In this document: positions 1-64,000 of the stretch, piece after piece | Layout of the letters: each line of letters starts with the position of its first letter | How positions within the stretch are numbered: the stretch's first letter is position 1 | Assembly: GCF_000348945.1 (NCBI RefSeq) | Contig: NZ_AOCK01000006.1 | Span: 124,001 to 188,000 of the forward strand | Source: Paeniglutamicibacter gangotriensis Lz1y | GTDB lineage: Bacteria > Actinomycetota > Actinomycetes > Actinomycetales > Micrococcaceae | Length of the DNA: 64,000 bases | Direction of reading: 5' to 3' | Translations under genes and position numbers: made by a program | The notes under the pieces: model-generated | Databases searched by the model: none | Seen by the model: the letters and a program-made list of their open reading frames with translations, nothing else | Told to the model about the DNA's origin: nothing

Positions 1-1
1 G

Positions 2-727
2 GAGGCGCTGTACAGCTGGGGCTGGCGGGTACCGTTCTTCGTGGGCCTGCTGATCGGTCCGGTGGGCCTGTACATCCGGGCCCGGCTCGATGAGACCGAG
101 GAATTCACCAAGGGCGAGAAGACCAAGACCCCGCTCAAGGACTTGTTCGTGCACCACTACGGCCGCCTGCTGGCAGGTTCGGCGGTCATCGGGGTGGCAA
201 CCATCTCGGTGTACATGATCCTGTACATGCCGACCTTCGCCGTGAAGAACCTGGGCATCCCCGCCACCGCCGCGTTCCTGGGCGGTGTGGTGGCCGGGCT
301 CGTGGTGCTGGTCGGCGTCCCGTTCGTGGGGCACCTGGCCGACCGGGTGGGCCCGGCGAAGGTCATGACGTACTCGGCAATTGCCGCTCTGTTGCTGGCC
401 TGGCCGCTGTTCCAGCTGATGGTCACCAACCCGACGGTGCCGGTCATGGTCCTGGTCATCGCCCTGCTGGGCGTGCTCATGGCCTTCTACTTCGGGCCGC
501 TGCCGGCGCTGCTGTCCGCGATGTTTCCCTCCGCCATCCGTGGCACGGGCTTGGCGGTGACTTACAACGTGGGGGTGACGTTGCTCGGCGGCATCGCTCC
601 GCTCGTGCTGACCTGGCTGTTGGCTGTCACTGGCTCGTTGAATGCACCCAGCTTGTACTACATGGCCATCGCGGTGATTTCGTTGGTGGGGCTCTACTTC
701 GTGCGCACCCGCTACAACCAGCGCTGA
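2..727 (+). CDS. MFS transporter, MHS-type (C-terminal part)
   Basis: The frame is open at the left edge, so only about 241 C-terminal residues are present. They begin with a W-x-WR-x-PF motif and GLYIRARLDET, typical of the middle of metabolite:H+ symporters (ProP/KgtP/ShiA group of the major facilitator superfamily). About six hydrophobic membrane segments follow, with GHLADRVGPAKV as the usual cytoplasmic loop signature. It should sit in the inner membrane and import a small organic acid or osmolyte; the substrate cannot be told from this half. A hairpin follows the stop codon. Confidence 0.85.
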   Translation, partial: EALYSWGWRVPFFVGLLIGPVGLYIRARLDETEEFTKGEKTKTPLKDLFVHHYGRLLAGSAVIGVATISVYMILYMPTFAVKNLGIPATAAFLGGVVAGLVVLVGVPFVGHLADRVGPAKVMTYSAIAALLLAWPLFQLMVTNPTVPVMVLVIALLGVLMAFYFGPLPALLSAMFPSAIRGTGLAVTYNVGVTLLGGIAPLVLTWLLAVTGSLNAPSLYYMAIAVISLVGLYFVRTRYNQR

Positions 728-734
728 GCAGGGC

Positions 735-776
735 GTTGTCGGAGGGACCGGGACCAAGCCCGGTTTCTCCGGCAAC
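735..776 (+). terminator. hairpin after the MFS gene
   Basis: GTTGTCGGAG pairs with CTCCGGCAAC around an inner CCGGG/CCCGG stem, eight bases after the stop codon, followed by TTTG. It fits an intrinsic terminator with a short U tract. From here to the tRNA (777-943) I see no gene. Confidence 0.55.
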
Positions 777-943
777 TTTGCTCGCGGGAGGAATCGGCGC
801 CGCCGTCTTCGAAGCGCATGCATTGTTGAGAAAGCGGTTCGGAGCGGCGGCCGATTTGCCAAGTGAGTCATGTGTGTATTAGATTATTCTCTTGTTGCAG
901 CGCACCTGTTCGGAACGAAGGTATCCGGTCGGTAGTTGTTTCG

Positions 944-1016
944 GGGCCTTTAGCTCAGCTGGTAGAGCGTCACGTTTACACCGTGAATGTCATCGGTTCG
1001 ATCCCGGTAGGGCCCA
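944..1016 (+). tRNA. tRNA-Val (anticodon UAC)
   Basis: A complete 73-nt cloverleaf: acceptor GGGCCTT/AGGGCCC with one G-U pair, D stem GCTC/GAGC, anticodon stem TCACG/CGTGA with loop TTTACAC (anticodon TAC, reading GUA), T arm with GGTTCGATCC, discriminator A. CCA is not encoded. It is transcribed alone and followed at once by a strong terminator. Confidence 0.95.
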
Positions 1017-1024
1017 CAGTCAAG

Positions 1025-1071
1025 ATCCCTGGTGAAGTACGGCTTAAGTCCCACTTCACCAGGGATTTTTT
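1025..1071 (+). terminator. rho-independent terminator after tRNA-Val
   Basis: A perfect 14-bp stem (ATCCCTGGTGAAGT/ACTTCACCAGGGAT) followed by a run of six T, starting nine bases after the tRNA. Confidence 0.93.
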
Positions 1072-1104
1072 GTTGCTGTGACGGTGCCGCTTCCGCCACA
1101 TGCA

Positions 1105-1148
1105 AAGAGCCTCGCGGTCCCGGATGTATCCGGGACCGCGAGGCTCTT
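1105..1148. terminator. long perfect hairpin between tRNA-Val and the CsbD gene
   Basis: A 21-bp perfect stem with a two-base loop lies 21 bases past the stop of the leftward CsbD-like gene. T tracts are weak on both sides, but position and stability fit a terminator that separates the two converging units. Confidence 0.7.
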
Positions 1149-1169
1149 ACTTAATATTGAAAGTCTGTG

Positions 1170-1355
1170 TTAGCCGCCAGTGATGTCCTTGGTCGCGTCC
1201 TTGACGTGCTCCCCGGCCTGCTTGGCCTTGGCCGCGGCCTGGTCCTTGAGTCCTTCGGCCTGAAGGTTCTCGTTGTTCGTGGCGTCACCAAACTTTTCCT
1301 TGGCCTCGCCAGCGACTTCCTGCGCCTTGTTGCTGATCTTGTCTCCGAGTCCCAT
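1170..1355 (-). CDS. CsbD-like stress protein
   Basis: A 61-residue, charged, Ala/Lys/Glu-rich protein beginning MGLGDKISNKAQEVAGEAKEKFGDA, the pattern of the CsbD family: small soluble proteins usually under general-stress control, molecular role unknown. The frame is open further upstream, but this ATG has GAAGGG about nine bases before it and gives the usual family length. Nearly all residues are hydrophilic, suggesting a flexible helical protein. It stands alone between two strong hairpin regions. Confidence 0.85.
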   Translation of the reverse strand: MGLGDKISNKAQEVAGEAKEKFGDATNNENLQAEGLKDQAAAKAKQAGEHVKDATKDITGG

Positions 1356-1549
1356 GATGGGTTTTCCCTTCGTTTGATCCTGCTTGAACTCTCCCCACGC
1401 TAGGAACCTAACCTTAGCGTTTGCTGTTAACGGGGAAAAAATCTGCTGAAAAACCATGCCCACCCGAAGGAATGGTGCCGTTACACCGGCACGGTGACGC
1501 GGGAATCGTTGGCCCCCGCTTGATCAAAAGATTTTATGAATACACCCTG

Positions 1550-1605
1550 TTGACACTCCATGCCTCGGAGCCCTAGTCTGATTAAATCATATTTATGTCG
1601 GACGT
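1550..1605 (+). promoter_or_regulatory. promoter and candidate GntR operator before gntK
   Basis: TTGACA (1550-1555), an 18-bp spacer and TAGTCT (1574-1579) form a good sigma-70-like promoter for the gluconate genes. Downstream at 1595-1605, ATGTC-G-GACGT matches the GTM-N-KAC core known for operators of FadR-subfamily GntR repressors. Its place just after the start point suits repression. The GntR gene at 7402-8127 is the obvious candidate to bind it (inference). Confidence 0.5.
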
Positions 1606-1652
1606 CACGTTGTAATGTCCGCTATTTGCTTTGGTTCCACGATGGAGTGACG

Positions 1653-2168
1653 ATGAACAGCCCTGCTTACCCGCCCATGATCGTTATGGGCGTTTCCGGC
1701 TCCGGAAAATCAACGGTGGGGCGTTTGCTGGCCGAAAAGCTCGGTTCGGTGTTCATCGATGGCGACGACCTGCACCCAACATCGAACAAGGAAAAAATGG
1801 CTGCGGGGCACCCGCTCAATGATGTTGATCGCACGCCCTGGCTCGCAATCATCGGAGATGAACTCTCCCGAAGCGCCCAGGCCGGAGCGCCAGCCATCAT
1901 CGCCTGCTCGGCACTCAAACGCAGCTACCGCGACCTTTTGCGCGGCCACGAGCCCTCCACGATCTTCATCCATCTGCGCGGCACAGCCGATCTGATCCAG
2001 CATCGCCTGGATGAGCGGAGCCATGAATACATGCCCCCGACGTTGCTCACCTCGCAGTTGACCACCCTCGAAGCCCTCGGATCGGACGAGGCCGCCATCG
2101 AAGTCAATGTCAGCCTCAGCCCCGAGGACATCGTGACCCAGGTGGCCACCGAGCTCTCCACCATGTAA
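1653..2168 (+). CDS. gntK: gluconokinase
   Basis: A 171-residue kinase that phosphorylates D-gluconate to 6-phosphogluconate with ATP. The P-loop GVSGSGKST is near residue 12, followed by DGDDLHP and the conserved PLNDxDRxPWL segment that marks GntK-type gluconokinases; ACSALKRSYRDLLR and the RxxHEYMPPTLLxSQ segment are also typical. The chosen ATG has GGAG six bases upstream; longer readings would add about 31 unsupported residues. The permease gene follows after 49 bases, and gnd nearby uses the product. Confidence 0.95.
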   Translation: MNSPAYPPMIVMGVSGSGKSTVGRLLAEKLGSVFIDGDDLHPTSNKEKMAAGHPLNDVDRTPWLAIIGDELSRSAQAGAPAIIACSALKRSYRDLLRGHEPSTIFIHLRGTADLIQHRLDERSHEYMPPTLLTSQLTTLEALGSDEAAIEVNVSLSPEDIVTQVATELSTM

Positions 2169-2217
2169 CCAACCGGTTCCATTCCACCACCCGCTACACC
2201 TCCACCTCCGAAGGACA

Positions 2218-3624
2218 ATGATGACCGACGAGTTAGTTATGAACTGGACGCTGGGTACACCAGCGCTCCTCTCCATTGCCGTGGGCGCGATCCTGCTGCT
2301 ACTGCTGTTCATTATCAAATGGCGCATCCATGCGTTTGTGGCGCTGGTGGTCATCTCGCTGCTGACCGCCGTTGCCACGGGCATCCCCGTGGGCGCGGTG
2401 ATACCGACCCTGACCGGCGGCTTCGGCGGCACGCTTGCCTCCGTGGCCCTGCTGGTGGGCTTGGGTGCCATGCTCGGGCGGATGCTCGAGACCAGTGGTG
2501 GCGCCGAGGTGCTGACCAATGCGTTGATCAGTAGATTCGGGGAAAAGCGCGCACCGCTGGCGCTGTCCATCGCCTCACTGCTCTTCGGCTTCCCGATCTT
2601 CTTCGACGCCGGCCTGGTCGTCATGCTGCCGATCATCTTCACCGTGGCACGCCGCCTGGGCGGATCGTTCCTGGGCTACGCCTTCCCGGCAGCCACCGCC
2701 TTCTCGGTCATGCACATCTTCGTGCCGCCGCACCCGGGCCCGGTGGCCGCCTCCGGCCTGCTCGAAGCCAACGTCGGCCTGGTGCTGCTGCTGGGCCTCG
2801 TTGTTGCGCTTCCGACCTGGTACTTCGCCGGGCACCTCTACGGCAAGTACGTGGGACGCAAGTTCAACATCGCCATCCCCGACATTCTGGCCGGCACTGA
2901 GTCCGAAAAGCACGGCTTTGCCTCCACGCCGAAGCTGGGCACCGTAGTGACCCTGCTGCTGCTGCCGCTGATCCTGATCTTCATGAACACCGGCCTGAAC
3001 ACCCTGGCTTCCGCCGGTGCGGTCGACAAGGACGCCCAGTGGGTCCAGATCCTGCGCCTGATCGGCGAAACTCCCGTCGCTCTGCTCATCACCGTGTTGC
3101 TGGGCATGTACCTGCTGGGTTACAAGCAGAACAAGGACAAGACCCTGGTGGAGACCGTGGTCGATTCCGCGCTCGGCCCGGTCTGCTCGATCATCCTGAT
3201 CACCGGCGCCGGCGGCATGTTCGGTGCGGTGCTGCGCGCCAGCGGCATCGGCGATGCCGTGGCCGGCTCGCTTGACGCCCTCGGCCTGCCGGTCATTGTT
3301 GCCGGCTTCATCATCGCCGCCGTGGTGCGTGTCGCCCAGGGTTCGGCCACGGTCGCGTTGACCACCGCCGCAGCCATCATCCAGCCCGTGGTGGTGGGCA
3401 ACGCCGATTTCAACCAGATCGAGGTCGTGGCCATCGTGCTCGCCCTGGCCGCGGGCTCCGTATTCGCCGGCCACGTCAACGACTCGGGCTTCTGGCTGGT
3501 CTCGCGCTTCTTCGGGATGGACGTGAAAACCACGCTGAAGGTCTGGACCGTGGGTCAAGCGCTGGTCGGTGTCATCGGCTTCGCCATCGCGTACCTGATC
3601 TACGCCATCGCCACAGCGTTCTAG
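2218..3624 (+). CDS. gntP: gluconate:H+ symporter (GntP family)
   Basis: A 468-residue membrane protein with about 12-14 hydrophobic segments and GntP signatures: FGFPIFFDAGLVVMLPI, FVPPHPGPVAASGL, and FAGHVNDSGFWLVSRFFGM near the end. It imports gluconate with protons. There are two adjacent ATG codons (2218 and 2221); AAGGA at 2211-2215 is better spaced for the second, so the protein may be one residue shorter. It lies between gntK and the idonate/gluconate dehydrogenase genes, in one transcription unit. Confidence 0.93.
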   Translation: MMTDELVMNWTLGTPALLSIAVGAILLLLLFIIKWRIHAFVALVVISLLTAVATGIPVGAVIPTLTGGFGGTLASVALLVGLGAMLGRMLETSGGAEVLTNALISRFGEKRAPLALSIASLLFGFPIFFDAGLVVMLPIIFTVARRLGGSFLGYAFPAATAFSVMHIFVPPHPGPVAASGLLEANVGLVLLLGLVVALPTWYFAGHLYGKYVGRKFNIAIPDILAGTESEKHGFASTPKLGTVVTLLLLPLILIFMNTGLNTLASAGAVDKDAQWVQILRLIGETPVALLITVLLGMYLLGYKQNKDKTLVETVVDSALGPVCSIILITGAGGMFGAVLRASGIGDAVAGSLDALGLPVIVAGFIIAAVVRVAQGSATVALTTAAAIIQPVVVGNADFNQIEVVAIVLALAAGSVFAGHVNDSGFWLVSRFFGMDVKTTLKVWTVGQALVGVIGFAIAYLIYAIATAF

Positions 3625-3675
3625 GCGCATTTCCCTCACGGACACGTTTGGCACCCCTTTAGTTAAGGAAGATTC

Positions 3676-4449
3676 ATGGGCAGCAACCTTTTTGACCTCA
3701 CCGGCCGCATCGCGCTGGTCACCGGTTCCTCGCGCGGCATCGGCAAGGAACTCGCCGCCGGACTGGCGGACGCCGGCGCAACCATCGTCCTGCACGGGCG
3801 CAACACGCAGACCCTGGCGGCAACCACCGCCGAGTTTGCCAAGCGCTTCGGGCCCGAACGCATCTTTTCCTACGCGTTCGACGTCACCGACGCGCGGGCC
3901 GTGGCCAGCAACATCGCGGCCATCGAGGCCGAAGTGGGCCCGATCCGCATCCTGGTGAACAATGCCGGCATCCAGTACCGAGTCCCGCTGCTGGAGCTTG
4001 AGGTTGCGGACTGGCAGCGAGTGCTGGACACCAACCTGACCAGCGCGTTCCTGGTCGGCCGCGAGGCCGCCCGGGGCATGTTGGAGCGCGGGGAAGGAAA
4101 GATCATCAACATCTGCTCGGTGCAGACCGACCTGGCCCGCCCCACCATCGCCGCCTACACCGCGGCCAAGGGCGGGCTACGGAACCTGACCCGGGCCATG
4201 ACCGCCGAATGGGCGTCCGCCGGCCTGCAGATCAACGGCATCGCCCCGGGCTACATCCACACCGAAATGACGCAGAACCTGGTCGACGATGAAACCTTCA
4301 ACTCCTGGATCCTGGGCCGCACCCCGGCCGGGCGCTGGGGCACGGTGGCCGATCTGGCCGGACCGGCCGTGTGGCTGGCCTCCGACGGCTCCAACTACGT
4401 CAACGGCCAGACCATCTTCATCGACGGAGGCATGACCGTTGTCGTCTAA
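3676..4449 (+). CDS. idnO: gluconate 5-dehydrogenase (SDR family)
   Basis: A 257-residue classical short-chain dehydrogenase. The cofactor motif TGSSRGIG lies near residue 16 with HGRN typical of NADP(H) use, then NNAG, the catalytic Ser in NICSVQ and Y-x3-K (YTAAK). Overall it matches Gno/IdnO enzymes that interconvert 5-keto-D-gluconate and D-gluconate. AAGGA precedes the ATG. Its last 11 bases overlap the start of idnD, so the two are probably translationally coupled. Substrate is inferred from the gntK/gntP/idnD neighbours. Confidence 0.85.
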   Translation: MGSNLFDLTGRIALVTGSSRGIGKELAAGLADAGATIVLHGRNTQTLAATTAEFAKRFGPERIFSYAFDVTDARAVASNIAAIEAEVGPIRILVNNAGIQYRVPLLELEVADWQRVLDTNLTSAFLVGREAARGMLERGEGKIINICSVQTDLARPTIAAYTAAKGGLRNLTRAMTAEWASAGLQINGIAPGYIHTEMTQNLVDDETFNSWILGRTPAGRWGTVADLAGPAVWLASDGSNYVNGQTIFIDGGMTVVV

Positions 4450-5497
4450 CCCCAGCAACGCCGCCACCACGGCCACCGCGGTCATCGCCCACGCGGCCGG
4501 GGACCTGCGCGTGGAAACGATCAACGTTCCGGCACCGCAGGCGAATGAGGCACAAATCGCCATCGCCTACGGCGGGATCTGCGGATCGGACCTTCATTAC
4601 TGGAGCCATGGCGCCGCGGGGGAATCCATCCTCAAGGCACCCATGATCCTGGGCCACGAGATCGTCGGCACCATCACGGTGGCCGCGGCCGATGGCAGCG
4701 GACCAGCGGTGGGCACCGCGGTGGCAGTGCACCCGGCCACCCCCGGTGACACCGGGGCGCGCTACCCGCGGCAGCGACCCAACCTGTCCCCGGGCTGCAC
4801 CTACCTGGGCTCCGCAGCGCGCTACCCGCACACCGAGGGTGCGTTTGCCACGAGCGTGAACCTGCCCTCCCGGATGCTCCGGGCCCTGCCCGACGGGCTC
4901 TCGCTGCGCGATGCGGCACTGGCCGAACCCGCGGCGGTGGCCTGGCATGCGGTCTCCCGCGCCGGAGAGGTGGCAGGCAAGCGCGTCATGGTCATCGGCG
5001 CCGGGCCCATCGGGACGCTGGCCGTCGCGGTGCTCAAGCGCGCCGGAGCAAGCGAAATCATCGCGGTGGACATGTTCGATCGGCCGTTGGAGATCGCGGT
5101 GGCCGCCGGGGCCACCGCCACGCTGAAGGCCGACGATGTGGAGGCTATTTCCGCGATCGAGGCAGACGTGGTCATCGAGGCCAGCGGCAACCACCATGGC
5201 CTGGCCTCGGCGGTGCGCGGTGCTGTGCGTGGGGGACGGATCGTGATGGTCGGACTGCTGCCCTCCGGTGAGCAGCCCGCGCTGATCTCCCTGGCGATCA
5301 CCCGTGAGCTCGAACTTCTCGGATCCTTCCGCTTCAACGACGAGATCGATGAGGTGCTTACCGCGCTGGCCGAGGGGTCACTGGATCTCTCCTCCGTCGT
5401 CACTCACGAGTTCGACGTCACAGACGCGCTGGAGGCCTTCTCCGTCGCGAGGAACTCCGCCGAATCCGGCAAGGTGCTGCTGCGGTTCCAGCGGTAG
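4439..5497 (+). CDS. idnD: L-idonate 5-dehydrogenase (zinc-type MDR)
   Basis: A 352-residue medium-chain dehydrogenase. Catalytic-zinc residues are present in GGICGSDLHYW and LGHEIVG; the Rossmann motif GAGPIGTLA is near residue 185. TLGSAARYPHTEGAF-like spacing matches idonate dehydrogenases, oxidising L-idonate to 5-ketogluconate, the substrate of IdnO. The start is TTG with GGAGG eight bases upstream, inside idnO. Oddly, the structural-zinc lobe that normally has four Cys keeps only one (about residue 121), so that zinc is probably absent. Confidence 0.82.
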   Translation: MSSNPSNAATTATAVIAHAAGDLRVETINVPAPQANEAQIAIAYGGICGSDLHYWSHGAAGESILKAPMILGHEIVGTITVAAADGSGPAVGTAVAVHPATPGDTGARYPRQRPNLSPGCTYLGSAARYPHTEGAFATSVNLPSRMLRALPDGLSLRDAALAEPAAVAWHAVSRAGEVAGKRVMVIGAGPIGTLAVAVLKRAGASEIIAVDMFDRPLEIAVAAGATATLKADDVEAISAIEADVVIEASGNHHGLASAVRGAVRGGRIVMVGLLPSGEQPALISLAITRELELLGSFRFNDEIDEVLTALAEGSLDLSSVVTHEFDVTDALEAFSVARNSAESGKVLLRFQR

Positions 5498-5539
5498 GCG
5501 CTACTCTGCGCCGGGCCACTTGCCGAGCACCCAACACCA

Positions 5540-5584
5540 TGATTTGCCCTTCCTGACTCAAGATGAGTCCGGGAGGGCAAATCA
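5540..5584. terminator. bidirectional hairpin between idnD and the ferritin-like gene
   Basis: Two 21-base arms (TGATTTGCCCT... and ...AGGGCAAATCA) pair with only two mismatches around a three-base loop. It lies between two converging genes and probably ends both transcripts. Confidence 0.75.
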
Positions 5585-5673
5585 CGTTTCGGCACCAAAT
5601 CGGTGGGTATGCCCCCGTCGCTGGAGCACTGGCAGCCGCGGTGCTTAGCAAGTAACTTCGAGAGCCGGGAGGG

Positions 5674-6471
5674 CTATTCCAGCGGACCAAGTGGCTCGGT
5701 GCCGGGGTCGGCGAGCACCGAAATGGCAGCTTCACTGAATTCGCCCATCCCATGACGCCAATATTCGATTCTCGAAAACCCGCAGGCCCGCAGGGCGGAA
5801 CCATGATCGATTGCCAACACCGTCGATGCCCCCGCAGCGATGGCTCCCCAGACCAAGCCCACGGCCAGCCGCCCCACACGAGGGGTCCGAAGGAAACCTT
5901 GGCGAAGCCGATCGATCTGGAAGCGGATGTGGTCCCGCTCATCGAGGGCAATCCTCAAGCCGATGCCGCGAAGCACCGGATCCGGCGCACGCTCGGCAAG
6001 GGCAGTGAAATATCCCATGGCCACGGATTCGACGATCAGGAACAACCCCAGTTCGGTGCGCAGCCCGAGCATCCGGCGCAGTCGGACGAAGACCGAATCC
6101 GACCAGTGGGCCTTGAGGCTGAGCGCGTCAAGGTGGTCCAATCCGCGGCGGAAAAGTGCGGAATGCTTTTGTTCCTCTGCCACCAGCATTTCGAGCGCCG
6201 CGAGGTAGACCGGGTCACCCTCAAGCGCGGCCTTGGCCAGCAGATGTCTCCCGTCGCCACTTTCACCGAGTTCAAATCGTTGAAACGAGCGAATGAACGC
6301 CTGACGGGTGACGCTGTCCAAGAGCATCGGTGCATCCCAAGAGACTGTCGACTCGGAGCGCTGCTGCCGGGCAGGATTCTCTCGAAAGTGCGTGAGCCAC
6401 CGCTCGAATGCCCCGGTCATCGGAACCGAGGTCGAACCGATGGTGCCGGCTGTGGGTTTGATCATCGTCAT
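5674..6471 (-). CDS. ferritin-like diiron protein
   Basis: A 265-residue protein with two carboxylate/His iron-ligand sets: Glu upstream of EEQKH and Glu in ESVAMGYF upstream of DERDH, the E...ExxH repeated pattern of the ferritin-like diiron superfamily. The C-terminal third has a hydrophobic stretch (LAVGLVWGAIAAGASTVLAI). It could be an oxidase, hydroxylase or iron-handling protein; the substrate is unknown. The ATG at 6471 has GGAG five bases upstream; the longer frame has no ribosome site. It converges on idnD. Confidence 0.75.
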   Translation of the reverse strand: MTMIKPTAGTIGSTSVPMTGAFERWLTHFRENPARQQRSESTVSWDAPMLLDSVTRQAFIRSFQRFELGESGDGRHLLAKAALEGDPVYLAALEMLVAEEQKHSALFRRGLDHLDALSLKAHWSDSVFVRLRRMLGLRTELGLFLIVESVAMGYFTALAERAPDPVLRGIGLRIALDERDHIRFQIDRLRQGFLRTPRVGRLAVGLVWGAIAAGASTVLAIDHGSALRACGFSRIEYWRHGMGEFSEAAISVLADPGTEPLGPLE

Positions 6472-6619
6472 TGTTTCTCCATTCCGAGGGCCGCCAACCG
6501 GCATGCCCTGTCCGTGGTTCTCCTGGTGCTGTGCCCGTTGACCGAACCCTAGGCATGGATTGAGGTGCCGTGCGGGCAAGCCTGCCGTCATCCGGGTGGT
6601 TGCTTCAGATGCCCGGGCC

Positions 6620-6850
6620 TCAGCCGTCGGCGGGGTTTTCGGCTTCATCCGGGACCCAACGCAGGATGTTGCCCGGTTGGCAATCTAAGACGTTGCAGAT
6701 GGCATCGAGGGTGCTGAAACGGATGGCTTTCGCCCGACCGTTCTTGAGCACCGCGATGTTGGCGGGGGAGATTCCGACGGCTTCGGCAAACTCTCCCACC
6801 GTCATCTTTCGGCGTGCGAGTTCAACGTCGATATCCACGATGATTGCCAC
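6620..6850 (-). CDS. HTH transcriptional regulator (Cro/CI-like, YozG type)
   Basis: A 76-residue DNA-binding protein that is almost entirely one helix-turn-helix: LARRKMTVGEFAEAVGISPANIAVLKNGRAKAIRF. This short Xre type is typically paired with a DUF2975 membrane protein, as here. It starts with GTG that shares one base with the DUF2975 stop codon (TAGTG), so translation is coupled. The 20-bp palindrome in the promoter of the pair is the likely binding site, giving autoregulation (inference). Confidence 0.88.
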   Translation of the reverse strand: MAIIVDIDVELARRKMTVGEFAEAVGISPANIAVLKNGRAKAIRFSTLDAICNVLDCQPGNILRWVPDEAENPADG

Positions 6851-7329
6851 TAGACAACCTCGGCCAATTCATTTTCAAGCATCGTCGCGCTGCGGAGCAG
6901 CCCTCGCATGACGACCATGAGCAGGATGATCGAGGCCCCGGCAAAGCCCGCGGCGGCCACGGCGAGCAACACCCCGGGCCCACCGACCTGGACCACAAAT
7001 AAGAGGTGAACACCCGTGAAAAGAGTCAGGATCGTCAGAGCGATGGCAGCGCCGATGATGACGTTGACCCAGCGGAAGGCGTGTTCAGAGAAGATCGCGC
7101 CGCGTTCGACCATGGAGAGCAGCACCCAGGTGGCAAACAGGCCGATTTGGACGCAGGCGATCCCCACAATGGCGATCACTGTGTACGGGCCGGCGAGGAA
7201 GGCGATCTCGGGGAAGTCGTTGGCTGACACGCTGGCGAATGCGGGAATCACGTAAAGTTGGCCACCAAGCAGAACCAAGAAGACTAGGACGAGCAATACG
7301 CGCAGTGCGAGGATTACGGATTGTTTCAT
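6850..7329 (-). CDS. DUF2975 membrane protein
   Basis: A protein of about 159 residues with four hydrophobic membrane spans and MVERGAIFSEHAFRWVNVI between spans two and three, characteristic of DUF2975. Function is unknown; the family pairs with small HTH regulators. An in-frame ATG seven codons earlier (7350) lies inside the promoter spacer, so I prefer ATG 7329, which falls exactly at the predicted transcription start: a leaderless mRNA. Confidence 0.85.
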   Translation of the reverse strand: MKQSVILALRVLLVLVFLVLLGGQLYVIPAFASVSANDFPEIAFLAGPYTVIAIVGIACVQIGLFATWVLLSMVERGAIFSEHAFRWVNVIIGAAIALTILTLFTGVHLLFVVQVGGPGVLLAVAAAGFAGASIILLMVVMRGLLRSATMLENELAEVV

Positions 7330-7335
7330 ATATCG

Positions 7336-7364
7336 AGTATCGATAGGCATCTATCGATTGTCAA
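7336..7364 (-). promoter_or_regulatory. leaderless promoter with 20-bp palindromic operator
   Basis: Reading leftward: TTGACA (7364-7359), 17-bp spacer, GATACT (7341-7336), then seven bases to ATG 7329. The palindrome ATCGATAG-GCAT-CTATCGAT (7339-7358) fills the spacer and touches the -10 box. A protein bound here would block polymerase; the HTH protein of the same operon is the natural candidate. Confidence 0.7.
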
Positions 7365-7401
7365 TAGGTTGCGTGATCCGCGGTTGACGGTGTTTGGGGG
7401 A

Positions 7402-8127
7402 TTAGGCGCGCGGCTGCGGGAAAAGGCGCGGCTTGTGCGCCCACACCCCGCAGATCTCCTCATTGGTGCGGCGCATGATCAATTCCATGGACTCGCGTGC
7501 CCGATGCGGTTCGTGCGCCGAGATCGCATCGGCCACACCCTGGTGCCAGGCCAGGGCCTCCTCGTGCGGGTGCTCGGGCATCAGGCCCAGTTCGGTGCGT
7601 CCACGCAGCGTCTCGGCGATCGGGTTGGCGAGGTTCGCGAACATCTCATTGCCCGATGCCGCCAGCACCATCGCGTGGAAGCGGATATCAAGTTCCAGGA
7701 AGGACGCCAGATCCCCGGAGCGTCCGGCATGGCGCATCTGCGCGGCTAGGTTCAGCAGTTCGCCGCAAAATTCCGCCGGTGCATGCTCCGCGGCAAGTTC
7801 CGCGGCCATGGGCTCGACGGCAACTCGCAGTTCGGTCAGCGAACGCAATTGCGCGCCCTGGCCATCCCCGGCCAGCCGCCAACGGATCACCAACGGGTCA
7901 AAGGGGTTCCAGTCCGCGGGCGGCAGCACCCGGATCCCGACGCGCTTGGTGGAGACCACCAGCCCGGCCGAGGCCAGTACGCGCACGGCCTCGCGGATCA
8001 CCGAGCGCGAGACACTCAATTCGCTTTCCAGCTCCGCGGCCACGATCACCTCGCCGGCAGGAATAGAACCGTCAACGATCCGGCTTCCGAGGTGTTCAAC
8101 CGCGCGTTGATGCAATGACTTGGGCAT
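7402..8127 (-). CDS. GntR-family repressor (FadR subfamily)
   Basis: A 241-residue regulator: N-terminal winged helix (residues about 5-70, ELESELSVSRSVIREAVRVLASAGLV) and a C-terminal all-helical FCD ligand domain with the metal/ligand residues in LDIRFHAMVLAASGN and HxxVADAISAHEPHRA. It is divergent from gnd and close to gntK-gntP-idnO-idnD, so it probably senses gluconate or 6-phosphogluconate and represses these genes. This role is inference from neighbours. Confidence 0.9.
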   Translation of the reverse strand: MPKSLHQRAVEHLGSRIVDGSIPAGEVIVAAELESELSVSRSVIREAVRVLASAGLVVSTKRVGIRVLPPADWNPFDPLVIRWRLAGDGQGAQLRSLTELRVAVEPMAAELAAEHAPAEFCGELLNLAAQMRHAGRSGDLASFLELDIRFHAMVLAASGNEMFANLANPIAETLRGRTELGLMPEHPHEEALAWHQGVADAISAHEPHRARESMELIMRRTNEEICGVWAHKPRLFPQPRA

Positions 8128-8219
8128 GATCCAACCTTATCGGTATTCCGAGGCGCAAAATCCCGCGTGACTAAGGACAAAAGCGCGCATTTGCGGGGCA
8201 ACTTATGGCAACGGTGCGT

Positions 8220-8250
8220 GTTTGTCTGGCCATGGGCGCACCGGACAAAC
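8220..8250. promoter_or_regulatory. inverted repeat in the gntR-gnd divergent region
   Basis: GTTTGTCTGG (8220-8229) and CCGGACAAAC (8241-8250) are inverted copies with one mismatch, separated by 11 bases, about 90 bases before gnd; TAAAGT follows directly as a possible -10. It is a candidate operator for the adjacent GntR repressor. Outside this repeat I see nothing else clear in 8128-8339. Confidence 0.4.
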
Positions 8251-8339
8251 TAAAGTAGGTACAAGACACGGAGCCGTGCCCGGCCCTCTTTCGTGCCGGT
8301 ACTCGCCCGGCTCAGCACAATCGCAACGATGGAGACTAC

Positions 8340-9779
8340 ATGCCTGCACAGATCGGCGTCACCGGCCTAGCCGTCATGGGCGCAAACCTCGCCCGGAACT
8401 TCGCCCGCAACGGATACACCGTCGCCCTGCACAACCGCTCGATCGCCAAGACCGACGCATTGCTGGAGGCCCACGGCGACGAGGGCGAATTCATCCGCAC
8501 CGAGACCGTGGAAGAGCTGGTCGCAAGCCTCGAGACTCCCCGCCGCGTGCTGATCATGGTCAAGGCCGGCGGCCCCGTTGACTCGGTCATCGACTCTCTG
8601 GTCCCGCTGCTCGAAGAGGGCGACATCATCATCGATGGCGGTAACTCCAACTTCGTCGACACCCGCCGACGCGAGGCCGCGCTGGCCGAAAAGGGCCTGC
8701 ACTTTGTGGGTATCGGCGTCTCCGGCGGCGAAGAGGGCGCCCTATTGGGCCCCTCGATCATGCCCGGCGGTTCGAAGCAGTCCTACGACGCGCTGGGCCC
8801 GATGCTCGAAAAGATTTCCGCCAAGGCCATCGACGGCGCCCCATGCTGTGCCTGGATCTCCACCGACGGTGCCGGCCACTTCGTGAAGATGGTCCACAAC
8901 GGTATCGAATACGCGGACATGCAGGTCATCGGCGAGGCCTACGACCTGCTGCGCAGCGGCGCTGGCATCGAGCCTGCGGCCCAGGCCGAGATCTTCAACG
9001 AATGGAACAAGGGCGAACTCGCCTCCTTCCTGATCGAAATCACCGCCGAGGTACTGGCCCACACCGACGCTAAGACCGGTAAGCCGCTGGTCGATGTCAT
9101 CGTGGACTCCGCAGGACAGAAGGGCACCGGTCGCTGGACCGTGCAGTCAGCACTGGATCTGGGCTCCCCGACCTCGGCCATCGCCGAATCGGTCTTCGCC
9201 CGCGGCCTGTCCTCACAGCGCGAGATGCGCGCCATTGGCCAGGAAGTACTCACCGGCAACGAGATCGCCGTGGAACTGGGCGAGAACTTCGTCGAGGATG
9301 TCCGCCAGGCACTCTTCGCCTCCAAGCTGGTTTCCTACGCCCAGGGCCTGGACATGCTCACCAGCGCCGGCGAGGAATACAACTGGGATTTGAAGCTCGA
9401 CGAGATCGCCTCGCTGTGGCGCGAGGGCTGTATCATCCGCGCCGCACTGCTGGCCGACATCACCAAGGCCTACGCGGCCGAAGAGAAGCCGGCGAACCTG
9501 CTCTTCGCCCCGGCCTTCTCCGAGGCCATCGCCGCAGCCGTTCCGGCCTGGCGCCGCGTGGTGTCCACCGCCGTCCAGCTGGGCGTTCCGGTTCCGGTGT
9601 TCTCCTCCTCGCTGGCCTACTACGACGGCCTGCGCCGCAAGCGCCTGCCAGCCGCGCTAACTCAAGGCCTGCGCGACCTCTTTGGTGCGCACACCTACAA
9701 CCGCGTCGACGCCGAGGGTTCGTTCCACACCCAGTGGAGCGGCGACAAGACCGAGATCGAAGCCGAAGACACGCACTAG
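8340..9779 (+). CDS. gnd: 6-phosphogluconate dehydrogenase, decarboxylating
   Basis: A 479-residue enzyme of the length of the dimeric NADP+-dependent type. It begins with the dinucleotide motif GVTGLAVMGANLARNFARNGY; IIIDGGNSNFVDTRRRE, the substrate loop GVSGGEEGALLGPSIMPGG and catalytic HFVKMVHNGIEYADMQ are all intact. It oxidises 6-phosphogluconate to ribulose 5-phosphate, CO2 and NADPH, the exit from the gluconate pathway encoded upstream. GGAG precedes the ATG. Confidence 0.97.
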   Translation: MPAQIGVTGLAVMGANLARNFARNGYTVALHNRSIAKTDALLEAHGDEGEFIRTETVEELVASLETPRRVLIMVKAGGPVDSVIDSLVPLLEEGDIIIDGGNSNFVDTRRREAALAEKGLHFVGIGVSGGEEGALLGPSIMPGGSKQSYDALGPMLEKISAKAIDGAPCCAWISTDGAGHFVKMVHNGIEYADMQVIGEAYDLLRSGAGIEPAAQAEIFNEWNKGELASFLIEITAEVLAHTDAKTGKPLVDVIVDSAGQKGTGRWTVQSALDLGSPTSAIAESVFARGLSSQREMRAIGQEVLTGNEIAVELGENFVEDVRQALFASKLVSYAQGLDMLTSAGEEYNWDLKLDEIASLWREGCIIRAALLADITKAYAAEEKPANLLFAPAFSEAIAAAVPAWRRVVSTAVQLGVPVPVFSSSLAYYDGLRRKRLPAALTQGLRDLFGAHTYNRVDAEGSFHTQWSGDKTEIEAEDTH

Positions 9780-9801
9780 TCTTTACGCTGATTCGTCCCT
9801 C

Positions 9802-9844
9802 CAAGGGGCGGCGCTTCCGGTTTTCCGGCAAGCGCCGCCCCTTG
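9802..9844 (+). terminator. hairpin after gnd
   Basis: CAAGGGGCGGCGCTT pairs perfectly with AAGCGCCGCCCCTTG, starting 22 bases after the gnd stop. There is no long T run, so termination is likely but not certain. The rest of the stretch to 10023 shows no gene. Confidence 0.6.
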
Positions 9845-10023
9845 GTGCTTTCACGGTTTGGTGCTTTCACGGTCCGGTGACGAGCATTGCCCCGCCAACC
9901 CCCGTGGGCCCGAGCCATTGACCCCGCCCCTCGTCGGGCATAGATTCGGGGCATGAACCGGTGCCGGCAGCACGCAACACCCGCGACGACTGTGTCCGGA
10001 AACAATCCCGCGGCAGGTTCCCG

Positions 10024-11644
10024 ATGATCGGCATCGATGAGCTGCGCACGGTCAAAACCTTCGCCCCGCTCCCGGCGGAGGTGCTGGTGTACCTGGCCGG
10101 GGCCGTGGAAGACATCCACCTGCTGGACGGGGAATACTTCCTGCACGAAGGCGACGAACGCGCACTGATCGTGGTCATCGAGGGCCTGGTGGAAATCACC
10201 AAGGTCGTCGCCTGCATCGAACGAGTCATCGGCACCCGCACACCCGGCCGATTCTTCGGCGAAGTCCCGCTGACGTTGAGCACCAACTTCCCGGCCAGCG
10301 GGCGGGCAGCCGGCGCGGCACGAATCATCAAACTTGAGGTGGCCGGCTACTACACACTGGCCGCCATGGCACCCTCGGTGCCGGAGAAGTTCGGCTCGCT
10401 GGCCCGGCGCTACCTGGACTCGCTGCAGGAGCTCGCTGCCGAAAAGCCCGATGCCGTGGCCCGCGTGATCGGTCCGCGACGCCATGCCAAGGTCCGTGAA
10501 CTCTCCACCTTCCTGACCCGCAACCACGTCGCCTTCGAAAACACCACCCTTGAGACTCCCGCGGACGGGCAGGCATACCCGGTGCTCGAGCTGCGCGACG
10601 GCACCCGCTACGCCGACCCGGTCATGCGCCTGGCGGCCCAGGCGGTGGGGCTCGAGGTGGTTCCGGCGGCGGTGGACTACGACGTGGTGATCCTCGGAGG
10701 GGGACCGGCGGGGCTAACCGCCGCAGTCAACGCCGCGGCCGAGGGCCTGCGCACCGTGGTGATTGAACAGCTGGCCCCCGGCGGGCAGGCCGGCACCTCC
10801 ACCCGCATCGAGAACTACACCGGCTTCCCCTACGGGATCTCCGGAGACGACCTGGCCTCCCGGGCACTGACCCAGGCCACCCGGCTGGGCGCCGAAATCG
10901 TGGTCACCCGCACCGCCTGCGGAATCGACCCCGGCACCCTGAGGGTCGAGCTCGACGGGGGAGATACGCTGCGGGCGCGTTCGCTGATCGTGGCCACCGG
11001 AGTGGCCTGGCGCAAACTCACCCTCGAAGGGGCAGAGCGTTTCCTGGGCAACGGCCTGTACTACGGCGCCGCGCACAGCGACGCACCACTGGCCCAGAGC
11101 CAAGACATTGTCATCGGTCGGGGCGGGGAACTCTGCCGGGCAAGCGGCGCTCTTCTTCTCCCGACACGCCCGCACCGTGACCATGCTGCTGCGCGGGCCC
11201 TCGTTGGCAGCCCGGATGTCCAGCTACCTGATCGAGCAAATCGAGGCCACCGCCGCCATCGAGGTGCAGCCCAATTCCCAGATCACCGCGTTGGCCGGCG
11301 ACACCTCCTCGCATTCCCTCGAGATCCTGGACTCCTCCAGCGGCACCAGTCAGTTGCGCCCGTGCCCGGCGGTATTCGTGATGATCGGCGCCGATGCCGT
11401 CACCGGGTGGCTGCCGGGGCACATTGCGCGCGATGGCCACGGATTCATCCTCACCGGGCCCGACGCGGCCGAGACCCCCGCGTGGGAGCAGCCGCGGCGC
11501 CCGTTCGCCCTGGAAAGCAGTGTGCCGGGGATCTTCGCGATCGGAGATGTGCGCTCCGGGTCGGTCAAGCGAGTGGCCGCGGGGGTCGGCGAAGGGGGCA
11601 TGTCCATCGCCTTCACCCACCAATACCTCGCCCTATCCCACTGA
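10024..11644 (+). pseudogene. cNMP-domain FAD-dependent thioredoxin-reductase homologue, frameshifted
   Basis: The intact protein would have about 540 residues: a cyclic-nucleotide-binding-like domain (about 1-125), a small thioredoxin-like linker, then FAD/NAD(P) domains with GGGPAGLTAAVNAAAEGL and APGGQAGTSTRIENYTGFP. At 11116-11117 one extra G shifts the frame exactly where VGAGNSAGQAA, the NAD(P) motif, should be read; the correct frame continues to 11644. The redox CxxC of true thioredoxin reductases is absent (GLYYGAAHSDA), as in other cNMP-type members. The frame may alternatively start at GTG 9961. Inactive unless the extra G is a sequencing error. Confidence 0.85.
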
Positions 11645-11702
11645 CGCGCCCCAAATTCGGAGCCCTTGTGATGTGCCCGCGACCAAGCATAGGCTCGGCC
11701 CC

Positions 11703-12707
11703 ATGGACTATCGCTTCCTCGGAGCCTCGGGGCTCAAGATCACCGAAATCACCTACGGCAACTGGCTGACCCACGGCTCCCAGATCGAGAACGAGGTCGC
11801 CACCGCGTGCGTGCAGGCGGCACTGGATGCGGGCATCACCACCTTTGACACCGCCGATGTCTACGCCAACGGGGCCGCCGAAGAGGTACTCGGCACGGCA
11901 CTAAAATCCCAGCGCCGCGAATCCCTGGAGGTCTTCACCAAGGTCTACTGGCCCGTGGGACCCAAGGGCCCCAACGACACCGGGCTCTCACGCAAGCACA
12001 TTATGGAGGGCATCAACGGCTCGCTGCGGCGCCTGCAGATGGACTACGTCGACCTCTACCAGGCGCACCGCTACGACCACCAAACGCCGCTGGAAGAAAC
12101 CATCGGTGCCTTTGCCGATGTGGTGCGCTCAGGCAAGGCCCTGTATATCGGGGTCTCCGAATGGAATGCCGAGCAGCTGCGTGCCGGCCAGGTACTGGCC
12201 AAGGCCGCAGGATTCTCGCTGGTGTCCAACCAGCCGCAGTACTCCGCCCTGTGGCGTGTGATCGAGGCCGAAGTCATTCCGGCCGCCGCCGACCTGGGGA
12301 TGTCCCAGGTGGTCTGGTCGCCGATGGCCCAGGGGGTGCTCTCCGGAAAGTACCTCCCGGGCCAGGACGCCCCGGCAGGAAGCCGCGCCACCGATAAGAA
12401 GGGCGGCGCGAACACCATCTCCCGGTTCTTGGATGACACGGTTCTCGAACGGGTGCAGAAGCTGGCGCCCATCGCCGCGGAAATGGGTTTGAAGATGTCG
12501 CAACTGGCCATCGCCTGGGTCCTGCAGAACCCCAACGTGGCCTCGGCACTGGTCGGGGCCTCACGCCCGGAACAGGTCGCAGAGAACGTGTTGGCCTCCG
12601 GCGTGGTGCTCCCGCCGGAGGTGATGTCCCAGATCGATGCGGTGCTGGGGGACTGCATCGAACGCGATCCGGCCAAGACTCTCAGCCCCGAAACTCGGCC
12701 CGCCTAG
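11703..12707 (+). CDS. aldo/keto reductase
   Basis: A 334-residue NADPH-dependent oxidoreductase of the AKR superfamily, resembling YghZ and Kv-beta-like members. Catalytic tetrad residues are visible: Asp and Tyr in DTADVYANG, Lys in FTKVYW, His in YQAHRYD. The cofactor-binding end has ALVGASRPEQVAEN. It is intact although genes on both sides are broken. ATG 11703 is chosen because the protein begins MDYRFLGASGLKI, the family's usual start. Substrate unknown. Confidence 0.92.
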   Translation: MDYRFLGASGLKITEITYGNWLTHGSQIENEVATACVQAALDAGITTFDTADVYANGAAEEVLGTALKSQRRESLEVFTKVYWPVGPKGPNDTGLSRKHIMEGINGSLRRLQMDYVDLYQAHRYDHQTPLEETIGAFADVVRSGKALYIGVSEWNAEQLRAGQVLAKAAGFSLVSNQPQYSALWRVIEAEVIPAAADLGMSQVVWSPMAQGVLSGKYLPGQDAPAGSRATDKKGGANTISRFLDDTVLERVQKLAPIAAEMGLKMSQLAIAWVLQNPNVASALVGASRPEQVAENVLASGVVLPPEVMSQIDAVLGDCIERDPAKTLSPETRPA

Positions 12708-12709
12708 GC

Positions 12710-13873
12710 TTACACCGTGCCAGGGCTGTTGTTCAACGCGCGCGATTCTCCGGGTACGGCTGGCTGCATCCTGCCCTCGAAGATCAGCAGCAGGAAGAGT
12801 GTGGCGCTCAGGCCGACCAAGGTCAGCGCGGCGCCCCCCACCGCGGCGTTCAGGCCGTTGCCGGTCGCCAGCGCGCCCACCCCGATGGCTGTGCCCGCCT
12901 GGAAGGCGTAGGCGATTACCTAGAGCAGCGACAAGGTAGCACCGCGGTGCCGTGCTGCGGACGCCTGGTTGATCAAACCCAAACCCCCGGTGAAGGCAAA
13001 GGAATAAGCGATCCCACCGACGATGCACCAGCCCAAAAACAGTGCGGTGATGCCGATGGCCGCCGCCGAGCAGCCCAGCAGCACACCGGTGAGCGCGGTG
13101 TTCGCACTCTGGGTGAACTCGGTGATCATCTGCGCACCGAGGGACATGAAGATCGCACCAACGCAATAGGCCAGGGCCACCGACATCGCGGCGATGGAAA
13201 AACGCAGCCGGATGCCCCGGGGCACGGTCGGTGCCTGCGGCCGCCACCTGCCGCCCCGCTCCGGCCTGTGCCCGTCGGTGCATAACAGCGCCACGATTGA
13301 GCCGAGGGATAACACCAGCAGCACGATCTAGCTCCAGAACAACGGCATCGGGAAGTACTGCGCGAACGCGCCGCTGAGCACCAGAGCCAGGGTCAGTCCG
13401 CTCGCGGTGGACACTGTCGCCGTGGCGCTGGGGAAGCGGAGGTTGGAGGTCGGGTTGTTCTCCATCAGGGCGGCAGTCCCTGCGCCCATTGCCAATCCGG
13501 CGCCCACCCCCTGCAGTACGCGGCCGATCAGCAAGAAGCCCACATGGGGGGGCGAGGGCTAAGGTGGCGGCGGAGGCGGCAATGAGCACCACGCCGGCAA
13601 TCATCACCACGCGCCGACCAAACTGGTCCGAGAGGTTACCCAAGATTGGCAGCACCACCAGCAGTGCCAGCGGGTAGGCGGCGACGACAATGGTGACGAT
13701 CAGCGGAGTCAAGTCCCACTGTGCGGCATAGATCGGGTACAGCGTGCTGGTGCTCCGGAGGACCAGAGCACCAGTGCGAGCACGGAGGCCGCCGCCCAGA
13801 ACACCCCACGCCTGCCCGTACGGTCGCGGGAAGACGATGCCGTCCCGGCCGCGACCGAACCAGATGGGGTCAT
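12710..13873 (-). pseudogene. MFS transporter, degraded
   Basis: Pieces of one major-facilitator protein in three frames: start MTPSGSVAAGT at 13873, a missing base near 13755 (before STLYPIYAAQWD), an extra base in a run of seven G (13546-13552), and in-frame TAG codons at 13328 and 12920, the first in FWS-stop-IVLLVL where Trp is likely ancestral. Remaining pieces include LGNLSDQFGRRVVM and IGRVLQGVGAGLAMG. Four separate lesions make sequencing error an unlikely full explanation. Its start overlaps the stop of the hotdog gene (ATGA). Confidence 0.9.
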
Positions 13874-14391
13874 CCGGCGGGATCCGGGTGGATCACCAGG
13901 CAGGTGCTCGAGGCGGTGGCCAGCACCCTTCCGCTACTGTCCCGGATGTCCGCCTCGGCGAAGGCGACGCTCCTGCCGCGGCGGGTCACCCAACCATGGG
14001 CAGTGACCGGACCGGTCTCTGCAGTGATGGGCCGCAGGAACGAGACCTTGATTTCCAGGCTCGTGTACCCGACTCCTGCGGGCAGGGTGCTGTGCACGGC
14101 ACACCCGCACACCGAGTCAAGAACCGTGGCGAAAAATCAGCCGTGCACCGAACCGGTCGGGTTGTCATGCGAGCGATCCGGCTGGGCGGACATCACCACC
14201 TCACCCTCGGCGACGCAGACGAATTCCAGCCCGACGTGGCTGCTGATCGGTGGCGGCGGAGTCCGGCCGTCGGCCAGTGCGCGCAACTGCTCGAGTCCGG
14301 TATTTTCAAACAACTTCTTCTTGTCTGCTTCGGGGCTGTGGTAGCGGATGGTCCGCGTTCGGTTGGTCTGCGGCTCGGGCCGTGAGGTCAT
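13870..14391 (-). pseudogene. PaaI-like hotdog thioesterase, nonsense mutation
   Basis: A frame of about 173 codons starting MTSRPEPQTNRTRTI. The hotdog core is clear (HVGLEFVCVAEGEVVM, NPTGSVHG, then FFATVLDSVCGCAVHSTLPAG and SLEIKVSFLRP). At 14137-14139 GGCTGATTT reads Gly-stop-Phe where the family has HGG-F; one base change (GGA to TGA) explains it. The missing Gly sits at the helix that carries the active site. It forms a unit with the broken MFS gene. Confidence 0.85.
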
Positions 14392-14742
14392 GGATATCGC
14401 TGCGTGTAATCGATAGTAGAAGAGGGTTCTGTGGCGAGGGGGACCACCGCTGGGCACCGGGCCGTCATGAATCAGGTGGATGGATCCAGCGACCGGCTTC
14501 CCTCGCCGGCCGAAGAAGAAAGGTGCCCTCGTGCTGCCGATGTTACCGGTGTCAGGACGTTACCTCGTGAACCCGGCAGTTTGTTCTGCGCAGCTTACTC
14601 GCCTGGTGCCAGCGACCCGGGTCCCGGCGCATGAGCCGGGCAGCACCGCCTGATTAACGCGCGCGGCGGGCGGAACAGGCCCCGGGTGAAAGGGAATGTT
14701 CCGCCCGCCGCGCGGGTGCTGAGGGAAAAGCTCGAGTGGAAA
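14392..14742. other. intergenic region, no gene seen
   Basis: Between the broken thioesterase and cysE I find no convincing reading frame on either strand. Its right end holds the hairpin at 14660-14714. The middle (about 14480-14600) is rich in short GC inverted repeats on the minus strand, but no known riboswitch could be fitted. Confidence 0.5.
14660..14714 (-). terminator. hairpin after cysE
   Basis: An 18-bp perfect stem (CGCGCGGCGGGCGGAACA and its complement) begins 28 bases past the cysE stop. The following sequence has only a short T/A stretch. Likely end of the cysK-cysE transcript. Confidence 0.7.
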
Positions 14743-15327
14743 CTAAATCCACATGGCCGGGTCGATGTACTCGGCCGGGTCCACCGCTGGGGCGTGCTCC
14801 TCGGCGGTGCGTGGCCGGTTCTTCGCCGGGATCCCGGTGATGATTGAATCCGCAGGTGCGTCCTTGACCACCACGGCGTTGGCGCCGATGGCCGAGTCAG
14901 CGCCGATCACAATCGGTCCCAGCACTTTGGCGCCGGCACCGATGACCACGCGGTCCCCGATGGTCGGGTGGCGCTTGACCTTGGCCAGCGAACGCCCGCC
15001 CAGGGTCACCCCGTGGTAGATCATCACATCGTCGCCGATTTCCGCTGTCTCCCCGATGACCACACCCATGCCGTGGTCGATGAAGAAGCGCCGCCCGATG
15101 GTGGCCCCGGGGTGGATCTCGATCCCGGTCAGGAACCGTCCGGCCTGGGAGATCAGGCGCGCAGGGAATCGGGTCCGCGGGTTCTGCCACAGCCGGTGGG
15201 TCAACCGGTGGATCCAGATCGCGTGCAGGCCTGAATAGGCCAAGAAGTTTTCGCTCTTGCCCCGCGCTGCGGGGTCATGCGCGCTGGCTCCGCGCAAATC
15301 TTCGGCTAGTCGGGAAAAGAATCTCAC
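14743..15327 (-). CDS. cysE: serine O-acetyltransferase
   Basis: A 194-residue enzyme making O-acetylserine from serine and acetyl-CoA, the substrate of CysK. It has the left-handed beta-helix hexapeptide pattern ([40 protein letters not shown]) with the catalytic His in [11 protein letters not shown]. It is the short actinobacterial/Bacillus-type form lacking the long N-terminal helical domain. Start is GTG with AAAGG upstream. It lies 126 bases downstream of cysK in the same direction. Confidence 0.96.
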
Positions 15328-15453
15328 TGCTGGGCCTTTGTTTGTGCGGACCCGCGGCGGTCCGAAGTAGTGCCGCGGGAGTGAAGCGGTCCGCCACCGG
15401 GTCCGGACGCGAACCTCGCGCCCGGACCGGAACCGGCCGAATCGGTGGAAGGA

Positions 15454-16389
15454 TCAGCCACGGATGTCATCGAAAAGCAACGTGGAGATGTAACGCTCGC
15501 CGAAGTCCGGGATCACCGCGACGATCAGCTTGCCGGCATTCTCCTCACGCTTGGCCACCTCGAGGGCGCCCCAGACGGCGGCACCGGCGGAGATGCCGCC
15601 GAGGATGCCTTCCTGGGTACCCAGCGCGCGGGCGATGGCCACCGAGTCCTCGATCGATGCGTCAAGCACCTCGTCATAGAGTTCGGTGTCCAGCACCTCG
15701 GGAATGAAGTTGGCGCCCAGACCCTGGATCTTGTGCGGGCCCGGCTTGCCACCGTTGAGGATCGCCGAATCCTTGGGCTCGACCGCGATGACCTGCACGG
15801 AGGACTTCTGCTCCTTGAGGTAGCGCCCGGCACCGGTGATGGTGCCGCCGGTACCGATGCCGGCGACGAAGATGTCCACCGTGCCCTCGGTGTCCGCCCA
15901 GATCTCCGGGCCGGTGGTGCTCGCGTGGATCGCAGGGTTGGCCTCGTTGGCAAACTGCTGGGCCCAGATGGCGTTCTCGGTGGTAGCCACGATCTCCTTG
16001 GCCTTCTCCACCGCACCGCGCATGCCCTCGGAACCCGGGGTCAGCACGATCTCGGCGCCGAAGGCGCGCAGCATGACGCGGCGCTCGGTGCTCATGGTCT
16101 CCGGCATGGTCAGCACGACCTTGTAGCCGCGGGCAGCACCGACCATGGCCAGGGCGATGCCGGTGTTACCGGAGGTGCCTTCGACGATGGTGCCGCCGGG
16201 ACGCAGGTCCCCTGAAGCCTCGGCCGCATCAACGATGGCCACGCCGATGCGGTCCTTGACCGAGTTGGCTGGGTTGCAGAATTCCAGCTTGACCGCGATG
16301 TTGCCCGGCAGTCCGGCACCGATTCGGTTCAGGCGCACCAACGGGGTGCGGCCAACAATTTGCGTGACATCGTTGTAGATCTTCGACAT
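15454..16389 (-). CDS. cysK: cysteine synthase A (O-acetylserine sulfhydrylase)
   Basis: A 311-residue PLP enzyme joining sulfide to O-acetylserine. PLP lysine in [11 protein letters not shown], the substrate loop [12 protein letters not shown] and phosphate loop [17 protein letters not shown] are intact, as is [18 protein letters not shown] 16389 has AAGGA six bases upstream and gives the usual length. It is the first gene of cysK-cysE; the two proteins form the cysteine synthase complex in many bacteria. Confidence 0.97.
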
Positions 16390-16485
16390 GGTGTCCTTAG
16401 TCCTTGGTGGTGAGTATGCGGCGTGCTGTGACGAATTGATCCCGGCGGATGCCAAATCCCTCGGGACACTTTGGTACAAGCCTAG

Positions 16486-17154
16486 TCAGGAGCGCGGTGT
16501 GGCGGGTTCTTCGAGCCATGTTGCGTAATATTTCCTCGCCTTGGCCAACTTCGGGTCGATGATGACCCGGCAGTACCCCTCATCGGGGAAGCGGTTGTAG
16601 TAGTCCTGGTGGATTCCTTCGGCGACGAAGAAATCTGCCGGGGACTCGAAGACGGTGACAATCGGGTCGGGGTAGAGTTCTGCGAACTTCCGCACTGCGG
16701 CGGCGAATTCGACCTCCTGGGCGGCATCGAGCGGGAAGAGCGCGGAGCGGTACTGAGTGCCCACGTCGTAGCCCTGCCGATTCAGCGTGGTGGGATCGTG
16801 GGTGGTGAAGAACATGTCCAGGATCACTTCCCCCGGCACGACGGCGGGATCGAATGTTACGGCAACGGCTTCGGCGTGTCCCGTTCCGCCGCCGCAAACC
16901 GAGCGATAGGTGGGTGCAGGATCGGCCCCGCCGGTGTAACCGGAGATCACCGAGGCGACCCCGCGGGTGCGCTGGTAGACAGCATCCAGGCACCAAAAGC
17001 AGCCCCCGGCCACCACAAAAGTGGTCAGGTCCTGCCCCTGCGGGCCGGTGGTGTGGGCTTGGAAACGGATGGGCGTGCTGGAAATTGAAAACTCATTCAC
17101 ACCAGCTTCAAGTGCCGCGGCGCGCATTTCATTCCCGGCCCCACCTACCCGCAT
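16486..17154 (-). CDS. msrA: peptide methionine sulfoxide reductase A
   Basis: A protein of up to 222 residues reducing Met-S-sulfoxide. The catalytic GGCFWC is near residue 50, with SGYTGG, GGGTGHAEAV and GTQYRSALF all conserved; HQDYYNRFPDEGYCRVIIDPKL supplies the probable resolving Cys near the C-terminus. The start is uncertain: ATG 17154, ATG 17127 or a GTG just before NEFSISS are possible, since none has a strong ribosome site. Confidence 0.93.
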   Translation of the reverse strand: MRVGGAGNEMRAAALEAGVNEFSISSTPIRFQAHTTGPQGQDLTTFVVAGGCFWCLDAVYQRTRGVASVISGYTGGADPAPTYRSVCGGGTGHAEAVAVTFDPAVVPGEVILDMFFTTHDPTTLNRQGYDVGTQYRSALFPLDAAQEVEFAAAVRKFAELYPDPIVTVFESPADFFVAEGIHQDYYNRFPDEGYCRVIIDPKLAKARKYYATWLEEPATPRS

Positions 17155-17290
17155 CCCATTGAGCGGTTTCTACCCACGATCTCGAGCTGCCAGCCGTAGC
17201 CCCCGCGGTGTGGCCGCGGGCCTGCGAACGTGAGCAGTTCATCGGTGCGCGCATGCGTCCAAAGCGCCCCACGGAGGCTACGGTGGAATC

Positions 17291-18418
17291 ATGCAGAGCA
17301 ACAAGCAGCAGCCCCACGGCATGCGTATCGTCTCCGGGCCGGGAGCGGCCGCCCACACCGGCGCCGAGAATGCCGGCAGCCACGACGAACCGCTGGACGC
17401 AGCCCCCAAAGCAACCGAAAACGACCGGACCGCAGCGGCCGGCCCGCCGCAGTCGGTGGCCCCGGAGTCGGGCAACGACGCCCAGAGCCACCCCGACACC
17501 GACAGCGTTCTGGACACGGAGCAGGAGCCAGTGGCCACCACCGATTCCGACGACGTCGAGGCCCAGGAGCCAGATTCGACGCTGAGCACCCCGACCCTCG
17601 GTCAGGTGTTGGTGGCCGTCGAAGAACTCTGGCCCGCCTCACTGGCCGAGTCCTGGGATACCGTCGGCCCGGTGGTCGGCCGACCCGAACGCCCCATCAA
17701 ACGCATCATGTTCGCCGTGGACCCCACCCTCGAGGTGGTGGCCGATGCCGTGGCGCGCGGCACCGACCTGCTGATCACCCACCACCCGCTGCTGCTGCGC
17801 CCGGTCAACTCCGTGGCTGCCACCAGCTTCAAGGGCGAAGCGATCCACCTGCTGATCGAATCCGGCTGCGCGCTGGTCACGGCGCACACCAATGCCGACT
17901 CGGCCATCGGCGGGGTCTCGGATGTACTTGCGGACATCTTCGGGCTCACCGACACGCAACCGCTGGCCCCGTCCAAGGACGGACTGCCCGAGGAGGGTAT
18001 CGGCCGGGTGGGCATGCTGCCCGAACCACTGCAGCTGCACGAATTCGCTTCCCGCGTGTTCTCCGCCATGCCGGCGGTCGCCGGGGGAGTGCGCGTGGCA
18101 GGGGAGCGTACGGGCATCGTGCGCAAGGTCGCGGTGTGCGGCGGGGCCGGCGATTCGCTGTTCGACGCGGTCCGCGCCTCCGAGGCCGACGTCTACGTCA
18201 CCGCCGACCTGCGCCACCACCCGGCCTCCGAGGCCCGCGAGGCAGCGCTGAACGGCACGCCGTATCTCATCGACGTCTCCCACTTCGCCTCCGAATGGCT
18301 CTGGCTACCCACCGGGGCCGAGGCACTGAAGAACGTCCTGCACGATCTGGGCCACGACGTGGAAATCGGCGTCTCGGCAATAAACACCGACCCGTGGGAC
18401 TTCATCCTGACCCCGTAG
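17291..18418 (+). CDS. Nif3-like dinuclear metal centre protein with acidic N-terminal extension
   Basis: A 375-residue protein. Residues from about 100 form a Nif3/YbgI fold: LAESWDTVGPVVGRP, the metal-binding LITHHPLLLRPVNS, AHTNADSA and, near the end, DVSHFASEWLWL. The family forms hexamers with two metal ions per subunit; cellular role is poorly defined. The first 100 residues are low-complexity and rich in Ala, Glu, Asp and Pro, probably disordered and unusual for the family. The HNH gene follows after 70 bases. Confidence 0.88.
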   Translation: MQSNKQQPHGMRIVSGPGAAAHTGAENAGSHDEPLDAAPKATENDRTAAAGPPQSVAPESGNDAQSHPDTDSVLDTEQEPVATTDSDDVEAQEPDSTLSTPTLGQVLVAVEELWPASLAESWDTVGPVVGRPERPIKRIMFAVDPTLEVVADAVARGTDLLITHHPLLLRPVNSVAATSFKGEAIHLLIESGCALVTAHTNADSAIGGVSDVLADIFGLTDTQPLAPSKDGLPEEGIGRVGMLPEPLQLHEFASRVFSAMPAVAGGVRVAGERTGIVRKVAVCGGAGDSLFDAVRASEADVYVTADLRHHPASEAREAALNGTPYLIDVSHFASEWLWLPTGAEALKNVLHDLGHDVEIGVSAINTDPWDFILTP

Positions 18419-18488
18419 CCGATGGCCCCGGGCGGTTATCCACAGGTCCTCGTGGGGTACTGGTGGCCAGCCACCACGGGGGAGCACC

Positions 18489-20282
18489 ATGGATCCCATG
18501 GACACACCCGCAAGCATCATCGACAAGGCCCTGGCCGCCATTGGCCAGGTCCTGGGAACGGGCGCCGGGATCACACCCGGTCCCCAGAGCCCCACCGATG
18601 CCTTGCGTCTGCTCGCCGTCCTAGACCTGGCCACCCGCCGGGTGCTCGAGGAGGCAGCAGCATCCAGCGTCGGGTTCCCGGTACGCGCCGCGGCCCTGGC
18701 CCATCTGGCCGAAAGTATTTACCGCACAGGTTCCTACGGGCAGATCCTGGCCGCCGGCGCCTGCGACGCGGCAGAGGTCAACACACTCACCGACCAGCCC
18801 CTGGCCGAACTGAACCAGATCCTGCAAGACCCTGAATCTTTCGCCGCGGGCACCACCAACCTGCCGCTCGAGGTGGTGAGCGGCGCGGATCGCAAACCCT
18901 TGCACCAGGACACCGCCGAATTCCTCAAGAACCAACTGCACCTGGGATATTTCCAGGCCAAACACCGCACCAGTACTCACGACCGACTCATGGTTCATCA
19001 AGGCCCCGACGGTGAAACCCTGCCGCCCAGCTGCCCAACCCTCGGCCGGGCCCTCACCAAGGGCACCGCGGATCCAAAGATGTTGGCCAACGCCGCTGCC
19101 AAACTCGCCACCCTAGAACCAACTCTCGACGCGCAGCCGGATCCCGAGCAGGCCCGAAATGTGCTCGAGGAACAAATCATCCGAACCGCGCACACCGCGG
19201 ACGAGAATGCCGTGGGCAAGCTCATCAAGCAGGCCTCCCTGGCGCTGGAACACGCCAGCGTGGAACGTGATGAAGAGGCCACCGCCCGCCATCTGGGGTT
19301 GCGCTTCCGCGGACACAAATCCACGGGGTATCACTGGGAATTCATCACCGATCTGGAAGGCCACGAGTTTCTCTGCACCGTGGCAGATGACCTGAATAAC
19401 CCGCGCTCAGCCTCCGGCACCATCCCGAACCCCGACACCGCTTCCGACCCCGATGCCGAGGCTGATGCCGCTTCCGACGCTGCTTCAGGTTCCCCGAGCA
19501 CCCAGCCGGCGCTCTTTGCCGACCCGAGAGACGGGGCGCCGATCCCCGCGTGGGCCATCAACCCCGACACCCCGGAAGAGCTGCGCCCGCGCGCCGGATT
19601 TACCGACCTGGCCATCACGCTTCCAGCCTCCAACCCCTACGGGCTTCCCGACGGGGATCAGTACCCCGACGAAACCCGGCAGGAAGCCAACGCTCGACGC
19701 CGTGCCCAACGCCTCTCTCAGGCTCTGTTTGATGCCATGCGCCTGTGGATGGACCCGGCCGCTGCGCCCGCCGCGGACCTGCCGATGAAATCGCGCATCG
19801 AACTGTTGGTGATGATCGACTACGCCGCCCTCACCGGAGCCCTCGACACGGCGGGCTTCACCAGCCACGGTGAATTGATCTCCGCGGCCACCGCCCGACG
19901 CATGGCCTGCAACGGTGGCATCATCCCGGTGGTCATGGGCGGTGATAGTCAGCCGTTGGATCTGGGACGACGCAAACGATTCTTCTCCCGGGCACAAAAA
20001 CTGGCCATCGCCGCCCGCGATCGCGGATGCGCGAACCCCGGCTGTTCAATGCCCGTGCACCGCACTGAAGTCCACCACATCACACCCTTCTCTGAGGGCG
20101 GGATGACCGATGTCAGCGACGGGCTGTTGCTGTGCATTCGCTGCCACACAGCCCTGCACGCCGGGCACTTCAGCATCGTCATTCACCAGGGAATCCCGCA
20201 CGTTGTGCTCCCCAAATCCCGCGATCCACTGCAAAGACCCTTGCGGAACTGGGTCTTCCATCCCGAAGCCGCAGCCGCCTAA
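18489..20282 (+). CDS. DUF222 / HNH endonuclease-domain protein
   Basis: A 597-residue protein with an N-terminal helical DUF222 (13E12-repeat) region over the first 400 residues and a C-terminal HNH nuclease motif: CANPGCSMPVHRTEVHHITPFSEGG then LLLCIRCHTALHAG, supplying zinc Cys pairs and catalytic His. An acidic, low-complexity linker lies around residues 315-350. Such genes are abundant in actinobacteria, sometimes with mobile introns, but their job is unclear. GGGGGAG precedes the ATG. Confidence 0.9.
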   Translation: MDPMDTPASIIDKALAAIGQVLGTGAGITPGPQSPTDALRLLAVLDLATRRVLEEAAASSVGFPVRAAALAHLAESIYRTGSYGQILAAGACDAAEVNTLTDQPLAELNQILQDPESFAAGTTNLPLEVVSGADRKPLHQDTAEFLKNQLHLGYFQAKHRTSTHDRLMVHQGPDGETLPPSCPTLGRALTKGTADPKMLANAAAKLATLEPTLDAQPDPEQARNVLEEQIIRTAHTADENAVGKLIKQASLALEHASVERDEEATARHLGLRFRGHKSTGYHWEFITDLEGHEFLCTVADDLNNPRSASGTIPNPDTASDPDAEADAASDAASGSPSTQPALFADPRDGAPIPAWAINPDTPEELRPRAGFTDLAITLPASNPYGLPDGDQYPDETRQEANARRRAQRLSQALFDAMRLWMDPAAAPAADLPMKSRIELLVMIDYAALTGALDTAGFTSHGELISAATARRMACNGGIIPVVMGGDSQPLDLGRRKRFFSRAQKLAIAARDRGCANPGCSMPVHRTEVHHITPFSEGGMTDVSDGLLLCIRCHTALHAGHFSIVIHQGIPHVVLPKSRDPLQRPLRNWVFHPEAAAA

Positions 20283-20416
20283 CACCACCCACACCGCCCC
20301 ATCCGTATCCTGTGATGCTGCGACCCCCGCTGCCTTGACCGGGCCTGCGCCGAAAAGACGGCATCAGGCGGGTCATATTCCACTCCGGGTTCCCTGTATG
20401 ACTAGGGTTGTGGCTA

Positions 20417-20433
20417 GGCGATCACTGATCGCC
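20417..20433. promoter_or_regulatory. 17-bp perfect palindrome before the CT398-like gene
   Basis: GGCGATCA-C-TGATCGCC is a perfect 8+1+8 palindrome 48 bases upstream of the next start codon, with TATGAC (20397-20402) just before it as a possible -10. It may be an operator. The rest of 20283-20481 shows no gene. Confidence 0.4.
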
Positions 20434-20481
20434 GGAGGCACAGCAGGAATGGCAGCGCCACGGCGCACAGCGGAGGACAGT

Positions 20482-21222
20482 ATGGCAAAGGCAGCACCGG
20501 CGGAACAGATACGGCTCTTGGACGTGGCGGCATTGGATTCTCAGGCCACCAAGATCAACCGTGAGATCACCGAAGCCACCGCCGACGCGCAACTTGCCGC
20601 GGCCAATTCGGCCCTCGAAGAAGCCACCAGCGCCCTGACCGAGGTGCAGGTAGAGGTTGCAGCGGCTGCAGGGGTCCTGAAGGAATCTGAGCGGGCAGTG
20701 GAGAAGGTCGTGGCGCATATTGCCAAGGACCAGTCCCGCATCGACGCAGGCGCCGGCACTCACCAGGACATGATGGCGCTGTCCCATGAAATCGATTCGC
20801 TCACCATCCGGCGCAATGAACTTGAAGACACCGAACTTGAGCACATGACGGAGCTCGAAGAGGTACAGGAGCGGGCCGCCGAGGCACAGGCCCTTGTCGA
20901 TACCCGTATGAGGGAGCAGGCAGCACACTTGGCCCGCCGCGATGCAGCCCTCGCCGCTCTGCGTCAGCAGCTCGCTGAGAACCAAAGCGCACGTGCCACC
21001 CTGGCCGCAACGTTCGACGAAGGGCTGATCACCACCTATGAGCGGTTGCGCACACGCAACGGCATCGGTGCAGCCAGACTGTTCCACGGGGTCTCCGAAG
21101 CCAGTGGCATGGCGCTTGCCGCTGGCGACCTGGGAGAAATCAAGGCGGCTCCGGCCGACGAATTGGTCTTCTGCCCGGACACCGGTGCCATCTTGGTCCG
21201 CAGCGAGGAATGGGGGGCATAA
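20482..21222 (+). CDS. coiled-coil protein of the CT398 / C4 zinc-ribbon family
   Basis: A 246-residue protein. Residues 10-170 form long heptad-rich helices (SALEEATSALTEVQVEVAAAAGVLKESE), matching the antiparallel coiled coil of the CT398/DUF164 family. The C-terminus aligns with the family's C4 zinc ribbon, but three of four Cys are gone: LFHGVSEASGM replaces the first CxxC and VFCPDTGAILVR keeps one Cys, so zinc binding is unlikely. GGAGG precedes ATG 20482. The role is not established. Confidence 0.8.
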   Translation: MAKAAPAEQIRLLDVAALDSQATKINREITEATADAQLAAANSALEEATSALTEVQVEVAAAAGVLKESERAVEKVVAHIAKDQSRIDAGAGTHQDMMALSHEIDSLTIRRNELEDTELEHMTELEEVQERAAEAQALVDTRMREQAAHLARRDAALAALRQQLAENQSARATLAATFDEGLITTYERLRTRNGIGAARLFHGVSEASGMALAAGDLGEIKAAPADELVFCPDTGAILVRSEEWGA

Positions 21223-21719
21223 TCCCCGGTGCTGCTGCCGGCCCCGGTATTTCGCATACTTCAGGGCAAGCCGCACCCACGGGTCGCCTGCACCACACCG
21301 AGATCTGGGTCAGTGACATCGCGATGGCCAGGAGCACGCTCGGCTGGCTGTTCGAAGAACTAGGTTATGCGCCGGGGGAATCATGGAAACACGGAACCAG
21401 CTATGTCGGTGCCCACGACTATCTCGTGCTTGAAGCAGGGCCCGACGTGCTTGAGCGGCCCCACCGACGACGTGCCCCGGGCATCAACCATCTGGCGTTC
21501 CGCGCCGGAGACCGGCGACGGGTTGAGGAGCTCACTCAGGAGGCGTTGCAGCGCGGTTTCACCCTGCTCTTCGCCGAAGCCCACCCCCATGCGGGCGGCC
21601 TTGGGCACTATGCAGCGTACTTGGAGGATCCGGCCGGCATGGAAATAGAATTGGTGGCCGACGATCGCGCCGAACCCACTACCGAGGTCGATGACGCTGG
21701 GTCGCCGCCTGCCGCTTAG
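21210..21719 (+). CDS. VOC (glyoxalase/bleomycin-resistance) superfamily protein
   Basis: A 169-residue single-domain protein: RLHHTEIWVSDIAMARSTLGWLFEELGY begins the first beta-alpha-beta-beta-beta unit (metal His in HHTEI), GINHLAFRAGDRRRVEEL the second, and YLEDPAGMEIELV carries the usual C-terminal metal Glu. Substrate unknown. ATG 21210 overlaps the upstream gene by 13 bases; a start a few codons later is possible. Its stop codon overlaps that of yaaA on the other strand. Confidence 0.85.
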   Translation: MGGIIPGAAAGPGISHTSGQAAPTGRLHHTEIWVSDIAMARSTLGWLFEELGYAPGESWKHGTSYVGAHDYLVLEAGPDVLERPHRRRAPGINHLAFRAGDRRRVEELTQEALQRGFTLLFAEAHPHAGGLGHYAAYLEDPAGMEIELVADDRAEPTTEVDDAGSPPAA

Positions 21720-22504
21720 TTTCCCACGGCCTTAAAGGCGTGGTCCTCGGGCAGGATGATGTTCAACTGATGCGGCTTGCGTCCCGTGCCCGGAACCAGT
21801 TCGGCCTCCCACCGCTCGCTCGCGGCTTCGAGCAATTCCTCCGGCGTTTCCACTTCCACGCCACGGGTGAGCAAGTGCCCGGCGAGCTCGCCTCTAGTGT
21901 GTTTGGCAAAGTGCGAGACAACCTTGCGCACCCCGCCACGGAGTTGGAACACCGAGACGGCCACGGTGTTTTCCGCAGGGGGAGTCCATGCGGCAGCGTA
22001 GGTGCTGGAGCGGCAATCAACCACCAGACCGTCACCGGCGCGTTCATTGAGTACCGGGGTGAGCTTCGGCTTCCACCAGCTGGCCAACTTACCGATCTCG
22101 GGTAACTTCACCGACATTGAGAGCCGGTAGGCGGGAATTCGATCGCCGAAACCCACCGCCCCCCACAACGCCGAAATGACCAGAATGTCGGCATCGGCGC
22201 GCTTTCGCGCGGCAGCATCCAAGCGGTCGTAGCCCAGCGCCTCGAAGAGTACTCCGGTATAAATCGTGTGTGCGGGTGCCGAAGGCTCGGTGTGTAATTC
22301 GATGTTGCGAACCACGTCGGCTACCAGTGACTTGCCCACCGCGAGGACCTTGAGCGCGTCATCGGCCCGTGAGACTTCGGCCAAAGCCGACAGCAGCTGC
22401 TGTCGATGCGGGTTCAGTGCGGGGAACTGCAGATCTTCGGCATCAAAAGGGGCGCCGCTGTCGGCAGGTTTTTTGCCCTCGGAGGGCGGAAGCAAAATAA
22501 GCAC
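21716..22504 (-). CDS. yaaA: peroxide stress protein YaaA
   Basis: A 262-residue UPF0246 protein starting MLILLPPSEGKK, with YTGVLFEALGYDRLD, LVISALWGAVGFGDRIPAYRLSM, VVDCRSSTYAAAW and a KHTRGELAGHLL segment, all family hallmarks. In E. coli YaaA lowers free iron and limits oxidative DNA damage; the protein binds DNA. It converges on the VOC gene with stop codons overlapping by two bases, and lies upstream of rnpB on the opposite strand. Confidence 0.93.
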   Translation of the reverse strand: MLILLPPSEGKKPADSGAPFDAEDLQFPALNPHRQQLLSALAEVSRADDALKVLAVGKSLVADVVRNIELHTEPSAPAHTIYTGVLFEALGYDRLDAAARKRADADILVISALWGAVGFGDRIPAYRLSMSVKLPEIGKLASWWKPKLTPVLNERAGDGLVVDCRSSTYAAAWTPPAENTVAVSVFQLRGGVRKVVSHFAKHTRGELAGHLLTRGVEVETPEELLEAASERWEAELVPGTGRKPHQLNIILPEDHAFKAVGN

Positions 22505-22618
22505 CGGTCCAGCCTAGTCTTCCGGCACCGCGATCCCTGATTCGGCGACAGCAACTTTCCCAAGGGCTCCCTGCAACCACTGGTTACACCCGGTTCATAA
22601 ATGGGACTAGACTTGAAC

Positions 22619-22993
22619 GCTGGACGGGAAGGCCAGACGATCGCGTGCCACGCAAGTGGCCCGAGGAACGTCCGGGCTCCACAGAACAGGGTGGTGGGTA
22701 ACGCCCACTCGGGGAAACCCGCAGGCCAGTGCCACAGAGAATAGACCGCCCGCACTTGTGCGGGTAAGGGTGAAACGGTGGTGTAAGAGACCACCAGCGC
22801 TCCGGGTGACCGGAGCGGCTTGGTAAACCCCACCCGGAGCAAGGTCAGACAGACTACTGGGTTGTTCGCTCAATGTAGTCGGGTGGACCGCTTGAGGGTG
22901 TCGGCAACGACACTCCTAGATAGATGATCGTCACCGCGATTCGGGTAACCGACCGCGACACAAAACCCGGCGTATCGGCCCTCCCGTCCACTC
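22619..22993 (+). ncRNA. rnpB: RNase P RNA (class A)
   Basis: About 375 nt. The 5' TGGACGGGAAGGCC pairs with 3' GGCCCTCCCGTCCA to close P1. Universally conserved parts are visible: GAGGAACGTCCGGGCTCC (CR-I), CACAGAGAATAGACCGCC, GGGTAAGGGTGAAACGGTG, GGTAAACCCCACCCGGAGCAAG and, near the end, the AGATAGATGATCG segment. It provides the catalytic part of tRNA 5'-end maturation. The exact ends are estimated from P1. A terminator follows immediately. Confidence 0.96.
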
Positions 22994-23036
22994 AAAGCCG
23001 CTGCTTCCCTTGCAAACAAAGGGGAGTAGCGGCTTT
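22994..23036 (+). terminator. rnpB terminator / host-prophage boundary region
   Basis: AAAGCCGCTGCTTCCCTT pairs with AAGGGGAGTAGCGGCTTT (one mismatch and a G-U pair), ending in TTTTGTG. It terminates rnpB. Phage genes begin within 1 kb to the right, and no host gene is certain beyond this point, so the attachment core may lie here or in the rnpB 3' end (inference). Confidence 0.8.
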
Positions 23037-23093
23037 TGTGTTGGCCCTGCTTGTGGTCGAATGGGGCCGAAAAAGGGGGTCTGTGGGTTCTAA

Positions 23094-23113
23094 AGTGCCC
23101 CCAGAGTGCCCCC
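23094..23113. repeat. tandem AGTGCCCCC repeats, possible integrase arm sites
   Basis: AGTGCCCCC occurs at 23094-23102 and 23105-23113, an 11-bp period. Short direct repeats close to a prophage end can be arm-type sites for a tyrosine integrase. No partner end is in the window, so this is only suggestive. Confidence 0.35.
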
Positions 23114-23199
23114 GGCTTCAGACCGGGTGCGGACTTTCAGATACGCACGGGGCAAACAGGCGTTCTATCCTGTCGGGGTCGAGTCGTATTCTTGTTCCC

Positions 23200-23490
23200 A
23201 TGGAATCAATCGAGGTGCAATTCAGCGCGGCCGGCCAACCTATGCGGGTGCGCCGGCGGGGCCGCGTGTGGAAGATCGTCGCCGAACCGGTGCGTTGGTT
23301 TGAGCGGTTCAACTGGTGGGAGTCAGAGCTGCGGGCGCCGAAAGGTGAGCCGTTCCGGATCGACTCACAGGTCTGGCAAGTTCAAGTCACCCTCGGCGCC
23401 AGGACCTCCGACATCCTCACCTGGGAGCTCGTGCAGCATCCATCCACCGGTGGCTGGCGGGTCAGAGAAGCGGAACGAGCCGTGGCGTAA
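23200..23490 (+). CDS. DUF6504-like small protein
   Basis: A 96-residue basic protein (MESIEVQFSAAGQPMRVRRRGRVWKI...) with the RFRWRGRLY-like, Trp-rich pattern of DUF6504 proteins: VRWFERFNWWESELRAP and VWQVQVTLGARTSDILTWEL. In host chromosomes such proteins often sit beside imuB/dnaE2, which are not here. TATTCT at 23187-23192 lies seven bases before the ATG and there is no ribosome site, suggesting a leaderless mRNA. Whether it belongs to host or prophage is open. Confidence 0.65.
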   Translation: MESIEVQFSAAGQPMRVRRRGRVWKIVAEPVRWFERFNWWESELRAPKGEPFRIDSQVWQVQVTLGARTSDILTWELVQHPSTGGWRVREAERAVA

Positions 23491-23532
23491 CCATGGGCCG
23501 ATCCCTACGAGCGATCGACTAAGCTCAGCGTC

Positions 23533-23964
23533 ATGAAGAAGTCACTCGCAGTGATTGCTGCTGCCATCCTGATGACCCTTACGGCATGCAGCGGTAGTGC
23601 CAGCGCTGGGCCCAGCTACAAGGCGCCGACCCAGGTGAAGGTGCGATTTGAGGCCTACAAGACCCTCCCGCAATACATCAACGCAAACGAAGCCATGAAG
23701 CGCCGCGAGGGAAAGATATCGATCACGCTAAGCACCCCAACAGGCATCGTTCAGAACGACTACTCTCAGAAGATGGTGAACGGTGCTGGTGATCCCGTGG
23801 TGTTCTACAGCTATAGCGCTGGGTCGCCGGTGTCACTCAGCGTGCAGAATGGGTCGAGCTACGGCAAGGTCACATGCATAATTACTGTCGACGGAGTAAT
23901 TGTCAGCAGGAACGAGTCTTCGTCGGACTATGGGGTGGCCTCGTGCTCAGGAATTGCTCGCTGA
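23533..23964 (+). CDS. MmpS-like lipoprotein
   Basis: A 143-residue secreted protein: signal peptide MKKSLAVIAAAILMTLTAC with lipobox LTAC (lipidated Cys at 19), then a beta-rich domain resembling the MmpS/transport-accessory fold (ISITLSTPTGI, KMVNGAGDPVVFYSYSAGSPVSLSVQN, CIITVDGVIVSRNES). It should be anchored outside the membrane. TAAGCT (23520-23525) is seven bases before the ATG, again a leaderless arrangement. It faces the lysis genes tail-to-tail across a terminator and may be a lysogen-expressed gene. Confidence 0.8.
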   Translation: MKKSLAVIAAAILMTLTACSGSASAGPSYKAPTQVKVRFEAYKTLPQYINANEAMKRREGKISITLSTPTGIVQNDYSQKMVNGAGDPVVFYSYSAGSPVSLSVQNGSSYGKVTCIITVDGVIVSRNESSSDYGVASCSGIAR

Positions 23965-23976
23965 CTTAAACGCAAA

Positions 23977-24009
23977 AAGCCCCCTCGATCCTTTCGGATG
24001 AGGGGGCTT
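23977..24009. terminator. bidirectional terminator ending the phage late operon
   Basis: AAGCCCCCTCGATCC / GGATGAGGGGGCTT with a TTTC loop; leftward it ends in TTTTTG. It lies between the lipoprotein and holin stops and should end both transcripts. Confidence 0.88.
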
Positions 24010-24017
24010 CGTTGTGT

Positions 24018-24437
24018 TTACTGCTCGTAACGCTCATCATCGGCAGTGGTGGGCTCGTGCGCGTCTGGGATAGGGTAGCCCGCGGCGTAGAACTGTGCCG
24101 CCACGGAATCCTCAAGCAGGTCCGGATCCGGTTCCTTCTCAACACCAGTGCCGAAGCCGACCTTCTTGAGCAGGTCGTTGATGCCCGGGATCGCCATGAT
24201 GCGGGTGACGATGGCACCGAGGGCCACGAGTACCGCAGACACGGCCAGCAGTGCCCCGCGTAGGGCCTCCGGGACGATGGGTTCCTGGATGATGGCGTCG
24301 ATGATCAGCGGGCCGAAGCCAACGACGGCGATCAGTGCCGCGACGATGACCGCGGCCGCCGTGCGAAGTGTTGCCTTGCCGGGGTGGGCCAGCTGGGTTG
24401 GTGTGCCAGTTGCGATGTGCTTTGCCATGGGGGTCAC
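24018..24437 (-). CDS. phage holin-like membrane protein
   Basis: Up to 139 residues with two strong membrane spans (TAAAVIVAALIAVVGFGPLIIDAII and LRGALLAVSAVLVALGAIVTRIMAI) and a charged acidic tail. Position directly after the endolysin in the lysis cassette suggests a holin. GTG 24437 overlaps the endolysin stop (GTGA); ATG 24428, three codons on, has GGAAAG well spaced and may be the true start. Confidence 0.75.
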   Translation of the reverse strand: MTPMAKHIATGTPTQLAHPGKATLRTAAAVIVAALIAVVGFGPLIIDAIIQEPIVPEALRGALLAVSAVLVALGAIVTRIMAIPGINDLLKKVGFGTGVEKEPDPDLLEDSVAAQFYAAGYPIPDAHEPTTADDERYEQ

Positions 24438-25294
24438 TTTCCGTTCTGGGTATTTTGGTAGCGCTGAAACGCCTTGATGGTTTCCTTGCCGAACTTCCCA
24501 TCAATCAGCCAACGCTTGGTATCGAGGTGGCCCTTCTTCGCAAGGAAGGACTGCAGGGCCTTGTAGGTGGCCTTGCCTGCCTTGCCGTCGATGACGTACT
24601 TGGACGACGGGTAGTAGCCGAGGCCGCGCAACCACTTCTGCAAGGCGACGATGGTGTAGTAACCGAAGTCCCCATCTACGGCGCGGTTGTAGTGTCCGAC
24701 TGCGCGCATGAGGATCTGGAAGGCCTTCACGGACCCCTTGCCCCAGATGCCGTCCACGGCGACGTCCTTGTAGTCGGTCGGGAACTTGGAGACCGTAGGC
24801 TTCGGTGTTCCGGCAGTCGGCTTCACGTTGCCGGTGACCTTGCCTCGCAGTTCCTTGTCCCACAGTGCGACGGTGTCCGCGACGCCGCGACGTGCTGCAC
24901 CCCAGGAGAACTCGACGTGCAGGTGATCGGTGTGCGGGTTGACTCCCGAGTACCGGTGCCAGCCCTTATTCTCGTAGCCGCCGGAGAAGATCTTACGGTT
25001 GAAGATGATGCACTGGATGCCCAGCTCTGCACTGTTGAGGCGCAGCTGCTCGGCGAACTCGTCATAAGCGGGGATGTCCGATGCCCACTTGAGGCCGAAG
25101 TCCACGGCACGCCACTCGCCATGTAGCGAGTTGGTGCGGCTGGAGCCGCGAACATTGCGGCAGTTGTAGATCCCGGAGTTCTGCGCGCCATGTTCCTTGT
25201 ATGCGGCGAGGAACCATGCCATGGCACCCTGCGCGCCGGATCGCGGGCCGGTAGTGCAAGTTTTTGCGCCGGTATATCCGTTGAAGATCGCCAT
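24434..25294 (-). CDS. phage endolysin (M15-like peptidase with two peptidoglycan-binding domains)
   Basis: A 286-residue lysin. The N-terminal 135 residues look like an M15/VanY-type peptidase: HGEWRAVDFGLKW and HTDHLHVEFSW supply the zinc ligands. The rest holds two PG_binding_1 repeats (VDGIWGKGSVKAFQILMRAVGHY and IDGKFGKETIKAFQRYQ, with a further IDGKAGKATYKALQSFL). It should cleave cell-wall peptides when released by the holin. No signal peptide is seen. Confidence 0.88.
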   Translation of the reverse strand: MAIFNGYTGAKTCTTGPRSGAQGAMAWFLAAYKEHGAQNSGIYNCRNVRGSSRTNSLHGEWRAVDFGLKWASDIPAYDEFAEQLRLNSAELGIQCIIFNRKIFSGGYENKGWHRYSGVNPHTDHLHVEFSWGAARRGVADTVALWDKELRGKVTGNVKPTAGTPKPTVSKFPTDYKDVAVDGIWGKGSVKAFQILMRAVGHYNRAVDGDFGYYTIVALQKWLRGLGYYPSSKYVIDGKAGKATYKALQSFLAKKGHLDTKRWLIDGKFGKETIKAFQRYQNTQNGK

Positions 25295-25296
25295 GG

Positions 25297-25431
25297 TTAC
25301 TTGCCTCCAATTGGTGCGATGCCCTTTGCGGGCTCCACATAGTCGGGGTGCTTCGGGTCGGTGATCGGTTCCGGGTTCGGGTCGTCGTACTTTTCGAGGT
25401 CGATTGCTTCTTGCGGGTCAAGATCAGCCAT
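25297..25431 (-). CDS. small acidic phage protein
   Basis: A 44-residue protein starting MADLDPQEAIDLEKYDDPNP and ending EPAKGIAPIGGK, rich in Asp, Glu and Pro. AAAGGGGA lies nine bases before the ATG, and the stop is three bases before the endolysin start, so it is part of the lysis operon. No family recognised. Confidence 0.65.
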   Translation of the reverse strand: MADLDPQEAIDLEKYDDPNPEPITDPKHPDYVEPAKGIAPIGGK

Positions 25432-25457
25432 GATGATGTTCCCCTTTCGAGGGCATA

Positions 25458-25488
25458 AGAAAAGCCACGCGGCGTGCGTGGCTTAGTT
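25458..25488 (-). terminator. hairpin inside the lysis cassette
   Basis: AAGCCACGC (25462-25470) pairs with GCGTGGCTT (25476-25484); read leftward it ends in TTTTCTT. It separates the two small membrane-protein genes from the endolysin and may reduce lysin expression. Confidence 0.65.
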
Positions 25489-25821
25489 AGTGTTTTCGTT
25501 CGTGGGAGGGTCGGGCGGCCTCTTGTCTCGGTGGCTCCGCTGCTCAGTGAAGATCGTGTACCCGAGCCGCCCAACAGCAATAATCAACACCACATACAAG
25601 GCGATATACACGTAGGGCCGGCCAGCGAACCCCGGAAAGAATGACGACGCCGCCGCCAAAGTAAGGATCGCTGACTGCACACCAAGTAAGCCCATCAGGA
25701 CACGGCCAGCAGGGAACCCCTGCCACCCACCACGGGTGATCCAGTGCCAGCCCAGCATCACCACAAGCGTCTCCAATAAGGCGGTGCCGATCAGGATCCC
25801 CGTCAGTGGTTGAATCGTCAT
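25483..25821 (-). CDS. phage membrane protein with three spans
   Basis: A 112-residue protein with three hydrophobic spans (residues about 8-30, 42-62 and 70-90) and a charged, Pro-rich tail (RSHRDKRPPDPPTNENTN). Its place in the lysis block suggests a role as a second holin or lysis regulator, but this is positional inference. ATG overlaps the previous stop (ATGA). Confidence 0.65.
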   Translation of the reverse strand: MTIQPLTGILIGTALLETLVVMLGWHWITRGGWQGFPAGRVLMGLLGVQSAILTLAAASSFFPGFAGRPYVYIALYVVLIIAVGRLGYTIFTEQRSHRDKRPPDPPTNENTN

Positions 25822-26024
25822 ACTGCGCCCCTTCCCTGGAACGTTCGTGTCAGTGACTCACTAAAATGGTTTCGTGCGTTGATTTTGCGTAGCACGGCGG
25901 ACTGCTCGCGTGCCGCTTCCAAACTTTCCAGTGCTGCCGTGTGCTCTGAGACGGCTTCACGCTTCATCGCTTGGGCTTCTTCCACGTCCACTTGGTGCGG
26001 TAAGAATCGAAGTAGGAACTTCAT
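25818..26024 (-). CDS. small phage coiled-coil protein
   Basis: A 68-residue, mainly helical protein (MKFLLRFLPHQVDVEEAQAMKREAVSEHTAALESLEAAREQSAVLRKINARNHFSES). Such proteins are common beside actinophage lysis genes; function unknown. Both ends use ATGA overlaps. Confidence 0.7.
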   Translation of the reverse strand: MKFLLRFLPHQVDVEEAQAMKREAVSEHTAALESLEAAREQSAVLRKINARNHFSESLTRTFQGRGAV

Positions 26025-26293
26025 CGGGGCTCACCGTCCCGAGCCTCCTGCACCGCACCCATAACCTTGATGACGGACTCCCCAACCATCTGCTGCTTGT
26101 TGATCGTCTGGGCCTGCACCGCGTTGGTTTCCCGCAACGTTTCCGCTGCGTCCTTCCATTCCTTCTTTGCGGTCACCATCACGTCATACATGGAGCGTGG
26201 GATGAGTTTGCCGGTGAGGATCAACCAGATTGCCAGCATGAGCAGCCCGTACGGGGTGAGGCCACCAATCGCGGCCCAAGGGATCTCATCAAT
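26021..26293 (-). CDS. phage protein with one membrane span and coiled coil, probable ATT start
   Basis: With ATT at 26293 as start the protein has 90 residues: IDEIPWAAIGGLTPYGLLMLAIWLILTG forms the N-terminal span, followed by a helical region (TAKKEWKDAAETLRETNAVQAQTINKQQ). The only in-frame ATG (26239) lies inside the span and lacks a ribosome site, while GGAGGTG (26307-26301) is well placed for the ATT, and a stop codon at 26302-26300 precludes a longer frame. The shape resembles a spanin-like or holin-accessory protein; role unproven. Confidence 0.55.
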   Translation of the reverse strand: MDEIPWAAIGGLTPYGLLMLAIWLILTGKLIPRSMYDVMVTAKKEWKDAAETLRETNAVQAQTINKQQMVGESVIKVMGAVQEARDGEPR

Positions 26294-26376
26294 GGCGCAT
26301 CACCTCCGGCCACGCCGGCGGGTTACGTTGGGGCTGATACACGTGTGTAGGCACGAGGCCTCCTAGTGAAATGGAA

Positions 26377-26403
26377 GCGCCCGCCACAGATTGTGACGGG
26401 CGC
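26377..26403. terminator. hairpin between moron start and lysis cassette
   Basis: GCGCCCG-c-CACA / TGTG-a-CGGGCGC with a three-base loop. It lies in the 235-base gap 26294-26528 between divergent genes. It could stop antisense transcription coming leftward from the tail genes; no long T run is present. Confidence 0.45.
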
Positions 26404-26528
26404 GGGGGATTGAGCAATTCCGGCAGATTGTGTCACTGTCGGGGTTTCGTCAAATAGGGGTCTTTGTCTGGGTGCGGTAATCTATCAAAGAGTATTTGTA
26501 AACGACTTTCACTAAGGAGTTCGCTGAC

Positions 26529-26618
26529 GTGGACGCACAGGGCGTAATGCTTTATCTGGGTACGATCGTCGTCACTGTTGGTCTGCTGTGGATACTTCTG
26601 CCAATTTTTGCACTCTAG
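26529..26618 (+). CDS. 29-residue single-span membrane peptide
   Basis: GTG-started frame coding for VDAQGVMLYLGTIVVTVGL followed by LWILLPIFAL, essentially one membrane helix. A perfect AAGGAG lies nine bases upstream, and the stop is four bases before the polymerase start, which itself has no ribosome site. So the peptide is probably translated and coupled to the polymerase. Function unknown; it may stabilise the polymerase or merely deliver ribosomes. Confidence 0.6.
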   Translation: MDAQGVMLYLGTIVVTVGLLWILLPIFAL

Positions 26619-26622
26619 ATTC

Positions 26623-27984
26623 ATGAGTAAGTATTTGCCCCCGAAGCGCTTCGATGTCGGCAGGTTGGAGATACCTGGCGCGGTCCTCTGGATTGGGCTC
26701 GGCTTGGCCTACGGGTTTCTTGAGCCGGACCCAGAGAACCGTTTGGCCGCGCTCTCGTATCTAACCATGGGGTTTGGCGCATGGGTTTTTTTGGTTCATG
26801 GGCGCCGGATGGTGACTACGGCGGGGATCTTTTCTCTGTGTGCCGCGGTCTTCGTTGGGTACCCGGGCATTTACTGGCTCACAAATGGTAACGATGTTGG
26901 GTACATTGCCGATGCCGTTACAGCTGGGTATTTCTGTCTCGTTGCCATGTACTACATTTTCTGGCGGAGAATGAAACCACCAACCCTAGGGCCGGTGAAG
27001 CGGTCCACTGTGCGGGGGGCTGGAATGATCGGTGTTCTGTTGATGATTGTCGGAGCAGTAGCAGCTCGGGCCGGCGTTGGCAGTTCACTGGCAGCCCCCG
27101 CAGCGTTCGCCGGAGTGGTCCTCGTTTCGGCCGCATTCGTTATTGGAGGACGTCGCGGCTTCAAGCTCTGGGCGATGATGGTGTCCGGCGCGGCTGCACT
27201 GTTCTACGTGCAGTTTGTGTTCGTGGGTTTCGGGCGGCTCGTCCTTTCCGCCATGGCATTCTCCGTACTGTTCATCCTGACGATCCGGTTCCGCACCTAT
27301 TGGATCAAAGCGCTGACCCTCGTTGCCATTCCGCCCGCAATGATGTATCTCGTAGACCAGCGCGAAGAATTCGGCGTGGAAACCTTCGGCCAGGCACTTG
27401 ATGGAATCGGCTCAATCGTCGCGCCTCTTGAGCAGTTCGCCGTCATATTCCGTGACTTGGAGATGGTCACGCTCGCATGGGGCCACACCTTCTACGCTGG
27501 TGCTGTAACGCTGATCCCTTCGGCCATATGGCCTGATAAACCCGAGGGATTCGGGCTGGTCCTCGCTCGATTCTATGAACCAGCATTCGCGGACGTCGGC
27601 GGGACCTATGCTGCGCTGACACACGGTGAGTTCATCTACAACTTCGGCGCGTTCGGATTGCCCATCATGGTGATCGTCTTGGGCTGGCTCATCCGGCGGC
27701 TTGACCTTGGTTTCTTCCAAGCCGTGGCACGTGGCGCAAGTTCCAGACGTGCACTCCTGGCGATCGTTGCCTTCGCCATCATTGCAGGAGGCATGAGCGA
27801 CATCCTCTGGGGCGGCTTCCACCTGTTCATGGGTCGCGCCGGCATCCGGTTGCTCATCGTTTTCCTGATCGTCTTGACCTGGGGTGGGCTGGCCCACCGG
27901 GTCCTCATGCCGAGGCGCAGGTCGCCGGCGGTTAGGCCGGCGACCCTCCCCGCTAGGGGCGCTTCGGTTTCTGCTAGACGGTAA
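26623..27984 (+). CDS. Wzy-like polysaccharide polymerase (prophage moron)
   Basis: A 453-residue protein with about 10-11 membrane spans and a large loop containing IPSAIWPDKPEGFGLVLARFYEPAF, the (I/V)P...WPDKP motif of O-antigen/oligosaccharide repeat-unit polymerases. It should join sugar repeat units outside the membrane. It stands on the opposite strand between fibre and lysis genes, so it probably alters the lysogen's surface, as known for phage-coded Wzy proteins. Codon use is less GC-biased at the start than in its neighbours. Its 3' end overlaps the fibre gene by 11 bases. Confidence 0.78.
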   Translation: MSKYLPPKRFDVGRLEIPGAVLWIGLGLAYGFLEPDPENRLAALSYLTMGFGAWVFLVHGRRMVTTAGIFSLCAAVFVGYPGIYWLTNGNDVGYIADAVTAGYFCLVAMYYIFWRRMKPPTLGPVKRSTVRGAGMIGVLLMIVGAVAARAGVGSSLAAPAAFAGVVLVSAAFVIGGRRGFKLWAMMVSGAAALFYVQFVFVGFGRLVLSAMAFSVLFILTIRFRTYWIKALTLVAIPPAMMYLVDQREEFGVETFGQALDGIGSIVAPLEQFAVIFRDLEMVTLAWGHTFYAGAVTLIPSAIWPDKPEGFGLVLARFYEPAFADVGGTYAALTHGEFIYNFGAFGLPIMVIVLGWLIRRLDLGFFQAVARGASSRRALLAIVAFAIIAGGMSDILWGGFHLFMGRAGIRLLIVFLIVLTWGGLAHRVLMPRRRSPAVRPATLPARGASVSARR

Positions 27985-30193
27985 CGCCCATAGCGTCCGC
28001 CCACGCTGCGCCATTCCACCAAACGGGTCTACCTAGCGTGGTGAGGTAGTGCTGTTGCCCGACGATTGGCGCGGCGGGCAGGATTGACCCGGCGCTGTGA
28101 CCGAACGGCACCCATCCCGTGTTGCCGGTACCTGATTCTTTGACCCATGCGGTGGTTCCCTTCCCCCCGTTCCAGTTCGTGAAGATTGACCCGGCTGGCG
28201 CGGTGAGGACACCGTTGGGCGTGGTCCCGCCTCCTGCACTAATATTCAGCCCAGTGGCCGCGAGCGTGACCTTGGGGAAGATCAGTTGCCCGGCGTCCAT
28301 ATAGGCAACCTGCACGCCGCCGTGACGGAATCGAGTGAGGCCGGTGGGTGTCATTACGATTTCGGAGCGCGCCCCTACCGCCACGTCATCGCGGGTGATT
28401 ACGAGGTCCCCGTTTTCTTCCACCCGCAGCGTGTCCACTGCCGTACCGTCTGCCCTAGCAAAGGACAGTGGGTAACGGTTCGGGAGGATCTGCTTGGACA
28501 TGCCCCACGTTCCGACTTGATTCATAGGCATCTGCCAGTCCTGTGACACCGGGACGGTGACGATGGCACGCGGAAGACCCGACACAAGATTTACGAACGT
28601 CAGCCCGTTGTGGTCGAGCGCGTCAAACTTGTGCGACGGGAACGCGGGTTTGGTGTTGGAGTACACGCCTAGAGTGATGGTCCGTGGCATATGGGTAAAG
28701 CCACCGGACACTCGGCCACCGTCCTCGTCCACAATGTAGACCTCGTGCCCCCAGTTGCCCGGCGCGTTGGGATCGTTGACCTTCATGATGGTTTCCGATG
28801 CTACGGTAATCATCCACACACCCTGTCGAATCGGGAACGTGTAGTACAGGGATTTGCCGTTGACGGTGGCGACAACCTCAATGTCGGTCATACGGCCCGC
28901 GTAAAAATCCTCACGCTTGATACGGCCGATGCGTCCGTTGCGCTCGTTGTCCGTGCCCCAGCCAATGTAGTTCTCAAAGAACATGGGTCGCACACAATTG
29001 GGAGTATCCGAGCCAATCGCGATACCGAACGTTGCCCAGGTCGCCCCGTTGTCGTTGGAGCGCAACCACAATGGTCCGGTTTGGGCGAAGTTGGCAAGAT
29101 CGGAGAATGCGACATGGCAACCCTCGTAGGGGTCGTAAGTGACGGAGTGAATGTGCCCAACGTCGCCGCCGCTGGATACCGATGGGGACGCCCAGACCTG
29201 CGTGAAGTTCACCCCGTCGTTGGTGGAACGGTATATCTTATATTGCATGTTGTTGACGTTTCCGTATTCGGAAATAATCACCGAACCGTCGGTGCCTTCG
29301 GTGACGCCGGTTCCGTTGGTGAACGGCGGGAACTGGGTTGTGAACGTGTGCGTCCACGTTGCTCCGTCGTCGGTGGAACGCCACACCTTCGGGTTTTGGT
29401 TGGCCTGCGTCAGGATCGTTGCCTCAAATGCGAGCAATGTTCCGCTTGCCAGCTTCACCAGCGAGGAGATGAACCCCGGCAGAGTGCCGAGCGTCGTCCA
29501 GGTCTTGCCCCAGTCCAACGTCTTGTCCAGCTTCGGGAACCCCGTACCGTTGATGGTCTGCGATGCGTAAACGGTGGAGCCGTCCTGCGCCAGTGCCGTG
29601 CGGTAGAGGTCGGCCTTGGACTCATAGACCACCGCTGACGGGGACAGGTAGCGATTGTTCGCCACCTGCTTGGCGATTGGCTCGGCTGTCCCAACAATCG
29701 CGGCGGATAGTGCGGTCCCGGTGAGGCTTGCGGGGTCGTTGATTTTGCCCGCGACCATGGCGTCGGTGGGTGCTGTGGCTGTCGCCGCGGCCTGTACCGC
29801 GGTGTTCTTTGCTGCCTCGGTGGTGTCCACCCAGTTCTGCAGGTCGGCCTTGGTGGTCTCGGGCGGGATCGCCGTGGTGAAGCGGGGCAGGGTCGGGTAC
29901 TTCACCGCGGTGGTCCCGGTGGGAACGCCCACCATTTCCGACCAGCCCCTGCCGGACATGTGGTCTCGGAAGGTCATCCGGTATGCCCAGGCGGGCTCCG
30001 GTCCGGCGGGGGACACGTCAACGTTCTCCAGCACGGCCACACCGTTGCTGATCCCGATGGTCGTTGGCGCGGGGAATACGGTCTTCGTGCCGTCCTGGCG
30101 CATCGCGGTCGCCTCGATGGTGACCTCGCCGAAAAGGATCTCATGCGGCGCACCTCCGCCGCGGCGGGCGTCGATCTCAATATTGCGTCCCAA
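27974..30193 (-). CDS. phage tail fibre / receptor-binding protein with BNR (Asp-box) repeats
   Basis: A 739-residue protein. Residues 1-200 form the tail-attachment part (LGRNIEIDARRGGGAPHEILFGE). From about 215 to 400 there are at least three Asp boxes (VWRSTDDGATWTH, YRSTNDGVNFTQVW, LRSNDNGATWATFG), the signature of sialidase-like beta-propellers. The C-terminus has fibre-like Gly-rich segments and a short WWNGAAWADA end. Start is TTG 30193, with AGGAGG seven bases upstream; the earlier open frame is unsupported. It probably binds or cuts a host glycan. Confidence 0.78.
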   Translation of the reverse strand: MGRNIEIDARRGGGAPHEILFGEVTIEATAMRQDGTKTVFPAPTTIGISNGVAVLENVDVSPAGPEPAWAYRMTFRDHMSGRGWSEMVGVPTGTTAVKYPTLPRFTTAIPPETTKADLQNWVDTTEAAKNTAVQAAATATAPTDAMVAGKINDPASLTGTALSAAIVGTAEPIAKQVANNRYLSPSAVVYESKADLYRTALAQDGSTVYASQTINGTGFPKLDKTLDWGKTWTTLGTLPGFISSLVKLASGTLLAFEATILTQANQNPKVWRSTDDGATWTHTFTTQFPPFTNGTGVTEGTDGSVIISEYGNVNNMQYKIYRSTNDGVNFTQVWASPSVSSGGDVGHIHSVTYDPYEGCHVAFSDLANFAQTGPLWLRSNDNGATWATFGIAIGSDTPNCVRPMFFENYIGWGTDNERNGRIGRIKREDFYAGRMTDIEVVATVNGKSLYYTFPIRQGVWMITVASETIMKVNDPNAPGNWGHEVYIVDEDGGRVSGGFTHMPRTITLGVYSNTKPAFPSHKFDALDHNGLTFVNLVSGLPRAIVTVPVSQDWQMPMNQVGTWGMSKQILPNRYPLSFARADGTAVDTLRVEENGDLVITRDDVAVGARSEIVMTPTGLTRFRHGGVQVAYMDAGQLIFPKVTLAATGLNISAGGGTTPNGVLTAPAGSIFTNWNGGKGTTAWVKESGTGNTGWVPFGHSAGSILPAAPIVGQQHYLTTLGRPVWWNGAAWADAMGVTV

Positions 30194-30204
30194 AGGGGTT
30201 CCTC

Positions 30205-30543
30205 CTACGGTGTGACGACAGCGTCGTAAATGGCTTGGATCTGGGTCTTCATGGTGGGAAGGCTTGCCAGGGAAGTGGTGTGTGCCGCCTGCGTGGTGGT
30301 GATCCCATCCAGCTTCGTGGTGTGCACTGACTGGGTCGAGACGATGCCGGCCAGTGTGGTTTGCATGGCGATCAGCGCGGACTGGATTTCCCCGACATCG
30401 ACCTGCTGATCTGCAAGCTGGGCTTGGATGGCGTCCAGACGGGCGATGACGTCCGCAAGGGCTTCGATGGTGCCGGTGGCGTCGGCAGTGTATTCGCGGG
30501 CCGCTGCCATGGTGCGGAGCAGGGCGCTTGATGATGTGCCCAT
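30205..30543 (-). CDS. phage tail-associated coiled-coil protein
   Basis: A 112-residue helical protein with heptads (IEALADVIARLDAIQAQLADQQVDVGEIQSALIAMQ) followed by repeated TTLAGIVSTQSVHTTKLDGITTTQAAHTTSL, like a fibre shaft or trimerisation segment. ATG 30543 shares a base with the previous stop (TAATG). It is just upstream of the fibre gene. Function inferred from position. Confidence 0.65.
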   Translation of the reverse strand: MGTSSSALLRTMAAAREYTADATGTIEALADVIARLDAIQAQLADQQVDVGEIQSALIAMQTTLAGIVSTQSVHTTKLDGITTTQAAHTTSLASLPTMKTQIQAIYDAVVTP

Positions 30544-31055
30544 TACGCCGCGTCCACGGAGGCCATGCGCCACATGCCTTGGAAGGTGAAGGCTGTTCCT
30601 CCGGCGATGGTGGTGCCCGGGGCGACGGCGGCCAGTGCCATTTCCCCGCCGCTGTGGACGGCTGCGGCTGCCAGGGGGCCGGTGTGCCCGGTGGTGAGGC
30701 TCCCCATGTAGCGGGGGCGGAAGCCCTCATCGACCTGCCCAATGATGACGTTGGTGATGTTGCCGTTACCCGGCACGCTCACGGGCGCGCCGACATAGGT
30801 GAGGTTGATTTGCATGTCCACGTCCCGCCCCTCCCGGGAACAGGCGAAGGCCGTGCATTGCCAGTCGGCGGTTAGGGCCAGGACCCGGTCCACCTTGCTG
30901 GGCCCGGCAATCCAGTCCGTGGAATAGGGCTTGCCCGTGGGGCTCATGGCGTTGAGCAGGTCGGTGATGGTGGTGAACCATCCCCGGAACTGCCCAGCCT
31001 TGCGCATGGGTGAGGCTTGGGTGGGGCTGTCGGGGAATTGGTTTTGGATGGTCAC
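30543..31055 (-). CDS. phage minor tail protein
   Basis: A 170-residue protein (VTIQNQFPDSPTQASPMRKAGQF...) rich in beta-type sequence, ending AFTFQGMWRMASVDAA. GTG 31055 overlaps the previous stop (GTGA) with AGGAGG six bases before it; the open frame extends further but only into antisense-like residues. Neighbours on both sides are tail genes. No specific family recognised. Confidence 0.65.
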   Translation of the reverse strand: MTIQNQFPDSPTQASPMRKAGQFRGWFTTITDLLNAMSPTGKPYSTDWIAGPSKVDRVLALTADWQCTAFACSREGRDVDMQINLTYVGAPVSVPGNGNITNVIIGQVDEGFRPRYMGSLTTGHTGPLAAAAVHSGGEMALAAVAPGTTIAGGTAFTFQGMWRMASVDAA

Positions 31056-33274
31056 CAGGTGCCTCCTAGGTCTATGGCCCACTGATCGAAGTCTTCGAAG
31101 GTGGTGATGTTGTTGGCTGCCAGCCAGGTGTCGAAGGCCGCGAACGTGGTGATGGATTCGCGTTCCAGCCATGCGTCGAAGTCCTGGTATGCGACATCGA
31201 GCAGGGCCAGGTCAAGGTGCTGGGTGTATCCAGTGGAATCCCCAGCCAGACTGATCCCGCTGATGATGGCCTCGGTGCGTAGTCCGGTGTGGCCGTCGGT
31301 CAGCCGGATGACGTCGCCGATTTCCCGGGACAGATCCGGCTTCACCCGCACGGAGTTGATCACTGCCTTGGCCGTGCTGGTTTGCCCGACGAGCCAGTCG
31401 AGGATCCGCTGGGCGGCGTCCGCATCCTGCACCCATGCCCCGGCATCCAAGCTGATCGGGTTCAGTGCGTCCTCCACGGCGGGTCCGTGGCTGATGGTCT
31501 CCGGCTCCCCGGGGGCGATGTGCAGGCCGGTGCGCAGGATCAGGCAGGGGGAGCCGGTGCCGTCCACCAGCCAGAGGGTGCCGCCGGTGGCGTTGGTGAT
31601 GCTGATCTTCACCCGCGAGACCCCAGCCATCACCGCAGAGACCCGGATGGCATTGTCTGCCGGCCGCGCACCGGAACCGTCGGGGGATGTGGCTGCGGCC
31701 CAGCGGGACATGCGCCCGTCGGCGTACTTGGTGACCGACGGATCGGTGGGTGGCCACAATGGGACGAACGGGGAGAGCACGTTGGTGGTGCCGTTGATGT
31801 CCGCGTAGACGGTGACCGTCTTGCGGGCCGGGATCCGGATAGTCTCCGTCGATTCCCACAGCGTGCTCATCCCGTAGGAGGTCTCCACGTCCGTGGGGGT
31901 GTAAGTGAGCTCCACGCGGTCGGCGATCTCGCCCGGGTCGATCACCCACGCCAGATCCTCCAGTTTGTCCAGGGCCTCGATGGTCTCCACCGGGGCATCA
32001 GTGCCGCGCATCCGTTCCCCGTTGCGGTACACCAGCACACCGCCCGGAGTCATCCAAGCGGCGCCCATCGTCTTGGCCGCGATGTCCTGCACGACTTCCC
32101 ACGCGGTGACCTTCTCGATGCCGAAGGCCGCGTGGATCGGGGAGTATGACATGTCGATCTGGGCCTTTGGGGGGATCCAGATCCGGGGATCGTCCGCGGC
32201 GTGCAGCTGTATCCCGCGAATCCAGCGGCCCGTGGGAGACAAGGTTGTGTCGATGGTGGCGGTGTCGGTGCGGGAGCCCCACGGAGCCGAGCCGAAGGCC
32301 GCGGTGGCCGCGGCCGACCATGCCCCCGAGCCGCAGCGCACTCGCACCGCGAGGTTGTTGCCGGTGCGGGTGACCTCGGCCTGCACCCGGCGAATCGTTC
32401 CCGACGCCACCGGGTACGCGGCCGAGGCCAGCGTGGTGATCCCGGAGCGGACATCGAGCTTCGTGGAGGAGAAGTCGAAGACCGCTCCGCCGATGATGAT
32501 CCGCCCACCTGCGCCGGCCACGTCGCACGAGATATGGAACTTGTTCGGGACCACTGTGGACAGGCTGGCGTCGATGGACGAGCCCGGGCCGAGGCCCGCT
32601 TGGTGCTCTGCCGCCACCCACCCGGCGACGGTCGCCGTGATCGTGGATCCGCGGTCCGCCATCGTGCCCCCGCACAGCGGGACCGAGAGGAACGCGCTGG
32701 TGACCAGCGCGGGGGTCTGGTAGTAGCCGGTGGAGCGGGCGACCTGGTCGATGACCCACGAGGCGTCCAGCTCAAAGGGCGGTTCCGCGAAGCTGCTGGC
32801 CTTGGTGTTGTAGCGCCAGCGCAGGGTGAAAGGCTTCTGCATCCGGATCGGATCGCCGTCCAGCTCCAGATCCACAGTGGTGCTCAGGCTAGATCCGGCA
32901 ATGGGTGCCAGGTGGAAGCCGCCGAGGCGCAGCCCGTGGGCCTGCCCCACGCCGTCGTGCGAGGCGTAGAGCGTGCAGGCGCCACCCGGGCCCAGGTTCA
33001 GCGGGCCTCGCGCCCACGGTGTCAGCGGGGCTCCTTCGGGCTGGGCGAAAGACACGGACCCGGAGGGGATCGAGTGCCCGGACGCTGCCCGCACCTGCCC
33101 CGGCAATGCGGAGCCGGTCAGCTGCTGGGAGACCGACCACGAGCCGACCTCCGCAGTTCCCTGTGGCACGTCCCCGCGGGCCGGTGGCCACTGGCTTCCG
33201 TGCAGCTCCAGGAAGATCTCCGGAAGCGTTTCCACATCGCCCTCAAGGGGCCAGCCAGCTGGCTTTTCCTGCAT
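31052..33274 (-). CDS. phage minor tail protein, large
   Basis: A 740-residue protein. The central part (about 380-560, AWEVVQDIAAKTMGAAWMTPGGVLVYRNGERM... IADRVELTYTPTD) resembles tail-hub/baseplate proteins of siphophages that carry phage_tail-like domains; the C-terminus (TTFAAFDTWLAANNITTFEDFDQWAID) contains two short repeats. It lies after the tape measure and a Dit-like gene, the usual place for the tail-tip protein. Identity beyond tail tip is not certain. Confidence 0.72.
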   Translation of the reverse strand: MQEKPAGWPLEGDVETLPEIFLELHGSQWPPARGDVPQGTAEVGSWSVSQQLTGSALPGQVRAASGHSIPSGSVSFAQPEGAPLTPWARGPLNLGPGGACTLYASHDGVGQAHGLRLGGFHLAPIAGSSLSTTVDLELDGDPIRMQKPFTLRWRYNTKASSFAEPPFELDASWVIDQVARSTGYYQTPALVTSAFLSVPLCGGTMADRGSTITATVAGWVAAEHQAGLGPGSSIDASLSTVVPNKFHISCDVAGAGGRIIIGGAVFDFSSTKLDVRSGITTLASAAYPVASGTIRRVQAEVTRTGNNLAVRVRCGSGAWSAAATAAFGSAPWGSRTDTATIDTTLSPTGRWIRGIQLHAADDPRIWIPPKAQIDMSYSPIHAAFGIEKVTAWEVVQDIAAKTMGAAWMTPGGVLVYRNGERMRGTDAPVETIEALDKLEDLAWVIDPGEIADRVELTYTPTDVETSYGMSTLWESTETIRIPARKTVTVYADINGTTNVLSPFVPLWPPTDPSVTKYADGRMSRWAAATSPDGSGARPADNAIRVSAVMAGVSRVKISITNATGGTLWLVDGTGSPCLILRTGLHIAPGEPETISHGPAVEDALNPISLDAGAWVQDADAAQRILDWLVGQTSTAKAVINSVRVKPDLSREIGDVIRLTDGHTGLRTEAIISGISLAGDSTGYTQHLDLALLDVAYQDFDAWLERESITTFAAFDTWLAANNITTFEDFDQWAIDLGGTW

Positions 33275-33289
33275 GGTTCCTCCAAGGAA

Positions 33290-34027
33290 TCAAACGGTGC
33301 CGGGTTTCCCGACCTCCATCAAAGTGACCTGATATGCAGATCTTGTCTCTCGGTCAACTACCAGTTCCAAGGTGCGCTGCGGGTCCTGCACCGCCACCTT
33401 GCATGGGGTTCCATGCCCGGAGAAGAACCGCCCGTCCGGGCCGCCTTCGTGGACCCGCAAGCCGGATGCCCCGCCCGCCGATACGGTGACGGTTACGACC
33501 CCGTCGGCCAGCGGGGTGAAGCTTGCAGCGCAGGACCGTGAACCAGTGCCCGGCGGGGCCTTGACCAGGGCGAGCAGGTTGGGGCTGCGCAGGAAGGACG
33601 CCACCGTGGACCCGGCCGCCGCTGCGGACCAGAGCGACACCGTATAGGTGCGGCCAGCCAAGACCTGCACCGTCACGGCGTGCCCCACGGGAAGTGCCCC
33701 CATCGGACGACCATCCACCAAGACAGGAAGCCCGACCCCGGCCGACTTCTCGGCAGGGACCATATTCTCCCGCGCCGCGGCCACATCGTAGAGCCAGCAC
33801 TGGCCCAGAAGCCCGTGGGCGGCGTCCGCAAGGAGCGCCGCCCATCCCGGGCCTTCATAGGCCCGGCCAACCTGCCATGTACGGGGTGCGCGCCGTCCGC
33901 GCTGGACGTAGCGCACACCCCCCGACGTGACCAGCTCCGACATCGTGCGCGCCGGGCTATCAGTCACCCCGCGGGACACCTTCAACGGAACCATGCCCCC
34001 GAGAGGGCCAAACAAAAATGCGGCCAT
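33290..34027 (-). CDS. phage distal tail (Dit-like) / minor tail protein
   Basis: A 245-residue protein starting MAAFLFGPLGGMVPLKVSRGV, immediately downstream of the tape measure gene where siphophages have the distal tail protein. Sequence features are mostly beta-strand with a YTVSLWSAAAAGSTVASFLRS segment that may be a carbohydrate-binding-like domain. Assignment is by gene order. Confidence 0.65.
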   Translation of the reverse strand: MAAFLFGPLGGMVPLKVSRGVTDSPARTMSELVTSGGVRYVQRGRRAPRTWQVGRAYEGPGWAALLADAAHGLLGQCWLYDVAAARENMVPAEKSAGVGLPVLVDGRPMGALPVGHAVTVQVLAGRTYTVSLWSAAAAGSTVASFLRSPNLLALVKAPPGTGSRSCAASFTPLADGVVTVTVSAGGASGLRVHEGGPDGRFFSGHGTPCKVAVQDPQRTLELVVDRETRSAYQVTLMEVGKPGTV

Positions 34028-34036
34028 CCGGCCCTC

Positions 34037-37000
34037 CTAATGATTTCCGTTGAACTTCTGGCCAGCCTGCACCAACGTGCCCGCCTGCTTGCGATCGATC
34101 TGCAAGTTGGCATTCAGCTGAACACTGGTCATGGCTTGAGCCAACCGGTCGTAGTCAATGACCACGCCCGCCGACGCGGGGGGTTGTGCAGCGTACCGGG
34201 CAACCTCAGCCGATGGTGGCACCGCGAATGCAGGCGCCTCGGCAAGCAAGCCCATTGCGCCCTGCACGTCTGACACCTTGGACAAGATGCCCAACTCGGC
34301 ACCCTCACCCACGTTCACACCAGCACCAAACATCACCGTGGAAGGCGATTTGATCCCGAGTGACCGCTTGAACGACTTCTCCGCGTCCTTGCCCAGCTTG
34401 TAGAAGGCGTTATCGACCTTCTTTTGCTGAGAGGTGAGCCCCTTCACGAGACCTTCGGCGGCGTTGATGCCGCCCTTGGCCATTGCGTTGGTCAGCGATG
34501 TGCCCGTGGACAGTCCGTACCGCTCCACGCTCTTGAACGAGCTGTTGAAAGACGAGCGTTCGGACTTGTTCATGGACAGCATTGCGTCGGCCAACTCGAA
34601 GGTTCCCGAGCTGGTCCATTCGCTGATGACTTGCTCGATCATCGACGGATGGAAACCGGCCTTCTGCAAAGCGGCCACTTTGGATGACAGCTTCTTCGCA
34701 CCGGACGCCATGGACTTCCCGTAATTCAGCAAGCCCTTCTTGCCCACGCTGGTGTCGTAGCCGTAGGCATCCTTCTGCCCTGCCAGCCCGCCCAGGTCGA
34801 ACGCGCCGACCATGGAATCCCTGACACCATTGCGGGCCGAGAGCAGGTCGTCGCGCTTATCGGCCGCCTTGCCCAAGGAAACGGACAACTTATCCGACTG
34901 CTTCTCCAGTTTCAGCAGCTGCGATTCCATGCTGTATGCCGTGGACCGCAGTGTGGCGCGTTGCTTCTTCGATAGGTCCTTGTTGTTGGACTGGTCAAAG
35001 AGCTGATCCACCACAGACATTCCCGACCCGGATGTGAAAGCATCGACGATGTTCCCGCGCTTCAAGTCCCGGCGTAGGTCGAATTCCTTCTCCCGGAGCC
35101 GGACGACTCGTTCCTTGGAATCGTCGTAGGACTTCTTCGCCTTGTCGAGGTTCTTCTCGGCCGCGGCGATTTTCTTGTCGTTCTTCGTCCGCTTGGCTGC
35201 GGTCAGTTCCGCGGTGGCGGCCTTGACCTCGCGGGCGTCCTGGTCGCGTTCCTTCTCCGCCCACCCGGTCCGGGAGGTCGAGTAGGAGCGGGCGGGGGCC
35301 GGCTTGGCCTTCGCCTTGCTTGCGCCGCCAGGCAGATCGATGGTCTGCCCCGCGTAGATCAGGTCCTCGTTTTGGATCTTGTTGATCCGCTGGAGTTCCC
35401 GCCACGTGGTCCCGAACTGCCTGGCGATCCCGGACAGCGTGTCACCGCGCTTGACCGTGTAAGAACCGGCGCGGCCCCCACCGGCGAGCCCGGCCAGACC
35501 CTTGAGTTGGTCAACTCGTGGATCGTCCCGGTTGATCGCGTTCAGCAGGTCATCATGCTTGTCTGAGGACCGGCGGTTGATCACCCACTCCCGATCATCC
35601 ACCCACACATGCGGGATGCCATCCGAGTTGATGCCCATGACCTTATCCGTGCCAAGCCCCGTACGAGGGACACGGCCGCCGTCAGCAAGCCCCGGAGCGC
35701 GGCCACCACGCGCCTTGGCCGCATCACGGCCAGGCGTTGCCTTGGCGCCGGGACCGCTCTGTCCACCCACTGCACCAGATTTGGTGTAGTGGGTGTTGAT
35801 GGTGACGCTCTTGCCAGAGATGCTGTTGATCAGGCCCTGGACCCACGAGACGGTCCCATTGTCGGTCACGTTGACGTTGGCGGCCCCATCCTTGACGTTG
35901 TTGATGCCGCCCTGCACGACGGTGATTGTGCCGTCATCGCTCACTAGGATCTTCGCATCGCCATCGGTGACGCCATTGATCGCGCCCTGCGTGGTGAGGA
36001 CGGTGCCCTCGTCGGTAACTTCAATACCAACGGTCTGGCCCTTGATGGCCGCGATCTGCTCTTTAGTGAGGTTCGTGGTGCCATCGTCGGTAACCATGAC
36101 CTTGATTTGCAGGTCCTTCGGTATCTCCAAGAGTTGCCCGGTGATCCGCTCAGCGGCCGCGGTGGCTTCGTCTTCGATCCATGTTTTGATCGACACATCA
36201 TCGGGGATGCCCATCGTTGAACGCACCAACGCATCAGCTTTCTCGCCCATGATCCCGAAGCCCTCAGCGGTCTTGATGCCCGCATCGTAGGTGGCTTGGT
36301 ACTGAGCAACAACGTCCTTCTGCGACTTGGAGGTATCAGCGGCATAAGTTTGGGCAACCGCGATGCCTTCTTGCAGTTTCCCTTGGAAGAGCTGCAGCCC
36401 CGCATAGCCAGCATCAGTGCTGGCATTGAAGTCGTCCTTGCCCTTGTTGAGGACAGCGCCCATCTTGCCTTGGGAGTCGGTGATCTTCTTAATTTCGCCG
36501 TCCATGTCCCGCAAGCCCTTGGCCCACTGGAATGCTGCATCCTTCGATGACATCATTGCCAGCCCGGAGTTGAACAGGTAGTCAGTGAACGCGCCCAGGC
36601 TCGCCACGGAACCGTCAGCGGCGACACCGATCTCTTCGAGCGCTTCGGCCATTTCCTTGGACGGTGCGAACGCTGCACCAACACCACTAGCAACACCCTC
36701 AGCAGCACCACCGAGGGCTTCGAGCCCACCCCCAGCGTTGGCCGCCTCAGCAGCAACACCGGCCAGCGCGTCAGCGTAACCGGGGAACATGGCCTTGGCC
36801 TCTTCGACCGTGCGGCCCTGCTCCACAAACTTCTCAGCGATCCCATCAAACGCAGTCTTCGCACCCTCAACGTTCCCGGACCCAACAAGGTCAGCGAGGG
36901 ACTGATCGATACGCCCGAAAGCTTCTTCGGTGATCGCCAAAGATCCCTTGACACCAATGGTGGAGGTGACGAGGTTTTCGCCCCAGTCGTTGAACTTCTG

Positions 37001-38677
37001 CCCAGCGGTCTTGTTGAACGTGCGATCAATAGCACTACCGAGACTGTCAATGTCACTGGTGAGGCCTTCGCCTGCCTTGTTCTTGAACAGCCCATCGAGC
37101 GCGTCCGAGGCATCCGGCGCATTATGAATGATTTTTGCCATCGCACGATCAACACGGCCCATGCCCTCGTCGATCTTGGACATGTAGGATGCTTCGGCGA
37201 GCTTCGCAACAGCAACCGTGACAGCACCAATGGCGACAGCTGCACCAGCGAACTTCGCGAACTTCTTCGCGACACCGGGGGCAGCGTTGCCGAACTTCTC
37301 CATCTTGCCGGTGAGCCCAGGGAACTCGAGGCCCAATGCTTTCAGGCCGCCCACTGTGGAAGTGAACGAGCCGACCATCTTCATGCCAACACCAGCAACG
37401 AGCGCACCAACACCAAGGAAGCCAGTGATGACAGTCAGGGCCCCAGCAATGGGGGCAGGGATCTTCGAGAACGCGGTAGCAATCCCAGCGACACCCTCAG
37501 AGACACCAGCAACCACAGGCAGCATGACGCCACCGAACGTGATGGCAGAGTCTTGAATGCTAGAGAGTGCGGCCTTGATCTTCGATTCGGTGGTGCTGTA
37601 GCGCTTGTCTGCTTCCTCGAGCAGTGCGTTGTTCGTTTCAAACTCTTTGTTGCCCTGCGCCATGGCGTCGCCCATGATGCCAGCCGATGCCGACAAGCGA
37701 AGGAGTGCATCCGATTCGCGGATGCCAGTGATGCCCAGTTCGGTGAGGATCCCGTTGACGGATTCGCCCTGCTCGCCAGCTGCACCAAGGCCACCAACGA
37801 ACGCTTCTAGTGCCCCTGCGGCATCGTCCTTCCACATGGTGGAGAACTGGTCGGCAGACATGCCCGCGGTCTCCGCAAACGAAGACAGTGCCTCATCGCC
37901 GCCATCGACAGCCTTGCCAATGCGCTTCATCGTCAGGGACATGGCAGAGCCGCCAGCCTCAGCCTCAATACCCACCGAAGACATGGCAGCAGACAGGCCC
38001 ATGACTTCACCCTCAGAGAGGTTCACCTGTCGGCCAGCACCGGAGAGACGCATCGACAAGGCTAGGATTTCGGACTCAGTGGTGGCGTAGTTATTGCCCA
38101 GGCCGACGAGTGTTGAGCCGAGCCTGTCAACATCCGATGCACTGGTGCCCATGATGTTGGAGAACCGGGCGAGGCCGGTTGCGGCTTCCTCAGCTGAAAG
38201 GTTCGTGGTTTCGCCGAGGTCGATCATCGTCTTAGTGAAACTAACGACGTCCCCAGTCTTGATACCCAGCTGGCCTGCGGCCTCAGCTACGGCGGCAATC
38301 TCGGTGTGAGTGGAGGGGAGAGTGCGTGCTAGTTCACGCAGCCCACCTTCAACCTCGGCCAGTTGCTTCGGTGTGCCATCCACGGTCTTCTTGACACCGG
38401 TCCAGGCCGACTCCCAATCGATCGCGGCCTTCGTCACCAGTGCGACGCCACCAGCTGCAGCAACACCGCCAGCGACAAGGCCAGTGGAGACTTGCCCCCA
38501 GGCCTGCTCGTGCATGCCAGCGACGCGGCCAAGTTTGCCGATGCCGGAGCTGGCCTTCGTGCTGGCTGCCTCAGTTTCCGCAGCGGCCTTGCGGGCGGCG
38601 CCGGCGGCGACCAGCATGTCACGCTTGAATGAACCGATCTCGGCCTTGATGCGAACTGTCACGTCACGAGTTGCCAA
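34037..38677 (-). CDS. tape measure protein with LysM domain
   Basis: A 1546-residue protein, the largest gene here. The N-terminal third has the phage TMP core (AVAEAAGQLGIKTGDVVSFTKTMIDLGETTNLSAEEAATGLARFSNIMG), then hydrophobic segments around residues 410-500. About 860-960 carry four 25-residue repeats (VTDEGTVLTTQGAINGV-like). A LysM motif (YTVKRGDTLSGIARQFGTTWRELQRINKIQNEDLIYAGQTIDLP) is near 1070-1115, followed by coiled coil. It sets tail length; the LysM may help pass peptidoglycan. Confidence 0.93.
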   Translation of the reverse strand: MATRDVTVRIKAEIGSFKRDMLVAAGAARKAAAETEAASTKASSGIGKLGRVAGMHEQAWGQVSTGLVAGGVAAAGGVALVTKAAIDWESAWTGVKKTVDGTPKQLAEVEGGLRELARTLPSTHTEIAAVAEAAGQLGIKTGDVVSFTKTMIDLGETTNLSAEEAATGLARFSNIMGTSASDVDRLGSTLVGLGNNYATTESEILALSMRLSGAGRQVNLSEGEVMGLSAAMSSVGIEAEAGGSAMSLTMKRIGKAVDGGDEALSSFAETAGMSADQFSTMWKDDAAGALEAFVGGLGAAGEQGESVNGILTELGITGIRESDALLRLSASAGIMGDAMAQGNKEFETNNALLEEADKRYSTTESKIKAALSSIQDSAITFGGVMLPVVAGVSEGVAGIATAFSKIPAPIAGALTVITGFLGVGALVAGVGMKMVGSFTSTVGGLKALGLEFPGLTGKMEKFGNAAPGVAKKFAKFAGAAVAIGAVTVAVAKLAEASYMSKIDEGMGRVDRAMAKIIHNAPDASDALDGLFKNKAGEGLTSDIDSLGSAIDRTFNKTAGQKFNDWGENLVTSTIGVKGSLAITEEAFGRIDQSLADLVGSGNVEGAKTAFDGIAEKFVEQGRTVEEAKAMFPGYADALAGVAAEAANAGGGLEALGGAAEGVASGVGAAFAPSKEMAEALEEIGVAADGSVASLGAFTDYLFNSGLAMMSSKDAAFQWAKGLRDMDGEIKKITDSQGKMGAVLNKGKDDFNASTDAGYAGLQLFQGKLQEGIAVAQTYAADTSKSQKDVVAQYQATYDAGIKTAEGFGIMGEKADALVRSTMGIPDDVSIKTWIEDEATAAAERITGQLLEIPKDLQIKVMVTDDGTTNLTKEQIAAIKGQTVGIEVTDEGTVLTTQGAINGVTDGDAKILVSDDGTITVVQGGINNVKDGAANVNVTDNGTVSWVQGLINSISGKSVTINTHYTKSGAVGGQSGPGAKATPGRDAAKARGGRAPGLADGGRVPRTGLGTDKVMGINSDGIPHVWVDDREWVINRRSSDKHDDLLNAINRDDPRVDQLKGLAGLAGGGRAGSYTVKRGDTLSGIARQFGTTWRELQRINKIQNEDLIYAGQTIDLPGGASKAKAKPAPARSYSTSRTGWAEKERDQDAREVKAATAELTAAKRTKNDKKIAAAEKNLDKAKKSYDDSKERVVRLREKEFDLRRDLKRGNIVDAFTSGSGMSVVDQLFDQSNNKDLSKKQRATLRSTAYSMESQLLKLEKQSDKLSVSLGKAADKRDDLLSARNGVRDSMVGAFDLGGLAGQKDAYGYDTSVGKKGLLNYGKSMASGAKKLSSKVAALQKAGFHPSMIEQVISEWTSSGTFELADAMLSMNKSERSSFNSSFKSVERYGLSTGTSLTNAMAKGGINAAEGLVKGLTSQQKKVDNAFYKLGKDAEKSFKRSLGIKSPSTVMFGAGVNVGEGAELGILSKVSDVQGAMGLLAEAPAFAVPPSAEVARYAAQPPASAGVVIDYDRLAQAMTSVQLNANLQIDRKQAGTLVQAGQKFNGNH

Positions 38678-38730
38678 CGCAGGGCCTCCAATATTTAGTT
38701 TTCGTCACCCCGACATGGGATGCTTGCGGC

Positions 38731-38944
38731 ATGACAAACACGAGTGGGAATGTGCAGCACAAGCGCGGCCACAACACGATGATGACCGGACTCGCAATGC
38801 TCGTTATGGGCAATCGCGTTCGCACTGGTCGGCGGTTATGGGGATGCGCCTGGGCTGCAGGGCTTCGCGATCCTTGTGGCCCTCGCCGGGCTGGTCGCAC
38901 TGCTGGTTGGTGTTGGCCGGCGCCGGGAGACTCCAGCCGCCTAA
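38731..38944 (+). pseudogene. two-span membrane protein on the opposite strand, frameshifted
   Basis: ATG 38731 opens MTNTSGNVQHKRGHNTMMTGLAMLVMG; one surplus G in 38808-38810 breaks the frame, and the shifted frame reads AIAFALVGGYGDAPGLQGFAILVALAGLVALLVGVGRRRETPAA to a TAA at 38942. The span of 214 bases is one more than a multiple of three, as expected for one inserted base. GATGCT six bases before the ATG suggests a leaderless promoter. It sits between tape measure and tail chaperone genes. Could be a sequencing slip. Confidence 0.6.
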
Positions 38945-39297
38945 GCCTGCGTGTCCACCGGGTAGATCAGCTGGCCGGGGTACTTCGTTCGGTTCTTGTC
39001 CTCGGCCAGTGATTCCCGGGCGGCGCATCCGTGGCAGATGGCGTCGTCGTGCCATTCGATGCGGCCGACGTTCTCGTCCCCGCGGACCATGGAGTGCGGC
39101 AACCCGCAGCCGTTGCACAGGCTGTTCAGGTACTTGGTGTACGCGATCTGCATGATCCGGTCGCGGTCGTTGTACTTCCCGTCTTGCTCCCGCACGCCCA
39201 AAAGCACGGTCACGGGAATGGTGCACGCCCGCGCTGTCTCCACCAAATCGATCAGGTGTTGCCAGCGCGGGCGCGTGAGGGCCTCTACGATTTTGGG
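38941..39297 (-). CDS. tail assembly chaperone extension (made by -1 frameshift), zinc-ribbon
   Basis: This frame has no good start of its own but continues exactly from the slippery site CCCAAAA at 39297-39291. It adds about 116 residues (IVEALTRPRWQHLIDLVETARACTIP...) to the upstream protein, equivalent to the T part of G-T chaperones. It contains CNGCGLPHS and CHGCAARE, two CxxC pairs able to bind one zinc. The product guides assembly of tail subunits on the tape measure protein. Confidence 0.8.
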   Translation of the reverse strand, partial: PKIVEALTRPRWQHLIDLVETARACTIPVTVLLGVREQDGKYNDRDRIMQIAYTKYLNSLCNGCGLPHSMVRGDENVGRIEWHDDAICHGCAARESLAEDKNRTKYPGQLIYPVDTQA

Positions 39298-39941
39298 ACA
39301 GTCACCAACGGCACATCATCCGAGGATGCGATGACGGCGTCAGCAATGAGGCCCATCTGAGCATCACCAAGGACGGTGAGCATGCGCTCCACCTGGTCCC
39401 GGCTGATCGGCGCCCAATCACCCTTGATGCGGGTCTTTGCGGCCATCGCGATCTTGCGAACGCGAAGCTCTCGGGAGACGACTTCATTCGTTTTCTCGTT
39501 GGCGCCGGTGCGTGCGAGTGCGTTGATGTCCGCGGGAGCTGTGATGTCCATGAGCTTTGCCGTGGTCTTCGCTTCCCGGCGGCCTTCCGCGGCGGCCGCT
39601 TCAATCTCCTTGGCGAGGTCCTTGCGGATCTGGTCCAAGAGGTCCAGCTCTTCGTTGCCGGTGATGGCGGAAACTCGGAACTCGCGCTTGGACGCATAGA
39701 CCTGTGCCTCGAGCACCGCGATCTTGGCATCAAGTTCGGTGTTCGGGTCGGTTTCGCCGCCCAAAGCTTCGTCGCCTTCGGGCGGGGCCTGGTAGGGGAT
39801 CCGCTGCTTTTCGAGTTCTTCGATGTCAGCCAAGAGGTCGAGGCGGCCAAAGAGGGTGACGTGGTGGGTGGTGCGTTCTCCACCGGCCAACCATTCGTCG
39901 AAGTCAAGTTCAGCGGTGGGGGTGTTCTGGTTTTCAGTCAT
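39285..39941 (-). CDS. tail assembly chaperone (gpG-like)
   Basis: A 218-residue protein (MTENQNTPTAELDFDEWLAGGERTTHHVTLFGRLDLLADIEELEKQRI...), largely helical, located between major tail protein and tape measure as gpG always is. The last codons CCA AAA TCG contain the slippery heptamer, so a fraction of ribosomes makes the longer G-T form. ATG 39941 follows AGGAGTCTGACC. Confidence 0.82.
   Translation of the reverse strand: MTENQNTPTAELDFDEWLAGGERTTHHVTLFGRLDLLADIEELEKQRIPYQAPPEGDEALGGETDPNTELDAKIAVLEAQVYASKREFRVSAITGNEELDLLDQIRKDLAKEIEAAAAEGRREAKTTAKLMDITAPADINALARTGANEKTNEVVSRELRVRKIAMAAKTRIKGDWAPISRDQVERMLTVLGDAQMGLIADAVIASSDDVPLVTVPKS
39291..39297 (-). promoter_or_regulatory. programmed -1 ribosomal frameshift site
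   Basis: Heptamer C-CCA-AAA in the zero frame, fitting X-XXY-YYZ, three bases before the gpG stop codon. The -1 frame from here stays open for 116 codons. Confidence 0.8.
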
Positions 39942-39943
39942 GG

Positions 39944-40183
39944 TCAGACTCCTGAAGGGGTTTCGACGTTGATGGGGATGAAGATTTCGTGCTTTGCGTA
40001 GCCGTTGCTGTCCGTGACGATTCGGCGGCCCTCGGGGCCTGCCTCGAACACGGTGGCGTAGATGCCTTCCGGTTCGAACCGCAAGGACTTCGTCAGCTCG
40101 GGAGTAATGCCAGCCGCGGTGAAGAACGAGAGCCATTGCTCTCTGGTCACGGATTCGGGCACGCCGGGGATTGTCTTGCTCAT
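39944..40183 (-). CDS. small phage protein between major tail and chaperone genes
   Basis: A 79-residue protein (MSKTIPGVPESVTREQWLSFFTAAGITPELTKSLRFEPEG...). The ribosome site GGAGTCTGACCC is nearly identical to that of the next gene. No family recognised; gene position suggests a tail-assembly role. Confidence 0.7.
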   Translation of the reverse strand: MSKTIPGVPESVTREQWLSFFTAAGITPELTKSLRFEPEGIYATVFEAGPEGRRIVTDSNGYAKHEIFIPINVETPSGV

Positions 40184-40209
40184 GGGTCAGACTCCATTGC
40201 TTTGGGGGT

Positions 40210-40268
40210 CGTCAGACTCGGGGGGTGGTGCCGTGGCGGGGCGGAGTCTGACGTACACCCCGCCACGG
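40210..40268 (-). promoter_or_regulatory. two overlapping, mutually exclusive hairpins after the major tail gene
   Basis: Hairpin 1: CGTCAGACTC (40210-40219) with GAGTCTGACG (40244-40253). Hairpin 2: CCGTGGCGGGG (40231-40241) with CCCCGCCACGG (40258-40268). The arms interleave, so they form a pseudoknot or an either/or switch. They may limit transcription or protect the end of the abundant major-tail mRNA. Confidence 0.6.
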
Positions 40269-40284
40269 GGTCTTGTGGGAGCGG

Positions 40285-40806
40285 TTAGACTCCGGCGGCC
40301 ACGATGGCGCGCTCGTCCACGTTGTCCTGCACCGAGAAATTCATCTTGAACTTCTCATAGCCGGCGTCGGCCGGGGACAGGATCTGCGGGGTGTTCGTGA
40401 GAACCTCGTAGACCTGCACCTCGTCGGCGGCAGTGAACGGGTGCTCATGCGCCTTCGTGCCTTCGGGCTGCTGCCCAATGCGGGAAACGATGTACCCGTG
40501 GATGCCCTTCGAGGTGAAGGTCTCCCACGGGATGTCGTCGATGGCGTCCTTCCAGCGGAAGAAATCCATGACGGCTTCGTAGTTGGTGCGGCCGGGGGTG
40601 GACGAGTTGCTCGACGCGCACAGGGCAGGGTCGCTGATAGCGTCGTCACCGGTGGCGCCAAGGACGAAGTTGGCGGCGGTCACGTTGCAGGACAGCACGA
40701 CGGCGCCAACGCCGGTCAGTTCGCTGGCCTTCGGGGCGCGGTAGTCGGCGAGGTCGGTAACGAACACGGCATGGCGGTTCGCGTCGGTGAGCATTTTCTG
40801 GCCCAT
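40285..40806 (-). CDS. major tail protein
   Basis: A 173-residue protein (MGQKMLTDANRHAVFVTDLADYRAPKASELTGV...), with repeated beta-rich sequence and SNSSTPGRTNYEAVMDFFRWKD, matching siphophage tail-tube proteins in length and place (after connectors, before chaperones). It forms the tail tube. Confidence 0.78.
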   Translation of the reverse strand: MGQKMLTDANRHAVFVTDLADYRAPKASELTGVGAVVLSCNVTAANFVLGATGDDAISDPALCASSNSSTPGRTNYEAVMDFFRWKDAIDDIPWETFTSKGIHGYIVSRIGQQPEGTKAHEHPFTAADEVQVYEVLTNTPQILSPADAGYEKFKMNFSVQDNVDERAIVAAGV

Positions 40807-40808
40807 GG

Positions 40809-41048
40809 TTATTTGCCTTCCTTCTTGGAAGCGACTTCACGCAGGTGCGGGAAGATCACGAGGTGTGTTTCGGGGACTGGGTTGTCGATCTTGCGGCCGG
40901 TTCGGGAGTCGCGGACGAAGACCTTGCGGCGCGGGTCAAGGGTTTTGAGCTTGTCGATGTCGATGACCTGAGCTGCTGGCTGTGCGGGTTCGGTCGCGGC
41001 GTCCACCGCTGGGGCGGCGGGCTCGGTGATCTGTTTGGGGGTTGCCAC
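40809..41048 (-). CDS. small phage protein upstream of the major tail gene
   Basis: A 79-residue protein: a low-complexity Ala/Pro N-terminus (MATPKQITEPAAPAVDAATEPAQPAAQ) and a basic C-terminal half (LDPRRKVFVRDSRTGRKIDNPVPETHLVIFPHLREVA). GTG start with AGGAGG upstream. It may be a head-tail joining or tail accessory protein; unproven. Confidence 0.65.
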   Translation of the reverse strand: MATPKQITEPAAPAVDAATEPAQPAAQVIDIDKLKTLDPRRKVFVRDSRTGRKIDNPVPETHLVIFPHLREVASKKEGK

Positions 41049-41058
41049 GGTGGGCCTC

Positions 41059-41484
41059 CTAATTGGTGATGAGCCGCCATTGCAGCGGCAGGTAAGCCCG
41101 GGCCGGGGTGGCCTGGGTGTCGGGGAGGGGTCTGGTGACCCGGAATGCGTCGGGGTCGGGCATGAGCCAGCCGCCGCCGATGGGCAGGTTGGTGAGTGCT
41201 GCGGTGACTTGCTGGGCAGCGATACGGCAGATGCGGGCGTCAGGGCCGACCACAGTCGTCTGTGGGGACCAATCGGCGACGGTGACGTCCACGAGTCCGG
41301 TTAGGTCGCGTTCGCCTGGTAGATCAGCGGCCAGCCCGGCATGGAAGGCAATGTAAGGGCGGATGTACCCGCCAGCCTCGGGCACACGCTCCGGGACCAG
41401 CCCGTCATAAACGCGAGCACCGATGTCCGGCAGGGACCGAAGCTTGGCCAACAGGAGGTCGGCTAGGACGTTTGGGTCAACCAC
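41059..41484 (-). CDS. tail terminator-like phage protein
   Basis: A 141-residue protein (VDPNVLADLLLAKLRSLPDIGARVYDGLVPERVPEAGGYIRPYIAFH...) with the LLAxL...V.xG.xPE...PYI pattern of tail terminator proteins that cap the tail before joining the head. GTG start shares a base with the previous stop (TAGTG). Assignment by pattern and order. Confidence 0.65.
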   Translation of the reverse strand: MVDPNVLADLLLAKLRSLPDIGARVYDGLVPERVPEAGGYIRPYIAFHAGLAADLPGERDLTGLVDVTVADWSPQTTVVGPDARICRIAAQQVTAALTNLPIGGGWLMPDPDAFRVTRPLPDTQATPARAYLPLQWRLITN

Positions 41485-41828
41485 TAGAGCGCACCACCAA
41501 TGATTTGAGCCATCGCATCGGAGAACGCCGGCGTGTGCTTATCGGTGGCCGGGCCCATGTAGGGCTGAGCGGCCATGCGGCTGGTCCCCACCTCGAGGTA
41601 GACCGCGTAGCTTGCGGTAGCGCGGACCTCAGCCTCGAGCGGGCCCACGTCCTGACTGCCGATGCTGTTCTTCAGGTTGCCCGTATCGACCGGCGCGATA
41701 CTCTTGGCAGTGCCCTCGATGTCCTTGGCGGTCTTGCGGACCACCTTCGACGCCAGTGGAATCGCCTTGGATGGAACCTTTTGCAGGTCCGCGGCCAGCT
41801 GGAACATCTGGGATGCATCAAAGTCCAA
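41484..41828 (-). CDS. HK97 gp10-like tail-completion / minor structural protein
   Basis: A 114-residue protein: KVVRKTAKDIEGTAKSIAPVDTGNLKNSIGSQ and ATASYAVYLEVGTSRMAAQPYMGPA are the classic PVDTGxLxxSI and YAxxVExGTxxxxxxPFxxPA motifs of the HK97 gp10 family. It acts at the head-tail joint. Confidence 0.85.
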   Translation of the reverse strand: MDFDASQMFQLAADLQKVPSKAIPLASKVVRKTAKDIEGTAKSIAPVDTGNLKNSIGSQDVGPLEAEVRATASYAVYLEVGTSRMAAQPYMGPATDKHTPAFSDAMAQIIGGAL

Positions 41829-41834
41829 GGGGCA

Positions 41835-41863
41835 CCTCCATAAGAAAAGCCCCGCCGGATCGG
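41835..41863 (-). terminator. short attenuator-like hairpin before the gp10-like gene
   Basis: Leftward, AGCCC...GGGGCT is followed by TTTTCTTATGGAGG, giving a weak intrinsic-terminator shape directly before the ribosome site of the gp10-like gene. Confidence 0.35.
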
Positions 41864-42292
41864 CTAGGGCTGTTGCTGGGTTTGGTTTTCGTAGGCGATG
41901 AAGTCGTTTTCCCAGAGCAGGGATCCGGCCATGGACTGCTTGAGGTTGAACACTCGGCCCACGGTCGCCACGATGTCGCCACGTTCGCCGGTGAACAACC
42001 GGGGGAGCGGGACACCAGCCCCGTTCTCGAACGGGAGGGCGATCAAGTACTGGCGTAGCTCGGACGGCTGATCTGCAACCAACGGCGACGTTTCACGTTT
42101 GAGTTCCTGCAGGCGGCACATGCCCGTCCACACGATGGCTTCGTTCGACCAGCCATCGGGCAGTGGGTACGGGGCCGGGCCCTCTTGGATCCGCTTGATG
42201 ATGCACATGGCCGTCATCGTTTGCACGGCTACCGGGCGGTGATGCTCGGCCCAGTTGGTCGGGATGACCATGGCGTTGGGGAGGGGGCTCAC
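41864..42292 (-). CDS. phage head-closure-like protein (DUF6093-like region)
   Basis: A 142-residue protein (VSPLPNAMVIPTNWAEHHRPVAVQTMTAMCIIKRI...) with LPFENGAGVPLPRLFTGERGDIVATVGRVFNL, resembling small beta-barrel head-closure/stopper proteins found at this position. GTG start overlaps the previous stop (GTGA). Confidence 0.62.
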   Translation of the reverse strand: MSPLPNAMVIPTNWAEHHRPVAVQTMTAMCIIKRIQEGPAPYPLPDGWSNEAIVWTGMCRLQELKRETSPLVADQPSELRQYLIALPFENGAGVPLPRLFTGERGDIVATVGRVFNLKQSMAGSLLWENDFIAYENQTQQQP

Positions 42293-42678
42293 CAGCGCGC
42301 CTCCGCACCTTCGGGCCCGCCCGGGCTGCAGAACGGGATGATTTCGAAGAAGCTGTCCGCTTCGGCGTCCGCCTGGTCGGCCTTGGCCCGGAGTACGGCG
42401 GCTTGCTTGCGGAGTTCGGCGGCGACCGCCGGCCCGTCCGTGGAAAGATCCTGCGTGCGGATCTTCTTCGACGTGAGCGCTTCACTGGTCGCGATGGCGT
42501 CCAGTGCGTCGGCGGCGGCCCGCCAAACCCCGGTGCGCTTGATGCTGTCCGGGTCGCCGACCACGTAGTCGTGCATGGCGAGGTAGCCCTCGAGGATCAT
42601 GTCATCGAAGATCGGCGGCTCGGCGAGGTCGGCAATGAGCAGACGGACTTGCCCGGTGGGCGTGGTGTAGTCGGCCAT
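42289..42678 (-). CDS. head-tail connector protein
   Basis: A 129-residue helical protein (MADYTTPTGQVRLLIADLAEPPIFDDMILEGYLAMH...), typical of the first connector after the capsid: tandem helices with VWRAAADALDAIATSEAL. AGGAGG precedes ATG 42678. It docks on the portal. Confidence 0.75.
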   Translation of the reverse strand: MADYTTPTGQVRLLIADLAEPPIFDDMILEGYLAMHDYVVGDPDSIKRTGVWRAAADALDAIATSEALTSKKIRTQDLSTDGPAVAAELRKQAAVLRAKADQADAEADSFFEIIPFCSPGGPEGAEARW

Positions 42679-42702
42679 GCCGCCTCCTAAAGGTTGTGGG
42701 GT

Positions 42703-42786
42703 GGTACGCCCGGCCAACTGTTAACTGAGAGTTAAGAGTTGGCCGGGCGTACCGGGGATCATTTTCCGGAGTAGTGGAAAATGATC
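42703..42786 (-). terminator. double hairpin downstream of the capsid gene
   Basis: A perfect 17-bp stem (42703-42719 with 42737-42753) and, nearest the capsid stop, a perfect 11-bp stem GATCATTTTCC/GGAAAATGATC (42757-42767 with 42776-42786). Neither has a long T run leftward. They probably act as partial terminators or 3'-end protectors that make capsid mRNA more abundant than downstream mRNA. Confidence 0.7.
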
Positions 42787-42795
42787 GGGGTGAAG

Positions 42796-43872
42796 CTAGG
42801 CCGCGCCCTTGGAGCCGTAAGCGGCCTCAGTGAAGCCCTTCGCCGCGCCAGTAACGTGACGGCCACGGAAGTGAATCGTGTCGTCCTGAATCGAACCCTC
42901 GTTGACAGCGACAGCGCCACCACCAACACGTTCGCCCTGGTCGCGCTTCACGCGGATATCCACGGCCTCGTGACCGATCAGGCCGGTCTTCACGACTGCC
43001 GGGTTGCTGGTGTTCTTGCCCGGGAGCAGTGCCCACGAGGTGTTCTTCGTCGCGGCACCGTTTTGGTTCACGAACTCGCGGGACACCTGCAGCTGAATCT
43101 GGCCGCGGAACGGGTTCGACTCCGTGGTTTCCGTGGTCGCGCCGCCGTCAGTGACCTTGCGGACGATCTTCTCAGCGTTCAGGATGCTGTTTGCCTGAAT
43201 GGCAAGACCCGGGCCGACAACGAGCACGAGGGTGCTGATGTCGACCAGTTCCTTGCGGTGGTTTTCCTTCACCGAAAGCGCCTGGATCGCCGCGATCAGG
43301 TTCTCGGAAGTCAGCGGCTTGTTGTCCACCGATCCGAAGAAACTGGTGTTCAGACCAGCCTTGCCCACGAGCACTTCGTAGACCTTCTTGTTCTCCGTGT
43401 TGACCGCGGCATTGCCGAGGACCTTTGGGAAGTCGGCGAGGTCGGAGAAGTCGCGGGACAGTTGCAGTTCCCAGGTGAGGTTGAAGAACTTGCCGGTCTT
43501 GCCGGTGCGGATCTCCACATCAGTTTCGGCCAGCTTGCCGCCCTTATATTCCTCCCCTTCCTTCACGTCTTCGAAGTACTCGTTGCCGAACAGGTCGACG
43601 AGCTTCTTGGGGCGGAAGTCGGAGAGGTTCTTCGGGAGTGCGAAGAGCTCGTATTCCTTGACTGCGTCCTTCTGGGCAGTCATGGCCTCCTTTTCGAAAG
43701 CGGCGCCGAGCAGCTTCGGGAAGTCGTCGGTGGTGAGCGCTTCCATGAGGGTGTTCTGTCGGGAGAAGTTCGAAGGGTTGCGACCTTCCCCGAACAGGAG
43801 TGCGGCTTCGTAGACGCGCTCGTCCAGGGTCGGGGCGGCGCGGAAGCCTTCAGTTGCGAGAGTTGTTGCCAT
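42796..43872 (-). CDS. major capsid protein
   Basis: A 358-residue protein starting MATTLATEGFRAAPTLDERVYEAALLFGEGRNP, with an N-terminal arm and HK97-like core (FFNLTWELQLSRDFSDLADFPKVLGNAAVNTENKKVYEVL, then VVGPGLAIQANSILNAE). Position after scaffold/protease and decoration genes and before connectors fits the main shell protein. Confidence 0.85.
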   Translation of the reverse strand: MATTLATEGFRAAPTLDERVYEAALLFGEGRNPSNFSRQNTLMEALTTDDFPKLLGAAFEKEAMTAQKDAVKEYELFALPKNLSDFRPKKLVDLFGNEYFEDVKEGEEYKGGKLAETDVEIRTGKTGKFFNLTWELQLSRDFSDLADFPKVLGNAAVNTENKKVYEVLVGKAGLNTSFFGSVDNKPLTSENLIAAIQALSVKENHRKELVDISTLVLVVGPGLAIQANSILNAEKIVRKVTDGGATTETTESNPFRGQIQLQVSREFVNQNGAATKNTSWALLPGKNTSNPAVVKTGLIGHEAVDIRVKRDQGERVGGGAVAVNEGSIQDDTIHFRGRHVTGAAKGFTEAAYGSKGAA

Positions 43873-43885
43873 GGTGGTGGTCTCC

Positions 43886-44236
43886 TTACGCTGCCGGGGC
43901 GGCGGGGGTTGCGTAGCCCAGGGGGACTACTTCGGCTGGTGCCGCGGCTGCGGTCTTCGTGGACAGGGCCACGCCCCACGGCTTGTTACCGGTGGCGGAG
44001 GCGTCGAGCTTGCCCGCGCTGGTGATGTACACCGGCAGGCCCTCGGTGGCCAGTGCGCCGGTAACTTCGATGTCCCACGAGGCGTCGAGCCAGATGGTGA
44101 CCTTCTCGCCGGACTTCGCGGAGGTCTGGGCGACACCGTTGATCTGGCCGACCTGTACCGGTTCGCCGGACAGGACGTCACGCGGTGCGGTGACGCTGAT
44201 GTGCAGGGCGTTGGAGTAGCGCTGGTTCTTAGCCAT
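43886..44236 (-). CDS. DUF2190-like capsid decoration protein
   Basis: A 116-residue protein (MAKNQRYSNALHISVTAPRDVLSGEPVQVGQINGVAQT...) matching the short beta-tulip DUF2190/decoration type: SGEPVxVGxxxGVAxT and NKPWGVAL near the end. Lies directly before the capsid gene. It probably stabilises the shell. Confidence 0.78.
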   Translation of the reverse strand: MAKNQRYSNALHISVTAPRDVLSGEPVQVGQINGVAQTSAKSGEKVTIWLDASWDIEVTGALATEGLPVYITSAGKLDASATGNKPWGVALSTKTAAAAPAEVVPLGYATPAAPAA

Positions 44237-44238
44237 GG

Positions 44239-44652
44239 TTAGGCCGCCTTCCCGTGGAGTGCGGAGACGATGCTCTCGCTGGTGATGGTCTTGCCGGATT
44301 CGGTGACCTTGGCGGTTTCGCCTACACCGCGGGGGGTGCCGGCGCCGTGGGTGACCGCGATTTCTGCGGCGGCTTCGGTGGCGTCGGCGCGGAGCTTGTC
44401 CGGGTCGAACGCTTCGGCGGCCAGTGCGGCGGTGATGAGTGCGGCGCGGGTGACCTTGGCGTCGGTGTCACCGAATGCTTCGGCGACGATGGCTTCGGCG
44501 GTGGCCTTGGTGGCCTTCGCTTCGGATTCTGCGACCTTGGCCTCAGCGGCGTCTGCGCGCTTGTTGGCTTCGGCCAGTTCGCTTGCGGCCGTGGTGGCCC
44601 GGCTAGCGGATTCGCGGAGGTCCGCGAGTTCCTTGTCATCAATGGTTGCCAT
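44239..44652 (-). CDS. scaffolding protein from an internal start
   Basis: Within the protease gene, ATG 44652 is preceded by a perfect AGGAGG with eight-base spacing and opens MATIDDKELADLRESASRATTAASELAEANKRAD, a 137-residue alpha-helical, Ala/Glu-rich protein ending TITSESIVSALHGKAA. This is the usual design of nested scaffold genes (lambda Nu3 type): separate scaffold made in excess in the same frame as the protease. Confidence 0.7.
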   Translation of the reverse strand: MATIDDKELADLRESASRATTAASELAEANKRADAAEAKVAESEAKATKATAEAIVAEAFGDTDAKVTRAALITAALAAEAFDPDKLRADATEAAAEIAVTHGAGTPRGVGETAKVTESGKTITSESIVSALHGKAA

Positions 44653-45519
44653 GTTGGCTTCCTCCTGATTTGGGGTTGCCCCTGCCGGGTCCGGCGGGGT
44701 GGTCTTGGTGACCGTGCGTAGCGCCTCGGTCGTGCTGGTTACGGGGACGTAACTGGTGGTGGAGCGAACTTCGATGCGACCTTCGCCGAGGGACACGGCG
44801 CCGTTTGCCAGCGTCCATGACTGCTCGTAGATTTTGAAGGATTCGTCGGACTCGACTTCGAACCAGACCTTGGCGTCGTCGTAGTCGCGGATCCACACCC
44901 ATGTGCCTTCGTCGCCGTGCGCGGCCTTGAGGGCAGCCAGGATGAGTTGGCGTGTCTCGTTTGCCGTGGCCTCGATCGCGTGGCGGGTCAGTGCTGACTC
45001 GAGGACGGCGCTGATGTGCCCTCCGCGGCCTTCTGCCGTGACGTAGTCGACGCGATTCAGGGTGCTCGGGAGTAGCTTCTCCACGATCATTCCCTTGCGG
45101 CCTTCGACTTCACCTTCGGACATGATGGCGCTGGCGACGATGGAGTTGCCGATGGCGTCCTTCATGGCTGCGAGGTCTGCCCGCCAGCGGGGGAAGATGT
45201 TTGATTCCGCGAGCAGTGCCCCCTTTTCGCCGGTCTTGGGGTGGACGTAGTTCGGATCCCATCGGGCATCTTCGGCCAGGGCCGCGGCCAGCGTGGTGAT
45301 GGAGCCGACGGGCTGTTCGAAGCGGGCCATTTCGCCGTCATGGTCGATGTGCTGGCGCGTGCCCTTGGGGAACACTCGGTCGTAGGCCGCCTGCTCGAGG
45401 ACTTCGGCGGAGTAGTAGCCCGAGGATCCCCATCCGGGAGTGATGAGGGCGATGAGTTGGCGGCTGCCGGACAGCTCAACGGCGGTCGCGGTGGCTGCTT
45501 CTTTGATCAGAGTCGACAT
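44239..45519 (-). CDS. capsid maturation protease with C-terminal scaffold domain
   Basis: A 426-residue fusion. The N-terminal part (about 1-200: SGSRQLIALITPGWGSSGYYSAEVLEQAAYDRVFPKGTRQHIDHD... SNIFPRWRADLAAMKDAIGNSIVASAIMSEGEVEGRKGMIVEKLLPS) resembles phage prohead serine proteases with His and Ser candidates; about 290-426 is coiled-coil scaffold. AGGAGG precedes the ATG. Confidence 0.78.
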   Translation of the reverse strand: MSTLIKEAATATAVELSGSRQLIALITPGWGSSGYYSAEVLEQAAYDRVFPKGTRQHIDHDGEMARFEQPVGSITTLAAALAEDARWDPNYVHPKTGEKGALLAESNIFPRWRADLAAMKDAIGNSIVASAIMSEGEVEGRKGMIVEKLLPSTLNRVDYVTAEGRGGHISAVLESALTRHAIEATANETRQLILAALKAAHGDEGTWVWIRDYDDAKVWFEVESDESFKIYEQSWTLANGAVSLGEGRIEVRSTTSYVPVTSTTEALRTVTKTTPPDPAGATPNQEEANMATIDDKELADLRESASRATTAASELAEANKRADAAEAKVAESEAKATKATAEAIVAEAFGDTDAKVTRAALITAALAAEAFDPDKLRADATEAAAEIAVTHGAGTPRGVGETAKVTESGKTITSESIVSALHGKAA

Positions 45520-45541
45520 CGCGACCTCCTATGCTTGTGGG

Positions 45542-45709
45542 ATGGCTATTGATGATGCGAACGATGCCGCTGGTGTGCCTGGGGAATGCCCCGAACATGC
45601 TTGGAAGCTGCACGGCGTCTACCTGCGCATGAGTGGCGGGTCCATGTCCGTGGAGTGCAAATGGTGCGGCGCGATCCAGTACGAGCCATCCCTAAGCGAC
45701 GGGACGTAG
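45542..45709 (+). CDS. small zinc-finger protein on the opposite strand
   Basis: A 55-residue protein, MAIDDANDAAGVPGECPEHAWKLHGVY then SVECKWCGAIQYEPSLSDGT. Cys and His in CPEH and the CKWC pair make a probable zinc ribbon. TATGCT (45530-45535) lies six bases before the ATG and there is no ribosome site: a leaderless mRNA. It sits between the protease and MuF genes and overlaps the MuF 3' end by 18 bases. Role unknown. Confidence 0.65.
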   Translation: MAIDDANDAAGVPGECPEHAWKLHGVYLRMSGGSMSVECKWCGAIQYEPSLSDGT

Positions 45710-46738
45710 CTCCTTCACGCGGGTGTTCGTCATGGAGTCCCGCCATCCTGGCGTTTCAACACGCTTCGTGAGGTCCGCCCATTCGATGTCGCCGTCCTGC
45801 AGCATCTTGAGCTTCGTCGGCCCCATGATGTGGCGTTGGGAATCCTCGGTGAGGTTGTCGAACCATGCCTCAGAGTCCGGGATCGCGTCCTCGGGCTCGT
45901 CGATATCGAAGCCGAGGTCCCGCCATGACTTCGTTTTGTCGATGCGTGCGCAGCGGCCTTGGTGGTGGTCGATGGGTCCGAACTCGTCGACGGGGTGGAA
46001 GGTGCCGTGGTTTGCGAGGCAGGACGGGCACGTGCGCCCGTCTAGGGATGCGGACCAGAACCAGCCGGTAAGTAAGTCCTTGTTCTGCTGCGCGGCTGTT
46101 AGGGCACCGTTCCTGTGCGCGTCCAAGAGTTCTGTTCGGGCGATGGTCGCCGCCCGGGTGAGACCCCCATTGAACTGGCCCTCGGCGCCCCGGAGGATGC
46201 GGCGGGCCGTGGTGCGCGGATTATCTCCCACGGCGATGGCTCTCACGAGTTCCCGCTTCATCATCCGCTCAACATCAGCAGGCAGTGGCCGGGACAGTGC
46301 GTGGATCTGCTCGGTGGAGCGCAGCACGATCGCGTCCAGTGCGGTCTTGGACATCGCATCGAAGTTGATGGCCACACCCGCGGCGTTCGGTGGCAGTTGC
46401 GACCGGGACACAGCGAGGTGAGTGTCGGCGGCATCCAGTACAGCGGACGCCAGGTCGTTGGTGACGGTGACCCGAGTTTGTGCGGCCAGCTCGTCCAGTG
46501 TGGTGCGAGCCTGCCGTAGAGCATCCTTGAGACGGCGTGACTTTGCCACCTTGGAGTAGGGGACGCGGGTCTTGCCGTCCCCGATGACCTCGAGCAACGC
46601 TTCGTGAAACTCAGGACCGAGGGAGTCCCAGGCGTCTACCCATGCTCGGGTGATCGCGACGATCTGCTCGTTGGACATGGTTCGGAGCCGGCGTTTGGTG
46701 TCGGCAGCGATCAGCAGTGTTTCATCCGTGATCGCCAC
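45692..46738 (-). CDS. MuF-like minor head protein
   Basis: A 348-residue protein with the phage Mu gpF/SPP1 gp7 motif at about 200-270: ARTELLDAHRNGALTAAQQNKDLLTGWFWSASLDGRTCPSCLANHGTFHPVDEF...DHHQGRCARI. Cys pairs and His in it are conserved. It follows the portal gene and is packed in small numbers inside the head. GTG start. Confidence 0.9.
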   Translation of the reverse strand: MAITDETLLIAADTKRRLRTMSNEQIVAITRAWVDAWDSLGPEFHEALLEVIGDGKTRVPYSKVAKSRRLKDALRQARTTLDELAAQTRVTVTNDLASAVLDAADTHLAVSRSQLPPNAAGVAINFDAMSKTALDAIVLRSTEQIHALSRPLPADVERMMKRELVRAIAVGDNPRTTARRILRGAEGQFNGGLTRAATIARTELLDAHRNGALTAAQQNKDLLTGWFWSASLDGRTCPSCLANHGTFHPVDEFGPIDHHQGRCARIDKTKSWRDLGFDIDEPEDAIPDSEAWFDNLTEDSQRHIMGPTKLKMLQDGDIEWADLTKRVETPGWRDSMTNTRVKELRPVA

Positions 46739-46752
46739 CGCGCACCTACTTC

Positions 46753-48315
46753 CTACTGCAGCACCTTGGCCGGGTCTTCGCCGCGGCGGAACGCGTCCGC
46801 AGCAGCCTGCCCAGCCGTAACCGTTGGGTCGATGAAGTTTCCGTCATCGTCCTTCATTTCCTCAAGCCACTCATCCACGTCACGGATCTTGAGTGCCCGC
46901 ATCATCTGCTCAGCTATCAGCAGCGGTGGGACATGGCCATTGGCTGCCACGAGAGCGTCCATGACCACGTCCAGCGGGATCTCTTCGAGGTCCGGGTACG
47001 TGATCGTCAGTGTCATGTCCTGCGGGCGCGGCAACCGGACCCGGAGGCGGTCATCGTCCCGCTCCACAGTGCCCTTGAGCGGGCCGCGGGGTGCGATGAC
47101 TGCTTGTTCGATGACGTAGCCGAGGATCTGCCGGCGCGCTTCCCGCCACACTTCTTGACGGGACTGCATTTCCAGCCGGGTTGGTCGGTCCAGCGTCTCG
47201 GCCACGGCACGGGCCCCGGTCTGCCCGGGATCGGACAGGATCATCGTTACCGGGAGGCCCATCGCACTGGCGACCATGGCCGCCAATGGCTTCGCCGACT
47301 CGGAGTCCAGGGTGGCGCCGGACTTCGGCACCGCCTCGAACTTGTTGTCCTCCGAAGCGTTCACCGTGGACCCGGCGGGCTGCTGTTGCAGTGCCGCGAG
47401 CTGTTGGCGGCGCTTCTGCGCATCCGACTTCTTCCCACCCACGTTCTGCCACGCAATCCGCGACAACGACTTCATGAGCAAAGCCCAGTCCTCAAGGAAC
47501 TCCTTGAACCCGCGAGCCCACGGCAACGCAGCATAAGCGTCACCGATACCGAACTTCCACCCATTCAAGGCGTTGACCTTGATGTGGTAGATCGGGGCAT
47601 CCCACATGACCTCGACGGACTCCGTGGAACCGCCCTGCTGAATCCGCTTCTGCCGAGCCAAAGGCCGGTAAGAGATGTCCGGGTAGTAGGCCTTGCGTTG
47701 GACCTCACGGCCGTTCTGGTCAGCCTCCACCCATGTGCGCAGGTAGAACCAGGTCGTGGTCTTGTCGCCGGGCTTCGTGATCTTGTCCTCGACCTCGTCG
47801 AAGTCGATCAGACGGGGCTTCACACGGCCGGTGAGTGGGTTCGTGAAGAGGCTGAAGAACACGTTGCCGTCAGTGGTCAACGAGTCTTCGTTACGTTCGT
47901 TCGCTTGCGCACCAGAGAACACTTCGCGGACCTCGGGATCATCCAACCATTCTTGGATCAGCCCGTTGACGTCCTGGGCGCCGTTAGTGCCGTCGCCGGT
48001 GGCATTGGTGCCGCAGCCTTGCCCGTGCACGTAGGCGCCGCGCAGCTTCCCAGCGCGCTTGATCAGGGGGTTGGCCACGAGGAACACCCGCGCAAGCTCG
48101 GCTGAGGTCTTCAAGCCCTGCCGGGAGAACTCCTGCGCCGCATCCTGCGTGATCTTCTGCCAGCCCACATCCTCCCGCGCCATGATCAGCGCAGAATAGG
48201 ACTCAGTCAGTTCCTCGAGGCGGTGCCCCATCGTCGCCAGCGTTCCCGTGGCAACCAGCTCCTTGCCCTCGGGCACGCCAGCCTCACGGAGGCCAAGCAC
48301 TTCTAGAATGCCCAC
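46753..48315 (-). CDS. portal protein
   Basis: A 520-residue protein beginning VGILEVLGLREAGVPEGKEL, with portal-type segments DDPEVREVFSGAQANERNEDSLTTDGNVFFSLF, IYHIKVNALNGWKFGIGDAYAALPWARGFKEFLEDWALLMKSL and AMVASAMGLPVTMILSDP. GTG 48315 follows GGAGG with five-base spacing. It forms the dodecameric DNA gate between terminase and head. Confidence 0.9.
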   Translation of the reverse strand: MGILEVLGLREAGVPEGKELVATGTLATMGHRLEELTESYSALIMAREDVGWQKITQDAAQEFSRQGLKTSAELARVFLVANPLIKRAGKLRGAYVHGQGCGTNATGDGTNGAQDVNGLIQEWLDDPEVREVFSGAQANERNEDSLTTDGNVFFSLFTNPLTGRVKPRLIDFDEVEDKITKPGDKTTTWFYLRTWVEADQNGREVQRKAYYPDISYRPLARQKRIQQGGSTESVEVMWDAPIYHIKVNALNGWKFGIGDAYAALPWARGFKEFLEDWALLMKSLSRIAWQNVGGKKSDAQKRRQQLAALQQQPAGSTVNASEDNKFEAVPKSGATLDSESAKPLAAMVASAMGLPVTMILSDPGQTGARAVAETLDRPTRLEMQSRQEVWREARRQILGYVIEQAVIAPRGPLKGTVERDDDRLRVRLPRPQDMTLTITYPDLEEIPLDVVMDALVAANGHVPPLLIAEQMMRALKIRDVDEWLEEMKDDDGNFIDPTVTAGQAAADAFRRGEDPAKVLQ

Positions 48316-48328
48316 GGGCACCTCCAAT

Positions 48329-49858
48329 TTAGACAGGGGAGAAAAGGAATCCACGGTCGTCATAGTCGTCGTAGACGTCATGGTTGACGAACTGCTGATC
48401 CGGGGACAACAGCGGCATAAGCAACAGGCGATTGATGGCCTGCGACAGCGCGTCCACCGTGTCATCGTGCTTGCTGGGGAAGTTCACGAGCTCTTCGCGA
48501 AGATCCTCAACGTTCGGCAGCAGCTTCGCGGTCGGGAGAACAATGTTCTTCGAGAACGCTAACGGCGACACGGCAGAGGCGCGGGCCGACTTCGACCCCT
48601 CGGGTTCAATTGGGATCAGGCCCATGATCTGCTGCTGTAGCGCGTTGATGACGGCAGGCCCATTGGCCTTGTTTTCCACGAATACCTGAATGCATTGCGG
48701 CCACTTGGCTTTCATGGCCAGCATTGCTTCGCAGGTGTCGTTGAAGTTCATCCGGCGCCGGACTTGATCCAGCAGATACGCGGTGTTGCCAACGCGGAGC
48801 CACACCTGCCCGACAACAAAGTCGGCGTTCTTCCCATCGGAAAAGGTCAAATCCCACGAGGCGGCTAGCTCGGTATCCTGTCGACCGATGCCGGGGATGA
48901 TGTGTGCGCCATCCTCGCGGACAGTCCACATCGGCTCGTCGTAGGTCGCCCAGTCGCGGGGGAAGATGCCGCCCTCGTCCGGAGTAGGGGAGCCCTGATA
49001 AAGAGCTGCCCACGAGCGGGGCCCGGTGTCACGCTTGCGGCGCTCCCACTGGGCTTCGGTCATCCCGCGGGTGGTTTCCATCCACTCGCCGGGCTCACGG
49101 CCCAGCGGGTCGGTCTCGCCAAGTTCTGGGCGGTGGTTCGCTTGGGCGGGAATGTTGACTACCCGCCATTCCTCACCGCCGTTCTCGGCTTTGAGGACTT
49201 TCCCGCCAAGATCCTCCGTTGCCCAACGGGTCATCACGAGGATGGCCGGGGCGCCGGGGGCGAGGCGGGTCATGGCGACTTCACGCCACCAGTCCCAGTT
49301 GCGCTCCTGGTACCGCTCGGAGTCCGCATCTTCGCGGCCCTTGACGGGGTCATCCACGATCATGAGCTCGGAAGGCCGGCCAGTCAGGGATGAGCCAACG
49401 CCCGCGGTGAACACGCCACCGAGGTGGCCGTCTAGCTGCCATTCGGACTGTGATGCGACGTCGTTGCGGACCTTGAGGCCGCCCATGTCGTCGCCGTGCT
49501 CGGTGACGTCGTCGCGGATGACCCGGCCCCAGCGGCGGGCGGTGTCGGTGTTGTACGAACAGACCGTGATTCGGGTGTCCGGGTTCTGGGAGAGTGCCCA
49601 CGCGGCGAACCGGCGGACAGCTCGTTGAGATTTTCCAGCCTGAGGCGGGCAGGAAATGATGAGGCGGGCATCGGGCGTGTTCCATGCCCAGACCAGCGCC
49701 TCGTCGAAGATCTTCATGGTGGGCGTCTGGACCGTTTTGGGATCCAGTGCCACGGCCATTTCGCCGGGCGTATCCCACTTCGGAATGAGGGGTTCGAAGG
49801 CCTTGATGGCGTGCTCTATCCAGTCCAGGTTCACGGCTACCTCACCGCTTCCGGTCAT
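48329..49858 (-). CDS. terminase large subunit
   Basis: A 509-residue packaging motor. ATPase: Walker A ISCPPQAGKS near residue 70, Walker B LMIVDDPVKG near 167, then a T-rich coupling segment. Nuclease: Asp in SWDLTFSDGKNADFVVGQ, and FPSKHDDTVDALSQAINRL near the end. It cuts and pumps phage DNA through the portal. Its small partner may be the gene at 52383-53081. Confidence 0.95.
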   Translation of the reverse strand: MTGSGEVAVNLDWIEHAIKAFEPLIPKWDTPGEMAVALDPKTVQTPTMKIFDEALVWAWNTPDARLIISCPPQAGKSQRAVRRFAAWALSQNPDTRITVCSYNTDTARRWGRVIRDDVTEHGDDMGGLKVRNDVASQSEWQLDGHLGGVFTAGVGSSLTGRPSELMIVDDPVKGREDADSERYQERNWDWWREVAMTRLAPGAPAILVMTRWATEDLGGKVLKAENGGEEWRVVNIPAQANHRPELGETDPLGREPGEWMETTRGMTEAQWERRKRDTGPRSWAALYQGSPTPDEGGIFPRDWATYDEPMWTVREDGAHIIPGIGRQDTELAASWDLTFSDGKNADFVVGQVWLRVGNTAYLLDQVRRRMNFNDTCEAMLAMKAKWPQCIQVFVENKANGPAVINALQQQIMGLIPIEPEGSKSARASAVSPLAFSKNIVLPTAKLLPNVEDLREELVNFPSKHDDTVDALSQAINRLLLMPLLSPDQQFVNHDVYDDYDDRGFLFSPV

Positions 49859-50116
49859 TCAAGCGTGTTGACGTCGGTACGTCCGCGGTTGTTGTCGCTA
49901 GGCGGTGTCGCGGCTTGCTCCCCACTCCGGGGGCCGGCAACCTGCGTGCGATCGTGTTGTGTTGTCGGCTCGTTGGCCGCCGTCAAGGGTGGTCCCGGTG
50001 GTGAGTCAGCTCTGGTCTGTGGAAGGTTTTAGCCTGATTTCCACCGGGAAGTTGTTGGGCCCGCACGTTGGGCTTGGTTGATGTCAGTCATTGTCGGCTT
50101 GCTGTGCGGGCCTCGT
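49859..50116 (-). other. region before terL with a possible broken small ORF
   Basis: No intact gene. Leftward, a frame ending at TGA that overlaps the terL ATG (ATGA) runs back through TAANEPTTQHDRTQVAGPRSG to an in-frame TAA; beyond that TAA the same frame opens with MTDINQAQRAGPTTSRWKSG from an ATG without ribosome site. It may be a decayed or non-coding leader. Confidence 0.3.
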
Positions 50117-50186
50117 GGGTTCGGCAGGAGTTGAACCTGCGCGCTGGGTTGCGATCCCATGCTCTACCAACTGAGCTACGATCCCT
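50117..50186 (-). tRNA. phage tRNA-like gene, anticodon CGC
   Basis: About 70 nt: acceptor GGGATCG/CGAACCC (one A-A mismatch), T8-A9, D stem GCTC/GAGC, loop ATCGCAA with U33 and anticodon CGC (reads GCG, Ala), T arm GCAGG-TTCAACT-CCTGC, discriminator A, no encoded CCA. The anticodon stem is four clear pairs and the variable loop is short. The third acceptor pair is G-C, not the G-U that marks alanine tRNAs. It lies just before terL in the late transcript. Confidence 0.75.
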
Positions 50187-50190
50187 TGTG

Positions 50191-50217
50191 CTTGGCCGCC
50201 TCATGTGCGGCCAAGCT
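50191..50217 (-). terminator. hairpin beside the tRNA-like gene
   Basis: A perfect 10-bp stem GCTTGGCCGC/GCGGCCAAGC with a seven-base loop, five bases upstream (in the leftward sense) of the tRNA-like gene. It may be a processing signal or attenuator. The remainder of 50218-50479 holds no convincing gene. Confidence 0.5.
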
Positions 50218-50479
50218 CTATTCAGTTATGTCCACCAGTGGGCCTGCGAGTGCATCGAACCCTCGCCCGGCTTCTGTTCGGGCGTCTGGTGGTGTTTCCC
50301 CCGCACGCGTTCGCGAAAACATGATGTGCGGGAAGTGTTGGCGTGTGGCCGGTTGCTGGTCATTGCCGTCCGGAGGCCCCTTGGGGGTGGGCGGGTCCGC
50401 AGCTCGTCAGCGCTATTGTCGATAGGTTCCGGCCACACACGCGTGTTGAATATCGAGCCAGTGATCCGATATTGATTTC

Positions 50480-50541
50480 ATCTTAGGGACAGTTGGGCGG
50501 TTTTGTCTACTTCAAGTCGACATGTTGCCTTATTGGAGTAG
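50480..50541 (-). promoter_or_regulatory. predicted late promoter with paired 13-bp operators
   Basis: Leftward: TAGACA (50509-50504), 18-bp spacer, TAAGAT (50485-50480), pointing at the tRNA and terminase operon. Operator copies CTACTTCAAGTCG (50507-50519) and CTTATTGGAGTAG (50529-50541) start 22 bp apart; the first overlaps the -35 box. The same spacing is seen at 55502/55524. Confidence 0.55.
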
Positions 50542-51319
50542 ATGGTTTTGGCATGACTGCGAGTACGGCGGCGGGTGAATATCCCTCCGTGCGGGTTCGG
50601 AGGTCGCAGACTGGTGCGAGCTTGCCGCGGGTGACCCACTTTTTGGCGGTGTCGTAGCGGATGTGGATTCCGTAGGCTTTGAGGGCTCGGATGATTTGTG
50701 GGAGTGGTGCGAGTACGTGCCAGGCGCGGCTGATCTTCGCTTCGATGCGTTCCCGGGCACTGTGTGTGCTGCGGCAGGTGTCGCATTTGGCTTGGTCGTC
50801 GCCTTCCCTGCCGATGATCTGGCCGGCGCACCTCACGATGGTGTGCTCTTCCCAGACTGGTGCCCCGCATTCGCCGAGCAGCAGTTTGGGGGCTTGGCGG
50901 TCGGCTGCGTTGATGACACTACGCTCTGCGGCCCGTAGCTCTTGCAGGATGGTGTTGGCGTGTTCGTTTCCACGGATGAGGCCGATGTGAGCGCGCAGGA
51001 ACATTCCCGCGGCGATGGTGTCGACCGGGGCCGGCTTGCCCTGCGCTTCCCCGATCATGCCCGCCCAGTACCGGATGGCCTCTTGGTAGTCGCGAACGCG
51101 GTCGCTCATGTCCACGCTGTACGGCAGTCCGGGGGCCTCTTGCCCACCGCCACCGCCACCGATAGGCGCAGGGGCTACCGCGGTGTTCGTCAATGTACCC
51201 CCGGCCGTGTTCAGGGTGCTGCGGACGCGGGACAGGATCCGACGCAGATCATCGGCTCCCGTGTTGCAGAGCGTGAGGCCTGCCGGGAGGTCAGCTTCGC
51301 AGTGTGTGCACTCGGTCAT
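50507..51319 (-). CDS. zinc-ribbon phage protein with possible C-terminal HTH
   Basis: A 270-residue protein. MTECTHCEADLPAGLTLC forms one Cys cluster; LLLGECGAPVWEEHTIVRCAGQ...AKCDTCRSTHS a second. The C-terminus (RAWHVLAPLPQIIRALKAYGIHIRYDTAKKWVTRGKLAPV) looks like a small helix-turn-helix that reads TAKKWVTRGKL as a recognition element. A Gly-rich run is around residue 55. GGAGG precedes ATG 51319. It could be a DNA-binding regulator of late genes; unproven. Confidence 0.65.
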   Translation of the reverse strand: MTECTHCEADLPAGLTLCNTGADDLRRILSRVRSTLNTAGGTLTNTAVAPAPIGGGGGGQEAPGLPYSVDMSDRVRDYQEAIRYWAGMIGEAQGKPAPVDTIAAGMFLRAHIGLIRGNEHANTILQELRAAERSVINAADRQAPKLLLGECGAPVWEEHTIVRCAGQIIGREGDDQAKCDTCRSTHSARERIEAKISRAWHVLAPLPQIIRALKAYGIHIRYDTAKKWVTRGKLAPVCDLRTRTEGYSPAAVLAVMPKPSTPIRQHVDLK

Positions 51320-51468
51320 GCGTAGAACCTCCGGAGGTGTTCGGCCTGCTCGGCCTTGATGGATTCGGCACATGGCCATTCGGTTTCGTATGGGTGTTGG
51401 TGGCAGTGGGGTGGGCCAAGGTCGGGCACGCAGTTGCACGGCATGTGCTTGGCGTCTCGGGCGGTCAC
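51316..51468 (-). CDS. Cys/His-rich small protein
   Basis: A 50-residue protein, VTARDAKHMPCNCVPDLGPPHCHQHPYETEWPCAESIK... with four Cys and four His in its middle, likely metal-binding. GTG start overlaps the previous stop (GTGA) and its own stop overlaps the next ATG (ATGA). Confidence 0.6.
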   Translation of the reverse strand: MTARDAKHMPCNCVPDLGPPHCHQHPYETEWPCAESIKAEQAEHLRRFYA

Positions 51469-51698
51469 TTCCACCAGCCTTTGAAGGGCCGGCGTCCGTA
51501 TCCGGTGTAGAGCGTGGGGTAGTTTGGCGCTTGGAATCTCGGCGGGCCGGGTTCCTCCCAGCCGTGCCGAGTCCATAGGGTCCGGCCGCAGCGGTCACAG
51601 CAGACGCCGGTTGAGCCCGACTCGGAGTAGCACCCGGTGTCCTTGTGGCCCTTGCGTTGGCATTGCTGCCTCACTACCCATTCGCGCAGGCGGCTCAC
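51465..51698 (-). CDS. small zinc-ribbon protein
   Basis: A 77-residue basic protein, MSRLREWVVRQQCQRKGHKDTGCYSESGSTGVCCDRCGRTLWTRHGWEEPG. Two Cys sets about 20 residues apart make a zinc ribbon. The pattern resembles small actinophage proteins of unknown role. Confidence 0.65.
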   Translation of the reverse strand: MSRLREWVVRQQCQRKGHKDTGCYSESGSTGVCCDRCGRTLWTRHGWEEPGPPRFQAPNYPTLYTGYGRRPFKGWWK

Positions 51699-51949
51699 TC
51701 CGCCACCTCTACGATGCTGTCTGGGTTCAGCATCAGGTCAAGGTCGGGGATCAGCGTGACCACAGTCCTTGCCTGCCCCGGTACCCACTGGATGTCGCCC
51801 GGGCTGGGGAACATGCGGCTGTCGTCGATCATGTCCCGCTTGTGGGAGACCATGAGCAGGACGCCCGTGACGGTGGCACCGCCGCCGGTCACGGTGACGG
51901 TCTTCCCGGTGTGTTCGTGGGTCAGGCTGCCTGCTGTTGTCTGGCTCAT
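51695..51949 (-). CDS. small phage protein
   Basis: An 84-residue beta-rich protein (MSQTTAGSLTHEHTGKTVTVTGGGATVTGVLLMVSHKRD...). AAGGA is upstream of ATG 51949; ATGA overlaps at both ends. No family recognised; shape suggests a small beta barrel. Confidence 0.62.
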   Translation of the reverse strand: MSQTTAGSLTHEHTGKTVTVTGGGATVTGVLLMVSHKRDMIDDSRMFPSPGDIQWVPGQARTVVTLIPDLDLMLNPDSIVEVAE

Positions 51950-52386
51950 CGGGGGAGTCCTTTCCAGTTGACGGGTGGGCCGGGGTCTTCCCCGCGTAGC
52001 CGTTGGTTGAGTCGTCGGTTGAGTTCCTGGTCGGGGGTTTCCCCGAACCTGTTCCACGGGCGGATGCCGTAGCCGCCGTAGTGCGGGCGGGCAGCCGTGG
52101 CGATCCCCTCGAGGATGGTCTTGATTTCGTCGAGGTTGGCGCCCGTGGTCGCGGCGGCTTCCTTGGCGATCTGGTCGATCTTGATCATGGCCGCAGATGC
52201 GTGGTCGACGGTGGCTTGCACCTTGGTCATCGCAGTCTCGAATGGTGTGGCGCGATCCCAGTTGATGCCGCGGAGGGCGCGCATGAATTTGCTGGTATCT
52301 ACCGCAATCTCAAGCTCTACGATGGTCGGTTTGCGGGGGACCATTCGCACTCTTCCTTCTTGGATCATCCGAGGGTAGTTGCTCAT
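51946..52386 (-). CDS. phage protein of unknown function
   Basis: A 146-residue protein, mostly helical in the middle (FETAMTKVQATVDHASAAMIKIDQIAKEAAATTGANLDEIKTILEGIATAA) with a basic C-terminus. Lies between terminase-small-like and other small genes with ATGA overlaps. Not recognised. Confidence 0.62.
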   Translation of the reverse strand: MSNYPRMIQEGRVRMVPRKPTIVELEIAVDTSKFMRALRGINWDRATPFETAMTKVQATVDHASAAMIKIDQIAKEAAATTGANLDEIKTILEGIATAARPHYGGYGIRPWNRFGETPDQELNRRLNQRLRGEDPGPPVNWKGLPR

Positions 52387-53081
52387 TGGGCGTCTCCGGT
52401 GAGTTGTCGTAGGGCTTGTGGGACGAGCACGGGGATGAGTGCGGCTTGTTCGGTTGTGAGGTTGAGGCCGTCGAGGATCTGGCGAATAGCACCAGCCACC
52501 GCGCCGCCCTGGCTCTCGGCAAGTCTTACCCTGCGATCTTCCACCCCGGCCTTGAGTGCCATGGTGATCCAGTTCGCCAGTTGGTTCTCGGCTTCCCGGA
52601 GTAGCTTCCACCAGACGGACTGATCGGCCCGGTGTTCCTTGACATCAATCGGTCCTTCTGGGCCTAAGCCTTCGCGATGAGACGCAAGGCCCCAGACTAG
52701 TTCTTCGTCTTCGAGTGCCTGGACTTTGCTTCTCAGCCATTGCACCTCAGCATTTTTGGCGCGGATCAGGTTGAGCAGTGTCTCGACTGGGTGTTCTCTT
52801 GGGGCTTCTGGGTCGATGCGGCCGAGGATGCCGCGTGCGTTGGTCTCAATGACGCGTTCCTTGGCTTTCTGGGCTACGGCGGGGGCTTTGGCTCCGTGTC
52901 TTCCGCAGCGGGTGGCCCCGTTGATGGGTGGGGCTCCGCAGGGTTCCTGGTCTTTGCGTTTCTTGGCTCCGCAGATCGTCTTGCCGTTCACTACCTGCCC
53001 GGGCGCGTAGGTCGGGTCACCCTTCCACTTCGCGACGACCGCGGCCACCGTCCCGTCATCGGTGACGCGTGCTGGCTTCAT
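52383..53081 (-). CDS. terminase small subunit-like protein
   Basis: A 232-residue protein. The N-terminus holds a zinc-knuckle-like CGAKKRKDQEPCGAPPINGATRCGRHG, frequent in actinophage small terminases and related packaging proteins; the rest is helical (ETLLNLIRAKNAEVQWLRSKVQALEDEELVWGL) and ends in a helix-rich tail. It lies upstream of terL but separated by about 3 kb. DNA-recognition role is inferred. Confidence 0.65.
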   Translation of the reverse strand: MKPARVTDDGTVAAVVAKWKGDPTYAPGQVVNGKTICGAKKRKDQEPCGAPPINGATRCGRHGAKAPAVAQKAKERVIETNARGILGRIDPEAPREHPVETLLNLIRAKNAEVQWLRSKVQALEDEELVWGLASHREGLGPEGPIDVKEHRADQSVWWKLLREAENQLANWITMALKAGVEDRRVRLAESQGGAVAGAIRQILDGLNLTTEQAALIPVLVPQALRQLTGDAQ

Positions 53082-53194
53082 AACTTCTCCCCGCATTCGC
53101 AGACTCGTGTGGTGATGACTTGGAAGTAACCGGGCGATGACCACATTTGTTTAGAGTCGTGGCGTAGGATCACGCGGTGCCACCACCACTTCAT
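53078..53194 (-). CDS. 38-residue phage protein
   Basis: MKWWWHRVILRHDSKQMWSS then PGYFQVITTRVCECGEKL. ATGA overlaps at both ends (start with the previous stop, stop with the small-terminase ATG) support translation. The C-x-C-G end could bind metal with another protein. Not recognised. Confidence 0.55.
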   Translation of the reverse strand: MKWWWHRVILRHDSKQMWSSPGYFQVITTRVCECGEKL

Positions 53195-53430
53195 GATTCC
53201 TTCCCGGTGATGGTGACGAGGGTTTCGGGTGGGAGGTGGTTGGCGATGCTTGGGCCGCGGGAATCGCCGCGGTTGACGAGGATGTCGACGGTTCCGTCTC
53301 CCCAGTGCTGGGTGCCGACGAGTTTTCCGGCGAGTTCCCAGTCACCGAAGCGGCCGCCGGGCACCGTGAGGCTCACGTGTTTGCCCCGGTCCGCGCCGGA
53401 CAGGTAGCGGGCTTCACGGGTTACTGGCAT
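53191..53430 (-). CDS. small phage protein
   Basis: A 79-residue beta-rich protein (MPVTREARYLSGADRGKHVSLTVPGGRFGDWELAGKLVG...). Similar in character to the 84-residue protein at 51695-51949. Start chosen from CAAGGAGAACCC just upstream. Confidence 0.62.
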   Translation of the reverse strand: MPVTREARYLSGADRGKHVSLTVPGGRFGDWELAGKLVGTQHWGDGTVDILVNRGDSRGPSIANHLPPETLVTITGKES

Positions 53431-53533
53431 CGGGTTCTCCTTGGCGTTCGTGGTGGCGTGCCCATGCGGCTTCCATGGCTGTGTAGGACGGGTGCGGGTG
53501 GTAGGTCGCGGCCGCCTTGTCATTCGCGCTCAC
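53414..53533 (-). CDS. 39-residue phage protein
   Basis: VSANDKAAATYHPHPSYTAM then EAAWARHHERQGEPDASNP, from GTG 53533 that overlaps the previous stop (GTGA). Its end overlaps the next gene by 17 bases, so that gene's ribosome site lies inside it. Short, Ala/His-rich; not recognised. Confidence 0.5.
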   Translation of the reverse strand: MSANDKAAATYHPHPSYTAMEAAWARHHERQGEPDASNP

Positions 53534-53814
53534 GACGCCTCCAGGCTGTCGGCGTGATAGGGGTTGGTAAATCGTGGGCCGTCGTCACCCTCGGCGTCTT
53601 GGCGCTTGCCGTCGTTGAATCCTTCGTGCCAAGCCTTCGCGTTCGATGACGTGATAACCGGGGCCAGCATGGTTGCGTACTCTCTGGCAAGGACGCTCCA
53701 TGCGCTCTTCACTAACGGGCTCGAATCTTCCCATTTCCGCTCCCACTGGAGCCGACCTTCTCCGCACAACAGTGGGGCCAGAACTTCAGCGATCCGCGCT
53801 TCAAGGTCGCTCAT
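53530..53814 (-). CDS. phage protein of unknown function
   Basis: A 94-residue helical protein (MSDLEARIAEVLAPLLCGEGRLQWERKWEDSSPLVKSAWSVLAREY...) ending with KAWHEGFNDGKRQDAEGDDGPRFTNPY, a motif common in small actinophage proteins (W..G...G......NPY). Function unknown. GGAGG precedes the ATG. Confidence 0.65.
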   Translation of the reverse strand: MSDLEARIAEVLAPLLCGEGRLQWERKWEDSSPLVKSAWSVLAREYATMLAPVITSSNAKAWHEGFNDGKRQDAEGDDGPRFTNPYHADSLEAS

Positions 53815-54098
53815 GATTCCTCCGGTTCGGGGCACTCGACGTGCCATGTCGTTTCTTCCCATTCCTGGTCCATGCTGAGCATGTCGAAATGGGGGTTCGT
53901 GGGCATGGTGATCGTGTGGATCAGTTGCCCGTCTGCAATTTCCTGATCGCACAGTGAGCATTCAACAGGCGTCCATGATTCACAGTTGCAGTGGCTCGCG
54001 GATCGGTTGTCGCATCCGGTGAAGTCGTAGCCCTCGGCGGTCTTTTCGATGACGTTGGCGGTGAGCGTGCGGACGATAGGCGGCAGGATCTCACTCAT
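53811..54098 (-). CDS. small Cys-rich phage protein
   Basis: A 95-residue acidic protein: CNCESWTPVECSLCDQEIADGQLIHT...WHVECPEPEES. The Cys-x2-Cys...His...Cys layout resembles a treble-clef or LIM-like zinc site. Not recognised beyond that. Confidence 0.62.
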   Translation of the reverse strand: MSEILPPIVRTLTANVIEKTAEGYDFTGCDNRSASHCNCESWTPVECSLCDQEIADGQLIHTITMPTNPHFDMLSMDQEWEETTWHVECPEPEES

Positions 54099-54424
54099 GG
54101 GGTTGTCTCCGTTTCGGGGGTGTGGTTGAGCGCTAGAACGATCTGGTCTGCGTGGTACTTGTCTTCTTCGCCGCCGTCGAGCCAGTGATCGACTTCCCGG
54201 GTCACGCGCTGGAGGGCAGCTTCGGCGGCTTCTGCGCGGGTTTGCCATCCGTCACGGGAGACTGTGACCGCCGCCAAATCACGCTCGGCGGCTTCCAGGC
54301 GGTCGAGTAGGCGAAGCACGGCGGTGTTCTTAATCCTCATCGTGTCGCCGCGGCTGGTCCCTTCGGCAATAATGCGGATAGCAGCGAGGTCGTGCGCGGT
54401 CAGGTCAAGCGGTGGGGTGGTCAT
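54095..54424 (-). CDS. phage coiled-coil protein
   Basis: A 109-residue helical protein (LRLLDRLEAAERDLAAVTVSRDGWQTRAEAAEAALQRVTREVDHWL), a type often seen in actinophage early regions. ATGA overlaps both neighbours. Confidence 0.65.
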   Translation of the reverse strand: MTTPPLDLTAHDLAAIRIIAEGTSRGDTMRIKNTAVLRLLDRLEAAERDLAAVTVSRDGWQTRAEAAEAALQRVTREVDHWLDGGEEDKYHADQIVLALNHTPETETTP

Positions 54425-54594
54425 GGCTTGCGTCCTTTGTGAAGTAGGGGCTTGAGCCCGTGGGATAGGCCGTGCTGGGTTTCGCGGACGAGGGGCTTCC
54501 AGAACTCTTGGCGGTAGCGTCCGACTTCCAGTACCCAGCCTTTGCCGTTTCGTGCGCGGCGATAGAAAAAGCGAGGGTTGGTGAAGTGGCTCAT
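54421..54594 (-). CDS. 57-residue basic phage protein
   Basis: MSHFTNPRFFYRRARNGKGW then VLEVGRYRQEFWKPLVRETQ, Arg/Lys-rich with many aromatic residues. ATGA overlaps at both ends. Could contact nucleic acid; not recognised. Confidence 0.6.
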   Translation of the reverse strand: MSHFTNPRFFYRRARNGKGWVLEVGRYRQEFWKPLVRETQHGLSHGLKPLLHKGRKP

Positions 54595-55094
54595 TCGGTG
54601 CCCCAGTGGATGACGCGGGCGGGGATGATCACGCTTGGGTGTGTGTCGCTTGCCCGGCCGCCACGGTGCCAGGAGTCGTCGTAGAGCTTCTGGAAAGACA
54701 CGGTGTAGTTGGGGTACGTCAGCGAGTACCTGTATACATCCGAAAGAACCACGCTCCCCACTGGCAGCGCGTCGAGTTCTTCCACGGTCGTGATGGTTGC
54801 GGCGTTGTCAGCAGCAGCAAGAGCAGCGGTTGCGCATTCCTCAGCAAGCGCGCCGGTAACATCGCTATACGTGACGGCCTCAATCGCTTCCGCTGCGGCT
54901 TCGATCCTGGGGTCGGCTTCCATGGGCTCTCCTACAAGTTCGAGGTGTTGGGGGTGGTGCGGGGTGGTGGTGTGGTTGTCGTCCCACATGACGTGGGCGG
55001 CGGCCAGTGTCTCGGTGATGACGGTGCCGGTGGTGGCTGGGGTGTGAGCGTGGCCTTTGAGGTGGACTCGGTCGCCCGGCTTGAACACGGTCAC
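54591..55094 (-). CDS. phage protein of unknown function
   Basis: A 167-residue protein. Residues 1-55 (VTVFKPGDRVHLKGHAHTPATTGTVI...HLELVGE) look like an SH3/KOW-like small barrel; the rest includes VGSVVLSDVYRYSLTYPNYTVSFQKLYDDSWHRGG, seen in small actinophage proteins. GTG start overlaps the previous stop. An ATG at residue 58 could start a second, shorter product. Confidence 0.62.
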   Translation of the reverse strand: MTVFKPGDRVHLKGHAHTPATTGTVITETLAAAHVMWDDNHTTTPHHPQHLELVGEPMEADPRIEAAAEAIEAVTYSDVTGALAEECATAALAAADNAATITTVEELDALPVGSVVLSDVYRYSLTYPNYTVSFQKLYDDSWHRGGRASDTHPSVIIPARVIHWGTE

Positions 55095-55225
55095 TTGGTG
55101 GCCTTTTCTCGTGCGGCTTCCTCTGCGGCGATCAGTAGCGCCTCGGGGTCGAGCACCTTGTAACCGCTCGGCACGTAGAAAGCTTCTTCCTTGACTCCGA
55201 GCGGGGCAAGCATCCAGCCGCTCAC
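55091..55225 (-). CDS. 44-residue phage protein
   Basis: VSGWMLAPLGVKEEAFYVPS then GYKVLDPEALLIAAEEAARE. GTG start and stop both overlap neighbours (GTGA). The C-terminal half is helical. Not recognised. Confidence 0.55.
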   Translation of the reverse strand: MSGWMLAPLGVKEEAFYVPSGYKVLDPEALLIAAEEAAREKATK

Positions 55226-55440
55226 GCTGCCATCTCGCTCACGGTGGCCAGCTCAGCCTCAGCTTGTTCCAGTGCGGTGCCGGCGCGGACGACGTCCTCA
55301 ATCGCGGCGTGCACATCCCCGCCGGTGAACGTGACCGTATCGACGTGTAACGCTGCGCGGCGTACCGTCCGACGGGCAGCATGAACGGCACGCTGTGCCC
55401 GGTCTGTGGTGACGGCTGGTGGTACGTGAATGGTGCTCAT
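55222..55440 (-). CDS. first gene after the operator-controlled early promoter
   Basis: A 72-residue protein (MSTIHVPPAVTTDRAQRAVHAARRTVRRAALHVDTVTFTGG...), basic N-terminal half and helical acidic end. GGGAGG is seven bases before the ATG. It is first in the block driven by the predicted promoter at 55495-55523, so it may be a regulatory protein. Not recognised. Confidence 0.6.
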   Translation of the reverse strand: MSTIHVPPAVTTDRAQRAVHAARRTVRRAALHVDTVTFTGGDVHAAIEDVVRAGTALEQAEAELATVSEMAA

Positions 55441-55494
55441 AGTTTCCTCCCAAGGTGGCCCCAGCTTGTGGGGCGGTTTCTATCGACACTCATC

Positions 55495-55536
55495 ACTCTA
55501 CCTACTGCAAGTAGGCAGTGCAACTACTTCAAATAG
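55495..55536 (-). promoter_or_regulatory. predicted promoter with paired 13-bp operators
   Basis: Leftward: TTGCAC (55523-55518), 17-bp spacer, TAGAGT (55500-55495). Operator CTACTGCAAGTAG (55502-55514) fills the spacer; a second copy CTACTTCAAATAG (55524-55536) abuts the -35 box, 22 bp away. A bound repressor would block the promoter. Confidence 0.6.
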
Positions 55537-55880
55537 TCGGTCGGCGCAGCGCGCAACTCCGCCACAATCCGACCCGACAACAAATCCGCCGGCCGCCACA
55601 CCCCAACATCCTGGCCACACGCCGCCAACACCTCAAGCACCACCTTCTGCTCCGGACGCAACCGCCCAGAATCACTCTTGAGCTCACGAAACAAAAGCTT
55701 CCCACGCTTCTTGCTGGCCAACACCAGATCAGGGAAACCCGCCTGAGAGCCACGGGAATCCTTGGTGTGGTACCTAACCTCGTACCCGTGAAAGCCAGCG
55801 AGCTTCAGCACCGCCGACTGCAGCTTCCGCTCACTCATCGGCGGCATGGTCTGCCTAGTTGAAGTAGACGCTCCGGTCAC
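55524..55880 (-). CDS. VRR-NUC domain nuclease
   Basis: A protein of about 118 residues. MSERKLQSAVLKLAGFHGYEVRYHTKDSRGSQAGFPDLVLASKKRGKLLFRELKSDSGRLRPEQKVVLEVL has the VRR-NUC pattern: GxPDLxL and ExK (PDLVLA, FRELKS) for metal-dependent DNA cleavage. Such phage enzymes act in recombination or junction cleavage. GTG 55880 overlaps the previous stop; ATG 55847 is an alternative. Its stop codon lies inside an operator copy. Confidence 0.88.
   Translation of the reverse strand: MTGASTSTRQTMPPMSERKLQSAVLKLAGFHGYEVRYHTKDSRGSQAGFPDLVLASKKRGKLLFRELKSDSGRLRPEQKVVLEVLAACGQDVGVWRPADLLSGRIVAELRAAPTDYLK
55855..55867. promoter_or_regulatory. fifth copy of the 13-bp quasi-palindrome
   Basis: CTAGTTGAAGTAG lies just inside the start of the VRR-NUC gene. 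It matches the consensus CTACTTSAAGTAG at 12 of 13 positions but has no partner at 22 bp. Confidence 0.4.
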
Positions 55881-56392
55881 GGGGTGGCTCCATTCTGATT
55901 CTTTGCGGGGCTGGGCGGCTCGGTGGGGTCTGGGTGGGGGATTGCTCGTCTTGCATCTTTTGCGGCCCGCAGATCGGATCTGATGCGTTCGGCGGGTGAA
56001 GTGTTGGCCTGCTTGGTTGACCCTACGGGTGGGGTCGGTAGTGCAAGCCGTTTGCCGATCATGGTTTCCGGTCGATCCCCAGTCTTCACGTCGGCGAGGC
56101 AGGATCGGCAGGTGGGTGCGTCTTCGGTGTCGTGGTCCCTGCAGCGGGGGAGTGCTGGCAGCTTGTCGCGCACTGCCTCGGGCCAATGAGCGCCCGGAGT
56201 GAAGATTGGTGCCGGGGTCTTGCACGTCCGATCCTGCGCCTTCGTCACCGCAGCAACCACGAGTGCTGGGAAGTCTGGCTGTGCACGGTGTTCCCAGATC
56301 AGGGTGAGCAGTGATGGCACTGGCCAATCAGGGCGGATGATGTTCAGGATCCCGGCCAGGTGTCTGGCTTGGGGTTCGTTCAGTTCTCGCAT
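55877..56392 (-). CDS. phage protein of unknown function
   Basis: A 171-residue protein (MRELNEPQARHLAGILNIIRPDWPVPSLLTLIWEHR...DFPALVVAAVTKAQDRTCKTPAPI) followed by a Cys pair region (RCRDHDTEDAPTCRSCLADV). Similar proteins lie in actinophage replication blocks. GAAGGA is ten bases before the ATG. Role unknown. Confidence 0.68.
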   Translation of the reverse strand: MRELNEPQARHLAGILNIIRPDWPVPSLLTLIWEHRAQPDFPALVVAAVTKAQDRTCKTPAPIFTPGAHWPEAVRDKLPALPRCRDHDTEDAPTCRSCLADVKTGDRPETMIGKRLALPTPPVGSTKQANTSPAERIRSDLRAAKDARRAIPHPDPTEPPSPAKNQNGATP

Positions 56393-56417
56393 TTCGTTTT
56401 CCTTCGATCAAATTTCA

Positions 56418-56470
56418 TCCAACCAAAACGTTTCGGTCTCGCACGTTACTTAGGTGACGATTTGGTTGGA
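56418..56470. promoter_or_regulatory. inverted repeat in an AT-rich intergenic region
   Basis: TCCAACCAAA (56418-56427) and TTTGGTTGGA (56461-56470) are perfect inverted copies 33 bases apart; nearby GTCTCAC/GTGAGAC (56502-56519) is another. The whole 56393-56613 gap is AT-rich for this genome and has no gene: a candidate control or replication-origin region. Confidence 0.4.
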
Positions 56471-56613
56471 GGTTCCCATTTTCTTTTTCTTTAAAAGTCT
56501 TGTCTCACGGTGGTGAGACGAAGACGCTAGTAGTTGTTCTTAAGTTCTTCCACTGCTGTTGCCACTGTTTTGGGGTGGCTACGCACCCTGTTTTGCCACT
56601 TTTGCCACTCTGT

Positions 56614-57084
56614 TTATTTGGGTGGTGTGGCGGTAAGTTCGGGATGTTTCAGCCATTCTTCGTTATTTTCGAACGCTGTTTGGCAGTGCTCGCAGGTGTC
56701 CACGAATTTGTGCCTGTTTTTGTGGTTCTTTGTGTGCCCTCCAATGGCCCCAGAAGCTGACCTTTTTTGGATGATTCCGAGGGCTGTTTGGTGCTTGACG
56801 TAGTCGTGCAATTCGTAGGTGGTGGGACTCAATTTCCTGAGCAATCCTTGGTCGATTAGTTCCTTGAGGACGGGCTTCCCTCGGGTCTCACAGGAGCGTG
56901 CTGAGAGCTTCCCGTCGATGAGTGGGGACTTGGTTCCCTTGTGCGCTGCGAGGTTGTTCTTGGCCGCTCGGAGCATGAGGGAAAGGTGCAGAACAATCCC
57001 TGCATCGGATAGGGCGTCGATCTTGGGGTTGTCCAGGTAGTCGAGCGTGATCTTGATGAAGGGGCGCTCGTCTTTCTCGGTCAT
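56614..57084 (-). CDS. replisome-organiser-like DNA-binding phage protein
   Basis: A 156-residue protein. KITLDYLDNPKIDALSDAGIVLHLSLMLRAAKNNLAAHKG...GKPVLKELIDQGLLRKLSPTTYELHDYVKHQTA is the winged-helix N-terminal pattern of phage replication-initiation/DnaD-type proteins. The end carries CEHCQTAFENNEEWLKH, a C2H2-like finger. It probably acts in phage DNA replication (inference). Confidence 0.68.
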   Translation of the reverse strand: MTEKDERPFIKITLDYLDNPKIDALSDAGIVLHLSLMLRAAKNNLAAHKGTKSPLIDGKLSARSCETRGKPVLKELIDQGLLRKLSPTTYELHDYVKHQTALGIIQKRSASGAIGGHTKNHKNRHKFVDTCEHCQTAFENNEEWLKHPELTATPPK

Positions 57085-57143
57085 TTGTCGGTCCTCTCTG
57101 GCATGATTGAGTTCATCATTGTCTACTCACGTGGGGGCTTATC

Positions 57144-57338
57144 GTGGCTGTTGGTATTCGTCTTGAACTTGAATTTATGGAGCCGGAAGGCGATGGTCGC
57201 GCCACTGTCGGTGATATCCGTCGATGGCTTGCCTCCGCAGATAAGTTCGGGGCTTCTGACGATGACGAGCTGTTCATGCTCATGACTGAGCGTGATGATG
57301 TGAACGGGTTCTTTGTTTACGGAACTCCAGCGGACTAA
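57144..57338 (+). CDS. small acidic protein on the opposite strand
   Basis: A 64-residue protein: VAVGIRLELEFMEPEGDGRATVGDIRRWLASADKFGASDDDELFMLMTERDDVNGFFVYGTPAD. Amino-acid make-up and an own terminator support it as real. Start is GTG with GGGGG about eight bases upstream. It lies between two leftward genes. Similar small proteins occur in actinophages; role unknown. Confidence 0.68.
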   Translation: MAVGIRLELEFMEPEGDGRATVGDIRRWLASADKFGASDDDELFMLMTERDDVNGFFVYGTPAD

Positions 57339-57347
57339 GTTGCAGGG

Positions 57348-57384
57348 AATGGTGGGCGCAGCAGTTCTTGTGCCCACCATTTTT
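57348..57384 (+). terminator. terminator of the 64-residue gene
   Basis: AATGGTGGGC pairs with GCCCACCATT and runs into TTTTT, ten bases past the stop codon. It is a typical intrinsic terminator on the + strand. Confidence 0.88.
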
Positions 57385-57598
57385 ATGCGTCCCGCCGGTT
57401 GATGCGCCTGGTCCAGTGCCAGCCGCCGCCGTGTTCGTAATATCTCACCGGCTGGTTGTCCCCGGTCTCGCTGGCAATCTCTCGACGCAGGAGCTTCGCA
57501 TCTTCGCGGGTCGGTGACCAGAACTTTCCGCAGTATGCCTCTGGGCAGATAGCGCGGGTTGATCTGTGCGGGGCCCGGCGGGACGGTTGGGCGCTCAT
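57383..57598 (-). CDS. small phage protein
   Basis: A 71-residue basic protein (MSAQPSRRAPHRSTRAICPEAYCGKFWSPTREDAKLLRREI...), with CPEAYCGK and a YYEHGGGWHWT end, a pattern of small actinophage proteins. ATGA overlap with the upstream gene. Role unknown. Confidence 0.65.
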   Translation of the reverse strand: MSAQPSRRAPHRSTRAICPEAYCGKFWSPTREDAKLLRREIASETGDNQPVRYYEHGGGWHWTRRINRRDA

Positions 57599-58353
57599 GC
57601 TGCTTTCCTTCGGCTTGCGCTGTACTGCCGGTTGTATTCGTTGAAAGCGATCCTGCATGGGTCGCACGGCATTTCCCCGCGGCGCACGTGCTGGGCTCGG
57701 CCCGCGATGGTCCCATGAGTGATTGGCTTCCGGCCGGCATGAGGTCGCGGACCTCCTTCACGTGCGATCTTCCGGGCACGTTTGGCTACGCTGTCGAGAC
57801 GTTGCGCTTCCTTGCACGGTGGGCAGGCCTCTTCGTTGTCGCGGAGGTGGCGTAGATACGCTGCAGCGGTCCCGCACGGCAACAGCTTGCGCACTCGTGG
57901 CTTCTTCGGTGCGTCCGCCCGCGCTTTCCGGCTCTTCTCACGGAGCGCTGCCAAGCATGGCTCACAAGGCTGCTCGTCCCGGCGCTTGTGCGCTTGATAT
58001 CCAGCCGTGGTCCCATGCTTGATAGTGCGAGGTTCCTTCGGCTCTTGGGGTGCTGGCTTTGGTCCGCCTGCTACGCGCACCGTACGCTTCTTGGCCTTGT
58101 TTTCGCGGCTGACTCGGTTAGCTTCTTCGCGGCATGGCGCGCATGCGGCTTCGCTGTTGCGACGGTGTTTGCGATACCCCGACACCGTGCCACACTCGGC
58201 GACCTGGGCCTTGGACCTGACCGGTGCAGCCTTGGCCGCCTCTCCGGCGTCGTTCTTCTTCTTCCAGGCCTTGCAGGTCATGCACGGGGCGTCATTTCGC
58301 CGGACATGATTCAGGTACCCCTGCTCAGTTGCGCATGCGTAGTTCGAGTTCAT
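57595..58353 (-). CDS. protein of five tandem zinc-finger-like repeats
   Basis: A 252-residue basic protein made of five copies of C/H-G-T-x2-GY-x2-H-x-R-x2-E-x2-C-x2-C: ACATEQGYLNHVRRNDAPCMTC, ECGTVSGYRKHRRNSEAACAPC, KHGTTAGYQAHKRRDEQPCEPC, PCGTAAAYLRHLRDNEEACPPC-type and THGTIAGRAQHVRRGEMPCDPC. Lys/Arg linkers of about 25 residues join them. Each probably binds one zinc; basic linkers suggest DNA or RNA binding. Single copies occur in small phage proteins; five in a row is unusual. Confidence 0.75.
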   Translation of the reverse strand: MNSNYACATEQGYLNHVRRNDAPCMTCKAWKKKNDAGEAAKAAPVRSKAQVAECGTVSGYRKHRRNSEAACAPCREEANRVSRENKAKKRTVRVAGGPKPAPQEPKEPRTIKHGTTAGYQAHKRRDEQPCEPCLAALREKSRKARADAPKKPRVRKLLPCGTAAAYLRHLRDNEEACPPCKEAQRLDSVAKRARKIAREGGPRPHAGRKPITHGTIAGRAQHVRRGEMPCDPCRIAFNEYNRQYSASRRKAA

Positions 58354-58525
58354 TTCGTTTCCTTTGTTCGTTCTCCGTAGGAGGGTTGGTAGTACCAGCC
58401 GAAGACGGCTGCATCAGGTCGGCAGTCGAGGCAAAACTGTTTGCCGGGGGTTCGTTCGGGATATGCCGGATGCCGCACCGGCCACACACGCGGGTCTTGT
58501 CCCGTCGCCGAGTCTCCGTGGTCAT
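58350..58525 (-). pseudogene. small zinc-ribbon protein with a frameshift
   Basis: ATG 58525 (overlapping the methyltransferase stop) opens MTTETRRRDKTRVCGRCGIRHIPNE. At a run of five C (58447-58451) the frame should shift by -1 to read PPGKQFCLDCRPDAAVFGWYY, giving a second CxxC and a stop that overlaps the next ATG (ATGA). The 176-base span is one short of a multiple of three. Either one C was lost (mutation or sequencing) or ribosomes shift. Confidence 0.7.
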
Positions 58526-60042
58526 ACGGCCACCGACCTCGACGCCAGGGACAGCGCAGCCACGATGAACAAATCTCGGGCGGCGGGCGGGGTGACGGCG
58601 TTGCCTGCCTGCTTGACCTGCTCTCGCTTGTTCCCGGTCATGATGTAGGACTTGGGGAAGGCCATGCCCGCGGTGATTTCGTAGGGTTCGAGCATCCGGA
58701 ATTCGCAGTCCTCGACTTCGGGGACGGTCCATTCGGTGAGGCCCGCGTGGTTGCCGCCCGCGCTGATCGTGCGCAGCGGGTCCGATACCGGTGCGGCGGA
58801 GCCTTGGATCTGTTCCGGTGCAGTGCCGCGCATGGTGGTGATCATCGCGAACCGGTCGGTGGTGCTGATCGTCGGGATTGCTTTCGACGTTGGGTGCATG
58901 ACGCCGTTGCCGTAGTACTCCATCAGCAGCGAGGAAGTGGCCGCGGGGGAGGGCGGCATCAAGAAGCCGGTCTCGTTCCGGGTTGTCTGCGTTCGCATGA
59001 CATCCTCAACAGGCTGCGCCACCTTCCCCTCCCGACCTTCCACCGGAACTAACAACGACCGGGTGTAGCTGGTCGTCTGCGTCGGGAACGGCTCAGCATT
59101 CACCGGGGCAATGATCTGCGAGCCTCGCACCGCGTCGATGCTCACCGGATGCTTCCCGTACTTCTCGAGCCCTGCCCGTATCCGGGCCATGGTCTTCTCC
59201 ACCAGTGGCTTCTTGCGGTCGCCGATGCGCTGGCCACGAAGGTCCCAATCGATGGCCGCGGCTGCCGGGAGCCATCCCGGTTCGATGATGGCGTTCTTGC
59301 ACCGCGTATTCGGGCATCGATAGGCGTATTGCGCCTTGTATCGTCCCCACCGGTAGGCGGGGTTCTTCCACGACTGGATGCAGCGCACCGTCTCGTCGCA
59401 CGTGGGGCAGTGAGCCAGCGGCATGAGCATGTCAAAGTCAGGTTTCGGGTTGCCCTTGAGCCAGAACATCACGTACATGCGATCACGGGACTGCGGGGCA
59501 GGGAGCCCGCCGAGCTGCGCGTGCATCGAGTTCATGTAGACGATGTGGTGGTCGTAGCCGAGTGCTTCCATGGCGAACAGCCAGGCGTCGAACATGACCC
59601 ACTTGGCGGCGTCGACAACGTTCTCCGTGATGATCAGCTTGTACGCGTGCTGCTCGGCGAACCGGGGTACGTCCCACATGGTTGCCCGGGACTTCTCCGC
59701 GGCCTCATCAGCGAGGCTTTCCCCGAATAGGTCGGGCTGGTTACTGATGCGCTTACGCCCCTTGGCTACCGAGTGATTCGTGCACTCCGGGCTGGCCCAC
59801 AGGATGTCCGAAGAGGCGATGTACCGGGGATCAGTGACCTGAATGTCAGCCAGCACATGGTCAGTGTCGGGGTGGTTAGTGTTGTGGGTTTCGATGGCGC
59901 GGGCCCAGTGGTTCATGGCCGTCTTCACAGTCACGCCGGGCACTTCCAGCGCACCGGTGGATGATCCGCCAGCACCGCAGAACATATCGGTGACGGTCAG
60001 TTCCGCCATTGACTCAAGGATGCTTCGATCGAGGGTGTTCAT
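58522..60042 (-). CDS. C5-cytosine DNA methyltransferase
   Basis: A 506-residue protein with C5-methylase motifs: DMFCGAGGSSTGAL (I, SAM), SPECTNHS (IV, catalytic Cys; the usual Pro-Cys is Glu-Cys here), ITENVVDAAKW (VI), QSRDRMYVMFW (VIII) and KQAGNAVTPPAARDLF (X). A Cys-rich insert (HCPTCDETVRCIQSW...CPNTRCKNAI) follows motif VIII and may bind zinc. No restriction enzyme is adjacent, so it probably protects phage DNA. ATG 60042 overlaps the previous stop. Confidence 0.92.
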   Translation of the reverse strand: MNTLDRSILESMAELTVTDMFCGAGGSSTGALEVPGVTVKTAMNHWARAIETHNTNHPDTDHVLADIQVTDPRYIASSDILWASPECTNHSVAKGRKRISNQPDLFGESLADEAAEKSRATMWDVPRFAEQHAYKLIITENVVDAAKWVMFDAWLFAMEALGYDHHIVYMNSMHAQLGGLPAPQSRDRMYVMFWLKGNPKPDFDMLMPLAHCPTCDETVRCIQSWKNPAYRWGRYKAQYAYRCPNTRCKNAIIEPGWLPAAAAIDWDLRGQRIGDRKKPLVEKTMARIRAGLEKYGKHPVSIDAVRGSQIIAPVNAEPFPTQTTSYTRSLLVPVEGREGKVAQPVEDVMRTQTTRNETGFLMPPSPAATSSLLMEYYGNGVMHPTSKAIPTISTTDRFAMITTMRGTAPEQIQGSAAPVSDPLRTISAGGNHAGLTEWTVPEVEDCEFRMLEPYEITAGMAFPKSYIMTGNKREQVKQAGNAVTPPAARDLFIVAALSLASRSVAV

Positions 60043-60284
60043 GCTGCTATCCGTCCGTAGTTTCGTTTTCGGGTAATGGCCGGGGCAGTAGCGACCACGC
60101 ATTGCTCCGCGCCTTGGGAACCTGGCTGTGTGCGACCATCAACGACGTTGAACACGGCGGGCCCGGTGATCGTGGCCCCGTGCCGGGTGGCCACCGCGGG
60201 GAGGTCCTGCTCAGCTTCGAACACGAGGTCAGCGAACGGGATCGTCGTGTCGGTGATCGGCCAGACTGCTTGGAACATGGTCAT
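60039..60284 (-). CDS. small phage protein
   Basis: An 81-residue protein (MTMFQAVWPITDTTIPFADLVFEAEQDLPAVATRHGATITGPAVFNVVDG...). ATGA overlaps at both ends. Not recognised. Confidence 0.62.
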   Translation of the reverse strand: MTMFQAVWPITDTTIPFADLVFEAEQDLPAVATRHGATITGPAVFNVVDGRTQPGSQGAEQCVVATAPAITRKRNYGRIAA

Positions 60285-60445
60285 GATGTCTTCACCCGGG
60301 CCAGCGTGGTGCCGCGGAGGATGTCCACGATCTCGGCACGCTGCTGGCGTTCCTCATCATCCGGCCGCCATGAGTGACAACCACAGTTCCGCTGCTTGCC
60401 GCAGCTGTACGGTGTCCAGCAACAAGACCGCTTGCATTCGTTCAT
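60281..60445 (-). CDS. 54-residue Cys-rich protein
   Basis: MNECKRSCCWTPYSCGKQRN then CGCHSWRPDDEERQQRAEIV. Six Cys in the first 22 residues suggest a metal site, followed by a helix. AGGAGA precedes ATG 60445, and its stop overlaps the next ATG. Confidence 0.65.
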   Translation of the reverse strand: MNECKRSCCWTPYSCGKQRNCGCHSWRPDDEERQQRAEIVDILRGTTLARVKTS

Positions 60446-60519
60446 GGTGTTCTCCTGTTTGTGGGTACGGAATGGGGCCCGCCCGTGGACGGGCCCCGAT
60501 TACTGGGTGGCGCTACTTG

Positions 60520-61065
60520 CTAAAAGGGTGCGCCATCTGCGGGTGCGCCGGTTCCCCAGCCGCCCGCGGTGCTGCCAGCTGGTGCGCCCCATGCTCCGGC
60601 GTTGCCGCCCGCGTCCGGTGTCCAAGAACCGTTCGTGGGGGTTCCGCCGAACCCGCCGCCGCTACTGCCGCCCCGGTTGGCCGATCCTTCACCGTTGCCG
60701 CGGGCCGTCCGCGTGACCTTGGCTGATGCGTACTTCAACGACGGGCCGATTTCGTCAACCTCGAGCTCGGTGACGTTCCGCTTCTCGCCTTCCTTGGTCT
60801 CGTAAGACCGTGACGACAGGCGGCCTTGGGCCACGACGCGCATTCCCTTGGTCAGGGTCTCGGCCACGTTTTCTGCTGCTTCACGCCAGACCGAGCAGCG
60901 GAGGAACAGCGTGTCGCCGTCCTTCCATTCATTGGACTGCTTGTCGAACGTGCGCGGGGTCGATGCGATGGTGAACGAAGCAACCGCCGCGCCCGCCGGG
61001 GTGAAGCGCAACTCCGGGTCCGCCGTGAGGTTCCCAATTACCGTTATTACAGTCTCGCCAGCCAT
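60520..61065 (-). CDS. ssb: single-stranded DNA-binding protein
   Basis: A 181-residue SSB: OB fold ([71 protein letters not shown]), Gly-rich linker and acidic end. The last residues (GAPADGAPF) only loosely match the DDIPF tip of host SSBs. It binds ssDNA in phage replication/recombination beside RecT. Confidence 0.95.
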
Positions 61066-61067
61066 GG

Positions 61068-62291
61068 TTAGGCCACCTTTCCGTCTTCGATGGTCCAACC
61101 GAATTCGCCGGACTCGTCTACAAATTCTGCAAATATTTGGAAGTCGTGAGCATCTCCCAGTGCTTCGAGTTCGGCGAGACCATCGGAGTCCAGGTCGTTG
61201 CCGTTGCGCACGATCATGACGCGCAGCTCCGGATTGGAGGCGATGATCATGTGTGCGGATGCGATGGTCTGTTCGCGGGTGGATGCCTTGCGGAATGGGC
61301 GGCCGTTGAGCAGGACACCTTCCTCGTCGAAGCTCATGCCCTCGACGGGGAACGCGGCGGCGGCCAGTCCGTCGGCCTTCTGCTTGTCCAGCGCTTCGAG
61401 CTGCTTGGTGAGCCCTTCGGCTTGATCTTGTGTGGCCTCGAGCTGGAACACGAGGTTCGCCTTTTCCTTCGCCGTGCGGACCGTCCGGTTAGTTTCCTCC
61501 GCGGTGGCCATGCGTTCACGCAGCGCATCGATATCGGGCAGCGGTTCGTGGCCTTCGATGATTTGTCGGACGCTGTCGAGGTCGGATTCGACGATGGCGC
61601 GCTGTGCAGTCAGACGCTGGATCTCGGAGTTGAGCCGGTCAAGCTCGGAGTTGGATCGCACCAACATCGCATGGTCGTCCTCCTGCTTCCGCTCGACTTG
61701 TTCGGCTGCCCTGATTTCTTCGGCCAGCTCCACGACGCTCACCTCGGCAGTCGGCGCCGGGGGCAGGTCGCCGTAGCGGGCTACCTGCGCTTCGAGTTCC
61801 TTGGCCTTGCGGTTGATGAACGTCCGCTGCTCGAAGATCGCTTTCTGATCCGTGGCCAGCTTCGCAGGGTCGAACGGCAGGTCGGCGAGGTCGAGAACAA
61901 CGGCCAGCTGCTTCTTATCGTCCAGCAGGGAGAACGCGCCAGCGTCCATGCCCAGGGAGCCGAGCATGCCGTTAAGCGTGGCTTGTGCGACCTTGGACCC
62001 GTCGGACGCCTTCCCGGTCAAGGAGGATGAGCCATCGGCCTTGTACTTGCGGGTCAGCGTCATGCCGTTGTCGAGGATGTTTACGACCTCGGCGGTCTTC
62101 TGGCCCTCACGGACCGGGCGGGGCACGTCCCGCTTGTTGTGCCCGATGATGGTTGCCTCGAGCCCGTCAAGGATGGACGACTTGCCCTGGGCGTTGCGGC
62201 CGCTGATGGCGACCAGTGCGCCGCGGGGGGCGATCTGCACGTACTCGAGACGCTGGAAATCTTTCAGTGTTACTTCGGTTGACTTTGCCAT
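61068..62291 (-). CDS. SbcC/Rad50-like ATPase
   Basis: A 407-residue AAA_23-type ATPase: Walker [19 protein letters not shown] near residue 30, central coiled coil (about 170-300), and C-terminal [50 protein letters not shown] with signature and D-loop-like segments. It lies between SSB and RecT and likely aids end processing in phage recombination. Its ribosome site AGGAGTCTGACC repeats one used in the tail region. Confidence 0.85.
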
Positions 62292-62323
62292 GATGGGTCA
62301 GACTCCTATTGGTGGTGGGTTGG

Positions 62324-63250
62324 TTATGCTGCGGTGCCGGCGGACGCGATTGCGTCGAGCACGTCTTGTGGTTGGCCTTCGCTGGATGCTTGGCCGTAGA
62401 GGGCGCGAAGTGCGGTCTTGTCTCCGGCGAGGCGTTGAACCTCGTCAAGGTAGTTCAGCTCGAGGACCGCGGGGGTTCCTTCGTCCGGCAGTTCACCGGT
62501 GTCCGGGTCCGCGGCTTCCTCGGGCTCCGGATCCGCTTCGACGGGTGCGTCGTGGATGACATCGGGGGCCACCGGTTCCGGGGCCGCGTTCTTGCGGGGG
62601 CGGCTGATCTTCCGTGTGGCAGTCTTCGCGGCGGTCGGTTCGACCTGCACGAACGGTGCCGGGTCGTAGTCGCCCAACTCGATTTCTTCGATGCTGTTCA
62701 TACCGGCCAGCGCATCCGGGGCCACGAGCTTCGCGGCCTCCGCCTTGCACTTCTCGGTGAGCATCCCGATGGGGTTCTCTTGGTACTTGCCGTTGGTCGT
62801 GTACTTGGCCTGGCGTGCACGTTCGATGGTCCATTCGATCTTCTGCCAGCCGGACTGGCCACGGCGGCGGGCCCGGAATTCAACCCGCTCGTTGTCGGCG
62901 TAAACACGCTCAATCTCGTGACCCTTGGACAGTGCGATGGCGTACATCTGCTGTGCGTACAGAGCAGGGGTGCCGTGCACGACGTAGATCGTCTTGAGAG
63001 ACACCATGGGGGCCATGCCAAGGGTGAAGCCGTAGAGGATGGCTGCTGCGGCTTCCTCTGGCTTCCCGCGGAAGTGCTGCGGGGTGAACATGGTGTTGCA
63101 GATGGTGTTGGCGATTGTGTAGGCGTGGGCCAGTTCGGATGCCCAAGCTTCGAGGGACATCGTCGCGTCGGTGGTGACCTGCTCGATGTTCGCGGGCTGG
63201 ACTGCCGGGGTGAATGCGTTGGGGGTGGTGGCTAGTTCGCTCATGATCAT
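62324..63250 (-). CDS. RecT-family single-strand annealing protein
   Basis: A 308-residue protein: MSLEAWASELAHAYTIANTICNTMFTPQHFRGKPEEAAAAILYGFTLGMAPMVSLKTIYVVHGTPALYAQQMYAIALSKG and ENPIGMLTEKCKAEAAKLVAPDAL are RecT-type core motifs. The C-terminal third is acidic with a short helical end. It anneals ssDNA made by the exonuclease. ATG 63250 overlaps the previous stop (ATGA); ATG 63244 is possible. Confidence 0.88.
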   Translation of the reverse strand: MIMSELATTPNAFTPAVQPANIEQVTTDATMSLEAWASELAHAYTIANTICNTMFTPQHFRGKPEEAAAAILYGFTLGMAPMVSLKTIYVVHGTPALYAQQMYAIALSKGHEIERVYADNERVEFRARRRGQSGWQKIEWTIERARQAKYTTNGKYQENPIGMLTEKCKAEAAKLVAPDALAGMNSIEEIELGDYDPAPFVQVEPTAAKTATRKISRPRKNAAPEPVAPDVIHDAPVEADPEPEEAADPDTGELPDEGTPAVLELNYLDEVQRLAGDKTALRALYGQASSEGQPQDVLDAIASAGTAA

Positions 63251-64000
63251 GCTGCTTTCAGTTCGTGGGTGGGTACGGTGAGTGGTTCGCGGGCGAGCTT
63301 GTCGCGGAGCTTGGCGGTCTTCGCGGTGAATGCTGCGGCCAAGAACCAGGAGTAGTGCTCGTCGATTTCTTCGGGGGATCCGGCCAGCGGGTAGAGCGTG
63401 GTTCCCAGTGGCTTGTCTCCGTAGCGGGCGTTCACGCCTTCGCGGTCCATCGGGGTGACATGTGCGACGTAGGTCTTGGCGACCTTCGGCATGGGCTGTT
63501 CGTTCCCGTCGGTGTCGACGTAGAACTCGGCCTTGGAGTAGGCCGCGGTCTGTAGCGCGGTTTCCCCGTAGACGCCCTTGGATGTCTTGAGGTCGACCTG
63601 CACTACCCAGCCGTCGGCCAGCTGCTCCGGGGTGAGCAGTAGGGGAGAGGTGGCCAGCATGTCGAACGTGCCGCCGAAGTGATCCGTCCGGTTGCCGCAC
63701 GGGCGTTCGGTGAGTACCGGGGTGATCTGCCACGCCTCGAGGAAGTCCGCGAATCCCTCGATGTATCCGGCCAACTCGTCCGGCGCTTCGACTTCGCCGG
63801 TGGTGGCCAGCTGCTCGGCCAGCCCGTGCACTGCTGTGCCGGTGATCCCGGCGTCGTCGCGGACCTTCCGCCATGCCATGCGCATCGTCTGGATCGCGTT
63901 GGCCCGGTCCATGGTGCGCAGTTCGTCGAGGTGATCCATCGCCCAAGTGCCAGCGACTTCCGCGGCCCAGGGGATTAGGTTGTCTTTCGGGATCCCGGCG
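63247..64000 (-). CDS. PD-(D/E)XK exonuclease, RecB/Exo8-like (N-terminus beyond window)
   Basis: At least 251 codons, continuing past the right edge (upstream residues GIPKDNLIPWAAEVAGTWAMDHL). Metal-binding residues of the RecB-type nuclease are visible: FGGTFDML (Asp) and VVQVDLKTSKGVYGETALQTAAYSKAE (Asp-x-Lys and the QxxxY motif). With RecT it forms a phage recombination pair. Confidence 0.85.
   Translation of the reverse strand, partial: AGIPKDNLIPWAAEVAGTWAMDHLDELRTMDRANAIQTMRMAWRKVRDDAGITGTAVHGLAEQLATTGEVEAPDELAGYIEGFADFLEAWQITPVLTERPCGNRTDHFGGTFDMLATSPLLLTPEQLADGWVVQVDLKTSKGVYGETALQTAAYSKAEFYVDTDGNEQPMPKVAKTYVAHVTPMDREGVNARYGDKPLGTTLYPLAGSPEEIDEHYSWFLAAAFTAKTAKLRDKLAREPLTVPTHELKAA

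Follow-up and report, generated by a model that had tools for sequence, protein, structure and literature searches.

The locus described here raises the question of why a prophage of Paeniglutamicibacter gangotriensis Lz1y (Micrococcaceae) carries a gene for a polytopic membrane protein, preceded by a very small frame, between its tail fibre and lysis genes. The window, i.e., the whole stretch of 64,000 nucleotides that was analysed, belongs to contig C6 of the 4.32-Mb genome of this strain. In a first-pass annotation, the large gene had been described as a prophage-coded Wzy-like polymerase which could change a surface glycan and exclude other phages, and the small frame as coupled to it. The present analysis indicates that a role of the two-gene cassette in conversion or exclusion is probable. 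Its more specific interpretation as a convergent lysogenic-conversion module, serving seroconversion and superinfection exclusion and including an inhibitory peptide, is proposed tentatively, by analogy with known phage units.

Both frames were found on the plus strand as they had been placed, the 29-codon frame at 26529–26618 and the gene of the 453-residue protein at 26623–27984 (ATG at 26623), with the WPDKP motif at residues 303–307. They constituted a single plus-strand unit antisense to the late genes, and the described orientation opposite to the fibre and lysis genes was correct, as the neighbours, like the other structural genes of the prophage, were encoded on the minus strand. The prophage location was corroborated by an exact 37-bp direct repeat, from which the ends of an element of about 45.0 kb were located by sequence. 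The left copy (no strand) was identified at 22963–22999 and the right one beyond the window, at the window-equivalent positions 67953–67989 (L004:4953–4989). A tyrosine integrase gene (66786–67925) was present just inside the right end, with the repeat 27 bp behind the gene.

On the lysis side of the cassette, all genes on the minus strand, the first was a small phrog_4565 gene (26021–26239; PHROGs), followed by a small DUF7620 gene (25818–26024; Pfam), a holin gene (25483–25821; PF23778 Phage_holin_2, E = 2e-14), an endolysin gene with peptidoglycan-binding domains (24434–25294; Pfam/PHROGs) and, downstream of it, a phrog_4316 family gene with a predicted membrane segment (24018–24437). A strong terminator-like hairpin of 12 pairs, oriented for minus-strand transcripts and detected by a consensus scan only, separated the cassette from the lysis genes (26377–26403, minus strand); late transcripts would need to read through this hairpin unless the lysis genes are served by a promoter of their own. 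On the other side, the tail fibre or spike gene (27974–30742, putative start, minus strand) was convergent with the polymerase gene and overlapped its 3' end by 11 bp. The 'sialidase-type repeats' ascribed to this fibre corresponded to four Asp-box-like motifs, and the Pfam BNR_2 match remained below the cut-off (E = 0.013), which makes that wording only loosely right. The tail protein gene upstream of the fibre (31052–33274, minus strand) had a 100% identical counterpart in the prophage copy from IMG/VR (2537561926_000001). That copy spans window-equivalent positions 27974–67925, from exactly the fibre stop to the integrase, with the cassette and lysis genes trimmed off; such trimming suggests that cargo of this kind between fibre and lysis genes may be under-counted. 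Elsewhere in the prophage, the start of a large frame (58522–60102, minus strand) resembled, by eye, a cytosine-specific DNA methyltransferase.

The sequence libraries were nearly silent on the 453-residue protein, and its kind was recognised from the genomic contexts of its relatives. The NCBIfam model TIGR04370 matched residues 136–361 with E = 0.0022 and 17.1 bits, under its curated 40-bit cut-off; among seven relatives scanned with the same model, one scored above the cut-off (L021, 56.4 bits), five below it and L002 had no match. No Pfam family at the gathering score (neither Wzy_C, PF04932, nor EpsG, PF14897) and no PHROGs family was assigned, no relative was detected in 50,697 phage records or in viral contigs, and the sequences of solved structures gave no match at E ≤ 1. 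Genomes with matches, the window's own included, amounted to 3 of 99 among relatives, 6 of 395 in the family (1e-8) and 9 of 396 in the order (1e-5). The first search of genome contigs returned no locus and the second 11, i.e., two already known and nine partial matches. Six relatives were near full length (L002, L003 and L074–L077; 23–28% identity), and each of them adjoined glycan-synthesis genes, such as those for Wzx-type flippases (PF01943), sugar transferases (PF02397), glycosyltransferases and Wzz/ATPase co-polymerases. This count covers the six loci named, with L047–L050 and L080–L088 left out, and the surroundings of the distant relatives L020–L022 were judged by eye only. Most neighbouring genes were assigned by eye; ten were given to Pfam, of which two, flippase-like genes in L020 and L021, had no match. 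Across ten aligned sequences, residues R247, G287, P299, P304, P307, G342, G345 and R409 were invariant, around the IPxxIWPDKP stretch.

An AlphaFold model computed from the ten sequences (pLDDT 73.5, pTM 0.78) was rich in membrane helices, with a long loop region around residues 250–330; it was used for the structure searches in place of an earlier, poor model from three sequences (pLDDT 49). WaaL (O-antigen ligase) and the SEDS proteins RodA and FtsW form one fold group with Wzy. The first six of 50 VIA rows were FtsW (8p1u, 8bh1), WaaL (7tpg) and RodA complexes (6pl6, 6pl5, 8tj3), in the order FtsW, FtsW, WaaL, RodA, RodA, RodA, aligned over approximately residues 128–422 with Z of 9.1–7.7, values which, being under about 13, are not decisive for helical proteins. 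A Z of 8–9 can reflect an arrangement common among helical proteins. Foldseek alone, run on the PDB and viral models, returned no match at E ≤ 0.001. Taken with the TIGR04370 match below the cut-off and the glycan loci of the relatives, these alignments upheld the earlier identification, and the protein is very probably a Wzy-type repeat-unit polymerase, though a member of neither TIGR04370 nor Wzy_C.

The 29-codon frame starts with GTG and encodes a single-helix membrane peptide, a putative polymerase inhibitor and/or leader. Its Shine-Dalgarno sequence AAGGAG (26514–26519, plus strand, 6 nt) is located nine bases 5' of the GTG, and no match of four or more bases was found at a usable distance in the 20 bases preceding the polymerase ATG, as had been described. 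Only 4 nt separate the stop of the peptide frame from that ATG. To set this geometry against chance, the 222 bases 5' of the ATG were shuffled 5000 times with dinucleotides preserved, and frames of 18–80 codons ending no more than 15 nt from the ATG were counted, the criteria being chosen post hoc. Such a frame with a Shine-Dalgarno match of at least 5 occurred in 201 of 5000 shuffles, and 137 of 5000 had one whose 19-residue hydropathy reached 1.8 or more; all these features occurred together in 12 of 5000 under the same post hoc criteria. The coupling geometry is rare in shuffles, in line with the coupling suggested earlier. In a common scan for small frames (20–80 codons, Shine-Dalgarno ≥ 4, hydropathy ≥ 1.6) of the window, phages D3 and epsilon15, and an IMG/VR locus, L039, the slots between fibre and lysis genes of D3 and epsilon15 yielded the known inhibitors and nothing else. 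The window yielded four frames, among which the 29-codon frame was the top one in both Shine-Dalgarno match and hydropathy; one other match sits within the polymerase gene itself.

The idea that the peptide inhibits the host polymerase is advanced tentatively, on the analogy with those inhibitors, and a small membrane peptide at the position of the epsilon15 inhibitor may be an effector, beyond a mere coupling device. The main alternative is that the phage carries a polymerase without an inhibitor: the 29-codon frame would be a translational leader only, its peptide inactive, and the phage polymerase would simply out-compete that of the host. The 4-nt gap and the missing ribosome site of the polymerase fit the termination-reinitiation expected of a leader, and in L039 an EpsG-type polymerase occupies the fibre-lysis gap with no companion frame in the same scan. 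A pure leader, however, need not encode a strongly hydrophobic helix (19-residue hydropathy of 2.43 for the window peptide vs. 2.61 for D3 Iap), and in each of the two known seroconversion units (D3 and epsilon15) the polymerase comes together with an inhibitor that is a small membrane protein. A leader without further function is considered rather unlikely.

Mimicry of Wzz by the peptide was also considered at the sequence level and rejected. Shuffled peptides equalled its score against the two host Wzz-like proteins in fractions of 0.72 and 0.43, i.e., it was no closer to them than shuffles, which leaves an Iap-type mechanism (mimicry of the second membrane helix of Wzz) without sequence support and agrees with the leader-only alternative. 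The corresponding fractions were 0.083 for Wzx, 0.29 for the candidate host polymerase, 0.39 for the phage polymerase and 0.31 for D3 Iap, and the comparison with D3 Iap thus revealed no detectable similarity. No homologue of the peptide was found, and no PHROGs family was assigned to it.

The gap between fibre and lysis genes was surveyed in 20 loci (L008, L023–L026, L038–L041 and L063–L073), of which 19 were distinct, L041 and L072 encoding the same proteins; L027–L031 and L033 were left out. In seven of the 20 (L023, L024, L038, L063, L064, L069 and L073), the phrog_4565–DUF7620–holin order of the window was also present, and in L063 and L023 the gap was empty. Recognised glycan-type genes were present in the gap of at least 5 of the 19 distinct other loci (L026, L038, L039, L041/L072 and L073), a lower bound without an enrichment test, as 11 hand-picked gap proteins were given to Pfam and frames of L064, L008, L023 and further loci were left out. 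A weak Asn/NAD-synthase match in L040 was not counted as glycan-type, and L065–L067 and L070 represent other phage types with a poorly definable gap. The L034/L038 phage (74% identical capsid) encodes a hexapeptide acyltransferase in the corresponding slot, on the antisense strand as in the window. The gap of L026 contains a TupA-like ATP-grasp gene (E = 3.2e-22), and rhamnosyl transferase genes accompanied by DUF6270 were identified in L041/L072 (antisense, E = 3.1e-12) and in L073 (E = 1.8e-11), the holin gene of L073 containing stops. The DUF6270 proteins beside the rhamnosyl transferases of these two prophages (L041:3050–3775, E = 2.8e-47; L073:7342–8067, E = 5.6e-62) may have a glycan-related function.

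These data bear on a second alternative, according to which the glycan polymerase benefits the host through a surface change, adhesion or drought tolerance, with no exclusion role, and the slot merely tolerates disruption of the late genes. The unrelated genes, or none, in the slots of related loci and the ordinary chromosomal exopolysaccharide genes among the polymerase relatives are compatible with it. The glycan-type genes in at least five of the 19 other distinct loci speak against it, as does the resistance of D3 lysogens to superinfection described in PMC4815439, and this alternative appears improbable. It is quite improbable that the cassette is silent or decaying cargo, acquired of late and either unexpressed or lacking its substrate in the host: a consensus scan found no sigma-70-like promoter for it (0 vs. 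1.1 expected), no second copy, and so no sign of selection, was found in the three collections and sampled genomes searched, and its G+C content is 58.7% vs. 63.3% in the window, but the polymerase is encoded at full length, with the invariant residues of its relatives conserved, and the strong ribosome site has been retained.

Host genes suited to such a polymerase were identified on contig C3. The cluster L018 encodes Wzx (PF01943, E = 1.7e-13), an initiating sugar transferase (Bac_transf, E = 2e-70), two sulfotransferases and a Wzc-like protein (kinase match, E = 7e-9), and with these genes the host should make repeat units that a foreign polymerase could use. A 466-residue membrane protein of this cluster (L018:1421–2821) may be the native host polymerase; it had no family match and no match to the Wzy_C protein of contig C2. 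The latter protein (PF04932, E = 1.2e-14) is encoded at the start of contig C2 (L019:727–8175), clustered with a probable phage-type integrase (by eye) and a TupA-like ATP-grasp (E = 1e-26), and the group is perhaps a second mobile glycan island.

If the cassette is a conversion module, the lysogen would make an RNA running antisense to the late genes, and translation would begin at the 29-codon frame with its strong ribosome site. After terminating at the peptide stop, ribosomes could re-initiate at the polymerase start, 4 nt downstream. The polymerase would use lipid-linked repeat units flipped by the host Wzx and would join them with a different linkage or chain length. The helix of 29 residues would adjoin the host polymerase or co-polymerase and block its competition. 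The altered glycan would then cease to be a receptor for the Asp-box fibre of the phage itself and for similar phages.

The layout parallels two seroconversion units of phages of Gram-negative hosts, and this match strengthens the ideas of expression, glycan change and exclusion: as in both, a polymerase gene of a temperate phage lies antisense between the fibre and lysis genes. In Salmonella phage epsilon15 (AY150271.2), the tailspike gene is followed by the beta-polymerase gene, convergent with it, then by those of the alpha-polymerase inhibitor, a small membrane protein, the holin and the endolysin. The convergence of tailspike or fibre with the polymerase, the antisense position of polymerase and small frame relative to the late genes, and the lysis genes on the other side of the cassette are common to epsilon15 and the window, a gene-for-gene match. 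In both, a small membrane protein is encoded directly 5' of the polymerase in the same operon, with a gap of 12 nt in epsilon15 and 4 nt in the window. However, epsilon15 has a Gram-negative host, its polymerase belongs to the Wzy_C type (PF04932, E = 4.4e-10) and shows no detectable similarity to that of the window (hhalign E 0.5, probability under 1%), and its inhibitor has 66 residues and two annotated membrane segments, whereas the window peptide has 29 residues and one.

Pseudomonas phage D3 (AF165214.2) has the order fibre, antisense iap, sense acetylase gene (oac), antisense wzy-beta with orf30.5, and endolysin. Like the window, it encodes a Wzy and a very small peptide with one helix (31 aa) on the antisense strand between fibre and endolysin, but iap is located on the far side of wzy, with the opposite-strand acetylase gene in between, and not directly upstream. 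The D3 polymerase is weakly Wzy_C (E = 0.00017), with no detectable similarity to the window polymerase (hhalign E 0.088, probability under 1%). PHROGs places the D3 Wzy-beta family (phrog_19842; L007:23421–24581) in DNA, RNA and nucleotide metabolism as 'polymerase', though it is a sugar-chain polymerase. Iap and Wzy-beta are named as responsible for the superinfection resistance of D3 lysogens in PMC4815439, and the 31-residue Iap is reported in PMC12004945 to act as a mimic of the second Wzz membrane helix. By analogy, the window cassette, if functional, would work like the D3 and epsilon15 units; descent from them is not supported by sequence.

Other relatives share fewer features. The prophage polymerases wzy1Ph and wzy2Ph of Acinetobacter baumannii, as presented in the available portion of PMC13228068, are, like that of the window, located near a tailspike depolymerase; they change the capsule linkage, and the native Wzy is reported there to be suppressed, with an inhibitor suggested. 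They differ in acting on a Gram-negative capsule, in belonging to the EpsG and Wzy_C families and in that no inhibitor gene is named in that portion. The Wzy encoded on the chromosome of Arthrobacter castelli DSM 16402 (L002/L079), the relative with the lowest E-value (3.4e-38; 27% identity), has the conserved IPxxIWPDKP and HGExxYxFG stretches in common with the window polymerase, but its gene is part of an exopolysaccharide locus, where it follows a Wzx-type gene after 4 nt, with no small frame between. In L039 (IMG/VR contig 2706795028), the gap between fibre-like and lysis genes also contains a polymerase gene, of another family (PF14897 EpsG, E = 2.5e-47), on the late-gene strand and with no small membrane frame alongside.

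No phage unit of Wzy plus inhibitor for a Gram-positive host was found among the matches listed, in the CC-licensed PubMed Central literature, with few subscription papers covered. The cassette may be the first polymerase-plus-inhibitor seroconversion unit in a phage of such a host, with a Wzy of unrelated sequence and a peptide blocking the host polymerase without recognisable Wzz sequence. If this is true, the order and orientation arose independently at least twice, and the fibre-lysis gap is a general, exchangeable slot in which temperate phages keep a gene re-coding the very glycan targeted by their fibre. Genes on the opposite strand in this gap could then be read as glycan-changing cargo, with tiny membrane frames missed by gene callers, and the peptide, at 29 residues, would offer a lead in the form of a naturally occurring polymerase inhibitor. 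Phage-driven re-linking of surface polysaccharides, known from the O-antigen and capsule of Gram-negative bacteria, would in that case reach the actinobacteria.
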